Source: Haematobia irritans (lineage: Eukaryota; Arthropoda; Insecta; Diptera; Muscidae). From it: a stretch of 64,000 bases of DNA. The notes beneath the pieces are model-generated. The model made no database searches. It was not told the origin of the DNA and saw nothing but the letters and a program-made list of their open reading frames with translations. The position numbers and the translations under genes are program-made. Where the stretch lies: contig NC_134397.1 in assembly GCF_050003625.1 (NCBI RefSeq), positions 197,987,063 to 198,051,062 on the forward strand. The letters are read 5' to 3'. This document shows, piece by piece, positions 1 through 64,000 of this stretch (its first letter is position 1; the number at the start of each line of letters is the position of its first letter).

Positions 1-91
1 TTGAATAACTAAAGCTCCTTTATTATTTTGTTTAGTCTGGTTTACTCAATTTAATTAAAAAAATAGTAAATCATAAATTAATATCTTAATA

Positions 92-599
92 ATGCTGCAA
101 AAAAGCGTAGTCAAAAAAGAAGTGAAAATGTTCTTTTTGGGTCCGGAAGTGGTGCAAAATTGGCGGAGAAGCGATGAATGTAATATGAAATTGTCATAGA
201 ACGAATGTCCACCGTTTCAACAGCCGTTGCAATGAATTTGCATCACTTCTTAAGGTGTTATCCGAATTCAGTGTTTTGAATGTGAATTAAAAAATTTTGT
301 TATATTTTCCCAAATAATTCATTTTTATATTTTTTATGATTTTTAATGCATTCTAACGCTTGTTTGAAACGTTTTCCCTCGAATATTTTCAAAAATTCTA
401 TAAAAATTTCTATAATGAATTTAGCATTTTTGTGGCAAAATTTGAATAATTTGTACCATTTTATTTATTCTTACTTTTTTTTAAAGAGAACAAAAAATTA
501 CGCATTAAAATATGAAAAAAATGAAGTAAAAAACCTCCTGTGTAGTTAAAATAATTAACTTCTTTGTGAGGACAACTCCCAATTTTTTTGCTGGGAAAA
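92..599 (+). repeat. CCCAGCAAA-ended dispersed repeat (family M), copy 1
   Basis: A non-coding repeat that recurs, diverged, at 12577-13140 (inverted), 26567-28380 and 28390-31385. Shared landmarks are 'ccggaagtggtgcaaaattg', 'agaagcgatgaat' and a right end 'tttttttgctggga'. The best-preserved copy (12577-13140) has terminal inverted repeats ACCCAGCAAAAAA, so the family is MITE-like. The left end here is degraded ('aatgctgcaaaaaagcg'). No coding capacity is seen; boundaries are approximate. Confidence 0.6.
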
Positions 600-726
600 G
601 TGTGGAACTACTTTTAGTTGTTTTATTATAAATTAATTGTCGAGTTATTTTGATGCCTATATTGTTATTCATTTTTATGAAATAAAACATTAATTGAACC
701 TATAAGTTCAGTCTATAAATTTTCAG

Positions 727-751
727 CTAGGGGGGCTATAGCCCCCCCTAG
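727..751. other. G6/C7 near-perfect palindrome
   Basis: CTAG followed by a run of G, then CTATAG, then a run of C and CTAG. It is palindromic apart from one extra C. It lies exactly where homology to the DD41D transposase pseudogene on its right is lost, so it probably marks the end of another repeat. Confidence 0.5.
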
Positions 752-1390
752 GAAAATTGTCTAGCTACGCTAATGACGCTGAGGCATAATAGAGGTTCTA
801 TGCCGTTAATGTGCCGAATTATCTCATCCTTTAGCTCTTGAATTGCTGCTGCCTTATCGACGTACACCTTTTCTTTCAAATAACCCCAAAGAAAAAAGTC
901 CAACGGTGTCAAATCACATGATCCTGGCGGCCAATTGACATCGCTATTACGTGAGATAACACGGCCATTGAATTTGTTGCGCAAAAGAGCCATTGTTTCG
1001 TTAGCTGTGTGGCAAGTGGCACCGTCCTGCTGAAACTACATATCGTCCACATCCATATCTTCCAATTCGGGCCATAAAAAGTTCGTTATCATCTCACGAT
1101 AGCGAACACCATTCACAGTAACTGCCTGAGCGGCCTCATTTTGGAAAAAATACGGCCCGATGATGCCGCCAGCCCATAAACAGTCACTCTTTGTGGGTGC
1201 ATTGGTTTTTCGACAATCACTCTTGGATTCTCATTCGCCCAAATGCGGCAATTCTGTTTATTGACGAATCCACTGAGGTGAAAATGTGCCTCATCACTGA
1301 AGATGATTTTCTTCGAAAATCGATCATCCACTGTTGCGATTTCCTGGAACCATTCTGCCCATTCACGACGTCCATGGTTCAAATTGAGTA
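751..1390 (-). pseudogene. DD41D (rosa-type) Tc1/mariner transposase, decayed 5'-truncated copy
   Basis: Minus-strand remnant of the catalytic domain of a Tc1/mariner-superfamily transposase, which would cut and paste an element at TA. Visible blocks in order are FSDEAHFHLSGFVNKQNC (first Asp), then FQQDGATCHTA (second Asp) and GSCDLTPLDFFLWGY (third Asp in PLDF). The second-to-third spacing leaves 41 residues between, by my count. The copy is dead: a frameshift falls after the VTV motif near 1160-1175, a TGG-to-TAG stop precedes FQQDG near 1035, and the N-terminal helix-turn-helix half is absent. The C-terminus runs out of homology near 780. It is clearly diverged from the two sister copies at 13559-14271 and 60879-61591. 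Confidence 0.88.
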
Positions 1391-1589
1391 AGTCTGACCC
1401 TTGAAATTTAACAACCTTTTATTATGATCTCTCTTTTTAGCGAAATTTTTTTGGGTGTGTAAATGCCCCTTGAATTGTAAATGTGTCGAATTTTAAATGT
1501 TTTAACGATTTAGCTTGCACCAACATGGGAAAGTTACTACTTCACTAAAAAGGGAGAACTTACTCACAATGGACTTCGACGAAATGGAC

Positions 1590-3240
1590 CAACATTTTTC
1601 AAATTTTATTTTTATATAAAATTTTGTCAAAATTTTATTTCTATAGAAAATTTTGTCAACATTTTATATCTATAGAAAATTTTATTTTTATAGAAAGTTT
1701 TGTCAAAATTTTAGTTCTATAGAACATTTGGTCAAAATTTTATTTCTATTCAACATTTCGTCCACATTTTAGTTCTTTAGAAAATTTTGTGAAAATTTTA
1801 TTTCTATATAAAATTTTGTCAAAATGTTATTTCTATATAAAATTTTGTCAAAATTTAATTTTTTTTAAAATTTTGGTCAACATTTTATTTCTATAGAAAA
1901 TTTTGTCAAAGTTTTATTTCTATAAGAAAATTTGGTCAAAATTTCAGTTCTATATAAATTTTGTCAAAATTTTAGTTTTATAGAAATTTTTGTCAAAATT
2001 TTAGTTCTATAGAAGCTTTTGTCAAAATTTTATTTCTATAGAAAATTTTGTCAAAATTTTAGTTCTATAGAAAATTTTGTCAAAATTTTAGTTCTATAGA
2101 AAATTTTGTCAAAATTTTAGTTTTATAGAAATTTTTGTCAAAATTTTAGTTCTATAGAAAATTTTGTCAAAATTTTAGCTCTATATAAAATTTTGTAAAA
2201 ATTTTAATTCTATAGAAAATTTTGTCAAAAAATTTTTTTTTCAATAGAAAATTTTGTCAAAATTGTATTTCTTTTATTTTTATTTGTCAAATCTTTATAT
2301 TTTATTTGCCAAAATTTTATTTCTATAGAACATTTTGCTAAAATTTTTATTTCTATAGAAAATTTTACAAACATTTTATTTCTATAAAAAATGCTGTCAA
2401 AATTTTATTTCTATAGAAAATTTAGTCAAAATTTTATTTCTATGAAAATTTTGTCAAAATTTTATTTCTATAGAAAATTTTGTCAAAATTTTATTTATAC
2501 AGAAAATTTTGTCACAATTTTATTTCTATAGAAAATTTTGTCAAAATTTTATTTCTATAGAATAGATTGTCAAAATTTTATTTCTATAGAAAATATTGTC
2601 AAAATTTTATTTCTATAGAAAATATTGTCAAAATTTTATTTCTATTGAAAATTTAGTCAAAATTTTATTTCTATGGAAAATTTTGTCTAAATTTTATTGC
2701 TATACAAAATTTTGTCAAAATTTTATTTCTATAGAAAATTTTGTCAAAATTTTATTTCTATAGAATATTTTGTCAAAATTTTATTTCTACAGAACAGTTT
2801 GTCAAAATTTTATTTCTATAGAAAATTTTGTCAGAATTTTATTTCTACAGAATAGTTTGTCAAAATTTTATTTCTATAGACATTTTTTTCCAAGATTTTA
2901 TTTCTATAGAAAATTTTGTCACCATTTTATTTCTATAGAAAATTTTACCAACATTTTATTTCTATAAACAATTTTGTTAAAATTTTATTTCTATAGAAAA
3001 TTTAATCAAGACTTTATTTCTATAGAAAATTTTGTCAAAATTTTATTTCTATAGAAAATTTTGTCAAAATTTTATTTCTATAGAAAACTTTGCCAAAATT
3101 TTATTTCTATAGAAAATTTTGTCAACATTTTATTTCTGTAGAAAATCTTGTCAAAATTTTAGTTTTATAGAAAATTTTGTCAAAATTTTATTTCTATAGA
3201 CAATTTTGTCAAATGTTTTTCTATAGAAAATTTTGTCAAA
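1590..3240 (+). repeat. 29-bp minisatellite array A
   Basis: Tandem array of about 29-bp units of the form 'gtcaaaattttatttctatagaaaatttt', with scattered substitutions and short indels. Each unit contains the perfect 14-bp palindrome TTTTCTATAGAAAA and the near-palindrome ATTTTGTCAAAAT. ORFs of phenylalanine, tyrosine, lysine and asparagine crossing the array are artefacts of the repeat. Orientation is called + when the strand reads GTCAAAATTTT. Confidence 0.95.
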
Positions 3241-4322
3241 CAATAAAGCGATTTTAGATGATTAATATTTGTTATTGTTCTCTAATATCTAAAAGGCAGC
3301 CTTCGTAATCACAAAAGTCTTATTTGACTTTTTCCAAAAATTTATTGTATAGGTGGTTTCAATTGGGCTATGCCACAAAAGTTCGTATCAGAATACCCAA
3401 TTGCAATAAAAGTTCTCAATAAATTCCAAATTTGAAGTATACAGGATATGTATTGATCACATCAAACTTTTCATATATTTTAATATGATAAACTAGCAAT
3501 TGGGATCGGTTCCGCTTGATAACCATTTTTTTGTTTTGTGAAGCATAGTTGTTCGTCACATATTCTGGAGATTTTCGAGAAGCGTGTGAATATAATTTTT
3601 GTTGTGTATTTATTTTCATTTCATCGAACATTCAATCTATTCAAATTTTATAATTTCGTTTATGGACGGACACTGCTGTACACCTACTCCACAACACCTG
3701 CCCTGATGTCTGACCAAAAAATACGGATAATTTTGAAAGAGACATACTTGTAGACGACGATACAGACAACGTTGACTGGGAGCATATTTGTGGGTTACTT
3801 GATACCCCAACGAACGTATTTTAATGTTGATCACGATGACAACGACATGGTTGTTAACAAATATTTTTTGGCAATTTTCTCATCGTTTAGATGAAGTCAC
3901 AAAGGATGATGCTGTTGGCGGCAGCGGCTGCTGCTTTCGCTTATTTGTGAGGTCCATGGAGGTGGTCGGTCGGTAAACCTATCGATTGTTGTTGACAATA
4001 CTATAGCATTGTTGGGAGGTCAATTAATGATGTTGGCCTACAGAGACATATCTTGTGGAGGATACTCCATCAGAAGTATGGTGATGATGACGATGATGCT
4101 GAGCATAATTTTATGAAATGTATTAAATTTTAGACCATATGGTATGATTTCTTATTTTTTGGATTTTATTCTTTGCATGCTGTGTCAAAACAAAAAGTGT
4201 TAAAGTCAAGGATATTATAACACTTGTGGGTGAAAGGACTCTATATGATGGGGTAAGAGGAATCTTGGTATACTCTACAATGATTCAGACTATTAAAAAT
4301 GGATTTGAACGGTTTTATTGGA
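3241..4322. other. Apparently single-copy non-coding stretch
   Basis: No gene or repeat recognised. The sequence contains moderately GC-richer, trinucleotide-like patches around 3910-3940 and 4080-4100. The short open frames present lack family motifs. Confidence 0.4.
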
Positions 4323-4323
4323 A

Positions 4324-4468
4324 CCCAGCAAAACATCTGATTACCAACTAATCTTGGAGGTAACTAAGTTGAAAGTTGGTAAGCAATTACTATTAAAGAG
4401 AAATCTTGGTTAATTTAACATTATTTCAAACCACACGGTAATGCTAGCTGCATATTTATTTTGCTGGG
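4324..4468. repeat. Short MITE with CCCAGCAAAA terminal inverted repeats
   Basis: A 145-bp segment begins CCCAGCAAAA (4324-4333) and ends TTTTGCTGGG (4459-4468), a perfect 10-bp inverted pair. The ends match those of family M (for example 12577-13140), but the interior differs. It is a plausible non-autonomous element mobilised by the same machinery. Confidence 0.55.
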
Positions 4469-4494
4469 AATGATGAATATGACGAACAGGGCCA

Positions 4495-4775
4495 TAATTT
4501 TCTATAGAAATAACATTTTGACAAAATTTCCTATAGAAATATAACTATGACAAAATTTTCCATAGAAATAAAATTTTGACAACATTTTCCATAGAACTAA
4601 AATTTTGACAAAATTTTCTATAGAAATAAAATGTTAACAAAATTTTCTAAAGAAATGAAATGTTAACAAAATTTTCCATAGAAATAAAATTTTGACAAAA
4701 TTTTCTAATGAAATAAAATGTTGACAAAATTTTCTATAGAAATAAAATTTTGCAAAAATTTTCTATAGAAATAAG
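4495..4775 (-). repeat. 29-bp minisatellite array B
   Basis: The same unit as array A on the opposite strand (reads 'ttttctatagaaataaaattttgac'), about 10 units. It directly adjoins the short left remnant (4776-4837) of the repeat interrupted by the LINE; array C lies on the other side in the same orientation. Confidence 0.93.
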
Positions 4776-4834
4776 GTTCAAGTGTGGTTCATTGTTGGGT
4801 TTAATGAACTGCCTGAATTTATTCTGATGATTGG

Positions 4835-4837
<3 letters not shown>
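4776..4837 (-). repeat. Left remnant of the repeat split by the LINE
   Basis: Continues on the minus strand from the P-family sequence that ends at 8850, as shown by the 16-bp duplication TTCTGATGATTGGTTG at 4822-4837 and 8850-8865. It merges at 4775 into minisatellite array B. Confidence 0.6.
4822..4837. repeat. Target-site duplication of the LINE, 3' side
   Basis: TTCTGATGATTGGTTG matches 8850-8865 exactly. Its last bases merge with the (TTG)n tail, so the inner boundary may be off by up to 3 bp. Confidence 0.9.

Positions 4838-4868
<31 letters not shown>
4838..4868 (-). repeat. (CAA)n 3' tail of the LINE
   Basis: About ten TTG units on the plus strand (CAA on the element strand) sit between the 3' UTR and the target duplication. 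This simple-repeat tail takes the place of poly(A). Confidence 0.85.
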
Positions 4869-4957
4869 AGCCCCTGTGGAAATGGTATAGAAAAAAAAAA
4901 ACAAAACAAAACAAACAAAGGATAGACGATTACAAACAAATACAGGGATTACACATT

Positions 4958-7900
4958 TCAAGCATCCACATCGAGTTCAAGGAATCGTGCTGCCTCAACT
5001 GGATGTGTCCAAAGCGAAGCAGGTGTCAGATCTGTCGGTCTAGCAGGACATTCGAAGAGGTGCCTCGTGATATGAGGCGAGTGTCCACAATTCGGGCAAA
5101 CATTCTGAATTGCCGGGTTCAATACGGAGAGGTAACTATTTAGATACCTAGAGATCCCCGATCTTAGCTGGGATAGCACCGACCTGGTTTCTCTAGGAAG
5201 CCGTCTCTCATTTTCACTGATCGGTGGTGGCCTACCTCCCAGTACAACACTGCACTGGTAGGAGTTGATCGCATCTTGAACCGCTGCCGTGTGCACTGCC
5301 CTCAATGCCGTCCTTATTCCCTCATCACTGTCATCGCCGATCACATGTTCTATTGACTGCAAGTCCTTCCTAAAATCAAACCGAATGGGTCTACCCCTCT
5401 CGGTCGTTGCCCTCCTTGAGGTGGCGTGGTTTGGGTGGTTTACACTTCTACACTTTATCAGGTGCTGTTGGGTGAGGAGGGTGCAGTGTTGCCTCACCGA
5501 TAGCATTTTGGACTCATGATGCAGATGCTGTTCCGGGGTCTTGGAGTGACATCCGGTCGTAATCCGCAGCGCAGTATTTTGCACCGTCTGGAGATTTCTC
5601 CATTGGGTATCGCTAATACTGGGAGTCCAAGCAGGGGCTGCGTAATCGATAAGGGGACGACCAATAGACTCGTAGGTCTTTTGTTTCGCCTCTTTATCTT
5701 TCCCCCAGGTGCTACCAGCCAATGCCTTCAGGATCTTGTTTCTGCTCCCAACCTTCTTAGCTACCATTTCCGCATGTTTACCAAAGAGGAACAGGCTATC
5801 AAACGTCACACCAAGAACCTTGGGGTTCTTGGTAGTGGGGATACTCTGGCCACGAATGTGGATATCGAGTTCCATGTTCACCTCTTTAGTCCACGATGTG
5901 AAGATGGTCGCTGTGGATTTGGGGGCAGAAAGTTTCAGATTCCTGTCGTCAAAGAAATCCCTAAGTGCAGGTAAGTAGTCATTTATCCTCACCTCAAGCT
6001 CCCTTATGTCTCTACCTGTGGTCACTATGGAACAATCATCCGCATAGGTTATCAGGTGGACATCTGGTGGTGGTTGGGGAGCTCCAGCCACGTAGAAATT
6101 GAAGAGGAGGGGGGACAATACACCGCCTTGAGGTACGGCCTGTTTGTTCCTCCTGGGCGTTGATCTTTTTCCTCTAAATTCCACATAGGACTGTCTGCCA
6201 GCCATGTAGTTCGCCAACCATCTCTTGAGATTATTGGGAAGGGTGGTTCCCAGAATGTCTCCCAAGAGCGTGGTGTGGTTCACCGTATCGAACGCTTTAG
6301 ACAAGTCCAGTGCTACGAGAATCGAACGTTTATGCGGCCTCTTACTGTTTAGTCCCTCTGCAATGTTGGCTGTTAATTCACACAAAGCAGTGGTTGTACT
6401 CCTGCCCGAGCGGAAACCATGCTGATGTTCTGCCAACATTAGATGTTCTGAAAAGCAGGGCAGTAAAATAGCCTCCAGAATCTTCGTTACGGGGGACAAA
6501 AGAGTAATTGGTCGATACGAGTCTCCAAGGTGTGCCTGTTTCCCTGGTTTCAGAACAGGAACAACCTTCCCTATTTTCCAGATGTCCGGTATTTCAAGGG
6601 TGTTGAGACAAGTATTGAAGATGTGGGTCAGATATCTAACACCATTCTCTCCAATATGTTTCAACATCCTCGTAGCCAAACCATCTGGGCCAATCGCTGT
6701 GGAGCTCTTGGCGGCCTTTATCGCCTGGAGAACATTCTCCCGACTGATGACCATAGGTGGGTTGTCCTGTGTGAGGGCACAGAAGACTCGCCTTTGCTTT
6801 CTACTTGCACGATCGACTGATTGGGGGTGCTCGACAAATTGTCTGCAGAAAGCATTCGCTGCACCTGTGTCGTCTTTCGGAGTTTGCCCCCCAAACAATA
6901 TGGAAATGTTATCCGTAGGTTTGGGGTTCGAGAGGTTCCTGATCGTAGACCACAGCCGTTTGGATCCGAGATCAGACTCCTCCAAATGCTTGCGCCACTT
7001 TTCTCGCTTGTGGGTGGCAACAAGTCGGTCGATCTCCTTAGCGAGACTCGGGATCCTAGGGTCAGCTGGGTCTACTTTCCGGATCTCGTCCCTCTTATCC
7101 GCCAACCTTGATGCTTCCATGGGGAAATTCGGACGGATGTCGGGGATCCATCCCGCTGGTATGCACCTTTTACACGCCCTATTCAAGACATCCCTGAAGA
7201 ATTTCTCTCCAGCCGGCGCTGACGTTGGCAGGGGGGCAGTGGCAAACTCGTACTCGGTTAGCGAGGTAAAAAGCTCCCAATTAGCTTTACCAAAGTTCAT
7301 AAACGTCTTCTCCTCTGGAATTACGGTGTCTGTCCCTAAGTCAATAGACACTGTGATCGGGAGGTGGTCGGAATTCATGGCTATGTCTACATGCCATGAG
7401 GTCTGAGCCACGAGGTCAGAGCTAACCATGGTGATGTCAGGGGAGCTTCGGCAGGTGGCCGTTATGCGAGTCGGGTGGTTTTCGTTCAGTACACAGAAAT
7501 CTGTGTCATCCACCTGATCCGCAATCAATTCTCCTCTGGCATCACATCCAAGCTCTGAATACCAGCTGTCATGATGCGCATTCAGGTCGCCTAACAGGAT
7601 AGTACGCACATTGTTGAGGTGGGGCCTCAACATAGGTTTGTATCCTGTCTGGCAAACAGAATCGGGAGGAATATATACGTTTAGAATACATATATCTTCC
7701 TCCCCCACCGTGACAGTTATCCCCTGTATCTCCAAATGGGGATCGGTCGTGGTCAGTGGCATGGGTCTGTATCTCACGGAATCATGGACAATGAAGGCTA
7801 TTCCCCCTCCGGCATTCCTTTCTCTGTCTTGCCTAATCACAGAGTAGCAGGATGATCTCGTGAGACCATTCCTGCTGGAGAGCTTGGTCTCCTGGAGCGC

Positions 7901-8749
7901 GGTTATGAGAATACCCCTCTTGTCCATGAAATCCGTGATTTCAGTAATCTTCCTTGTCAGTCCATTACAATTCCACTGTAGGATCTTGAGACCACTCAAC
8001 TGGTTCCCAGCAGTGGACGGGACAGTCCGAACTATTGAATGGGCTGACGAGGAAGAGTCTATGGTAGTCTGTCGTGGATGTCGGGTGTTAACTATGGGGT
8101 GGGGTTGCTGAAATTGTTGGATTCTCCGGCAGCAGGTTCCAACAAAGTCAGGGGTATATTGATCAGAATTCCTGAGGCCTGAGCATCTCAGGTGCGTCGA
8201 GGTCTTGCAGATGGAACACCTAACCGGTTTAGCTGCCTATGTGTATCTCTTTCTGCAAGCCTGACATGTCTCTGGACCAGATATACTGTTATTTACGGAC
8301 GGACTCGGATTTGACAAAAGTGTTGATGTGGTTGTATCGTGTGATGATGTGGGGGGATGGGTCATGACAGGTGATGTGGGGTCTGCAGTCACAACGTGAG
8401 AGGGTCTCACTGTTGTGACTACAGGAGGGGGCGACATGGGGGGCAAGCGCACACAGGTGGGACTCTTGAATGTAGGATTGTAATCACCTACATTCCTGAG
8501 TCCCGAGCAACGCAGGTGTACCCAGTTGTGACATTCGCTGCACATCACGGAGTAACCTCCGCGCGTGACCTGCCGCGAACAGACCGGACACACATACTTC
8601 ACTGGACCTGGATTGCTTTCAATGTCGCCAGCACGAAGGAGAAGAATTCTGAGCAGACTGGCTGGCAGACTCTGCCCAGGAGGGAAAAAGGGATGGGGAA
8701 TGGGATGGGATGTTGGATGGGATTTGGGAAAGGGGTGGGGACGGGTTTT
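4958..8749 (-). CDS. LINE polyprotein: 2A leader, two PHD-like zinc fingers, AP endonuclease, reverse transcriptase, CCHC knuckle; one in-frame amber
   Basis: One frame runs from 8749 to the TGA at 4958-4960 and is broken only by TAG at 8237-8239. In order: Pro-rich leader; GDIESNPGP (8603-8629); finger 1 C-x2-C-x12-C-x2-C-x4-H-x2-C (from about 8590); finger 2 with identical spacing and the TAG inside it. The EN follows (numbering the 1013-residue block that starts at 7999): ALQET E37, GDLN 137-140, SDH 210-212. The RT has YRPI 495-498, LDLSKAFD 564-571, PQGGVLSPLLF 623-633 and catalytic YADD 652-655. The C-terminal knuckle is C968-x2-C971-x8-H980-x3-C984. EN nicks target DNA and RT copies the element RNA there (target-primed reverse transcription). 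The frame has no AUG between the upstream stop (8750-8752) and the 2A motif, so its start is unresolved; the block at 7999 begins with TTG and is not a true start. All catalytic residues look intact. Confidence 0.92.
8603..8629 (-). other. 2A-type ribosome-skipping motif, GDIESNPGP
   Basis: Minus-strand codons for G-D-I-E-S-N-P-G-P, preceded by a Leu/Arg-rich stretch (LLRILLLRA, 8630-8656). This matches the 2A consensus D-x-E-x-N-P-G-P with its hydrophobic upstream helix. In known 2A peptides the ribosome fails to form the last Gly-Pro bond, so separate proteins arise without a protease. Here the break would fall between 8606 and 8605, leaving Pro as the first residue of the zinc-finger/EN/RT protein. 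Activity is inferred from the motif only. Confidence 0.85.
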
Positions 8750-8849
8750 CTATACCTACTTGATTTCCCAAGGGGAAGTTGCAGTCCTTGGACAAGGACG
8801 TGGTCCTTGTGTCGACCCCGGTACGAAGAACCGACTGCAGTGAGGGCCG

Positions 8850-9045
8850 TTCTGATGATTGGTTGATAGTTTTGCTGCAAGTAGAGGATGCTGATGAGGA
8901 ATGTGGTAATTCCGAAACGTGCGTCCATCCAACCATCTTGTAGTCTATAGGGCTTTGCCCAAATAAATTTGACAAACATTCTTTTCCTCTGTTGATTAAG
9001 CTACATTTGTAGTTTAGTCTATGTATGGTTTTAAGCTGAACTAAA
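8850..9045 (-). repeat. P-family foldback repeat, LINE-interrupted copy
   Basis: Homologous to the foldback element at 32509-32730 and to 24905-25115. Shared sequence includes 'gggctttgcccaaataaatt' and the arm 'aagctacatttgtagttta'. The copy continues at 4776-4837 across the LINE. Its first 16 bp (8850-8865) are the LINE target duplication. It joins minisatellite array C at 9045. Confidence 0.75.
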
Positions 9046-10628
9046 AAAAAAAAGAAATAAAATTTTGCAAAAATTTTCTATAGAAATAAAATTTTGACCA
9101 AATTTTCCATAGAAATAAAATTTTGACAAAATTTCCTATAGAAATAAAATTTTGGCAAAATTTTCCATAGAAATACAATTTTGGCAAAATTTTCTATAGA
9201 AATAACATTTTGACAACATTTTCCATAGAAATAAAATTTTGACAAAATTTTCTATAGAAATAAGATTTTGACAAAATTTTCTATAGAAATAAAATTTTGA
9301 CAAAATTTTCTATAGAAATAAAATTTTGACAAAATTTTCTATAGAAATAAAATTTTGACAAAATTTTCTATAGAAATAAAATTTTGACAAAATTTTCTAT
9401 AGAAATAAAATTTTGACAAAATTTTCTATAGAAATAAAATTTTGTCAGAATTTTCTATAGAAATAAAATTTTGACAAAATTTTCTATAGAAATAAAATTT
9501 TGACAAAATTTTCTATAAAAATAAAATTTTGACAAAATTTTCTATAGAAATAAACTTTTGACAAAATTTTCTATAAAAATAAAATCTTGCAAAATTTTCC
9601 ATAGAAATAAAATTTTGACAAAATTTTCTATAGAAATAACATTGACAAAATTATTTATAGAAATAAAATTTTGACAAAATTTTCTATAGAAATAAACTTT
9701 TGACAAAATTTTCTATAAAAATAAAATCTTGCAAAATTTTCCATAGAAATAAAATTTTGACAAAATTTTCTATAGAAATAACATTGACAAAATTATTTAT
9801 AGAAATAAAATTTTGACAAAATTTCCTATAGAAATAAAATTTTGACAAAATTTTCCATAGAAATAAAATTTTGACAAAATTTTCTATTGAAATATAATTT
9901 TGACAAAATTTTCTATAGAAATAAAATGTTGACAAAATTTTCTATAGAAATAAAATTTTGACAAAATTCTCCATAGAAAAAAAAGTTTGACAAAATTTTC
10001 TATAGAAATAACATTTTGACAAAATTTTCTATAGACATACATTTTGACAAAATTTTCTATTGAAATAAAATTTTGACAAAATTTTCTATAGAAATAAAAT
10101 GTTGACAAAATTTTCTATAGAAATAAAATTTTGACAAAATTTCCTATAGAAATAACATTTTGACAAAATATTCTATAGAAATAACATTTTGACAAAATTT
10201 TCTATAGAAATAACATTTTGACAAAATTTTCCATAGAAATAAAATTTTGACAAAATTTTCCATAGGAATACAATTTTGACAAAATTTTCTATAGAAATAA
10301 AATGTTGACAAAATTTTCCATAGAAATAAAATTTTGACAAAATTTCCTATAGAAATAAAATTTTGACAAAATTTTCTATAAAAATAACATTTTGACAAAA
10401 TTTTCTATAGAAATAACATTTTGACAAAATTTTCCATAGAAATAAAATTTTGCAAAAATTTTCTATAGAAATAAAATTTTGCAAAAATTTTCTATAGAAA
10501 TAAAATTTTGACAAAATTTTCTAATAGAAATAAAATTTTGTCAAAATTTTCTATACAAATAAAATTTTGACAAAATGTTCTATAGACATAAAATTTTGAC
10601 AAAATTTTCTATACAAATACAATTTTGA
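9046..10628 (-). repeat. 29-bp minisatellite array C
   Basis: About 55 units of 'ttttctatagaaataaaattttgacaaaa' on the plus strand, that is the minus orientation of the unit. Several stretches are nearly homogeneous (9250-9420). A segment of about 120 bp around 9545-9660 recurs at 9680-9800 ('aaaatcttgcaaaattttcc' and 'ataacattgacaaaattatt'), showing local segmental duplication. Confidence 0.95.
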
Positions 10629-12169
10629 CTTCCGTGACTTTCAAAATTTGTATCAAAGTTGATAGTCGAGTCCAATATGTATCTGCAAATTAAAGATTAA
10701 CGAATTATTCTTATTTTAGATTTTTATTCCGCGTTGATTTTTCCACACAAACTAATCGAACAAATTAAGCGTTTCCAACTTCACTAAATTTCAATTATGA
10801 ATTCCTTTCAAGAGTAGCTCTCTAAAACAAGGATAATATTTCAATTCATTCATTTACACAATGACCGGGTAAAGCAGTTAGGCAGACAAGACAGCCGAAA
10901 AATATGAAAAATGGACAATGGCCAAATCACAAAAGATGCCCACACAACGACATGGGAAAGTTCCGAAAAAAAAAAATATTAAGATGTATTTTAACACATA
11001 ATAAAGATGCCAAGCAAAGACCTCAATGCTGCGACAACTGATAGCCTATGGCCGTGGGACAAAAAGTCAAGGAAATTGAGATGCCTAACGAAATAATATT
11101 TCTGCATAAACTCGTAAATAATAATTTTTGGATAACAAAAGGAAGTTTAAATTAGGGGCGCCAAATGGTGGTCTAAACCAAGAAAACCAAAAAACAGAAC
11201 ACCCGAAAGGACACCATGAAAGAATGGTCATCTATAATAATGCTGATGGTGGTATTGTGACCGTTGTTGATATTGGCACAATATCCAGTCACTTTCACCT
11301 TTCATTAGGTCCACGAACAAACCTTGCAATATTACAATTGAAAATTTAACACTCCTACCATTGTCTTCATTATGAACTTTAGAAGAATAAAAAGATGTAG
11401 TAAAACTGCTAGTCAATTGCTGCCACAGAATGACCATCATAATCGATCCTTTTGTATTGATTTACAGTCAATTGTCCATATGGATAGTTAGGGAAAATTT
11501 TGTATTGCCAATATTCGGGTCACGTTGTATGATTATTCCTTCATCATTATGATTGGGAGGTATTTTTAGTGTAAACACATTTCGATATGACAGGCCATAA
11601 ATTTTAAAAATATTTGTTTTTATTCCTAAGGAATGTCAGCATGAAAAATGGAAAAGAAATTTTTGAGAGAGTTCTCACAAACTACTAAGAATTAAAAATA
11701 ATTTTTCTATTACTTTTGGTTCATTGATTACTATCTTTATTAATCGTAAACGATCAGAGGCTTAACATGTTAATTGCTAAGGGTTTCCGATTTTAATTTG
11801 AGTTGTTTCGGGAAATGTGATACAGTGTTACTCAGTTTACAATTATTTATTTGGGATTCGATTAACACATTTTTTTTATCAAAATTTGGAAAGTGCAAAA
11901 AGTTGACAATATTTCTAACCTAACCTGAACTATTTTTTTTATATATTTTACGGCCATTTTCATGTAGCTCCGTAACGTAGCTTTAACGGCCAGTTAACAG
12001 AAAGTAAATTGCAGATATCTTCTCTCCAGTTAACTTTAACTGAAAAATTTTCAGCAGTTAAGTTCTTAACTCGCATATGGATTATATAGACAATATGACA
12101 GATATATCCGCAACATGGTTTAAAATTTCGTTAGCATACGTAGCACTAACGTAGCTTCTTGAAAATATG
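10629..12169. other. AT-rich non-coding stretch without recognised genes
   Basis: Short open frames occur on both strands but have no family motif and no supporting context. Homopolymer runs and 'gttaact'-rich sequence near 11970-12070 suggest old repeats. Nothing further can be supported. Confidence 0.4.
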
Positions 12170-12345
12170 ATTTTAGGTGGCCTACCAGGTTCCAAAGATT
12201 TCATCTTTCCTCTAATGACTTTGGTATTGATTCCGAGCGAAAGAAGCGTAGAATTTAAGTGAGGATACATTAAAAAAAAAAAAAATTTCAATTCTCTTTT
12301 AAATTTGAGTTTTGCGTACTTGTTTCTAGGAAACAAAGTTTAATT
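12170..12345 (-). repeat. Unclassified dispersed repeat U, inverted copy
   Basis: The reverse complement matches 15899-16045. Shared landmarks are 'gctcggaatcaataccaa', 'aaaagagaattg' and 'ttcctagaa.caagtac'. The two copies flank the 12.4-15.4 kb element in opposite orientation. Confidence 0.55.
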
Positions 12346-12401
12346 TGTTGGTTTTTTTTTAATATGCTATAAGAGTCCATTTTTAATTCGAATCACATAA
12401 C

Positions 12402-12447
12402 TACACCCTCAAAAAAATCGCCCCTGAAACATATACTCCCAAACAGT
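12402..12447 (+). repeat. Terminal fragment of a T-family MITE
   Basis: 'acaccctcaaaaaaatcgcc' followed by 'acatatactcccaaac' matches the left ends of the T elements at 28510 and 29830 and the inverted right end at 48305. Only about 45 bp remain, abutting the tandem-unit element. Confidence 0.6.
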
Positions 12448-12576
12448 CCAATTTTGGTTGTTAACGGCCATATACTAACACCACGTTCCAAATGTGAACC
12501 GGATCGTATGAATTTTGCTCCTCCAAGGAGCTCCGGAGGTCAAATCTGGGGAACGGTTTATATGGGGGCTATATAC

Positions 12577-13140
12577 ACCCAGCAAAAAAATTTGGAAGTT
12601 CTTCCAAAGGCACAACTTTAAATGCACTTCCAGAAGATGCACTCACAATGATGTTCTTTATTTTAACTACCCAAGATGTTCTTTTAATTCAATTTTTTAT
12701 AACTTAGTTTTTTCATACTTTTAATGGGTAATTTTAACTTTTTTTGTTTCAAATAGGTTAAAAACAGAGTAAGAATTCATAAATTGGTACAAATCATTTA
12801 AATTTTGTCGAAAAAAGTGCTAAATCCAATCTGAATTTGTGAAAATATTTGAGGTCAAACGTTTCCGACAAGCGTTAGAATCCATTAAAAATTATAGAAA
12901 TTATAATAATTATTTATTTGACAAAATATCACAGAATTGTTTAATTTACATCCAAAACATTGAATTCGGATCACACCTAAAGAAGTGATGCAAACTCAGT
13001 GCAACGGCTGTTGAAATGAAGGACTTCCGTCCTATGACAAGCCCATGTTAAATTCATCGCTTCTGCGTCAAATTTGCACCACTTCCGGATCCAAAAAGAA
13101 CATTTTCATTACTTTTTTGGCGACGCTTTTTTTGCTGGGT
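12577..13140 (-). mobile_element. Family M MITE, complete copy
   Basis: A 564-bp segment begins ACCCAGCAAAAAA and ends TTTTTTGCTGGGT, a clear terminal inverted repeat. It interrupts a 150-bp unit of the host element between 'gggctatata' and 'aattatgg'. It has no coding capacity. A target duplication is not clear. Confidence 0.8.
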
Positions 13141-13445
13141 AATTATGGACCGATATGGATCAATTCTGGCACGGTTGTTAAAGATCATATACTAACACCA
13201 TGTTCCAAATTTCAACCGGATTGGATGAAATTTGCTTCTCTTGGAGACTTAGCAAGCCAAATCTGGGAATCGGTTTATATGGGGCCTATATATAATTATG
13301 AACCGATGTGGACAAATTTTTGCACGGTTGGTAGAGACCATATACCAAAACCATGTACCAAATTTCAGCCGGATCGGATGAAATTTGCTTCTCTTAGAGG
13401 CTCCGTAAGCCAAATCGGAGGATCGGTTTATATAGGGGCTATATA

Positions 13446-14378
13446 AAGGGTGATTCTTTTGAGGTTAGGATTTTCATGCATTAGTATTTGACAGATCACG
13501 TGGGATTTCAGACATGGTGTCAAAGAGAAAGATGCTCAGTATGCTTTGACATTTCATCATGAATAGACTTACTAACGAGCAACGCTTGCAAATCATTGAA
13601 TTTTATTACCAAAATCAGTGGCAGAAAATCCGCTTTTTTATCGACAAATTTTGTTCAGCGATGAGGCTCATTTCTGGTTGAATGGCTACGTAAATAAGCA
13701 AAATTGCCGCATTTGGAGTGAAGAGCAACCAGAAGCCGTTCAAGAACTGCCCATGCATCCCGAAAAATGCACTGTTTGGTGTGGTTTGTACGCTGGTGGA
13801 ATCATTGGACCGTATTTTTTCAAAGATGCTGTTGGACGCAACGTTACGGTGAATGGCGATCGCTATCGTTCGATGCTAACAAACTTTTTGTTGCCAAAAA
13901 TGGAAGAACTGAACTTGGTTGACATGTGGTTTCAACAAGATGGCGCTACATGCCACACAGCTCGCGATTCTATGGCCATTTTGAGGGAAAACTTCGGAGA
14001 ACAATTCATCTCAAGAAATGGACCGGTAAGTTGGCCACCAAGATCATGCGATTTGACGCCTTTAGACTATTTTTTGTGGGGCTACGTCAAGTCTAAAGTC
14101 TACAGAAATAAGCCAGCAACTATTCCAGCTTTGGAAGACAACATTTCCGAAGAAATTCGGGCTATTCCGGCCGAAATGCTCGAAAAAGTTGCCCAAAATT
14201 GGACTTTGCGAATGGACCACCTAAGACGCAGCCGCGGTCAACATTTAAATGAAATTATCTTCAAAAAGTAAATGTCATGGACCAATCTAACGTTTCAAAT
14301 AAAGAACCGATGAGATTTTGCAAATTTTATGCGTTTTTTTAAAAAAAAAAGTTATCAAGCTCTTAACAAATCACCCTT
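13446..14378 (+). mobile_element. DD41D Tc1/mariner deletion derivative, copy 1 (933 bp)
   Basis: Inserted at TA (13444-13445 and 14379-14380) inside a 150-bp host unit. Removing one TA and the element restores 'ggggctatatataattatg', as in neighbouring units. The ends are AAGGGTGATT... and ...AATCACCCTT. The element has lost its central N-terminal coding part, and exactly the same junction occurs in the 933-bp copy at 60772-61704. Confidence 0.93.
13559..14271 (+). pseudogene. DD41D transposase with internal deletion
   Basis: An ATG at 13559 opens a 20-residue N-terminus (MNRLTNEQRLQIIEFYYQNQ). The sequence then jumps at about 13617 into the catalytic half in a different frame, so the helix-turn-helix DNA-binding region is gone and the fusion is out of frame. 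The catalytic part is open from 13618 to the TAA at 14269-14271. Counting from the GTG at 13618, the triad is D15 (SDEAH), D108 (QQDGATCH) and D150 (TPLDYF). That leaves 41 residues between the last two, which defines the DD41D/rosa group. The catalytic residues are intact, but without the DNA-binding domain the copy cannot be autonomous. Confidence 0.92.
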
Positions 14379-15415
14379 TATAATTATGAACCGATGTGGA
14401 CAAATTTTTGCACGGTTGGTAGAGACCATATACCAAAACCATGTACCAAATTTCAGCCGGATCGGATGAAATTTGCTTCTCTTAGAGGCTCCGTAAGCCA
14501 AATCGGAGGATCGGTTTATATAGGGGCTATATATAATTATGGACCGATGTGGACCAATTTTTGAATGGTTGGTAGAGACCATATACCAAAACCATGTACC
14601 AAATTTCAGCCGGATCGGATGAAATTTGCTACTCTTTGAAGCTCCGCAAGCCAAATCTGGGGATCGGTTTATATGGGGGCTATATATAGTTATGGACCGA
14701 TGTGGACCAATTTTTGCATGATTGGTAGAGACCATATACCAAAACCATGTACCAAATTTCAGCCGGATCGGATGAAATTTACTTCTCTTTGAGGCTCCGC
14801 AAGCCAAATCTGGCGATCAGTTCATATGGTGGCTATATATAATTATGGACCGATGTGGACCAATTTTTGGATGGTTGTTGGAGACCATATACTTACACCA
14901 TGTACCAAATTTCAGCAGGATCGGATGAAATTTGCTTCTCTTTGAGGCTCCGCAAGCCAATTCTGGGGATCGGTTTATATGGGGGCTTTATATAATTATA
15001 GACCGATGTGGACCAATTTTTGCATGGTTGTTAGAGACTATATACCAACACCATGTACCAAATGTCAACCGGATCGGACGAATTTTGCTCCTCCAAGAGG
15101 CTCCGCAAGCCAAATCTGAGGGTCCGTTTATATGGGGGCTATACGTTAAAGTGGACCGATATGGCCCATTTGCAATACCATCCGACCTACATCAATAACA
15201 ACTACTTGTGCCAAGTTTCAAGTCGATAGCTTGTTTCGTTCTGAAGTTAGTGTGATTTCAACATACGGACGGACGGACGGACATGTTTAGATCGACTCAG
15301 AATTTCACCACGACCCAGAATATATATACTTTATGTGGTCTTAGAGCAATATTTCGATGTGTTACAAACGGAATGACAAAGTAAATATACCCCCCATCCT
15401 ATGGTGGAGGATATA

Positions 15416-15898
15416 AAAATATTTTCGTGAGGTCAAAGATTTCACGTCTTTAAAATGCGAATGCAAATTTTGCTTAGCATAGAAGATGCAATTCTCTAAT
15501 ATAAAGTTTTTTCCTTGTCCAGAAGTCGATAAACTTTTCAATAAAGTCGTATTGTCCTTATAATTAAGTGATTTCACTTCAAATGGGTATCATAACATGA
15601 AAGAAACAATGTTTTGGCTAGGGTCAACTTGACTTTAATAATTCAGAAGAATTCTTTAATTTTAATGAAATTGTCTTTAAATTAGTTGTCTTTTTGCATC
15701 TTGACTACAAAGCAAAAAATCGTTCAAATATAGGACATGTTTTTCAACACTTTATTTTAAAGATATTTTTTACTTGAAACATAGCATAATTTCTACTAGA
15801 AGTCGAGTCTTAATTTGGAAAATAAAGATGTTGTTAACTTATTTTTAAAGGACTTTGATAGTATATGAAGAAAAAAAGCTGAAAAAGCGAAAAATTAA
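15416..15898. other. AT-rich non-coding stretch
   Basis: Nothing recognised. The only open frame is short, lies on the minus strand and has no motif. The region leads directly into repeat U and may be part of it. Confidence 0.35.
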
Positions 15899-16045
15899 AA
15901 TTTGCTTCCTAGAAGCAAGTACATAAAACCCAAAATTAAAAGAGAATTGTATCTTTAAAGTATCCTTACTTGTATTCTCCACTTCTTTGGCTCGGAATCA
16001 ATACCAACATTTTTTAAGTAAAGACAAAATCTTTGGAAACGGGCA
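15899..16045 (+). repeat. Unclassified dispersed repeat U, direct copy
   Basis: Matches the reverse complement of 12170-12345. Shared words are 'tcctagaagcaagtacataa', 'aaaagagaattgtatc' and 'ggctcggaatcaatacca'. No coding capacity. Confidence 0.55.
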
Positions 16046-16920
16046 TGATTTTTTTTATCACTAAACGTTTATATTATTTCAAAAATATCACGAAATTCAT
16101 AAATTCTATTAATTTTCCATGCAACCTTCATAACGAAGTCTGGCACTAAAACTCGTTTCATGAGCTGAGACATACACTTTTCAGTTTTCATTATCGAAAT
16201 GTGAGGTGAAAAGTTTTCCTCCATCAATTTATTGCTTGGTGAAAATTTTCTCTTGGAAGTTTCGCGAAACCCAACATCAACAATGACAACAACACACCAA
16301 TAGTGCAACAAATAAAAACCCACTCAAGTTGTCACTGTGGCCCCGCCGCACGATTATTTTTGACATTAACCTCTTCGAAGACCAAACTCAATATATGCAT
16401 CCATTATACACGGTCATCCCCACACTCCGATGGACTCCTACTCAGAAATATAACAAGATGAAAATTTCTTTCAATGCTAAGCCACCAGCCAAGGTGCAGC
16501 ATCAGCAACGGCCTTAGTAAATCCATTGCCACCATCACCATCAGCAACTATTTGTTGGGGTGGGGGAGAGGGGACAATGTGAACATGCAACAAACTCTCT
16601 TGCCATTTTTTTTATGGTTTATGTGGTGTGGCTTAGTTTGGCGTTGAATTTAATGTCAGTTCAGTTTTTGTTTTCTTTGCAAACTTTTGTTTGGAAATCG
16701 GAAAATTATGGATTTGTTTACTTTCACCTGACAATGCTACTCCAACAACAGCAGAGTAATAAGTAAATGCTTCAAGATTGTCGGCTATTTGGTTTTTGGT
16801 GGCCTCTGTTGTCAGCGGTTTTGTTGGGCAACATTTTAAAGTTAAATGCATATCCAATAGAAAATCTATTAATTTTTAGAAAAATTTGTTTGAGTAGCAT
16901 GTCTGCAAGGTGCGGGCCAA
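16046..16920. other. Apparently single-copy non-coding stretch
   Basis: No gene recognised. GC is slightly higher around 16320-16560, with a 'ggggtgggggagagggg' purine patch at 16557-16573. Open frames here lack recognisable domains. Confidence 0.35.
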
Positions 16921-17505
16921 AAGTAATTTAATTTTATTAAAACTTTTTTTTTATATATAACTAATTAAAATATATATAAATTTATTTTTATTATAATACA
17001 AATTTTAATTAAAATATTCGTAATGGTAAGTATTAAACTAAATGAAATCATATAAAATTGAATTATTAAATATAAAGAGAGTTTATTGAAATAATTTAAA
17101 CTAAATTAAAAATTGCATTTGTAAATAATTATCACCTAAATTAAATTAACCCTTAAATGGACAAGATCACCGATTCCTCCAAAAAAAGATATAATATGCA
17201 TAATGGTAAAAAAAAGAACACCTGCATATTACGTTTTTAAAACATATGTGTTTTTTTGAAAAAAATAGTGATTGTATATTAAAAATACAGTTCACATTAA
17301 ACCAATTTTTTTTACAAATGAACAATTTGTTTTTAGCAGAGAATATAGATATTTTTACAATACACAGTTTTTTTACAAAACAATACTTTCATCTATGGTA
17401 AATATTATTTAACTTCCAATTTGTGGTTTTTTGAAATTTTGGTTAAAATTTGATTTTTAATTTTGACTGCAGATTACTCAGAAATATAACAAAACATATG
17501 TATTT
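16921..17505. repeat. Very AT-rich (TTAATTAAA) repetitive sequence
   Basis: Composed of short TAATTAAAT-like words. Similar sequence resumes at 18851-20836 and 24434-24890, suggesting one AT-rich block later split by family 2 elements. Confidence 0.6.
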
Positions 17506-18850
17506 TTATACACTGCACCACACTGTGGAACAGGATATTATAAGTTAGTGCATATGTTTGCAACGCCCAGAAGGAGACGAGATAGACACATGGTGTCTTT
17601 GGCAAAAATGCTGAGGGTGGGCTCCTAAGTCGATATAGCCATGTCCGTCTGTCCGTCTGCCCGTGAACACATTTTGTAATCAAAGTCTAGGTCGCAGTTT
17701 TAGTCCAATCGACTTCAAATTTGGCACAAGTATGTGCTTTGGCTCAGAATAGAACCCTTTTGATTTTGGAAAAAATCGGTCCAGATTTAGATATAGCTCC
17801 CACATATATATTTCGCCCGATATGGGCTTATATGGCCCAAGAAGCTAGAGTTTTACCTTAATTTGCTTAAAATGTTGCACAAGAAGAACAATTAGTGCTA
17901 TAGTCAAGTGTGCCAAATTTTATTGAAATCGGTTCCGATTTAGATATAGCTCCCAAATATATCTTTCGCCCGATATGGACTAATGCGGTCCCAGAAGCCA
18001 GAGTTTTACCCCAATTTGGTTGAAATTTTGCACTAGGAGTACAATTAGTAGTGTAGTCAAGTGTTGCAAATTTTATTGAAATCGGTTCAGATTTAGATAT
18101 ATCTCCCATATATAGCTTTCACCCGATTTACACTCATATGACCACAGAGGCCAGTTTTTTGCTCCGATTTAGTTGAAATTTAGCACAGGGAGTAGAATTA
18201 GCTATTCGTGCCAAATTTGGTTGAAATCGGTTCAGATTTAGATATATCTCCCATATATAGCTTTCGCCCGATTTATACTCACAGAGGCCAATTTTTAACT
18301 CCGATTAAGTTGAAATTTTGCACAGGGAGTAGAACTAGCATTGCAGCTATGCGTGCCAAATTTGGTTGAAATCGGTTCAGATTCAGTTATAGCTCCCATA
18401 TATATGTTTTTCTGATTTCGAAAAAAAATGGTCAAAATACCAACATTTTCCTTGTAAAATCGTCACTGTTTAGTCGAAAAGTTGTAAAAATGACTCTAAT
18501 TTTCCTAAACTTCTAATACACATATATCGAGCAATAAATCATAAATAAACTTTTGGGAAGTTTCCTTAAAATTACTTCAGATTTAAATGTTTCCCATATT
18601 TTTTTACTAACATTGTGTTCCACCCTAGTGCATTGGCCGACTTAAATTTTGAGTCTATAGATTTTGTAGAAGTCTATCAAATTCTGTCCAGATCGAGTGA
18701 TATTTAAATGTATGTATTTGGGACAAACTTTTATATATAGCCCCCAACACATTTGACGGATGTGATATGGTATCGAAAATTTAGATCTACAAAGTGGTGC
18801 AGCGTATAATACAGTCGGCCCCGCCCGACTTTAGACTTTCCTTACTTGTT
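17506..18850 (+). mobile_element. Tandem-unit element, family 2, copy 1
   Basis: The head at about 17506 has a palindromic core 'ccacactgtgg' followed by 'ttataagttagtgcatatg'. It is followed by a conserved leader ('ggagacgagatagacacatg', 'ccgtctgtccgtctg'), several roughly 124-bp units ('aaatcggttcagatttagat', 'cccatatatagctttc'), a unique tail and the end 'ctttccttacttgtt'. A 6-bp stem hairpin AGTCGG-N6-CCGACT (18813-18830) sits 20 bp before the end. No ORF of note. Head, tandem core and subterminal 3' hairpin resemble Helitron/Helentron-type non-autonomous elements, but that class is an inference. Confidence 0.75.
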
Positions 18851-20836
18851 ATAAATAACGTTATGATGTGTTAAATACAAAAAACTTTTTTTGCATATAT
18901 CTTAAAAGATATAGTGCACATTTAAGGGTTAAAATAACTAACACTAGTTTATAGTTAATCGTTTAATTTAAAAACGTAATTTAATTAAACTGAGTTATAA
19001 CCTAATGAATTAAATATAATTTAATTAAATATGAATTAAATTAAGCTAATTTAAGTATGCAATTAAATTGTGCTAAATCATAAAAATAATTAAATCCTAT
19101 TGTAATAAAAATTTCAATTCAAACTAACTTATTAGAATTAAACTAAACCAAAAAAAAATAAAAATAAATTATTTAATATTTAGAGAATTCATCAAAACTA
19201 AATTGAATTAAACATAATTAAAATTTGAATTTATAAATAATTACCACCTAAATTAAATTAATTAACACTAATTTAAATACAGTTGTTTAATTTAAAAACA
19301 TAATGAAATTAAGCTGAGTTACAAATTAAATTAATTAACATTAATTTAATGAAACTATCTCAAACTAGATTTAAACATACACAGAAAAAAATATCCCCAA
19401 AATATTTCCAATTAATTGATACAATTAATCTTTTTAATCAAATGGATTTTTTTTAATTTTTAAATTAGAATGTATTTCTAATAATCAATTTTAATCAAAC
19501 TTAAAATACAAAGTCAGTTAAAAAAGTAATTGAAAATAGTTACGTTTTTAATTTAAAAAATTAATTGAGTTTTCTGATCAACATCACTTTAATTTTTAAT
19601 TGAATCAGACAATTTTTTGTGTGTAAAAGAAATTAATTTAAACTAAATTAAGCATTTAATTAAATTAAGAAAGATTAATTCATATTACAATAAATATTTT
19701 AATTAAATTTAAATTTTTGCGTGTTTAAAAGGAATTTAAGTAAACTAAATTAAGTATTAAGTAATCAAACTCGAAAGCCTAATGGATAATGGCTTTTTTT
19801 TTTTAATTTTTAAATTAAAATGTATTTCAAACAATCAATTTTAATCAAACTTAAAATACAAAGTCAGTTAAAAAAGTAATTGAAAATAGTTACGTTTTAA
19901 TTCAAAAAATTAATTGAGTTTTCTGATCAACATCACTTTAATTTTTAATTGAATCAATTAAAAAATTAATAGAAATTTGCTAATGAAATGAATTAATTTT
20001 TTAATCGAGTGTTTTTTATGCCCAATTAAAAATGGGATTGAATCAGACAATTTTGTGTGTGTGTAAAAGGAATTGAATTAAACTAAATTAAGTATTTAAT
20101 TAAACTAGAAAAGTTAATTCATATTATAATTAAATTTTTAATTAAATTTTTTGTAACCAATGAAATCAAATAAAATTAAATGATTTAATATTTAGATTAT
20201 TTAATATTTAATTGATACAATTATTGTTTTAATCAAACTCGAAAGACTAGTCAGTGATGGATTTTTTTTAAATAAAAATGTATTTCAAACAATCAATTTT
20301 AATCAAACTTAAAACACAAAGTCAGTTAAAAACGTAATTGAAAATAGTTTCGTTTTTAATTCAAAAAATTAATTGAGTTTTCTGATCACCATCAATTAAA
20401 TTTTTAATTAAATCAATAAAAAAATTAATAGAAATTTGCTAATGAAATGAATTAATTTTTTATTCAAGTATTTTTTATGCTCAATTAAAAATGGGATTGA
20501 ATCAGAATTTTTTTTGTGTGTAAAAGAAATTATTTTAAACTAAATTAAGTATTTAATTAAATTAAGAAAGATTAATTTATATTACAATAAATATTTTAAT
20601 TAAATTTAAATTTTTGCGTGTGTAAAAGGAATTAAAGTAAACTAAATTAAATTAATTAAACTAGAAAAGATTAATTCATATTATAATACAATTTTTAATT
20701 AAATTTTTGTAACCAATGAAATCAAATATTGAAATCAAATAAAATTAAATTATTTAATATTTAGAGAATGCATTGAAAATTAAAAAGTTTGTAAATAATT
20801 TCCACTTAAATTAAATTAACTTAATAATTTAATATT
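18851..20836. repeat. AT-rich repeat block with a recurring 'aatcaattttaatcaaactt' segment
   Basis: A segment containing 'aatcaattttaatcaaactt' and 'aagtcagttaaaaa.gtaatt' recurs near 19485, 19833, 20290 and again at 24475, at spacings of roughly 350-460 bp. It is non-coding, and copy boundaries are hard to set because of the extreme AT content. Confidence 0.65.
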
Positions 20837-22938
20837 TATACCCTGCTCCACACTGTGGAACAGGGTATTATAAGTTAGTGCATATGTTTGCAACACCCAG
20901 AAGGAGACGAGATAGACACATGGTGTCTTTGGCAAAAATGGTCAGGGTGGGCTCCTGAGTCGATATAGCCATGTCCGTCTGTCCGTGAACACATTTTGTA
21001 ATCAAAGTCTAGGTCGCAGTTTTAGTCCAATCGACTTCAAATTTGGCACAAGTATGTGTTTTGGCTCAGAATAGAACCCTATTGATTTTGGTTCAGATCG
21101 GTTCAGATTTAGATATAGCTCCCATATATATATTTCGCCCGATATGGACTAATATGGCCCCAGAAGCCAGAGTTTTACCCTAATTGGCTTAAAATTTTGC
21201 ACAAGAAGAACAATTAGTACTATAGTCCAGTGTGCCAAATTTCATTGAAATCGGTTCAGATTTAGATATAGCTCCCGTATATATCTTTCGCCCGATATGC
21301 AGTAATACGGTCCAAGAAGCCAGAGTTTTACCCCAATTAGGTTGGGGTAGGACTAGCAGTGTAGTCAGGTGTGCAAAATTTTATTGAAGTCGGTTCAGAT
21401 TTAGATATAGCTCCCATATATATCGTTCGCCCGATTTACACTCATATGACCACAGAGGCCAATCTTTAGCTCCGATTTAGTTGAAATTTTGCACTGAGAG
21501 TAGAATTAGCATTGTAGCTATGCGTGCCAAATTTGGTTGAAATCGGTTCAGATTTAGATATATCTCCCATATATAGCTTTCGCCCGATTTACACTCATAT
21601 GACCACAGAGGCCATTCTTTTGCTCCGATTTAGTTGAAATTTTGCACAGGGAGTAGAATTAGCATTGTGGCTATGCGTGCCAAATTTGGTTGAAATCGGT
21701 TCAGATTTAGATATATCTCCCATATATAGCTTTCGCCCGATTTACACTCATATGACCACAGAGGCAAATTTTTAACTCCGATTTAGTTTAAATTTTGCAC
21801 AGAGAGTAGAATTAGCATTGTAGCTATGGCCAATCTTTAGCTCCGATTTAGTTGAAATTTTGCACTGAGAGTAGAATTAGCATTGTAGCCATGCGTGCCA
21901 AATTTGGTTGAAATCGGTTCAGATTTAGATATATCTCCCATATATAGCTTTCGCCCGATTTACACTCATATGACCACAGAGGCCATTTTTTTGCTCCGAT
22001 TTAGTTGAAATTTTGCACAGGGAGTAGAATTAGCATTGTGGCTATGCGTGCCAAATTTGGTTGAAATCGGTTCAGATTTAGATATATCTCCCATATATAG
22101 CTTTCGCCCGATTTACACTCATATGACCACAGAGGCAAATTTTTAACTCCGATTTAGTTTAAATTTTGCACAGAGAGTAGAATTAGCATTGTAGCTATGG
22201 CCAATCTTTAGCTCCGATTTAGTTGAAATTTTGCACTGAGAGTAGAATTAGCATTGTAGCTATGCGTGCCAAATTTGGTTGAAATCGGTTCAGATTTAGA
22301 TATATCTCCCATATATAGCTTTCGCCCGATTTACACTCATATGACCACAGAGGCCATTTTTTTGCTCCGATTTAGTTGAAATTTTGCACAGGGAGTAGAA
22401 TTAGCATTGTGGCTATGCGTGCCAAATTTGGTTGAAATCGGTTCAGATTTAGATATATCTCCCATATATAGCTTTCGCCCGATTTACACTCATATGACCA
22501 CAGAGGCAAATTTTTAACTCCGATTTAGTTTAAATTTTGCACAGAGAGTAGAATTAGCATTGTAGCTATGGCCAATCTTTAGCTCCGATTTAGTTGAAAT
22601 TTTGCACTGAGAGTAGAATTAGCATTGTAGCTATGCGTGCCAAATTTGGTTGAAATCGGTTCAGATTTAGATATATCTCCCATATATAGCTTTCGCCCGA
22701 TTTACACTCATATGACCACAGAGGCCATTTTTTTGCTCCGATTTAGTTGAAATTTTGCACAGGGAGTAGAATTAGCATTGTGGCTATGCGTGCCAAATTT
22801 GGTTGAAATCGGTTCAGATTTAGATATATCTCCCATATATAGCTTTCGCCCGATTTACACTCATATGACCACAGAGGCAAATTTTTAACTCCGATTTAGT
22901 TTAACTTTTGCACAGAGAGTAGAATTAGCATTGTAGCT
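20837..22938 (+). mobile_element. Tandem-unit element, family 2, copy 2 (truncated, expanded core)
   Basis: A complete head ('tataccctgctccacactgt', 20837) and leader are followed by an expanded core of 124-bp units. The copy stops inside a unit at 22938, where the 65-bp palindrome and the head of copy 3 begin. The tail with its hairpin is missing. Confidence 0.75.
21460..22938 (+). repeat. 371-bp higher-order repeat, about four copies
   Basis: The word 'caatctttag' ends at 21469, 21840, 22211 and 22582, exactly 371 bp apart each time. Each period holds three roughly 124-bp family 2 units with distinguishing variants. The near-identity between periods indicates a recent expansion. Confidence 0.85.
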
Positions 22939-23003
22939 ATATGCACTAACTTATAATACCCTGTTCCACACTGTGGAACAGGGTATTATAAGTTAGTGCA
23001 TAT
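22939..23003. other. 65-bp perfect palindrome at a head-to-head junction
   Basis: 32-bp arms (22939-22970 and 22972-23003) around a single central C at 22971, with no mismatch when paired base by base. The core is the family 2 head (...CCACA C TGTGG...). The outer part is an inverted copy of the sequence just inside the head ('atgcactaacttataa'). Confidence 0.9.
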
Positions 23004-24433
23004 GTTTGCAACACCCAGAAGGAGACGAGATAGACACATGGTGTCTTTGGCAAAAATGGTCAGGGTGGGCTCCTGAGTCGATATAGCCATGTCCGTCTGT
23101 CCGTCTGTCCGTGAACACATTTTGTAATCAAAGTCTAGGTCGCAGTTTTAGTCCAATCGACTTCAAATTTGGCACAAGTATGTGTTTTGGCTCAGAATAG
23201 ATCCCTATTGATTTTGGAAGAAATCGGTTCAGATTTAGATATAGCTCCCATATATATATTTCGCCCGATATGGACTTATATGGCCCCAGAAGCCAGAGTT
23301 TAACCTAATTGGCTTAAAATTTTGCACAAGAAGAACAATTAGTACTATAGTCCAGTGTGCCAAATTTCATTGAAATCGGTTCAGATTTAGATATAGCTCC
23401 CGTATATATCTTTCGCCCGATATGCAGTAATACGGTCCCAGAAGCCAGAGTTTTACCCCAATTAGGTTGAAATTTTGCACAGGGAGTAGGACTAGCAGTG
23501 TAGTCAGGTGTGCAAAATTTTATTGAAATCGGTTCAGATTTAGATATAGCTCCCATATATATCGTTCGCCCGATTTACACTCATATGACCACAGAGGCCA
23601 ATCTTTAGCTCCGATTTAGTTGAAATTTTGCACTGAGAGTAGAATTAGCATTGTAGCTATGCGTGCCAAATTTGGTTGAAATCGGTTCAGATTTAGATAT
23701 ATCTCCCATATATAGCTTTCGCCCGATTTACACTCATATGACCACAGAGGCCATTTTTTTGCTCCGATTTAGTTGAAATTTTGCACAGGGAGTAGAATTA
23801 GCATTGTGGCTATGCGTGCCAAATTTGGTTGAAATCGGTTCAGATTTACACTCATATGACCACAGAGGCAAATTTTTAACTCCGATTTAGTTTAAATTTT
23901 GCACAGAGAGTAGAATTAGCATTGTAGCTATGCGTGACAAATTTGGTTGAAATCGGTTCAGATTTAGATATAGCTCCCATATATATGTTTTTCTGATTTC
24001 GACAAAAATGGTCAAAATACCAACATTTTCCTTGTAAAATCGCCACTGTTTAGTCGAAAAGTTGTAAAAATGACTCTAATTTTCCTAAACTTCTAATACA
24101 TGTATATCGAGCGATAAATCATAAATAAACTTTTGCGAAGTTTCCTTAAAATTGCTTCATATTTAAATGTTTCCCATATTTTTTTTTTACTAACATTGTG
24201 TTCCACCCTAGTGCATTGGCCGACTTAAATTTTGAGTCTATAGATTTTGTAGAAGCCTATCAAATTCTGTCCAGATCGAGTGATATTTAAATGTATGTAT
24301 TTGGGACAAACCTTTATATATAGCCCCCAACACATTTGACGGATGTGATGTGGTATCGAAAATTTGGATCCACAAAGTGGTGCAGGGTATAATATAGTCG
24401 GCCCCGCCAGACTTTAGACTTTCCTTACTTGTT
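22955..24433 (+). mobile_element. Tandem-unit element, family 2, copy 3
   Basis: Runs from the palindromic head through leader, 124-bp units and tail to 'ctttccttacttgtt' at about 24433. One unit near 23840 lacks its middle ('ggttcagatttacactcata'). The 3' hairpin (about 24397-24414) has one mismatch compared with copy 1. The leader and tail closely match copy 1, so the two derive from a common source. Confidence 0.78.
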
Positions 24434-24890
24434 TTTTTTTTTTTTAATTTTTAAATAAAACTGTATTTCAAAGAATCAATTTTAGTCAAACTTACAACAC
24501 AAAGTCAGTTAAAAAAAAAACTAATTGAAAATCGTTTCGTTTTTAATTCAAAAAACTAATTGAGTTTTCTAATCAACATCAATTACATTTTTAATTAAAT
24601 CAATTAAAAAATTAATAGAAATTTGCTAATGAAATCGATTGTGTGTTTAATCAATTAAAAATGTGATTGAATCAGAATTTTTTTGTGTGTAAAAGAACTT
24701 AATTTAAACCAAATTAAGTATTTAATTACAATAAGAAAGATTAATTTATATTACAATAAATATTTTCATTAAATTTTTGTAATCAATTAGCATTACACTG
24801 AATGATATCAAATAAAATTAAATTATTCAATATTTAGAAGATGCATTGAAAATTAAAAAAAAAATGTAAATAATTTCCGTTTTTTTATTG
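24434..24890. repeat. AT-rich repeat block, continuation
   Basis: Contains the same 'caaagtcagttaaaaa' segment as 19485-20340, here near 24475-24560. It was probably contiguous with that block before family 2 insertion. Confidence 0.55.
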
Positions 24891-24904
24891 TGGCTTTGTT
24901 ATTC

Positions 24905-25240
24905 AATCATATTTGTTGTTTTGATTTCAGCTTAAAACCATTGCGTTGACTAAACTACAATAGTAGCTTAACCAACAGAGGAAGAAGTATGTTTGTCAAA
25001 TTTATTTGGGCAAAGCCCTATAGACTGCAAGATGGTTGGATAGCGCACGTTTCGGAATTACCACATTCTTCATCAACATCCTCTACTTGCCGACTATCAA
25101 ATATCTCTCCTTTTCCTTTGCCAATGTCAAATCATCGATTTGAGTACAGTTGGCTGGGTTTATTTGAGCGTGCTTCCTCTTACTACATTCGTTTTTGTTT
25201 TTTATTGTTGGTTTGTGCTTCAATCATATTTGTTGTTTAA
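24905..25240 (+). repeat. P-family foldback repeat, diverged copy
   Basis: Contains 'cagcttaaaaccattgcg', 'actaaactacaatagtagct' and 'tttgggcaaagccctatag', matching 32509-32730 and 8850-9045. The interior after 25100 diverges. The 83-residue open frame across it is the repeat, not a gene. Confidence 0.65.
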
Positions 25241-26566
25241 ATCAGATTACAATAAAAACTGTACATAAATAATATGTAACTGCTTTGCATTAAACTAAAT
25301 GAAATCAATTAACTTGCTTCGATATGATTTTTAAAGGACCCCATTATTTCAACTATAATAAGCTCCATTACTTTTCAGCTGTGAAAAATATTGTTGTTAA
25401 TAATTATTTGATTTTTACCGGAGACATTACAAAATATGTTAGGAATATATTACCCACTGACACTGGCTACAAAAAATTCTCTTACCACCCACTGTGCCTC
25501 TTTACGGCTGCATGTGGCTAAACAATATAGAGTAGAGAAAGGTGACAGTTTTCGAAAGGTTAGGCTTATCTTTATTGGATGTTGCTTTTATTTCGCTATC
25601 CATGTTATCTTCGGTTACTATTGAACGAACATGCCCACACGCCAGGATGCGAGGTTTGTTCAAGGTTTTAGTGGCGGTATCTAACTTTTTGGCCACCTAA
25701 AGGGTGGTCCATATTTTCATTGTCATTACATGGCTGCAAAATTTCTCTTAGTGAGGTCTTAGTGTAAGTATGTGTGTTAACGCCGGTGTACTCATTGATG
25801 TTATTGCTGATATGAATTTTTGAAAATAAATTTTTCAAGAATTGTCATAAATATTATGACACCTTTTAGTTCGTCGAACTCCTACGCTAATATGAGTTTT
25901 AAATTGTATAGGAAAACAACAACAACGACAACACAAATACCACATAGAGATCAGTTCTAATCCTGCACATTTTTCCTTATCCATTATAAAGATTAAACTC
26001 TAGATAAGAGCACAGAGCGAGAGAGAGAGTGAGGGTACTTGAATATCTTCAAGGTGTGAGTTTTCGCCATATGAAAGAATAGTTTTTGTTTTATTGCATA
26101 AAATTATGAATTTTGTTTTATGACTTCGTAGAAGTGGTGGCAAAATGGCTAGTTATTCCTAAAGGAAAACCTTAAAACGACATGACAGTAAATAAGTAAT
26201 AAAAATATTGAAATTATTTATGGGAAAGTGTCAAAACGGGGTGCCACAATTCATAGGAAATTTATTTTTAATATGGGAGAGGAGCTAGGGTCTTTCATGG
26301 GAATTAAATATATTTTAAGTGAAATCCTTCAAAGGGCTATGTAAATGTTTTTCTCTCATTTTTTGAAAAATGTTGGTATCATTTGGTCTTCCATTAAAAT
26401 CTAATCTGATTATCTAATATTCAAAATCTAAATTATGAGATATAGTGTGAGAATATTTTTAAAATTTTAAAATATCATTTTAATTTTTCCCATATTTTTA
26501 AGGGAGTTCAGTACAAAAGCAAGAATATTAAAAAATATATTTCTAATTACAATGGATGAACTAGTT
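25241..26566. other. Non-coding stretch with no recognised gene
   Basis: Several 60-70 residue open frames lack motifs. A (GA)n-like patch lies at 26018-26032. Nothing else can be supported. Confidence 0.4.
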
Positions 26567-28380
26567 CTTGTCGCCAAAAAAGTAGTGAAATTGTTCTTTT
26601 TGATCCGGAAGTGGTGCAAAATTGGCATAGAAGCGATGAATTTAATATGGGCTTGTCATAGGACGGATGTTCATAATTTCAACAGCCTTTGCACTGAATA
26701 TGTATCACTTTTTAGGGTGTGATCTGAATTCAGTGTTTCGGATGTGAATTATAAAATTTTGTGATATTTTGCCAACTACACACAGAGAACAGATTGGTTG
26801 GAAATTTGTTGTAGCAATGAAAATTCCACATTTCGAAGTCATTGATAGTTGGGTCAATTTACATTCACTTTTTACAAGCATTTTTTCGTCATTTCTACCA
26901 CTTGGAGATAATTGGAATGGATTTTCGTTTGTGATGCAAGACAAATAGTTGTAGCAACCAAATGTCTCTCCATTCAAAAAATTTTCTCAAAATCGATCAA
27001 TACAACCTACATTAAATCGAAATAGTAACCGACTGTTAATAATCACAACTTACATACGGTAGCCACTGCCAAATGTTATTTTAAATATTTTTCAAATGTC
27101 ATTTTAATCATTGCTAATTTATTAAAGTCGAAGGGAAACTTACTTTTACAAATGTCAAAATTCTAAATCGGCTTTATTATATTTATCTACTAACATGGAC
27201 CACAAGATATGCCAATGAAGTACCGATATTAGCTGTGGATGCAAAATTTCAAAAATTGGTTGGAAATATTCCTGAACGTTTGAGAAGTTCTTTACGAAAA
27301 TGGGAATATGCCTCCATATTGCTATACATGAAATATCTCGAAATTGCTGGAGAAAATATTGTGGGTACGTTCTGGTTATTTCATCCAATGAGTGATTTGG
27401 ACCTACTTAGAGGCAAATTTAGTTTTTCTTTATGAATAAATGTGGAAACATACGGGAACGGTCTTTATGCACGCAGAGGAGGAATTTGATCAACTCCTAG
27501 AACAAAATGTTATTTTTGGATAGTGAAAATTGAAACGTTTTGCTGCAAAAACGTTTTATTCTCGCCAAAGATAAAGTAGTTTTCGAAATCAGGTACATAA
27601 TGCCCAACAAAACGACAAACATTTTACAGTTCAACGTCCGAAAATAAGATTTTGCTCTACGAAGTGATTTCATTTTAGTGCAATAAAAAGAGGCTCTAGA
27701 CACAATTTTGTATCTAATATTGCCTCAAATTAAACATACATTTAGCGATTTAGATTTATTTTTACTATACATATATATAAATAAAATATTTAACTGGAAA
27801 GTAATTGAGTTTTAATTCGGTCATGAGTATTATTTAGGTTGGGCAACACAACCGAATAATGAAGTTTGCCACAACTAATGTCGTCGGCAGACCCAATCAA
27901 CACCATATGTGGTGTTAGTTGTGTCGACCGAATCAGTCGGGTGACACAACTACCATCTAATAGTAGCTGCAACTGCCAAAAGGAGGTTGGCAATAAATTC
28001 GGTTATCACAACCTATCTGTATTCTCTGTGTAAATAATTTTCATAATTTTTTATGATTTTTAGTGCACTCTAAAGATTGTCTGAAACGTTTGACCTCAAA
28101 TATTTTCAAAAATTCGCAATTTTTCTGGATTTGATTTGGGATTTTTATCGACAAAATTTGAATAAATTTTTTCCATTTTCTTAATTCTTACTCTATTTTT
28201 AATCTATTTGAAACAAAAAAGTTAAAATTACCCATTAAAAATATGAAAAAAGCGAGTTATAAAAAATTGAATTAAAAGAACTTCCTGTGTAGTTAAAATA
28301 TAGAACATCTTTGGAAGGATATTTTTGGAAGTGGATTTAAAGTTGTGCCTTTAGAAGGTCTTCAAAATTTTTTGCTGGGA
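26567..28380 (+). repeat. Family M repeat, copy 3, split by a 1.25 kb insertion
   Basis: Left part 26567-26779 and right part 28032-28380 are collinear with the M copy at 12577-13140. The right end reads 'aattttttgctggga'. The interruption falls within 'gatattttg.caaataa' of the M sequence. Confidence 0.7.
26780..28031. mobile_element. ACACAGAGAA-ended non-autonomous element nested in family M
   Basis: The left end ACACAGAGAACAGATTGGTT and the right end, read in reverse complement, ACACAGAGAATACAGATAGG form an imperfect terminal inverted repeat. The length is about 1252 bp. The interior holds only short open frames without motifs. No clean target duplication is seen. The superfamily is unknown. 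Confidence 0.6.
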
Positions 28381-28509
28381 CATTACATACCCAGCTAATA
28401 AAGTGTCGCCATAAAAGTAGTGAAAATGTTTTTTATTGATCCGGAAGTGGTGCAAAATTGATTCCGAAGCGATGAATTTAGCATGCGCTTGTCATACGAC
28501 GGATGTCTA

Positions 28510-29489
28510 CACGCTTACAAAAAATCGCTTCTGTAACATATACTCCCAAACATATTTTGCTTCAAGCATATACATTTTTGGGTATTGGCCAAACATTTAT
28601 ATGTTTAATCTCTTCCAATATATAATATGTTTGAAAGCATATTAGTCTAAACAATATATGTTTGGGTAGTCTAAGTTCCAAACATTTTGTATTTTTGCAT
28701 CCAAATTCAATAACGTTGTCTTCCAAAAAACAATATGTTATTATGTGAACATATAATATGTTTGGAAGCATTTTGTACCCAAAAATATTATATGCTTAAA
28801 AAAAATTCTCCCAAACAATATTGTGCTCAAAATTTTATTTATTTATTTATATATTTACAATCATAACGAATTATGAAAATAAACAGGTAATATAGGTGCT
28901 AACAACATAGGTTTTCGACCTGAATGCTCAAAATTTTGTTTCTGCCCAATTGTATATTCCCCCACATCTTTCTCACTTCCACGAGATTTTTTAGTTCTTA
29001 GCACCTTTTTCTGTAATACAAACATTGTAGAAGAAATTATTCAATTGTATGTTTTTTTTTTTTATTTTAATTTTACCTTTTGCCGGGCGGGGATTCGAAC
29101 AGCGGACCACACAGTTTGTAAGGATCAAAGAAGTAGCTGATCAATTGCCCAAGGAAAAATAAAATGTTAATTTTGTAATAACAAGCAACAACCACCAACT
29201 TAATTCAATATCGCTGCCTGTTAAATAGCGCTCCAAGCTACTAAACACATATATGTTTATAGGCCATTTCTAAATTATTATATGTTTGCATCCAAGCATA
29301 TTATATTTACAAACATTTTATGTCCCAAACATAATATGTTCTAACATATTAACATATATGTCCCAAACATGTTATGCTAGTTTATGAACATTATATGCTT
29401 GCACTCAAAAATATTGTGTTTAAAAATTTGTGTTCCAAACATATAATGTTTATAGCCAAACATATGAAAAACAGCCTTTTTCATCCGTG
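28510..29489 (+). mobile_element. T-family MITE, copy 1 (980 bp)
   Basis: Bounded by TA on each side (28508-28509 and 29490-29491). It begins CACGCTTACAAAAAATCGC and ends TTTTTCATCCGTG. The subterminal parts are rich in 'ccaaacatat' and 'atatgtttgg', giving many inverted words. A tRNA-like module lies at 29081-29154. It encodes no transposase, so it is non-autonomous. Confidence 0.75.
29081..29154 (-). ncRNA. tRNA-like module inside T element copy 1
   Basis: On the minus strand a degenerate D-arm region (TTGGGCAATTGATCAGC) is followed by a good B-box/T-arm, GGTCCGCTGTTCGAATCCCC, and GCCCGGCA. It is not a functional tRNA because no cloverleaf closes and there is no CCA-ready acceptor. It is probably a SINE head or a relic of one. 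Confidence 0.5.
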
Positions 29490-29829
29490 TACCATTTAAA
29501 CAGCCGTTGCGCTGACTTCAGTGTTTTGGATGTGAATTAAAAAATTTTGAAATATTTTGACAAATAAATAGGTTTTATAATTGTTTTATGATTTTTAATG
29601 AATTCTAAAATATTTTCAAAAATTCAAAATTTTTCTAGATTGGGTTTCACATTTTTTTCGGTAACATTTATTTATCCAATCTAGAAAAATTCGCAAATTT
29701 TTTCTAGATTGGATTTAGCATTTTTTCGACAGAATTTCAATAATTTGTACCACTTTATTAATTTTTATTCTGTTTTATTGGCGCAGAAGCGATGAATTTA
29801 GCATGGGCTTGTCATACGACGGATGTCTA

Positions 29830-30804
29830 CACCCTCACAAAAAATCGCTTCTGTAACATATACTCCCAAACATATTTTGCTTCAAGCATATACATTTTTG
29901 GGTATTGCCCAAACATTTATATGTTTGATCTCTTCCAATATATAATATGTTTGAAAGCATATTGGTCTAAACAATATATGTTTGGGTAGTCTAAGTTCCA
30001 AACATTTTGTATTTTTGCATCCAAATTCAATAACGTTGTCTTCCAAAAAACAATATGTTATTATGTGAACATATAATATGTTTGGAAGCATTTTGCACCC
30101 AAAAATATTATATGCTTAAAAAAATTCTCCCAAACAATATTGTGCTCAAATTTTTATTTATTTATTTATATATTTACAATCATAATGAATTATGAAAATA
30201 AACAGGTAATATAGGTGCTAACAACATAGGTTTTCGACCTGAATGCTCAAAATTTTGTTTCTGCCTAATTGTATATTCCCCCACATCTTTCTCACTTCCA
30301 CGAGATTTTTTAGTTCTTAGCACCTTTTTCTGTAATACAAACATTGTAGAAGAAACTATTCAATTTTATGATTTTTTTATTTTAATTTTACCTTTTGCCG
30401 GACGGGGATTCGAACAGCGGACCTCACAGTTTGTAAGGATCAAAGAAGTAGCTGATCAATTGCCCAAGGAAAAATAAAATGTTAATTTTGTAATAACAAG
30501 CAACAACCACCAACTTAATTCAATATCGCTCCCTGTTAAATAGCGCTCCAAGCTACTAAACACATATATGTTTATAGGCTATTTCTAAATTAATATATGT
30601 TTGCATCCAAACATATTATATTTACAAACATTTTATGTCCCAAACATAATATGTTCTAACATATTAACATATATGTCCCAAACATGTTATGCTAGTTTAT
30701 GAACATTATATGCTTGCACTCAAAAATATTGTGTTTAAAAATTTGTGTTCCCAACATATAATGTTTATAGCCAAACATATGAAAAACAGTCTTTTTCATC
30801 CGTG
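29830..30804 (+). mobile_element. T-family MITE, copy 2 (975 bp)
   Basis: Almost identical to copy 1 (28510-29489), in the next tandem unit and at the same TA (29828-29829 and 30805-30806). It begins CACCCTCACAAAAAATCGC and ends CATCCGTG. The near-identity fits duplication of a unit that already contained the insertion. Confidence 0.75.
30396..30469 (-). ncRNA. tRNA-like module inside T element copy 2
   Basis: Duplicate of the module at 29081-29154 with a few substitutions. The B-box reads GTTCGAATCCCCGTCCGGCA on the minus strand. Confidence 0.5.
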
Positions 30805-31385
30805 TACCATTTAAACAGCCGTTGCGCTGACTTCAGTGTTTTGGATGTGAATTAAAAAATTTTGTAATATTTTGACAAATAAATAGGTTTTATAATTGTT
30901 TTATGATTTTTAATGAATTCTAAAATATTTTCAAAAATTCAAAATTTTTCTAGATTGGGTTTCACATTTTTTTCGGTAACATTTATTTATCCAATCTAGA
31001 AAAATTTGCAATTTTTCTAGACTGGATTTAGCATTTTTTCGACTGAATTTTAATAATTTGTACCACTTTTTTAATTTTTATTCTGTTTTATTGGCGCAGA
31101 AACGATGAATTCAGCATGGGCTTGTCATACGACGGATGTCTACCATTTAAACAGTCGTTGCGCTGACTTCAGTGTTTTGGATGTGAATTAAAAAAATTTT
31201 AATATTTTGACAAATAAGTAAGTTTTATAATTGTTTTATGATTTTTAACGAATTCTAAAATATTTTTTTAAAAAGTCAAAATTTTACTAGATTGGATTTA
31301 GTATTTTTTCGACAGAATTTTAATAATTTGTACCACTTTATTAATTTTTATTCTGTTTTAAAATTATCCATTAAAAATATGAAAA

Positions 31386-31829
31386 AAGGACTGATATTAC
31401 TTGCAGACAGAAAATTAAATATTTGACCACGTAGTGTTGACCGAATCATTATAAGGGTATAACATGTTCCAAACTCATGGAAATCCTTGTCCCAGTATAT
31501 TTATGGACCCTCTCTCTAATGGAGATATTTCGATTTCATTTATTTGTCATTTTGCTTTATCAAATTGGATTTTATTGTAGGTATGCATTTAGTTTTCTGT
31601 ATGGAATACTGAATTTCATTTCGTTACGATGTAGCAGCACAATGAGAAATCCATGACCAGGATCGAGATACAACGATCGATGTCTTCGCTAAGTGTTACT
31701 ATGCCTGTATTTCATTGCAAACGCGGAAATGTCGAATGAAAATGCATGATCATATACGAGGTGTGGTAACACAATAACCTAATTATAGGTGAAGCAGGGA
31801 TAAATAGGATCATTTAAGTTAAATTAAAA
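31386..31829. other. Non-coding stretch
   Basis: No gene or repeat recognised. It precedes minisatellite array D. Confidence 0.35.
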
Positions 31830-32500
31830 ATTTTCAAAATTTTGTATTTTTTTATCAAAATTTTGTTTCTACAGAAAATTTCGTTTCTATAGAAAATCGT
31901 GTCAAAATTTTATTTCTGTAGAAAATTTTGTCAAAATTTTCTTCTATAGACAATTTTATCAAAATTTTATTTCTATAGAAAATTTTTTCAAAATTTTATA
32001 TATATAGAACATTTTTTCAAAATTTTATTTATATAGAAAATTTTCTCAAAATTTTATTTCCATAGAAAATTTTTGTAAAATTTTATTTCTATAGAGAATT
32101 TTGTCAAAATTTTATTTCTATAGAAAATTTTGTCAAAATTTTATTTCCATAGAAAATTTTGTCAAAATTTTATTTCTATAGAAAATTTTGTGAAAATTTT
32201 ATTTCTATAGAGAAATTTGTCAAAATGTTATTTCTATAGAAAATTTTGTCAATTTTTTTCATTATTGTTGTTTTTGATTCAAGCTTAAAACCATGCATTG
32301 AAAAATTTTTTTTAAATTTTATTTCTATAGAAAATTTTGTCAAATTTTAATTCCATAGAAAATTTTGTCAAAATTTTATTTCTATAGAAAATTTTTGCAA
32401 AAATTTATTTCCATAGAAAATTTTTGCAAAATTTTATTTCCATAGAAAATTTTCTCAAAATTTTATTTCTATAGAAAATTTTGTCAAAATTTTTTCATTA
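31830..32500 (+). repeat. 29-bp minisatellite array D, with a P-family end fragment inside
   Basis: Two runs of the 29-bp unit (about 31850-32255 and 32310-32500) are separated by 'tttttgattcaagcttaaaa', a short copy of the left arm of the P-family foldback. The second run leads straight into a full P element at 32509. The same order (array, then P left arm) is seen on the minus strand at 9045. Confidence 0.88.
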
Positions 32501-32508
32501 TTTTTGTT

Positions 32509-32730
32509 TTTGATTTAAGCTTAAAACCATGCATTGACTAAACTACAAGTGTAGCTTAACCAACCAAGAGGATGGTGATGAGAAATGTGGTAAATTCAAA
32601 ACGTGCGTCCATCCAACTATCTTGCAGTTTATAGGGCTTTGCCCAAATAAATTTGACAAACATTCTTTTCCTCTGTTGGCTAAGCTACACTTGTAGTTTA
32701 GTCAATGCATGGTTTTAAGCTGAAATCAAA
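32509..32730. mobile_element. P-family foldback MITE
   Basis: Two 56-bp arms (32509-32564 and 32675-32730) are inverted repeats with two mismatches by my count. The roughly 110-bp interior includes 'aaacgtgcgtccatccaact' and 'gggctttgcccaaataaatt'. It is non-coding. Related copies are at 8850-9045 and 24905-25240. Confidence 0.85.
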
Positions 32731-32784
32731 ACCAACAATAATGATAGAAGAATAAACCAACAATAACTAAAAAAAAAAAAACAA

Positions 32785-34538
32785 AACAAGTATATACGGC
32801 CGTAAGTTCGGCCAGGTCGAATCTTAAATACCCACCACCATGAATCAAAAATTAGGGTTCCTTTGAAATTTCAGGGGGGTTTGAGGACAAATCAAGCAGA
32901 GCAGTTCAACCATTGCACTTTAAAGATTTTACCTATGAAGACTATATCAGATTCTGGATTTGTAAGAACCATTTTTTGTTTGAGTTTTAGAGGAATCATT
33001 AACATCTCTTGTAAGTGTGCAAGAAAATTATAAAATAACGTCTTGATTTGAAATCTTAAATCTGTAGATTTTCACCCGAGAAGTAAAACCTGGAAATTTT
33101 ACATTGAGTTTCAAGCAATTTTCATGATCGGTGCGCCTTCTATACCCTCAAGAAGTGAAGGCGGTCTATATGGAGGCATTACCAAAAGGACCGATAAAAA
33201 TTTAATCCGATACCCGTTTTTGTAGGCCTAAAATACCAGAATATTTACAATTTCAAGCAAATCAGATAAAAACTACGGTTTCTAGAAACCCAAGGAGTTA
33301 AATCGGAAGATCGTTCTTATGGAGGCTATACTAAAATATGGACCGTTTCACCTTTTTCGACACATCTCTTTATGGCCCGAAAATATCTCTAGATTTCCAA
33401 TTTCAGGCAAATTGGATAAAAACTTCGGATTCTAGAAGTCCAAGAAGTAATCCCGATTTTACTATATGGTCTATATGGGGGCTATATCAAAACATGGACC
33501 GATACTCACCATTTGTGGCAAATCTCTTTATGGTCCTTAAATACCTATATATTTCCAATTTCAGGCAAATTGTATATAAACTACGGATTCTATAAACCCA
33601 AGATGTAAAATCGGGAGATCGGTCTATATGGGGGCTATACCAAAACATGTAACGATACGGACCATTTTCGGCACACCTTTTGATGGTCCTCAAGTACCTC
33701 TAGATTTTCAATTTCAGGCAAATTGGATAAAAACTACGGTTTCTATAAGCCCAAGACCCCAAATCGGGAGGTCGGTTTATATGGGGACCATACCAAAACA
33801 TGGACCGATGCTCACCATTTTTGGCACACCTCTTTACGGTTCTAAAGTACCTCTCGATATCCAATTTCAGGTAAATTGGATAAAAACTGCGGTTTCTATA
33901 AGCCCAAGAAGTAAAATCGGGAGATCGGTCTATATGGGGGCTATACCAAAATATGGACCGATACTCACAATTTTTGGCACACGTATTTGTGGTCCTGCAA
34001 TACATCTAGATTTCCAATTTCAGGTAAATTAAATAAAAACTGCGGTTTCTATAAGCCCAAGAAGTAAAATCGGGAGGTCGGTCTATATGGGGGCTATACC
34101 AAAACATGGACCGATACTCACCATTTTGGCACACCTCTTTATGGTCATAAAATACCTCCAGATTTCAAGTTTCAGGCAAATTGGATAGAAACTACGATTT
34201 CTATAAGCCCTAGACCCCAAATCGGGAGGTCGGTTTATATGGGGACTATATCAAAACCTGGACCGATATAGCCCATCTTCGAACTTGACCTGTCTGCAGA
34301 CAAAAGACGAGTTTGTGCAAAATTTCAGCACGATTGCTTCATTATTGAAGACTGTAGCGTGATTACAACAGACAGACGGACAGACGGACAGACGGACATG
34401 GTTATATCGTCTTAGAATTTCTCCCTGATCAAGAATATATATACTTTATATAGTCGGAAATCGATATTTCGATGTGTTACAAACGGAATGACAAACTTAT
34501 TATACCCCTGTCACCATTCTATGGTGGTGGGTATAAAA
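32785..34538 (-). mobile_element. Tandem-unit element related to family 1, inverted copy
   Basis: Begins at the end shared with 62264 ('aacaagtatatacggccgta'), with hairpin GGCCG-N6-CGGCC at 32798-32813. It has about six roughly 150-bp units ('aaatcgggagatcggtctat', 'gggggctataccaaaacatg') and finishes with 'cagacagacggacagacgga', 'aatatatatactttatatag' and the head 'tatggtggtgggtataaa'. The unit sequence differs from the 12.4 and 59.6 kb elements although both ends are alike, so this is a sister family. ORFs across it are repeat artefacts. Confidence 0.78.
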
Positions 34539-34539
34539 A

Positions 34540-35200
34540 TGTTTTTCTATAGAAAATTTTGTCAAAATTTTATTTCTATAGAAAATCTAGTCAAAATATT
34601 ATTTCTATAGAAAGTATAATTTTTGTGTCAATTTTGTCAAATTTTTATTTCAAAAATTTATTTCTATAGAAAATTTTGTCAAAATTTTATGTCTATAGAA
34701 AATTTTGTCAAAGCTCTATTTCTATAGAAAATTTTGTGAAAATTGTATTTCTATAGAAAGTTTTGTCAAAATGTTATTTCTATAGCAAATGTTTGTAAAA
34801 TTTTATTTCGATAGAAAATTTTGTGAAAATTTTTATTTTGATAGAAAATTTTGTGAAAATGTTTATTTTGATAGAAAATTTTATCAAATTTTTATTTCTA
34901 TAGAAAATTTTGTCAAAATTTTATTGTTTGTTTTATTATTTAATTTTGTGAACATTTTATTTCTATAGAAAATTGTGTAAAAATGTTATTCCTATAGAAA
35001 ATTTTTTCAAAATTTTATTTTTATAGAAAATGTTGTCAAAACTTTATTTCTTTAGAAAATCTTGTCGAAATATTATTTCTATAGAAAATCTTGTCAAAAT
35101 GTTATTTCTGTAGAAAATTTTGGTAAAATTTTATATCTATAGAAAATTCTGTAAAAAATTTATTTATATAGACAAATTGTATTTCTATATAAAATTGAAG
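34540..35200 (+). repeat. 29-bp minisatellite array E
   Basis: About 22 diverged units of the same repeat begin immediately after the head of the preceding element. Variants such as 'ttatttcgatagaaaa' are more frequent than in array F, which suggests an older or less homogenised array. Confidence 0.9.
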
Positions 35201-36159
35201 AAAGTCTTATTGACCAAAGGATCCTCGTTCGTTTTGTATCGATGTAAGCCAAGATCTATGTGCATGCTGAGAGAGATCCATATTAAAAGACAAATACATG
35301 ATACCGACAACAGACATACCACTCTGGCAGTAGATACAAATCAAGTTGTACAGGCATGGGATCTCGCGTAGTATCCCACCCCCCCCCTCTTCAAAGGCAT
35401 GGGTGTATACGTCGTACATTGGTATTGGTCCTATGGTAGGTTTGAGAATCTTTGCAATTCATATTAAATTTTGTTTTCATGTGTGATAATCTTATCTCGT
35501 TAGACATCTTCATCAGCGCCAGATTACCAACAAATTGTGTGTTAAGTTTAAGTGGATGTCGTTCGGAACAGAGCACAGTGAAACTTTGTAAAAAATGTGA
35601 ATTTTCACGAAGAATATCTATTTCATAGTTATATTTCTTGTCAAAAATAGTACGAAAAATATTCGCTGTTGTTTCACAATAGAATAGAAATTTACTTTTT
35701 GTATTGTTTACTATAATTTTTTAAAGAAAGAGATTGTGAAATCTATAAACAGACTCTCGATTTTTTATAAATATAGTAGGAGATCAGTCCTAGAGGGAAA
35801 TGAAAAATAGACCGACATGGGCCGAAATGGCTGAAATCGTATATATGCCATAAGAAGTGCGTCGGGCGGGGTCGACAATATCATACCCTAAACCAGCCCT
35901 ACTGAATAAGTAGACATAAACATGTGTGGGATATCATTGAAATAGGTTTGGAAAATAAACTATATTTCCTTATTTAAGAAAATTAAGGGGTATATGTCTA
36001 TGGGAGTTTTATCTCGCAATCTGACCCCATTTATCGGAATCGGGAATTTAGATATAGCTTCCATATATGTGGTATCCATATATAAACGCTATATTTAAAT
36101 TTGATCCGATTTTTTGCAAGTTCGATAGCCAAATTTGTACCAAATTTCATCAAATCGGT
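35201..36159. other. Mixed non-coding stretch with a partial tandem-unit repeat
   Basis: 35201-35790 shows no recognised gene; a run of nine C lies near 35382. From about 35800 to 36155, words such as 'gatatagcttccatatatg', 'ttgatccgattttttgc' and 'caaatttcatcaaatcggtt' resemble the family 2 class, so this is probably a diverged fragment. A start or end cannot be fixed. Confidence 0.4.
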
Positions 36160-36689
36160 TCATAATTTATTTCTATAGAAATTTTTGTAAAAATTTTATT
36201 TCTATAGAAAATTTTGTTAAAATTTTATTTCTATAGAAAATTTTGTCAAAATTTTATTTCTATGGAAAATTTTGTCAACATTTTTTATAGAAAATATTGT
36301 CAACAATTTTTTGCTGTAGAAAATTTTTTCAAAATTTTTTTTCTTTAGAAAATGTTGTCAAAATTTTATTTCTATAGAAAATTTTGTCAAAATTTTATTT
36401 CTATAGAAAATTTCGTCAAAATTTTATTTCTATAGAAAATTTTGTCAAAATTTTATTTCTATAGAAAATGTTTTCAAAATTTTATTTCTATAGAAAATTT
36501 TGTCAAAATTTTATTTCTATAGAAAATTTTGTCAAAATTTTATTTCTATAGAAAATTTTGTCAAAATTTTGTTTCTATAGAAAATTTTGTCAACATTTTG
36601 TTTCTATAGAAAATTTTGTCAACATTTTTTTTATAGAAAATATTGTCAACAATTTTTTGCTGTAGAAAATTTTGTCAAAATTTTATTCC

Positions 36690-39600
36690 TATAGAAAATT
36701 TTGTCAAAATTTTATTTCTATAGAAAATTTTGTCAAAGTTTTATTTCTATAGAAAATTTTGTCAAAATTTTATTTCTATAGAAAATTTTGTCAAAATTTT
36801 ATTTCTATGGAAAATTTTGTCAACATTTTTTTATAGAAAATATTGTCAACAATTTTTTGCTGTAGAAAAGTTTGTCAAAATTTTATTTCTTTGGAAAATG
36901 TTGTCAAAATTTTATTTCTGCATAAAATTTTGTCAAAATTTTATTTATATAGAAAAGAAAATTTTGTCAAAATTTTATTTATATAGAAAATTTTGTCAAA
37001 ATTTTATTTCTATAGAAAATTTTGTCAAAATTTAATTTCTATAGAAAATTTTATTTCTATAGAAAATTTTAGTTCTATAGAAAATTTTGTCAACATTTTT
37101 TTATAGAAAATATTGTCAACAATTTTTTGCTGTAGAAAATTTTGTCAAAATTTTATTCCTATAGAAAATTTTGTCAAAATTTTATTTTTATAGAAAATTT
37201 TGTCAAAATTTTGTTTCTATAGAAAATTTTGTCAAAATTTTGTTTCTATAGAAACTTTTGTCAAAATTTTGTTTCTATAGAAACTTTTGTCAAAATTTTG
37301 TTTCTATAGAAAATTTTGTCAACATTTTTTTTATAGAAAATATTGTTAACAATTTTTTGCTGTAGTAAATTTTGTCAAAATTTTATTTCTATAGAAAATT
37401 TTGTTACAATTTTATTTCTATAGAAAATTTTGTCAAAGTTTTATTTCTGTAGAAAATTTTGTCAAAATTTTGTTTCTATAGAAAATTTTGTCAACATTTT
37501 GTTTCTATAGAAAATTTTGTCAAAATTTTGTTTCTATAGAAAATTTTGTTAACATTTTTTTTATAGAAAATATTGTCAACAATTTTTTGCTGTAGAAAAT
37601 TTTGTCAAAATTTTATTCCTATAGAAAATTTTGTCAAAATTTTATTTCTATAGAAAATTTTGTCAAAGTTTTATTTCTATAGAAAATTTTGTCAAAATTT
37701 TATTTCTATAGAAAATTTTGTCAAAATTTTATTTCTATGGAAAATTTTGTCAACATTTTTTTATAGAAAATATTGTCAACAATTTTTTGCTGTAGAAAAG
37801 TTTGTCAAAATTTTATTTCTTTGGAAAATGTTGTCAAAATTTTATTTCTGCATAAAATTTTGTCAAAATTTTATTTATATAGAAAAGAAAATTTTGTCAA
37901 AATTTTACTTATATAGAAAATTTTGTCAAAATTTTATTTCTATAGAAAATTTTGTCAAAATTTAATTTCTATAGAAAATTTTATTTCTATAGAAAATTTT
38001 AGTTCTATAGAAAATTTTGTCAACATTTTTTTATAGAAAATATTGTCAACAATTTTTTGCTGTAGAAAATTTTGTCAAAATTTTATTCCTATAGAAAATT
38101 TTGTCAAAATTTTATTTTTATAGAAAATTTTGTCAAAATTTTGTTTCTATAGAAAATTTTGTCAAAATTTTGTTTCTATAGAAACTTTTGTCAAAATTTT
38201 GTTTCTATAGAAACTTTTGTCAAAATTTTGTTTCTATAGAAAATTTTGTCAACATTTTTTTTATAGAAAATATTGTTAACAATTTTTTGCTGTAGAAAAT
38301 TTTGTCAAAATTTTATTTCTATAGAAAATTTTGTTACAATTTTATTTCTATAGAAAATTTTGTCAAAGTTTTATTTCTGTAGAAAATTTTGTCAAAATTT
38401 TGTTTCTATAGAAAATTTTGTCAACATTTTGTTTCTATAGAAAATTTTGTCAAAATTTTGTTTCTATAGAAAATTTTGTCAACATTTTTTTTATAGAAAA
38501 TATTGCCAACAATTTTTTGCTGTAGAAAATTTTGTCAAAATTTTATTCCTATAGAAAATTTTGTCAAAATTTTATTTCTATAGAAAATTTTGTCAAAGTT
38601 TTATTTCTATAGAAAATTTTGTCAAAATTTTATTTCTATAGAAAATTTTGTCAAAATTTTATTTCTATGGAAAATTTTGTCAACATTTTTTTATAGAAAA
38701 TATTGTCAACAATTTTTTGCTGTAGAAAAGTTTGTCAAAATTTTATTTCTTTGGAAAATGTTGTCAAAATTTTATTTCTGCATAAAATTTGGTCAAAATT
38801 TGATTTATATAGAAAATTTTGTCAAAATTTTATTTATATAGAAAATTTTGTAAAAATTTTATTTCTATAGAAAATTTTGTCAATATTTAATTTCTATAGA
38901 AAATTTTATTTCTATAGAAAATTTTATTTCTATAGAAAATTTTGTCAACATTTTTTTATAGAAAATATTGTCAACAATTTTTTGCTGAAGAAAATTTTGT
39001 CAAAATTTTATTCCTATAGAAAATTTTGTCAAAATTTTATTTTTATAGAAAATTTTGTCAAAATTTTGTTTCTATAGAAAATTTTGTCAAAAATTTGTTT
39101 CTATAGAAACTTTTGTCAAAATTTTGTTTCTATAGAAACTTTTGTCAAAATTTTGTTTCTATAGAAAATTTTGTCAACATTTTTTTTATAGAAAATATTG
39201 TTAACAATTGTTTGCTGTAGAAAATTTTGTCAAAATTTTATTTCTATAGAAAATTTTGTTACAATTTTATTTCTATAGAAAATTTTGTCAAAGTTTTATT
39301 TCTATAAAAAATTTTGTCAAAATTTTGTTTCTACAGAAAATTTTGTCAAAATTTTTATTTCTATGGAAAATGTTGTCAAAATTTTTTTTATAGAAAATAT
39401 TGTCAACAATTTTTTGCTGTAGAAAAGTTTGTCAAAATTGTATTTCTTTGGAAAATGTTGTCAAAATTTTATTTCTATAGAAAATTTCGTCAAAATTTTA
39501 TTTCTGTAGAAAATTTTGTCAAAATTTAATTTCTATAGAAAATTTTGTCAAAATTTAATTTCTATATAAAATTTTGTCAAAATTTTATTTCTATAGAAAA

Positions 39601-40510
39601 TTTTTCAAAATTTTATTTCTATAGAAAATTTTTCAAAATGTTATTTCTATAGAAAATTTTATTTCTATAGACAATTTTGTCAAAATTTTATTTCTACAGA
39701 AAATGTTGTCAGAATTTTATTTCTACAGAAAATTTTGTCAACATTTATTTCTACAGGAAATTTTGTCAAACTTCTATTTCTATAGAAAATTTTGTCAAAA
39801 TTTTATTTGTATAGAAAATTTTGTAAAAATTGTATTTCTATGGAAAATTTTTGCAATATTTTGTTACTAAAGAAAATTTTTGCAAAATTTAATTTCTATA
39901 GAAAATTTTGTCAAAATTTTATTTCTATAGAAAATTTTGTCAAAATTTTATTTCTTTAGACAATTTTGTCAAAATTTTATTGCTATAAAAAATTTTGTCA
40001 AAATTGTATTTCTATAGAAAATTTGTCAAACTTTTATTTCTATAGAAAATTTTGTCAAAATTTTAATTCTACAGAAAATTTTGTCAAAATTTTATTTCTA
40101 CAGAAATGTTTGTCAAACTTCTATTTCTATAGAAAATGTGTTCAAAATTTTGATTTCTATAGAAAATTTTGTCAAAATTTTATTTGTGTAGAAAAATTTT
40201 GTAAAAATTTTGTTTCTACAGAAAATTTTTGCAAAATTTTATTTCTATAGAAAATTTTTTCAAAATGTTATTTCTATAGAAAATTTTGTCAAAATTTCAT
40301 TTTTATAATAAATTGTGTCAAATTTTTTTTTTCTTTAGAAAATTTTGTCAAAATTTTATTTTTATAGAAAATTTTGTCAAAATTTAATTTCTATAGAAAA
40401 TTTTGTCAAAATTTTATTTTTATAGAAAATTTTGTCAAAATTTTATTTCTTTAGACAATTTTGTCAAAATTTTATTTCTATAGAAAATTTTGGCAAAATT
40501 TTATTTCTAT
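36690..40510 (+). repeat. 3.8 kb higher-order unit of array F, first copy
   Basis: Contains a 930-bp period (identical landmarks at 36730, 37660 and 38590, the third diverging after about 200 bp). The whole segment recurs 3818 bp downstream with near identity. Boundaries are approximate. Confidence 0.85.
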
Positions 40511-43500
40511 AGAAAATTTTGTCAAAATTTTATTTCTATAGAAAATTTTGTCAAAGTTTTATTTCTATAGAAAATTTTGTCAAAATTTTATTTCTATAGA
40601 AAATTTTGTCAAAATTTTATTTCTATGGAAAATTTTGTCAACATTTTTTTATAGAAAATATTGTCAACAATTTTTTGCTGTAGAAAAGTTTGTCAAAATT
40701 TTATTTCTTTGGAAAATGTTGTCAAAATTTTATTTCTGCATAAAATTTTGTCAAAATTTTATTTATATAGAAAAGAAAATTTTGTCAAAATTTTATTTAT
40801 ATAGAAAATTTTGTCAAAATTTTATTTCTATAGAAAATTTTGTCAAAATTTAATTTCTATAGAAAATTTTATTTCTATAGAAAATTTTAGTTCTATAGAA
40901 AATTTTGTCAACATTTTTTTATAGAAAATATTGTCAACAATTTTTTGCTGTAGAAAATTTTGTCAAAATTTTATTCCTATAGAAAATTTTGTCAAAATTT
41001 TATTTTTATAGAAAATTTTGTCAAAATTTTGTTTCTATAGAAAATTTTGTCAAAATTTTGTTTCTATAGAAACTTTTGTCAAAATTTTGTTTCTATAGAA
41101 ACTTTTGTCAAAATTTTGTTTCTATAGAAAATTTTGTCAACATTTTTTTTATAGAAAATATTGTTAACAATTTTTTGCTGTAGAAAATTTTGTCAAAATT
41201 TTATTTCTATAGAAAATTTTGTTACAATTTTATTTCTATAGAAAATTTTGTCAAAGTTTTATTTCTGTAGAAAATTTTGTCAAAATTTTGTTTCTATAGA
41301 AAATTTTGTCAACATTTTATTTCTATAGAAAATTTTGTCAAAATTTTGTTTCTATAGAAAATTTTGTTAACATTTTTTTTATAGAAAATATTGTCAACAA
41401 TTTTTTGCTGTAGAAAATTTTGTCAAAATTTTATTCCTATAGAAAATTTTGTCAAAATTTTATTTCTATAGAAAATTTTGTCAAAGTTTTATTTCTATAG
41501 AAAATTTTGTCAAAATTTTATTTCTATAGAAAATTTTGTCAAAATTTTATTTCTATGGAAAATTTTGTCAACATTTTTTTATAGAAAATATTGTCAACAA
41601 TTTTTTGCTGTAGAAAAGTTTGTCAAAATTTTATTTCTTTGGAAAATGTTGTCAAAATTTTATTTCTGCATAAAATTTTGTCAAAATTTTATTTATATAG
41701 AAAAGAAAATTTTGTCAAAATTTTACTTATATAGAAAATTTTGTCAAAATTTTATTTCTATAGAAAATTTTGTCAAAATTTAATTTCTATAGAAAATTTT
41801 ATTTCTATAGAAAATTTTAGTTCTATAGAAAATTTTGTCAACATTTTTTTATAGAAAATATTGTCAACAATTTTTTGCTGTAGAAAATTTTGTCAAAATT
41901 TTATTCCTATAGAAAATTTTGTCAAAATTTTATTTTTATAGAAAATTTTGTCAAAATTTTGTTTCTATAGAAAATTTTGTCAAAATTTTGTTTCTATAGA
42001 AACTTTTGTCAAAATTTTGTTTCTATAGAAACTTTTGTCAAAATTTTGTTTCTATAGAAAATTTTGTCAACATTTTTTTTATAGAAAATATTGTTAACAA
42101 TTTTTTGCTGTAGAAAATTTTGTCAAAATTTTATTTCTATAGAAAAGTTTGTTACAATTTTATTTCTATAGAAAATTTTGTCAAAGTTTTATTTCTGTAG
42201 AAAATTTTGTCAAAATTTTGTTTCTATAGAAAATTTTGTCAACATTTTGTTTCTATAGAAAATTTTGTCAAAATTTTGTTTCTATAGAAAATTTTGTCAA
42301 CATTTTTTTTATAGAAAATATTGTCAACAATTTTTTGCTGTAGAAAATTTTGTCAAAATTTTATTCCTATAGAAAATTTTGTCAAAATTTTATTTCTATA
42401 GAAAATTTTGTCAAAGTTTTATTTCTATAGAAAATTTTGTCAAAATTTTATTTCTATAGAAAATTTTGTCAAAATTTTATTTCTATGGAAAATTTTGTCA
42501 ACATTTTTTTATAGAAAATATTGTCAACAATTTTTTGCTGTAGAAAAGTTTGTCAAAATTTTATTTCTTTGGAAAATGTTGTCAAAATTTTATTTCTGCA
42601 TAAAATTTGGTCAAAATTTGATTTATATAGAAAATTTTGTCAAAATTTTATTTATATAGAAAATTTTGTAAAAATTTTATTTCTATAGAAAATTTTGTCA
42701 AAATTTAATTTCTATAGAAAATTTTATTTCTATAGAAAATTTTATTTCTATAGAAAATTTTGTCAACATTTTTTTATAGAAAATATTGTCAACAATTTTT
42801 TGCTGAAGAAAATTTTGTCAAAATTTTATTCCTATAGAAAATTTTGTCAAAATTTTATTTTTATAGAAAATTTTGTCAAAATTTTGTTTCTATAGAAAAT
42901 TTTGTCAAAAATTTGTTTCTATAGAAACTTTTGTCAAAATTTTGTTTCTATAGAAACTTTTGTCAAAATTTTGTTTCTATAGAAAATTTTGTCAACATTT
43001 TTTTTATAGAAAATATTGTTAACAATTGTTTGCTGTAGAAAATTTTGTCAAAATTTTATTTCTATAGAAAATTTTGTTACAATTTTATTTCTATAGAAAA
43101 TTTTGTCAAAGTTTTATTTCTATAAAAAATTTTGTCAAAATTTTGTTTCTACAGAAAATTTTGTCAAAATTTTTATTTCTATGGAAAATGTTGTCAAAAT
43201 TTTTTTTATAGAAAATATTGTCAACAATTTTTTGCTGTAGAAAAGTTTGTCAAAATTGTATTTCTTTGGAAAATGTTGTCAAAATTTTATTTCTATAGAA
43301 AATTTCGTCAAAATTTTATTTCTGTAGAAAATTTTGTCAAAATTTAATTTCTATAGAAAATTTTGTCAAAATTTAATTTCTATATAAAATTTTGTCAAAA
43401 TTTTATTTCTATAGAAAATTTTTCAAAATTTTATTTCTATAGAAAATTTTTCAAAATGTTATTTCTATAGAAAATTTTATTTCTATAGACAATTTTGTCA

Positions 43501-44360
43501 AAATTTTATTTCTATAGAAAATTTTGTCAAAAGTTTATTTCTACAGAAAATGTTGTCAGAATTTTATTTCTACAGAAAATTTTGTCAACATTTATTTCTA
43601 CAGGAAATTTTGTCAAACTTCTATTTCTATAGAAAATTTTGTCAAAATTTTATTTGTATAGAAAATTTTGTAAAAATTGTATTTCTATGGAAAATTTTTG
43701 CAATATTTTATTACTAAAGAAAATTTTTGCAAAATTTAATTTCTATAGAAAATTTTGTCAAAATTTTATTTCTATAGAAAATTTTGTCAAAATTTTATTT
43801 CTTTAGACAATTTTGTCAAAATTTTATTGCTATAAAAAATTTTGTCAAAATTGTATTTCTATAGAAAATTTGTCAAACTTTTATTTCTATAGAAAATTTT
43901 GTCAAAATTTTAATTCTACAGAAAATTTTGTCAAAATTTTATTTCTACAGAAATGTTTGTCAAACTTCTATTTCTATAGAAAATGTGTTCAAAATTTTGA
44001 TTTCTATAGAAAATTTTGTCAAAATTTTATTTGTGTAGAAAAATTTTGTAAAAATTTTGTTTCTACAGAAAATTTTTGCAAAATTTTATTTCTATAGAAA
44101 ATTTTTTCAAAATGTTATTTCTATAGAAAATTTTGTCAAAATTTCATTTTTATAATAAATTGTGTCAAATTTTTTTTTTCTTTAGAAAATTTTGTCAAAA
44201 TTTTATTTTTATAGAAAATTTTGTCAAAATTTAATTTCTATAGAAAATTTTGTCAAAATTTTATTTTTATAGAAAATTTTGTCAAAATTTTATTTCTTTA
44301 GACAATTTTGTCAAAATTTTATTTCTATAGAAAATTTTGGCAAAATTTTATTTCTATAGA
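40510..44360 (+). repeat. 3.8 kb higher-order unit of array F, second copy
   Basis: Landmarks at 40548, 41478, 42408, 42695 and 43132 are each 3818 bp after their counterparts. From about 43510 the offset becomes 3847 because one extra 29-bp unit is present (near 43515-43545). Similarity to the first copy fades after about 44360. Confidence 0.85.
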
Positions 44361-45135
44361 AAATTTTTGCAAAATTTTATTTCTATAGAAAATTTTTGCA
44401 AAATTTTATTTCTATAGAAAATTTTGTCAAAATTTAAATTCTATAGAAAATTTGTCAAAATTTTATTTTTATAGAAAATTTTGTCAACATTTTATTTCTA
44501 TAGAAAATTTTGTCAAAATTTTATTTCTATAGAAAATTTTGTCAAAATTTTATTTCTATAGAAAATTTTAGCAAAATTTAACTTCTATAGAAAATTTTGT
44601 CAAGATTTTATTTTTTTATAGAAAATTTTGTCAAAACTTATTTCTATAGAAAATTTGTGCAAAATTTTATTTCTATAGAAAATTTTGTAAACATTTTATA
44701 TCTATACAAAATTTTATTTCTACAGAAAATTTAATTTCCATAGAAAATTTTGTCAAAATTTTATTTTTATAGAAAATTTTATCAAAATTTTATTTCTTTA
44801 GTCAATTTTGTATTTCTACAGAAAATTTTTGGCAACATTTAATTTCTATAGATAATTTTTGCAAAATTTTATTGCTATAGAAAATTTTGTCAACATTTTA
44901 TTTCTATATTTTTGCAAAATTTTATTTCTTTAGGCAATTTTGTCAAAATTTTATTTCTATAGAAAATTTTGTCAAAATTTTATTTCTATAGAAAATTTTT
45001 GCAAAAACATTTTTTAGATATTTTATTTCTATAGAAAATTTTTTAAAAATGTTATTTGTAAGAAAATTTTGTCAACATTTTATTTCTGTAGACAATTTTT
45101 GCAAAATTTTATTTCTATAGACATTTTTGTTTTTG

Positions 45136-46639
45136 AATAATAAAATTTAAAAATAAAAGTGAAAAATATAGCACTTTACTTTGTTGTATTACATATCAGC
45201 TACCATTCCATACGAAAATACCAAAATTCTTAACGTTAGGTCAAAATCATTAGATCCAAGTAAAATGTTGTTTTGAGTGTAGGTTACCAGAAAACCCCAT
45301 AATGACACTGTCATTCAATTTAATGTTTATAATTTGGGCCTAACATTATTACAGTTCTTCTATCTGAAAGTATCAAAATTTTAGTATCAATTCTCTTAAA
45401 ATACTCCTCCCCCTAAGTGACAAAATGAGATCATATAGAACAACAACATTGAAAATAAGCCCCTTAAAGCTATGTTGAAAAGAGAAGAATCAGCTAATAA
45501 TCGCTCTTAGAGCAAGAGATAGTTAATGAACTTCCCCTTCTTATGTTTTCATTCACTGATAGTTATGATCATCATCATAATAATAATGATGATGTTGTAA
45601 GTTGGTCCAAAGACTAAGTTGGTTGGTTGTTCGAGCCATCGGTTGTATGGATGATGGGAGGGCGAACCATCCGCTGGATGGTTTTTTTACGATCATACTC
45701 CACTCACGTTGTTGTCTTGTCTTTTCCTACGTCACATGAATTGCTTTCTTAGGGTGAACGCACTCGCGGATGTTAGTGGGTCACTATTTGTACGGTCATT
45801 GACCGTTCAATTTTCTTTCGTTGCTCGCGCTTCGACCGCGCTGTGTGGTTGAGTGGTACGTACGTTTGATTCGTTTGCTGGATTGGGTAGTTTCTAAATA
45901 TATACCTACACACACGGTTACGTATGGACATACAGACATACTTACAACAACTTTTCTGGGGAGCCAGCCCTCCCCTCCTCCCCTAAAGCAGAAACCCGAC
46001 GTTAGCTATTGAAGAATATCTATGTGATAAAGGTACCATAGCAGCAGCAGCAGCAAGAAAAAAGAAGCATCTTCCTCACGACAAGGAAGACTCTAAAACT
46101 GAACAGACATCGGCGACAAAGATCATGATTATGATGATCCACAATAAACGTCGTCATTGTAGTCGTTCGGTTTGCTCGGATGGCGCTGGATAATGATATT
46201 GTGTTCAGGGCAGCGGTGAGGTATAGGCCATGGACTATAGATGGATGGATGGATGCATGGTTGGGGAGTGCTTACCGCCACTCACCGGTCTGGTGATGCT
46301 TCCTCAATTCGTCGGACTACTACGACAATGACGATATGTATATGGACGATATGTATGGTGTTCTTTCCTGGATTTCGTTGTAAATATGTTTGCTGTGCTG
46401 GTTGATGGAATGATGGGAGCTCCTATGGTATGACTAGTTGGCTTTAGTGGGGACATGTATGTCTTGTGCTGCTTACCTCTTGGTCAAAAAGAAACAGAAA
46501 AACCATGTAACCAAGCAATCCACCAAATAATAACCCATATGGACAGTGGCTTCGAACGGAGCGGATGTGAATATTCTATGAATATACAGAGAAGTGATAA
46601 GATTACTTCTAGAGCATACAGGGTGGTAGATATGTAAGT
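45136..46639. other. Apparently single-copy non-coding stretch, moderately GC-rich
   Basis: The least repetitive part of the window. It has simple repeats: an ATCATCATAATAATAATGATGATG-like palindromic patch at 45570-45595, (CAG)n at about 46040-46055 and (GGAT)n at about 46238-46255. Open frames such as 45821-46012 have no recognisable domain. It could be intronic or regulatory sequence of a nearby gene; nothing in the window proves it. Confidence 0.4.
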
Positions 46640-46694
46640 CAACCATGTAAAGCGCTATGTTTCTTCGGAAATAGTATCAAATTTTAGAATCAGT

Positions 46695-46778
46695 TTAGGT
46701 TTGTTCGAATTGGTCGCCTTTGGTACGAATCATGGCCTTCAAACGGCCGACATAACCATGACACACTGTACGAAGGTT
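46695..46778 (-). pseudogene. C-terminal fragment of a mariner-type transposase
   Basis: The minus-strand frame reads NLRTVCHGYVGRLKAMIRTK, then GDQFEQT and a TAA at 46695-46697. This is typical of the extreme C-terminus of Tc1/mariner transposases (a short helix with a basic KAxIxxKG motif). Upstream the frame shifts within a few codons, and the SINE begins at 46794. Only 28 codons remain. Different from the DD34D copies in this window. Confidence 0.6.
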
Positions 46779-46793
46779 GCTCTACGGTATTTT

Positions 46794-47067
46794 GGAGCCA
46801 CCGTGGTGCAATGGTTAGCATGTCCGCCTAGATGACAGGGTCGTAGGTTCAAACCCAGTTTCGACCAAACACCAAAAAGTTTTTCATCGGTGGATTATTC
46901 CACCTCAGTAATGCTGGTGACATTTCTGAGTGTTTCAAAGATTCTCTAATTGGTTTCATTGCTATGTGGAATGACGTTCGGACTCGGCTATAAAAATGAG
47001 GTCCCTTGTTATTGAGCTTAACATAAAATCGGGCTGAACTCAGTAACAAGAGAGAAGTTCACCACTG
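46794..47067 (+). mobile_element. tRNA-derived SINE, copy 1 (interrupted)
   Basis: A pol III-type head: A box TGGTGCAATGG (46804-46814) and B box GGTTCAAACCC (46846-46856). It is followed by the family body ('caccaaaaagtttttcat', 'ctcagtaatgctggtgacat', 'cggactcggctataaaaa'). The body stops at 'caccactg' (47067), where a T element is inserted, and resumes at 48306 with 'tgtggtatcacaatgga'. Confidence 0.85.
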
Positions 47068-48305
47068 CACTGTTAGAAAAATATGTTTTTCATATGTTCC
47101 GATATAAACAAAATGTGTTTCGAGCACAATTTTTAAACACAATATATTTAAGTGCAAACATGTAATGTTCCTAAATTAACTCTAAATGTTTGGGACACAT
47201 ATGTTAGTATGTTAGAATGTATTATGTTTGGGGCATGAATGTTTCATAAAAATAATATGTGTTAATGTAAACATATATACATTTACAAATTTCGAGTAAA
47301 CATATATATGTTGTGATATTTTATTCAGAGAGCGACAGAGAGAGAGAGAGATAGTATAGAGAAAGAAATAGAGATGGAAACCGGGAGGGTTGACGAAAGA
47401 TATCAACATAACACAGCGAGAGAATCAAAAGAGAGCAACTTGTGTGAAATTGCTTGTATGTTGTTTCGGAAAACTGTTTTATGACAAGGCCAAAAATTTG
47501 ATATGCTTAAGTCTAAATATTATTTAATTTGAATATTAGAATGAGTATTCGGAGTAAAGAGAATAGACATTTGAAAAAAAAATAACAGCATGTAAAAAAC
47601 TGTACACCCCTAAATAAATTTATGTGTATATTATAAAATTATTTATGTATGTTTATACTCGACTCCACGTTATTCTTTTGTTAGAGTTTTTGAATTCCTT
47701 CCAAAATTTCAAACTTTTGTACCAAAAACAGTTTTTTATTACAAAATTGTTATTTTTCCAATAAAAAAAAAATAATATTTTATCCAAAAGCTCAGTCCAT
47801 TTCGTTTATATCAAGCACTGTTTCTGATTTCACATTTCGAAGTTTCATTATAAAAATTTAATATAGTATAAATATAAATGTGTAAATTAAAAAAAAAAAT
47901 TGGTGTACGGTCGGAGCAGGGATTGAACCCACGACCCTTTGCATGAAAGGCGGACATGCTAACTATTGCTCCACGTGGCAAACAAATGTATGTTTCTGGA
48001 GAATGGTAAAAATTAAAAAATTTATAAAATTGAATAATTTCTTCAACATTATTTGTATTACAGAAAAAGGTGTCAAGAACTAAAAAATTTCGTGGAAATG
48101 AAATTTATGTGAGGGAATGAGCACAATCTTCTTTGGGGAGAATTCTTCCAAGCATATAATATTTTTGGGCTCAAAATGCTTCCAAACATACAATATGTTC
48201 ACATAAGACAAACACATTAATGTTTCGGCAGTATCCAATAATATATATGCTTCCTGCAAAATATGTTTGGAACATATGTTAGAGAAGCGATTTTTTTTGA
48301 GGGTG
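47068..48305 (-). mobile_element. T-family MITE, copy 3, inserted in a SINE
   Basis: Starts CACTGTTAGAAAAATATG and ends GATTTTTTTTGAGGGTG, the ends of the T family in reverse orientation. The SINE consensus is rejoined if it is removed with a 2-bp TG duplication. A (GA)n patch lies at 47336-47352. The interior carries a tRNA-like module (47902-47983). Confidence 0.7.
47902..47983 (-). ncRNA. tRNA-like module inside T element copy 3
   Basis: The minus strand reads a head with 'gcaatagttagcatgtccgc' and the B box GTGGGTTCAATCCCTGC, closely related to the SINE head at 46794. It sits at the same place in the T element as the different tRNA-like modules of copies 1 and 2. Confidence 0.6.
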
Positions 48306-48341
48306 TGTGGTATCACAATGGAATGAATATGTTAGTCTTCG
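48306..48341 (+). mobile_element. SINE copy 1, 3' remnant
   Basis: 'tgtggtatcacaatggaatg' continues the SINE body interrupted at 47067. Compare the intact copy at 52258-52285. Confidence 0.65.
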
Positions 48342-48409
48342 TCGTTGGCCCAGTCCCGACAAAGTGTTGTCGTGTGTAAATCGACAATTTGGTATTTTTT
48401 AGTACCCAT

Positions 48410-48770
48410 CTTACTCTTCAAAGTGACTACGGCGCACAGTGTGTCCTTCCCATACATTCGACGGCCAAAAATAGAAGGAGTTGTACGAGAGTAATGAAAT
48501 TTGGCACGAGTTCCTAATATAATAGAATTAAGAAAATTTCAAAGTATCGACAAAATCGGTTCAGATTTAGATATAGCTCCCATATATATCTTTCGTCTAG
48601 GGCCGTATAAGTTCATTATACGGCCCTAGAAGCCAGAGTTTTACCCCAATTTGGTTGAAATTTTGCACTAGGAGTACAATGAGTAGCATAGTCTAGTGTG
48701 CCAAATTTTATTGAAATCGGTTCAGATTTAGATATTGCTCCCGTATATATCTTTCCCATACAAATAATAT
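48410..48770 (+). repeat. Family 2 tandem-unit fragment with an acquired hairpin
   Basis: Two 124-bp-type units ('aaatcggttcagatttagat', 'agttttaccccaatttgg', 'gccaaattttattgaaatcg') occur without head or tail. The normal 'cgcccgatatggac' position is replaced by a 15-bp-arm hairpin at 48596-48630. Confidence 0.65.
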
Positions 48771-48937
48771 TTCAAAAATGCCATATCTTCTGTAAATTTA
48801 TAACTAGAATGTTTATTTTTCGTAAAAATGCATACAGCATCTATTAAATGCTGTTTTGAAAATATGAAGAAAATCAGCCCACTGTAACACCCGTCCCCCG
48901 TACAACCCCCATACAAAAATTGTACAGTTCACTCTAT

Positions 48938-49138
48938 TTAATTTATTAACAACATTTTCACATCTTCGTGATAATCTAATTTTTTAAGCTTCAATTTCGT
49001 TCTTAATGAATTGATGTATGGGTCGGAGGATATCAACAAATGATGCATTACGTCTTCGTTAGTAGAACAGCGCCCAGTCTTGCGCGAGTTATATAGCCTA
49101 TAACGTTTATAGTCTTTATTCCTCGCTTCCTGCTTCAT
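48938..49138 (-). other. Unassigned 66-codon open frame
   Basis: ATG-initiated minus-strand frame (MKQEARNKDYKRYRLYNSRK at its start), Lys/Arg-rich with ordinary codon variety, ending ...HEDVKMLLIN. I recognise no domain. It ends within AT-rich DNA and its start codon lies inside a direct repeat (49134-49182). It may be a decayed gene or element fragment; chance cannot be excluded. Confidence 0.15.
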
Positions 49139-49182
49139 TATGGTATGTAAAAATTTATTTAAAAAAAAATAATAACTGATAT
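49134..49182 (+). repeat. 49-bp direct repeat, left copy
   Basis: 'ttcattatggtatgtaaaaa' through 'aataactgatat', repeated almost exactly at 49414-49463 (one extra A). The two copies enclose a 230-bp segment ending in a tRNA-like sequence. Confidence 0.75.
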
Positions 49183-49336
49183 ATATATAGCGTTATATTT
49201 TCTAATTTTGCAAAAATAAAATGCACATCAACATAGGTTCTATTTTTAGAATGACTGCAAGAACTGCTACAATTTTAAAAGATTCTACACATTGCGTGTA
49301 ATAATAAGTGACGTTATTATTCATTCAATCCCAACG

Positions 49337-49407
49337 TCTTTAATAGCTCAGTGGATAGAGTTGGCGGCTGGTGTGCGAACATCTGGAGTTCGAGCCCAAC
49401 TCATGCT
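49337..49407 (+). ncRNA. tRNA-like sequence (SINE head or tRNA pseudogene)
   Basis: A good A box (TAGCTCAGTGGATAGAG, 49344-49360) and a B-box-like 'agttcgagccc' are present. The acceptor arms (TCTTTAA and the 3' side) do not pair and the T stem is poor, so a functional tRNA is unlikely. It is followed at once by the right copy of the 49-bp repeat. Confidence 0.45.
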
Positions 49408-49413
49408 CAAGTT

Positions 49414-49463
49414 TTCATTATGGTATGTAAAAATTTATTTAAAAAAAAAATAATAACTGATAT
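49414..49463 (+). repeat. 49-bp direct repeat, right copy
   Basis: See the left copy at 49134-49182; offset 280 bp. It may be the shared 3' tail of two SINE-type insertions or a segmental duplication. Confidence 0.75.
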
Positions 49464-50411
49464 GATTTTAATTTCAGTGTACGAGCACTTTATACACAAT
49501 TATCTTACAAATATACTACTTATAGTAATAGACATGCACACAGGCAAAAAAAAACAACAAGCTGTAACGAAAGAAAGAGTGCGCAGTTGTTGATGCACTC
49601 GTAAAATAACGCATAACTCATATTTTTTACTGTAATTTTTTGGTTTTCCATTGTTTTTTTTGGCCGCGGGCAAATATGGGCACAATTTTTTTTTGAATCT
49701 GTTAGCTGAGACCCTCAGCTTTAATTTTGTTTTGGACTCCATGTTTCGCACTGCTTCGCACACAACTAAAAGTTTAACGGAAAATCATAAATGTTTATTT
49801 TTTTGGCCAAAAAAAAAATTAATTTGTTGTTTTTTTTTAAATTTTCATTTTTTTTAACTTACATAATGCTTGATGCCTATTTAAAGTGAAAAAAAATTCT
49901 ATAAGGTACACCCGGTGTATAGTTTATAAGTAACAATGTTTTAAATATGACATAGAAAACTAACCTATTTGAGACTTGTTCACATATGTCAACTTTGCGC
50001 TGCTCGGGACAGAAAACCAATGGAGATATTTGCATAAAATTTTACACACATGACCTTTGTAATATAGTTTAACCAACTGTGCAAAAATCATCAAAATCAG
50101 AGAGCAGGTCCAAAATGATTTATTGCCGCAGCGGACATAGTGTGCGGCGCAACAGTCGATTGAGATCCAGAGATGTTGTTGTTACGGCGTTTGACACCAA
50201 TAGTATTGACAGCGCTTGAGTTCTGGCGGCCAATTAATAGTGTAAATTTTCAGAAGAACTTGTTGGCAAGTAAACACGCTGTTTGTTCTCAAACTGCTCA
50301 ATTTGTAATTGATTCCCATCGGAGGAAACCAAAGTCGGTAATTGATCACTTTTCGAAACAACTCATTGGCTCATTCCAGGTTAACTTTGTTTTATGCATC
50401 GGTGAACAGTA
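49464..50411. other. Non-coding stretch before a mariner
   Basis: No gene recognised. The 50170-50400 part has balanced composition and a 79-residue open frame (50173-50412) without a motif I know; it could be an old element. Confidence 0.35.
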
Positions 50412-51683
50412 ACAGGTTGGCCCGGTCCCCGGTCTAACAAAAAAACACATTTTTTGTCAAAATTCGTTTTTATTATTCAACATAGTTCCCTTCAAGTGCG
50501 ATACAACGATTATAACGACCATCCAATTTTTTGATACCATTTTGGTAGTACTCCTTCGGTTTTGCGTCAAAATAGGCCTCAGTTGCGGCGATCACCTCTT
50601 CATTGCAAATTCTTCAATTCAAATTCTTTCCCTGCGAGCATCCTTTTGAGGACTGAGAACAAGAAAAAGTCGCTGGGGCCAGATCTGGAGAATGCGGTGG
50701 GTGGGGAAGCAATTCGAAGCCCAATTCGTGAATTTTTGCTATCGTTCTCAATGACTTGTGGCACAGTGCGTTGTCTTGGTGGAACAACACTTTTTTCTTC
50801 TTCATATGGGGCCGTTTTGCCGCGATTTCGACCTTCAAACGCTCCAATAACGCCATATAATAGTCACTGTTGATGGTTTTTCCCTTCCCAAGATAATCGA
50901 TAAAAATTATTCCATGCGTATCCCAAAAAAACAGAGTCCATTACTTTGCCAGCGGACTTTTGAGTCTTTCAACGCTTCGGAGACGGTTCACCGGTCACTG
51001 TCCACTCAGCCGACTGTCGATTGGACTCAGGATGGAGCCATGTTTCATCCATTGTCACATATCGACGGAAAAACTCGGGTGTATTACGAGTTAACAGCTG
51101 CAAACACCGCTCAGAATCATCAACACGTTGTTGTGAGCTCGCGCGGCACCCATTTTGCACAGAGCTTCCGCATATCCAAGTATTGATGAATGATATGACC
51201 AACACGTTCCTTTGATATCTTTAAGGCCTCTGCTATCTCGATCAACTTCATTTTACGGTCATTCAAACATCATGTTGTGGATTTTTTTTTATGTTTTCGT
51301 CGGTAACCATCTCTTTCGGGCGTCCACCGCGTTCACCGTCCTCCGTGCTCATTTCACCACGCTTGAATATTGCATACCAATCAATTGTTGTTGATTTCCC
51401 TGGGGCAGAGTCTAGAAACTCATTATCAAGCCAAGTTTTTGCTTCCACCGTATTTTTTCCCTTCAGAAAACAGTATTTTATCAAAACACGAAATTCCTTT
51501 TTTTTCATCTTCCCACAATAACAAAAGTTGCTTCACAAGACGCTTATTTCACAAACTAATTGACTTACAGACGTCAAATATTGACACGAATCATTTGAAG
51601 GTATGTACTATATAAAAATAATATGCATTTAATACTAGCGACGCCATCTTTGTGTCAGACCGGGGACTTATCAGCCAACCTGT
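50412..51683 (-). mobile_element. Mariner (DD34D) element, copy A, 1272 bp
   Basis: Flanked by TA (50410-50411 and 51684-51685). Imperfect terminal inverted repeats: ACAGGTTGGC...GTCCCCGGTCT on the left and, in reverse complement, ACAGGTTGGCTGATAAGTCCCC on the right; the left end lacks a few bases. Length and TA target are typical of mariner. Copy B at 56357-57470 is closely related but truncated at both ends. Confidence 0.93.
50473..51508 (-). pseudogene. Mariner transposase, decayed (copy A)
   Basis: ATG at 51508-51506; TAA at 50473-50475. The N-terminal helix-turn-helix region (EFRVLIKYCFLKGKNTVEAK) is followed by the linker GGRPKEMVT and then the catalytic blocks VTMDETWLHP (first Asp) and FHQDNALCH (second Asp). 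The third block SPDLAP is followed by a 1-nt deletion (near 50677), so the SDFF Asp is lost from the frame. Another frameshift falls near 51265 and a stop near 51130. Clearly non-functional, but both first catalytic Asp codons remain. Confidence 0.9.
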
Positions 51684-51685
51684 TA

Positions 51686-51989
51686 GGTTCCTTCTTCCTT
51701 CTTTTATTCCAGGAACTCTGTATCTCTAACGAATTCCCTGATTTGTCCATATTCGCAAGCTGGTCTAGGACCCAAAATCAGCACTACACAGTTATGGCTA
51801 GGGCATTGACAAAGGTAGTGTTCCAAAATCTCATCATCCTACAAACCATCCTCTGCTGCTCCTATTCGGCATAGATGGGCTCTCAATTCTATGTGTCCCG
51901 TCATTATTCCCACGGTCCTCCTGATTGTCGTCGTACTCTCCTACTTGATTAGTTCTCCAGTCTTTTTCTTATCTGGGTTATCCCTTAGG
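51686..51989. other. Spacer between mariner A and a SINE
   Basis: No gene recognised. The open frame through it lacks motifs. Confidence 0.35.
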
Positions 51990-52325
51990 GAGCCATCGTG
52001 GTGCAATGGTTAGCATGCCTGTCTTGCATACACAAGGTCGTGGGTTCGATTCCTGCTTCGACCGAACACCAAAAAGTTTTTCAGCGGTGGATTATCCCAC
52101 CTCAGTAATGCTGGTGACATTTCTGAGGGTTTCAAAGCTTCTCTAACTGGTTTCACTGCAATGTGGAACGCCGTTCGGACTCGGCTATAAAAAGGAGGTC
52201 CCTTGTCATTGAGCCTAACATGGCAGCACTCAGTGATAAGAGAGAAGTTCACCAATGTGGTATCACAATGGACTGAATAGTCTAAGTGAGCCTCATACAT
52301 CGGGCTGCCACCTAACCTAACCTAG
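51990..52325 (+). mobile_element. tRNA-derived SINE, copy 2 (best preserved)
   Basis: A-box region TGGTGCAATGGTTAGCATG and B box GGGTTCGATTCCTGC precede the common body ('cgaccgaacaccaaaaagtt', 'atgctggtgacatttctgag', 'ttcggactcggctataaaaa', 'gtggtatcacaatggactga') and the 3' tail 'cacctaacctaacctag'. Intact enough to serve as the reference for the copies at 46794, 53958, 57565, 58908 and 59396. Open frames across it are not genes. Confidence 0.9.
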
Positions 52326-52915
52326 TATTTTTGTGCCCTATCCGACCGTTGCATTGGTCCACATTGTTTTATGTGTCTCCCGTGCCCATTCTTGTAACTC
52401 GGTCCGCGTTGCCTCTATTGGCTTTGCGTTCTCTAAGTTCACTTCCCTATGTTTGCCACGTCTTATCGCAAGTTCACTTGAGGATCCTGAATATTCGTTG
52501 ATCATGGTTTTCCATTCCAATACAGTTCGCGATCGACCTGTAATGTCTGCTATTGTCGGAGGGCAATGACCCTTTTAATCTGTGAAAATTTTCGCGTTTC
52601 GTTGCCTCAAGTCATTTAACAGATTCCGTTATGACACTCACTTCTGCCACCCACTCCCGTCCTCTCACACATCTTCGATCCATCAGTGTAATAGTTTTTT
52701 CCTCTGGAATCTGTTCTGGGGCCCCATTCTCGCAGGGCCATCTTACTGGCGTCAGAATGTCACACTTGGCAGCTATGGCTACCACAGGTATACGATCATA
52801 GATTGTTGCGACCTCCACCATTTCACCCATATTATCCTATATAATAGTTTGCGAGGATTATGGACTAAAGTGACCCCGGTGACCTGGTATACAAAGTGGA
52901 ATGGAAAACTATGAC
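52326..52915 (-). pseudogene. Decayed non-LTR retrotransposon fragment, RNase H region
   Basis: On the minus strand one frame gives the linker 'ATIYDRIPVVAIAAKCDIL' and a second, shifted frame gives YYTDGSKM followed by RTGVGG (about 52650-52697), the start of an RNase H domain with its first Asp. A third stretch (from 52520 down to 52330) has ELQEWARETHKTMWTNATVG, the helical end seen at RNase H C-termini. At least two frameshifts and one stop. Similar to the plus-strand fragment at 54735-55740, so the same family. Confidence 0.65.
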
Positions 52916-53957
52916 CAGATATCCTAATACTCCTTAGCTTAGGTTAGATTGAAAAGAGGAACTTTGATAAAAGTTCGTCTTGTCGAAAATATTCATAAAC
53001 GAGATCCTTCTTCCGCTAATACCCCAATTGTATAAAATTGTTACCATTGGTTACCGAAATATTTATGCTACTGCAATGAACTCCCCATTATAACTACTGT
53101 ACATTAACCAATACAATCAACGGCGATACTGGCAATTGAATTGAAGCCAACCAGGCAACATGTAAGCCATTCATTGAGTCGCTCGGTTAGACAAGTCGTC
53201 ACTCACTCACCATGGATGGTTGAGCATGTAAGTCGTTTTGGCTATAGGTTGATCTTATGCACATCGAATGCACTGTAATTTTATGCCGCCTTAGGATGGC
53301 ACCATAGCCAGCCTGCCATCCAGCCTTCTTGGCACTTTTATTTTGGTCCGTTTTAGTCTTCCACTACCATTCCATTATGGATATCCGTAATCTCATAGTA
53401 GTATGTTGCTGCGCCACTATCTCTGCCGCATACAGTTGGGAATTGTTTGTATTTTGATCTGTGTCTGCGGTGCTGATGTTGTTCTTGCAGTGTGCGGAAG
53501 AGTATTGCCAAGAGGAGATGGCTCAGTTTAGAGCCAGGGCAGACAAAATTGCTGGGAATTTTTTTCAGGAATTTGTTTCGCTTGAAAAGCCTCTCTTTTA
53601 TTTTGCTCCAATACCATACACTTATGTCATTATAGGCAAGGTTTAATTTTACATTTGGTGATAATGATTCTAATTGAAAGACAAATTTCAAATTAATATG
53701 GCTTTAGATTGACAGTGTCATCAATGATCTTTGTAACGAGTTCACATTTTCATTATTGAGTTGGAGGTGTTATTTAATAACTGTTAGAGATTTGTGCTTG
53801 TCTTTATAAATCGGGCGACAATGGCGGGCATATCAGTCCGGTGAAATGTCAATGGGCACTTCGTTGTAAACAGAAATTGCTATAATATGGAAATTCATGT
53901 TGTGGGCATTACAATCCTTCGGACTAAGAACCGCCAGCCTCACCACTTGTGGTACCA
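52916..53957. other. Non-coding stretch
   Basis: No gene recognised. Open frames of up to 112 codons (53353-53691, minus strand) have no motif and no support. Confidence 0.35.
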
Positions 53958-54196
53958 CATGAGGTGGTATCATAATTTTATCAATGAGTGTTGCCCGATG
54001 CAATGTCTAGCTCAATGACAAGGGACCACTATTTTAGAGCCGAGTCAGCACGGCTTTTCACATTACGGTGATGTTTTGAAACACTTCAGCATTACTGAGA
54101 GAGGATAATCCACCGCTGAAACTTGTCGAAACTGAAATTGAACCCAGAACCCTTTGTATGCAAAACGGGCATGCTAACCATTCTACCACGGTGGCT
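53958..54196 (-). mobile_element. tRNA-derived SINE, copy 3
   Basis: Inverted relative to copy 2. It ends at 54196 with 'ccattctaccacggtggct', the reverse of the A-box region; the B box region is at about 54143-54158. Several deletions in the body. Confidence 0.78.
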
Positions 54197-54229
54197 TCGT
54201 TGGGTTAAAATTTCGTTTAATATTTTGCG

Positions 54230-54734
54230 TGTAAAAATACGTGTCCTGTGTGGATGAGAATATACGTGGTGGACGCAGACACCAACATTCTATTCCGTAG
54301 GCCGGTTCTGCTAGAAGAAGTCCTAGAAATTGCGGAATATGTGAATCGACTCGGCAGGAATACGAGGCTGAGGAAGGTGAACAGATTCACCGATAGTCGA
54401 ATGGCTAGAAGAATAATAGAGGAAGATTTGGAACAATCCGGAACAGTTCTGGAAAGCAAGAGAAAGAATCCTGAATATGAATGAACTGGTGGCACGTATC
54501 TCGGTGTTGCAAGACGTACAACACAAAAACTTAAAGAAATGGCGGCGTTGCATATATAGATGAGTGTGGAACATAGGTGGATTCAGAGGAACGATAAAAA
54601 CTCGATGGAAGAATCCGAATGAAAATCTGGGAACTTCTGACTTCTAAACCTAGGACATTTCCACTGTCACTACCCAACCTCCCCATCGAAATCAGAGATT
54701 TTAAACGACGACTGCACCTATAGAGATAGAGATA
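54230..54734 (+). other. Possible upstream part of a decayed LINE
   Basis: The frame 54248-54484 (MRIYVVDADTNILFRRPVLL at its start) is charged and helix-prone with ordinary codon use. It lies directly upstream of the RNase H-type fragment on the same strand. No domain recognised; assignment to the same element is by position only. Confidence 0.25.
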
Positions 54735-55740
54735 AAAAGCGGCGGAACCATTGGTGGCTATGAGATTGAAAATCATAGGAGAAGGCACGGAAATACAAAA
54801 CGTGATGAAAAATCAAAGGCTAATTAAAGAGTCTGTGGGAGTAGTTGTTAATGCCGCAACAATTAATGATCCCGCATCTGAAGTGGCCATGACCGCAAAG
54901 GGCGACATTATGACGAAGGAAAACGGACCTGAGAGAATGGGACTCCAGAACAGATACCAAAGGGAAATAGCTGGTCCAACAGTTAATTAAAGATGGGTGA
55001 GGGGATGGAGCTGACCATATACGTTATGGCCTCAGATACCGAGTTCCTACTCCGATTGCCGGATTACATCACAGTTCTACAGGCAGAAGTCTAGACGATG
55101 ACGGAATGAGATAAATGTCTTAGAATTAACGCGAGGCCAGAGAATGCGAACATTTTCATGGTTGACCGGAGGTAGTGAATATACTAGCAGTCATTACAGT
55201 TTTGGTATACAAAGGGATAACCAACGGTTACTTGGAATACGACAGAATCCACATTATATGGCTACCTGTACATGCATGAATAATGTGTGGAGGAAACTCA
55301 AAGTCAAATGAACTAGCGATTAGAGCTAGGACATAAACAGAATTGATCAAGGACGTACGCATAGTAGTATCGGGGCCCTGGACCCTTCTGAAGTTTTATC
55401 GCACCCTTTGAAAAATGTCTTGGTTATTTCAGAGTCAAGGGCAAATTTTCGTTCGGGCCGCTCCCGAACAAGTTTCTGTAGACATTCCTGAGAAGTGACT
55501 TAAAAACGCAAAGTTCGCAGAAGTTACGTGGGCCGAGTTTGGCACGGCAGACACATAAAGCGATGTGGAACAGTGCAATGGTCGGAAGGGCCATAAAAAT
55601 AGCAAACAGGAAAAAGACTGAAGAATTGAAAGATAGTAGGACAAGAGTGAGAAAGGCCGTGGGAATCATGACCAGGTACTTAATGTTGAGACCATATCTG
55701 TTCACTGCTTTTAGAAGATATATGACTCGAGACAGACATT
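54735..55740 (+). pseudogene. Decayed non-LTR retrotransposon fragment, RNase H region
   Basis: The plus strand contains a stretch matching the 52.3-52.9 kb fragment ('gcaacaattaatgatcccgc' versus 'gcaacaatctatgatcgta'). Near 55280-55350 the sequence reads IMCGGNSKSNELAIRART (RNase H-like 'GN..adeLA'), and at 55539-55700 it reads ARQTHKAMWNSAMVGRA plus a helical tail. Stops and frameshifts are frequent. No RT core remains. Confidence 0.6.
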
Positions 55741-55745
55741 CCTAG

Positions 55746-56356
55746 TCCTCTTCGAAGCACGGGCTACTTTTTCGACAGTCCTCTGAAAACTTCACGTTTG
55801 CCCTTGTAGCAAGGAGTGACCAAATGCGACCGTCATCGTTCACTCGATGTTTTGTCTAGGAGATTGTGGATTTTCGTCACTTACCCTTCATTTCAGCCTT
55901 ACTCGGTTCACATGGATGTGGCTGATTAAAACCCGAAGAGAAGTATCAAAGTACTCTAACATACATCGAAACGCTATTTAATTTGGCTGCTTGAGATATC
56001 TTTCAAAAACACGAACCCAATCATCGACTCATATTGTTCGGTTCCAATTTTTTAGTATCAGCGTGAAATTTGTGCCCTGCTTTTTAAAAGATATAGAACC
56101 TCAGGTAGATATATGGTCATTCGTAGTCTTCTTCGAAGAACGGTTCACACTTTCGATTGTTCTCTAAAATTATCCTATGGTTGCGGTGAGCCAACGCTTG
56201 ATCTTTTGATCGCGAGATCGTGGCTTTTTCTTGGTGTTATGCACTTTACAGACTATCAGTTATTCCGGACGACAGTGCTCGCGTGGAACATATCCCATAT
56301 ATTGTGTACATTATAAGTTAAGTCCGAAGGCATAATCGATACTGCTGCATGTTTAT
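55746..56356. repeat. Unclassified degenerate direct repeats
   Basis: 'gtcctcttcgaagcacgg' near 55745 and 'gtcttcttcgaagaacgg' near 56127 begin similar segments. 'tttcaaaaacacgaacccaa' near 55998 recurs as 'ttccaaaaacacgaagcgaa' near 57490, beyond mariner copy B. These look like tandem copies of an old repeat into which mariner B fell. Confidence 0.4.
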
Positions 56357-57470
56357 GGTCAATTAGTTTGTGAGATAGAGCGTCTTTTGTGAAGCAACTT
56401 TTGTTATTGTGAAAAAAATGGAAACAAAGCAATTTCGTGTTTTGATAAAATACTGTTTTCTGAAGGGGAAAAATACGGCGGAAGCAAAAACTTGGCTTAA
56501 TAATGAGTTTCCGGACTCTGCCCCAGGGAAATCAACAATAATTGATTGGTATGCAAAATTCAAGCGTGGTGAAATGAGCACGGAGGACGGTGAACGGTGT
56601 GGACGCCCCAGAGAGGTGGTTACCGAGGAAAACATCAAAAAAATCCACAAAATGATTTTGAATGATCGTAAACTGAAGTTGATCGAGATAGCAGAGGCCT
56701 TAAAGATACCAAAGGAACATGTTGGTCATATCATTCATCAATATTTGGATATGCGGAAGCTCTGTGCAAAATGGGTGCCGCGCGAGCTCACATTTGACCA
56801 AAAACAACAACGTGTTGATGATTCTGAGCGGTGTTTGCAGCAGTTAACCCGAGTTTTTCCGTCGATATGTGATAATAGATGAAACATGGCTCCATCACTA
56901 CACTCCTGAGTCCAATCGACAGTCGGCTGAGTAGACAGCGACCGGTGAACCGTCTCCGAAGCATGGAAAGACTCAAAAGCCCGCTGGCAAAGTAATGGCC
57001 TCTGTTTTTTGGGATGCGCATGGAATAATTTTTATCGATTATCTTGAGAAGGGAAAACCCATCAACAGTGACTATTATATGGCGTTATTGGAGCGTTTGA
57101 AGGTCGAAATCGCGGCAAAATGGCCCCATATGAAGAAGAAAAAAGTGTTGTTCCACCAAAACAACGCACCGTGCCACAAGTCATTGAGAACAATGGCAAA
57201 AATTCATGAATTATGCTTCGAATTGCTTCCCCACCCACCGTATTCTCCAGATCTGGCCTCCAGCGACTTTTTCTTGTTCTCAGACCTCAAAAGGATGCTC
57301 GCAGGGAAAAAAATTGGGTGCAATGAAGAGGTGATCGCCGAAACTGAGGCCTATTTTTAGGCAAAACCGAAGGAGTACTACCAAAATGGTATCAAACAAT
57401 TGGAAGGTCGTTATAATCGTTGTATCGCTCTTGAAGGGAACTATGTTGAATAATAAAAACGAATTTTGAG
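56357..57470 (+). mobile_element. Mariner (DD34D) element, copy B, truncated at both ends
   Basis: Homologous to copy A from 'tcaattagtttgtga' (56358) to 'aaaacgaattttga' (about 57470). Neither terminal inverted repeat is present, so this copy was trimmed or inserted as a fragment. Confidence 0.88.
56418..57453 (+). pseudogene. Mariner transposase, decayed (copy B), second catalytic Asp changed to Asn
   Basis: ATG 56418; TAA 57451-57453. The N-terminal half is open (helix-turn-helix, GRPREVVTEENIK linker, second helix-turn-helix KLIEIAEALKIPKEHVGHII). A short deletion near 56850 shifts the frame. The catalytic part has VIIDETWLH (first Asp kept), then TAG at 56932-56934, HQNNAPCH with AAC for the second Asp (57160-57162), SPDLASSDFFLF (third Asp kept) and TAG at 57358-57360 (a Glu/Asp position). 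The first-block to C-terminal order is normal for mariner, with 34 residues between the second and third catalytic positions. Non-functional. Confidence 0.92.
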
Positions 57471-57564
57471 GAGAAGTGTTCCATGTACCTTCCAAAAACA
57501 CGAAGCGAATCAGCGACAGATATTCATCGTTTCCAATTTTTCTTAATTTCTTAGTGGCAGCTTG

Positions 57565-57925
57565 ATATTTCAGGCTCACTTACACTATTCAGTCCATTGT
57601 GATACCACAGTGGTGAACTTCTCTCTTATCATTGATTCCATGTGTAGCTCCGAACGGCGTTGCACCAGCATTAATGAGAGGGGATAGTCCATCGCTGAAA
57701 AACTTTTTGGTGTTCGGTCGAAGCAGGGATTGAACCCACGCTTAATGCAATCATGTTTAGCTCATTTACAAGGGACCTCCTCCTCCGAACGGCGTTGCAC
57801 CTGCATTACTGAGAGGGGATAATCCATCGCTGAAAAACTTTTTGGTGTTCGGTGGAAGCAGGGATTGAACCCACGGCCCTCTGTATGCAAGGCGGACATA
57901 TTAACCATTGCATTAAACGTGATAG
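57565..57925 (-). mobile_element. tRNA-derived SINE, copy 4, internally duplicated
   Basis: Minus-strand SINE. The segment 'gaacggcgttgcacc.gcatta' through 'gattgaacccacg' occurs twice (57652-57742 and 57787-57877), with the body shortened between. The head ends near 57910-57925 ('attaaccattgcatta'). Confidence 0.75.
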
Positions 57926-58907
57926 ATGAACGAATATTCTGAGACGCTTTTGGACACCCTGGCAGTGCAGAGTGAGAATCTTGGACATAGGATCTTACCT
58001 AATGAATTTTGTAGTCCAATAATAATCAAGTCAAAATAATTTAGTGCACTACTAAAACTGGGTAGAGAAAAGGTCATTGAACCTCATTTCGTTCTCCCAA
58101 CTAAGAATTATGGGGAGCAGCAGCTAAGAAAACAATTTCACCATGTTAACAAGATTACTAAACGATCAGCAACAGTGATCAGTTGACAACGTCAAGGTGT
58201 CTAAAGATCGAATGTAACAGCAGAAACATTTCCAATGATAAATTAGAGAGAGAGAGAGAAGAGAGTCAAAGGAAATCAAAATAAGTGTACAAATCACGTT
58301 CCAATGACTACGCGAATTTTGTATTTGGTCAAACAAAATTTTCAACATTATTATGTCCATTTATCTAACCATTAACCATATCGTCACCCAGCAGACGAAG
58401 ACGACATAATGATCGCCACACTTCTTTGCGGCAATTCGTCATTCTGCTTCATTTGATCATCATCACCTCCACCACCACCACTATTCACTTGACGACAGCC
58501 GAAGAACTTCGAATGAGTTGAAATTATAATTGAGTCGTTTCATGTCTTCGCCGGTGTAGGGAGAATCTATTAGGGAGAGTAGACGACAGGGTGGAAGGCA
58601 AAAATGCCTGAATCATTATAATCAAATCTTAATTAATAGTATGGTCGTTGTAGTTAAGCGTCTTTTATTCGCTACATTTATATTTGACTGGCTCAAAAAC
58701 TTACCTACAATCGTTTTCTCATTTCTTTTTGTTTTTATTGCTGGAGGGGGATATTCCTTAAATTGAATGACTATAGCTATTGTGGGTTATTGTGTGTGAT
58801 GTGATCTTCAATGTATACGGGTCTAGAAATATTTTTTTTTCTTCCATAGGAAATGTTAGAAAAACGAAAATCGTAAAAAGATTTGTTTGGATAGAAGTTT
58901 TTTTATT
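57926..58907. other. Non-coding stretch
   Basis: No gene recognised. A (GA)n patch is at 58245-58264. 'acttacctacaatcgtt' near 58700 reappears within SINE copy 5. Confidence 0.35.
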
Positions 58908-59281
58908 GTTAGGTTAGGTTAGGTGTCAGCCCGATGAATCAGGCTCACTTAGACTATTCAGTCCATTGTGATACCACAGTGGTGAACTTCTCTCTTATCA
59001 CTGAGTGCTGCCCGATTCCATGTTAAGCTCAATGACAAGGGACCTCCTTTTTATAGCCCAGTCGGAACGGCGTTCCACACTGCAGTGAAACCACTTAGAG
59101 AAGCTTTGAAACAAAAACTAACCTACAATCGTTACCAGAATTTCTGAGAAATGTCACCAGAATTACTGAGGAGGGATAATCCACCGCTGAAAAACTTTTT
59201 GGTGTTCGATCGAAGCCGGAATCGAACCCACGACCTTGTGCATGCAAAAGCGGGCATGTTAACCATTGCACCACGGGGGGC
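58908..59281 (-). mobile_element. tRNA-derived SINE, copy 5
   Basis: Begins with the inverted tail 'ttaggttaggttaggtg' and ends with 'accattgcaccacggggggc', the inverted A-box region. The B box is at about 59217-59232 ('ggaatcgaacccacgacc'). A roughly 30-bp insertion near 59111-59142 interrupts the body. Confidence 0.87.
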
Positions 59282-59395
59282 TAACACTAAATAAAACTAA
59301 AAAAATCAAATTTTAGGAACTATTTGAACTATTTATTTGGTGCCCTATTTGTTTATAACTTCTCATATTGGGGAATTCTTAACTAAAGTATAACT

Positions 59396-59515
59396 AACTG
59401 GTGCAATGTTCAACATGCCGGTCTTGCATACAAAGGGTTCTGGGTTCAATTCCAGTTTCGACCGAACACCAAAAAGATTTTCCCCCGTGGGCAGCACCAT
59501 GATAGAAGAGAAGTT
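59396..59515 (+). mobile_element. tRNA-derived SINE, copy 6 (head only)
   Basis: Head with 'ggtgcaatgttcaacatgcc' and B box GGGTTCAATTCCAG, followed by 'cgaccgaacaccaaaaag'. The body is largely deleted before 'gaagttcatcacaattgact'. Confidence 0.72.
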
Positions 59516-60771
59516 CATCACAATTGACTGGGTAATTTAAAATAAGCTAAAATAACCGGCTAATACAACCTAAATTAAATTTTTATACCCTCCACCATAG
59601 GATGGGGGTATATTAACTTTGTCATTCCGTTTGTAACACATCGAAATATTGCTCTAAGACCCAATAAAGTATATATATTCTGGGTCGTGGTGAAATTCTG
59701 AGTCGATCTAAGCATGTCCGTCCGTCCGTCCGTCTGTTGAAATCACTCCAACTTCCGAACGAAACAAGCTATCGACTTGAAACTTGGCACAAGTAGTTGT
59801 TATTGATGTAGGTCGGATGGTATTGCTAATGGGCCATATCGGTCCACTTTTACGTATAGCCCCCATATGAAGGGACCCTCAGATTTGGCTTGTGGAGCCT
59901 CTAACAGAAGAATATTTCATCCGATCCGGCTGAAATTTGGTACATGGTGTTAGTATATGGTCTCTAACAACCATGCAAAAATTGGTCCATATCGGTGGAC
60001 TTTTACGTATAGCCCCCATATAAACGGACCTCTAAATTTGGCTTGCGATTGCTCTAAAAGAAGCAAATTTCATCCGATCAGGCTGAAATTTGGTACATGG
60101 TGTTAGTATATAGTCTCTAACAACCATGCAAAAATTGGTCCACATCGGTCCATAATTATATATAGCCCCCATATAAACCGATCCCCCGATTTGGCTTGCA
60201 GAGCCTCTAAGAGAAGCAAATTTCATCCGATCCGGCTGAAATTTGGTACATGGTGTTGGTAATGTTCTCTAATGACCATGCAGAAATTGGTCCACATCGA
60301 CCCATAATTATATATAGCCCCCATATAAGCCGATCCCCAGATTTGACCTCCGGAGCCTCTTATAGGAGCAAAATTCATCCGATCCGGTTGAAATTTGGTA
60401 CGTGGTGTTAGTATATAGTCGCTAACAACCATGCAAGAATTGGTCCATATCGGTCCATAATTATATATAGCCCCTATATAAATCGATCCCCAGATTTGTC
60501 CTCCGGAGCGTCTTGGAGGAGCAAAATTCATCCGATCCGTTTGAAATTTGGAACATGGTGTTAGAATGTGGTCTCTAACAAACACGCAAGAATTTGTCCC
60601 TATCGGTCCATAATTATATATAGCCCCCATATAAACCGTTCCCCAGATTTGATCTCCGGAGCCTCTTGGAGGAGCAAAATTCATCCGATCCGGTTGAAAT
60701 TTGAAACGTGGTGTTAGTATAAGGCCGCTAATAACCATGCCAAAATTGGTCCATATCGGTCTATAGTTATA

Positions 60772-61704
60772 AAGGGTGATTTGTTAAGAGCTTGATAACT
60801 TTTTTAAAAAAAAAAACGCATAAAATTTGCAAAATCTCATCAGTTCTTTATTTGAAACGTAAGATTGGTCCATGACATTTACTTTTTGAAGATAATTTCA
60901 TTTAAATGTTGACCGCGGCTGCGTCTTAGGTGGTCCATTCGGAAAGTCCAATTTTGGGCAACTTTTTCGAGCATTTCGGCCGGAATAGCCCGAATTTCTT
61001 CGGAAATGTTGTCTTCCAAAGCTGGAATAGTTGCTGGCTTATTTCTGTAGACTTTAGACTTGACGTAGCCTCACAAAAAATAGTCTAAAGGCGTCAAATC
61101 GCATGATCTTGGTGGCCAACTTAGCGGTCCATTTCTTGAGATGAATTGTTCTCCGAAGTTTTCCCTCAAAATGGCCATAGAATCGCGAGCTGTGTGGCAT
61201 GTAGCGCCATCTTGTTGAAACCACATGTCAACCAAGTTCAGTTCTTCCATTTTTGGCAACAAAAAGTTTGTTAGCATCGAACGATAGCGATCGCCATTCA
61301 CCGTAACGTTGCGTCCAACAGCATCTTTGAAAAAATACGGTCCAATGATTCCACCAGCGTACAAACCACACCAAACAGTGCATTTTTCGGGATGCATGGG
61401 CAGTTCTTGAACGGCTTCTGGTTGCTCTTCACTCCAAATGCGGCAATTTTGCTTATTTACGTAGCCATTCAACCAGAAATGAGCCTCATCGCTGAACAAA
61501 ATTTGTCGATAAAAAAGCGGATTTTCTGCCACTGATTTTGGTAATAAAATTCAATGATTTGCAAGCGTTGCTCGTTAGTAAGTCTATTCATGATGAAATG
61601 TCAAAGCATACTGAGCATCTTTCTCTTTGACACCATGTCTGAAATCCCACGTGATCTGTCAAATACTAATGCATGAAAATCCTAACCTCAAAAGAATAAC
61701 CCTT
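60772..61704 (-). mobile_element. DD41D Tc1/mariner deletion derivative, copy 2 (933 bp)
   Basis: Same length, ends and internal deletion junction as 13446-14378, on the opposite strand, flanked by TA (60770-60771 and 61705-61706). Also inserted inside a family 1 150-bp unit. Confidence 0.93.
60879..61591 (-). pseudogene. DD41D transposase with internal deletion and a nonsense codon
   Basis: ATG at 61591-61589, the same short N-terminus and the same out-of-frame junction at about 61532 as copy 1. The catalytic half keeps SDEAH, QQDGATCH and PLDYF, but the TGG of FLWGY is TGA (61068-61070), so the frame ends before the C-terminal 60 residues. The remaining sequence to the TAA (60879-60881) is otherwise readable, with a Leu-to-Phe change. 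Very few differences from copy 1. Confidence 0.92.
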
Positions 61705-61784
61705 TATATAGGCGATCCCCAATCACACAAAAATTGGTCCTTATCGGTTCATAATCATGGTTGCTGCTCGAACCAAAAATAATC

Positions 61785-62045
61785 TACCAAAATTTTATTT
61801 TTATAGAAAACGTTGTCAAAATGTTATTTCTATAGAAAATTTTGTCAAAATTTTATTTCTATAGAAAATTTTGTCAAAATTTAATTTCTATAGAACATTA
61901 TGTCAAAATTTTATTTCTATAGAATATTTTGTCAGAATTTTATTTCTATACAAAATTTTATCCAAATTTTATTTCTATAGAAAATTTTTTCCAAATTTTA
62001 CTTCTATAGAAAATGTTGTCAACATTTTATTTCTATAGAAACTTT
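61785..62045 (+). repeat. 29-bp minisatellite array G, internal to the family 1 element
   Basis: About nine units of the common 29-bp repeat lie between the 150-bp unit core and the element tail. The orientation is the same as arrays A, D, E and F. Confidence 0.93.
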
Positions 62046-62085
62046 AAATTTAATTATATACGTATTTAATCGGCCTTTTTTAGTT

Positions 62086-62122
62086 TAATATATACCACGC
62101 ATGGACTATGTGGTATATATTA
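62086..62122. other. Hairpin in the family 1 tail
   Basis: Perfect 13-bp arms TAATATATACCAC (62086-62098) and GTGGTATATATTA (62110-62122) around an 11-base loop. A smaller stem CCGCAA/TTGCGG follows near 62168-62193. Confidence 0.8.
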
Positions 62123-62235
62123 CGGTGTTAGGAAGTTTTAAGATACCTTACCATCGGCAAGTGTTACCGCAACCCAAGTAATTCGATTGCGGATGACAGT
62201 CTTCAGTGGAAGTTTCTATGCAATCCAATCGGCCT

Positions 62236-62251
62236 GGCCGAACTTACGGCC
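62236..62251. other. Subterminal 3' hairpin of family 1
   Basis: GGCCG-AACTTA-CGGCC, 13 bases before the presumed end. The same hairpin is found at 32798-32813 in the inverted sister element. Confidence 0.75.
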
Positions 62252-62324
62252 GTATATACTTGTTAGTGCTACTTTTTATTGGGTGAATGTTTTTTACATT
62301 TTCTGGCTGATTGAATCTTCGTCC

Positions 62325-63060
62325 ATACACACAAAAAAATATTTTTTTGTCTTTAATCACGAAACTAATTGATCCAATTAATTTTTAAATGAAATGTCTT
62401 CAATCGCATAGTATTTATTGGTAGTATCAATAAAAAATTAATTGATTGATGAATTTGTTGAATCAATTAAATTTTTACTAGATATTATTACAATATTTAT
62501 TCGAGCTTATTGGACAGGAAGATTAAGGGAATTGATATTATTAAGTTACTGAAAAGAAAATGCCAGATACCCATCCCGCAAGCCTGACTATACATATGTT
62601 TCAGTGTTGGCCACTACACATATCCATAGTCTTTAGCGAGATCTGGCCGGGTGAGATGATTTAATTTGGGTCTTTTATGTTAATTCTTTATGAAATTTAC
62701 ATACGAGAATTATTCTTCCAAAATTTAACCATTTTTTCACCACCACTGTGCATCATCTTTTTCGTATAACTTTTTTTAATTGAATATTTTTTAAAACGCA
62801 GTTAAGATTTAATTGGAAAAATGTTCGTGAATTTTTTCTGTGTATCTTCCTCACTCTTACATCATATATTTAGTTCTCACTACTTTATTTTTTGTAATAC
62901 AAATAATTTAAAAGAATTCATACTAGATTTTATAAATTTTTATATTTTGTCAGGACTGAGAATCGAATCACGGACCTAGGTATACAAAAGTCGAAAAAAA
63001 GGTATACAGAAAAAAAATTTTGTCTTCAATTACGAAATTAATTGATCCAATTAATTTTTA
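62325..63060. repeat. AT-rich MITE-like sequence with a tRNA-like relic
   Basis: 'ttaatcacgaaactaattga' with 'ccaattaatttttaa' (62353-62385) recurs as 'ttacgaaattaattgatcca' (63030) and inverted near 63480-63520. The part 62880-62985 resembles the T-family interior ('ttttttgtaatacaaat') and holds a tRNA-like 'gagaatcgaatcacggacc' (about 62959-62977). Confidence 0.5.
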
Positions 63061-63067
63061 ATTGAAA

Positions 63068-63322
63068 CTAGAGGTGTGCACGTGACACGAAATTGTTGTG
63101 ACTCAGTACATGCACATGCGTATGTTTTCAGACACGTCCCAAAGGAAAATTCCTCATCAAATTATTCGTGAGTCACGACATTTTCATGCGTGAGCAAAAA
63201 TTTTCTTTTTGTTAGCGTACGTGAGTCCTACCAAACAATGAGTGTGTTAATGTGCATGAGAAAGAGTTTTCCGCCGTGAGTGTGCATGAGCGTGAGTAAA
63301 ATATTACTCTCGTGCACACACA
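63068..63322. repeat. CGTGAG-rich dispersed repeat
   Basis: Begins 'agaggtgtgcacgtgacacg' and ends 'tactctcgtgcacacaca', with 'cgtgag', 'gtgcatgag' and 'gagtcacgac' words repeated on both strands. It is inserted between two halves of the AT-rich MITE-like sequence. Non-coding; function unknown. Confidence 0.55.
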
Positions 63323-63544
63323 GAAAAAAATAATCACGAAAATTTTTCTAATTAAAGTCTTGAGTTTTAAAAACTTTCAATTAAAAACTCAATTGAAATA
63401 ATTTTTTTTAATGGAAACAAAAATGAAGAGAATCAATTAATTTTTTAAATGATAATATCATTTCGGCGATTGAAGACATTTCAATTAAAAAGTTAATTGG
63501 ATCAATTAATTTCGTGATAGAATCGGAAAAAAACATAAAAAATT
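63323..63544. repeat. AT-rich MITE-like sequence, second part
   Basis: 'cagaaaaaaataatcacgaa' at the left and 'aattggatcaattaatttcg' at the right form an inverted arrangement matching 62325-62385. Confidence 0.45.
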
Positions 63545-63668
63545 ATAAATTTTCTATAGAAATAAAATTCTGACAAAATTTTCTATAGAAATAAAATTTT
63601 GACAAAATTCTCTATAGAAATAAAATGTTGACAAAATTTTCTATAGAAATAAAATTCTGACAACATTG
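63545..63668 (-). repeat. 29-bp minisatellite array H
   Basis: About four units in minus orientation ('ttttctatagaaataaaatt'), immediately before the Tc1/mariner-type element. Confidence 0.9.
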
Positions 63669-63674
63669 GGTATC

Positions 63675-64000
63675 GGTTTATTTGGGGGTGATACGGTCAA
63701 AATTTGGTCAATATAAACTTGACGTATTTCTTTCAATTTTGCATTTAAAAAGCCTGAATACCCCTCATTTTGAAGGTGTGTGTGTGTTTAGAATGTTGCT
63801 CATATTTGGATTTTGGAATTCACTCTTCAGTTGTCAAAATGCCGTCCAAGCAAGAAGAGCAGCGTATCAAAATTTTGCTCGCGCATCGCGAAAATCCGAG
63901 CTACTCGCACGCAAAGCTGGCAAAATCGCTAAAAGTTGCCAAATCAACCGTTACAAATGTAATTAAAGTGTTTGGGGAACGTTTGTCGACAGCCAGGAAG
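63675..64000 (+). mobile_element. Tc1/mariner-superfamily element, 5' end, cut by the window
   Basis: Starts near 'gggggtgatacggtcaaaat' (63685-63704), a likely terminal inverted repeat, followed by a leader and a transposase start at 63839. The right part lies outside the window, so the target duplication cannot be tested. Confidence 0.7.
63839..64000 (+). CDS. Tc1/mariner-type transposase, N-terminal 54 codons (partial)
   Basis: ATG at 63839 (MPSKQEEQRIKILLAHRENP...) opens a frame that runs to the window end without a stop. It reads as a helix-turn-helix: SHAKLAKSLKVAKSTVTNVI is the recognition-helix region that binds the terminal repeats. The sequence differs from the DD41D and DD34D mariners here, so this is a third transposase group. 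The ATG follows a leader within about 150 bp of the presumed element end, as usual. Intactness beyond residue 54 is unknown; a 94-codon frame overlapping it on the same strand from 63682 is a shadow. Confidence 0.75.
   Translation, partial: MPSKQEEQRIKILLAHRENPSYSHAKLAKSLKVAKSTVTNVIKVFGERLSTARK

Follow-up and report, generated by a model that had tools for sequence, protein, structure and literature searches.

Results

A LINE with a 2A motif in the horn fly

The window, a stretch of 64,000 nucleotides from the horn fly Haematobia irritans, carries a LINE copy of 4,012 nt on its minus strand (8849 to 4838; all positions are those of the window). The boundaries were set by its 5' and 3' sequences and by a search for target-site duplications (TSDs). 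These are 16 nt long, with the 5' copy (CAACCAATCATCAGAA) at 8850-8865 and the 3' copy at 4822-4837; the first CAA of the duplication could be part of the tail instead. The 3' end is an (ACA)n tail (4838-4868). A 29-bp tandem array (ATTTTGACAAAATTTTCTATAGAAA...) flanks the copy on both sides (4370-4772 and 9033-10491), and its unit recurs near 32460. Two PHD-like fingers come first in the protein. Finger 1, C-x2-C-x12-C-x2-C, at 8495-8590, barely reached the Pfam PHD cut-off (24 bits, E 3.8e-5). Finger 2, at 8183-8266, was identified in the translation by its similarity to finger 1 and is broken by an in-frame TAG at 8237-8239. This stop is not found in the intact copies L035, L036 and L039-L042; it makes the window copy a dead one. 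An apurinic-type endonuclease domain (7355-7981, PF03372/PF14529) and a reverse transcriptase (5801-6526, PF00078, E 1.4e-30) follow, i.e. the open reading frame downstream of the 2A motif has Pfam matches to Exo_endo_phos_2, Exo_endo_phos and RVT_1. PDB matches of the reverse transcriptase include L1 ORF2p and R2. A C-terminal Cys/His cluster, C-x2-C-x8-H-x3-C, was read from the translation at 5048-5098. With endonuclease and reverse transcriptase domains, TSDs and a simple-repeat 3' tail the element has the properties of an APE-type LINE. Pfam gave no match to an RNase H domain in the family of the window copy, termed A, or in the second family described below, termed B. RNase H is present in more distant 2A-bearing homologues, e.g. 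P0184.

Other repeats were seen elsewhere in the window. Two near-identical open reading frames at 13600-14271 (plus strand) and 61071-61550 (minus strand) look transposase-like by eye, with no Pfam match at E <= 0.01, and one at 56379-56882 (plus) has a Mos1 transposase HTH domain (HTH_48, E 9.2e-8). The open frames at 14355-14816 (minus), 33580-34032 (plus) and 60223-60783 (minus) consist of tandem near-identical units and are probably satellite-like repeats.

The motif lies in frame ahead of the fingers

The minus strand at 8629-8603 encodes GDIESNPGP in the same frame as finger 1. The initial annotation had placed this motif, at exactly this position, ahead of VKYVCPVC; its spacing of three before the first finger cysteine needs correction, as four residues separate the last Pro from the first Cys. 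In the core GDIESNPG/P the skip is predicted to fall after the Gly codon (8608-8606) and before the Pro codon (8605-8603). The core is preceded by LPASLLRILLLRA (8630-8668), a StopGo upstream context which is conserved according to copy alignments and codon selection. The frame that opens after a stop at 8750 reads SLPASLLRILLLRAGDIESNPGPVKYVCPVC, motif included; its open leader, which starts with the codon that follows the stop and ends directly ahead of the core, spans 8630-8749.

The sequence was compared with known StopGo motifs. The core (D/G/C/N)(V/I)ExNPGP is present in frame, and 16 of the 17 first-aligned family A copies read GDIESNPGP, the exception being L033 with NPGA. Thus, neither loss of the motif nor a shift out of frame, which the initial annotation had named as grounds for abandoning its proposal, is a property of the family. 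By reading, LLLRAG-D (family A) and LLVRA-G (family B) match published L-rich StopGo classes. With D at p12, G at p11 and S at p15 family A resembles the L-rich motifs 2/6, and with its AG end at p12 family B resembles motif 5 of Li et al. 2026 (PMC12846837).

A chance origin was considered and rejected. The codon pattern D[IV]ExNPGP matched 39 times in 1,173,491,510 bases on 181 contigs and AG[IV]ExNPGP 350 times genome-wide; both reversed patterns gave 0 matches. At least 28 of the 39 matches fell within scored hits of a search of the genome for the LINE N-terminus.

Two families with the motif under codon-wise selection

In this N-terminus search 150 of 879 candidates were scored. Two LINE families, A and B, have 2A in the same place; in the N-terminal stretch B is about 49% identical to A. 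Among the 150 scored candidates six copies of family A keep at least 1263 codons open. Family B has at least 43 rows with open frames of at least 1131 codons, of which at least 38 have exactly 1149. Because family B is young and this numerous, the arrangement has evidently been mobile. Together with translation and Pfam domains, these copies bear out the annotated in-frame StopGo/2A motif ahead of fingers, endonuclease and reverse transcriptase in a muscid LINE. In a further set the motif was absent from 2 of 20 loci (L071, L072). At L056 and L060 and in the genome at C2:149760420 and 149760558 the 2A motif stands two or three times in a few hundred bases; such sites are old copies whose 5' ends are duplicated or nested.

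Next, silent and replacing changes were counted. Purifying selection on the 2A codons across copies, for which the initial annotation had proposed to test, was indeed found. In the 21 leader/2A codons A differs from B by 16.2 silent changes per 18.0 sites and 9.8 replacing changes per 45.0 sites, a pN/pS of 0.24 compared with 1.55 and 2.89 in the shifted frames. In the 27-28 codons upstream of the leader pN/pS was 0.77-0.85. Comparison of A with an older sister, A', yielded 0.13 over the leader/2A from LPAS to NPGP, against 0.37 for finger 1 and 0.69 upstream of the leader; directly before the leader 8 codons had 0 silent and 18 replacing changes, in very few columns. Five intact A copies had pN/pS values of 0.12-0.46 over 1236 codons. 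The B subfamilies B1, B2 and B3 were compared with 11 copies chosen by eye as clean; a set that included copies with indels gave a noisy result. At -21 to -1 silent changes exceeded replacing ones in frame, 3.17 vs 1.40 per pair. At -33 to -22 the in-frame counts were about even (1.70 vs 1.90), against 0.30 vs 3.35 and 1.12 vs 2.52 in the other frames; above -33 nothing clear emerged. This codon-wise selection shows, at the level of sequence comparison, that the leader/2A frame is translated.

The motif in relatives of other organisms

Two protein searches returned 191 homologous proteins. Among the first 120, a complete first finger with at least 14 residues ahead of it was present in 30, all of which had NPGP there (30/30). 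The other 90 lacked a complete finger, in most cases since their predicted sequence begins later. Of the next 71 proteins 32 had a matched finger, with NPGP in place in 26. HPGP replaced it in P0153, P0154 and P0157, P0164 and P0190 had an N-terminal NPGP ahead of a finger which the search had overlooked, and P0156 had neither. In total, 62 homologues with a matched finger and upstream sequence comprised 58 with NPGP, 3 with HPGP and 1 with neither. Independent of the finger, [VI]xx[NH]PGP was found within the first 330 residues of 75 of the 191 proteins; among the 116 without it a single one had a matched finger and upstream sequence. Named hosts are Diaphorina citri, Sergentomyia squamirostris, Anastrepha ludens and Haematobia irritans. 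The motif thus extends beyond muscids and stands in the same place in many metagenome contigs as well as in a psyllid, a sand fly and a tephritid fly. One homologue comes from a record with the label Streptomyces, probably by contamination. The conserved leader of the relatives is PAxLLRxLLxxAG(I/V)ExNPGP. An alignment, A1, comprised 18 proteins picked for having the motif, so its invariant NPGP columns are no evidence of conservation. No relatives were found in viral contigs with the window protein and A1 as queries or in a collection of genome contigs with A1; the N-terminal piece as a query of the protein collection gave 32 candidates, none significant.

In several relatives the core itself varies. 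Histidine replaces the core E (DVHxNPGP, GIHxNPGP), or the motif ends in HPGP, in P0002, P0140, P0141, P0158, P0160, P0167, P0177, P0179, P0153, P0154 and P0157. Their viral counterparts are rare StopGo sequences with p14=H and p16=H (Li et al. 2026, PMC12846837). These variants bear on the question whether skipping takes place at all. Conceivably the motif is a conserved peptide flanking the finger, which NPGP always adjoins, and has a structural role; the mature protein would then retain the leader or begin at a downstream Met. Yet conservation tracks the StopGo core and its L-rich context, unlike that of a generic linker, the p14=H and p16=H variants are active in vitro according to Li et al. 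2026 (PMC12846837), and family A would lose half of finger 1 if its protein began at the first Met downstream. We consider a protein made with no skipping very improbable.

A predicted HDV-like ribozyme at the 5' end

On paper, the 5'-terminal 72 nt of the LINE (8849-8778, minus strand) fold into the nested double pseudoknot of an HDV-like ribozyme, with P1 at 8849-8843/8819-8813, P2 at 8839-8833/8786-8780, P3 at 8832-8830/8822-8820 with a 7-nt L3, P4 at 8810-8803/8799-8792, and a J4/2 that starts with C (CCAAG, 8791-8787). The prediction draws on a helix check, a descriptor scan and alignments. TSDs of at least 13 nt stop exactly before the first ribozyme base in 9 of 21 loci (the window and 20 others), and 4 further loci (L033, L035, L040, L043) are compatible with one ambiguous base. 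Short TSD matches of 8 and 10 nt were obtained at L047 and L050 and just a CAA-repeat match at offset -2 at L036; the search found no TSD in L031, L042, L045 and L049, and L034 has no 5' end.

The ribozyme end is present in 16 of 17 family A copies. Defects are a mismatch in P1 (L033), P2 (L044) or P4 (L046, by eye) and an unpaired first base (L031). Family B has different P1, P2 and P4 sequences, with the P3 core and the order of parts as in A. All four helices form in both families despite differences of sequence or length outside the P3 core. Within B, in an alignment that leaves out 15 of 42 copies, 97.3% of 374 cells are paired, against 15.8-47.1% when slid; covariation is slight, as only 2 of 22 pairs changed on both sides, a value reached by 27 of 500 shuffles. 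A scan of both window strands with the descriptor matched at minus 8849 and at two A/T-rich sites, 20561 plus and 32462 minus. In Markov sequences made as controls it matched twice in 640 kb with the composition of the window and 0 times in 400 kb with a LINE-like composition. Rfam returned no HDV family match for the A or B ribozyme up to E 5 or 10. Because no curated covariance model matches, we call the ribozyme HDV-like by architecture. Both families are predicted to start at such a ribozyme, which would cleave itself.

Rfam also returned a weak tymovirus tRNA-like match at 8761-8830 (minus strand), at chance level (12.8 bits vs a cut-off of 40, E 1.1). The 5' UTR of L1Tc is described as tRNA-like in PMC4035085.

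An in-frame AUG is missing in nearly all copies examined

The initial annotation took the motif to separate a short leader from the protein, which presupposes a leader that begins at a start codon. In this form it was not supported. In 15 of the 16 A/A' copies with a 5' end (L034 is therefore excluded) no usable in-frame ATG lies between that end and the motif; the one seen in three of the four A' copies runs into a stop ahead of the leader. The window copy lacks ATG in any frame from 8849 to the motif. The exception is the intact copy L036, in which an A-run of the 5' UTR is longer by one A and an ATG is thereby shifted into the 2A frame; its source may use AUG. Likewise, no in-frame ATG was seen ahead of the motif in 30 of the 31 B copies with a recognisable 5' end, which the other 11 of the 42 lack. 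Here the exception, L103, has an ATG inside the 2A, 12 codons before the skip, too late for a 2A peptide. That the missing start is mere damage of the window copy was rejected, as copies in which the whole frame is open also lack it: 5 of 6 in family A and 4 of 4 full-length B copies examined. Since an in-frame AUG is absent in nearly all of the copies examined, ribosomes seem to enter without one. The tephritid relative P0164, a gene model from Anastrepha ludens, has its annotated Met start within the 2A region (MIILRAGIESNPGP), a hint that it, too, has no upstream in-frame AUG.

Out-of-frame ATGs are common. In frame 1 one is found at -143 in 27 of 31 B copies, with an open reading frame extending to -20, and another at -155 in 9 of 16 A/A' copies, open to +1. 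In frame 2 an ATG is located at -169 in 10 of 16 A/A' copies. The latter was rejected as a general start of family A, because the window copy and the majority of A' no longer have it and the ATG of B is in another frame. In the A and B leaders five or six consecutive T, about 28 codons ahead of the skip, encode a conserved Phe. At this site, possibly a slippery one, the ATG-headed out-of-frame reading frames overlap with the leader.

Possibly, then, translation starts at an upstream out-of-frame AUG and reaches StopGo by programmed frameshifting, e.g. at the U-run of the conserved Phe, which in A and the majority of B copies falls inside the overlap. The main-frame constraint in B, which begins at about -33 with none visible further up, agrees with this, as do the few A/A' differences at -9 to -1, which are silent in the uORF frame of A. 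However, the frame-1 ATG is absent from the window copy and from L031-L033, L043 and L046, most A copies have their first ATG in the other wrong frame (-169, frame 2), that of B is part of the 5' strand of ribozyme helix P4, and the uORF frames have no clear codon constraint. Such frameshifting appears quite unlikely to us.

A near-cognate codon right before the conserved Pro might also serve as start, CTG in A and ATC in B; this would leave a leader hardly longer than the 2A peptide. CTG is found in 17 of 17 first-aligned A/A' copies and ATC in the first-aligned B copies, the constraint between A and B starts at this codon, and 19 of 27 relatives have Met, Leu or Ile at this position, Met in several of them. 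However, the M of relatives is uncertain, as one set by a gene finder may stand for GTG or TTG; this also holds for the Met that many of their predicted proteins have upstream, which speaks against an entry without AUG. Moreover, the ATC of B is in a poor context with U at -3, and between B subfamilies the frame appears weakly constrained higher up, at -33 to -22. We regard a near-cognate start at this codon as unlikely.

Discussion

Our preferred reading is that the window LINE belongs to a young APE-type family with a ribozyme-made 5' end, entry of ribosomes that needs no AUG, and skipping at NPG/P; taken as a whole we consider it probable. Skipping, self-cleavage and the mode of initiation are deduced from sequence features and would be connected as follows. 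The HDV-like ribozyme in the first ~72 nt, a predicted structure, would trim the 5' end of the RNA. Ribosomes would enter downstream of it without the in-frame AUG which was seen to be absent, and would translate a leader that ends with xPxSLLRxLLxRAG(D)IExNPG. The last bond, at NPG/P, would not be made and the leader would be released, as the conserved motif and its upstream context suggest. The protein of fingers, endonuclease and reverse transcriptase would then begin with a uniform Pro, and skipping may also free its N-terminus from an imprecise start. A single protein, with two PHD-like fingers, endonuclease and reverse transcriptase, would thus be made behind a StopGo/2A peptide.

A more far-reaching version, which we put forward tentatively as the less probable part of this account, is that StopGo replaces the start codon in defining the N-terminus. 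Ribosomes would be loaded AUG-free near a self-cleaved, uncapped 5' end and might use variable or unusual start codons; 2A would trim all chains to the same first residue. In single-protein LINEs there is no second domain to separate, yet 2A is retained at the very front. Two families in one fly link it with a 5' end predicted to be ribozyme-made and a missing in-frame AUG. If general, replacement of the start codon by StopGo would explain 2A ahead of the only protein of single-ORF LINEs. Skipping as a clean-up of AUG-less initiation is an idea testable with short reporter constructs. In addition, the relatives supply natural StopGo variants outside RNA viruses, including H for E or N.

How does this arrangement compare with known systems? 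The viral L-rich StopGo sequences share the (D/G)(V/I)ExNPGP octapeptide, the L-rich context and the preceding (A/S/C)G; the L-rich context is of importance, and variants with p12=G, p14=H and p16=H can function in viral contexts (Li et al. 2026, PMC12846837). Unlike these, the horn-fly motif is within a LINE and at a protein N-terminus.

R2 elements have no AUG, to our knowledge, and we know of no 2A in them. For R2 of insects a ribozyme-processed 5' end is described and cap-independent initiation is proposed in PMC12203849 and PMC3774820, a precedent for the horn-fly LINE in both respects. R2 differs in being site-specific and in using another endonuclease.

L1Tc of trypanosomatids has an RNase H domain. 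It is reported to contain 2A (Heras 2006). L1Tc/ingi elements resemble the horn-fly LINE in endonuclease and reverse transcriptase, in 2A at the protein start and in a 5' HDV-like ribozyme, the latter described for L1Tc in PMC4035085. The horn-fly LINE differs from them in its insect host, the PHD-like fingers, the missing RNase H match in A and B and the lack of an in-frame AUG.

2A has reportedly been found in APE-type LINEs of many animals, in the clades Rex1, Crack, L2, L2A, CR1 and Ingi (Odon 2013, cited in PMC12846837 and PMC4981915), and a survey of eukaryotic 2A sequences (Rao 2025) may already list such insect elements. In titles and abstract openings of the open-licence literature we found no 2A LINE without AUG and none such in muscids, nothing on 2A in horn-fly LINEs and no paper on non-AUG starts of R2. 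The elements of the 2013 work are like those of the horn fly in being single-ORF LINEs with an N-terminal 2A-like sequence ahead of endonuclease and reverse transcriptase. The two horn-fly families may differ from them in the predicted 5'-terminal HDV-like ribozyme and in having no in-frame AUG in nearly all copies examined. 2A in APE-type LINEs is thus already known; the surprise is that the in-frame AUG before it is missing in nearly all of these copies.
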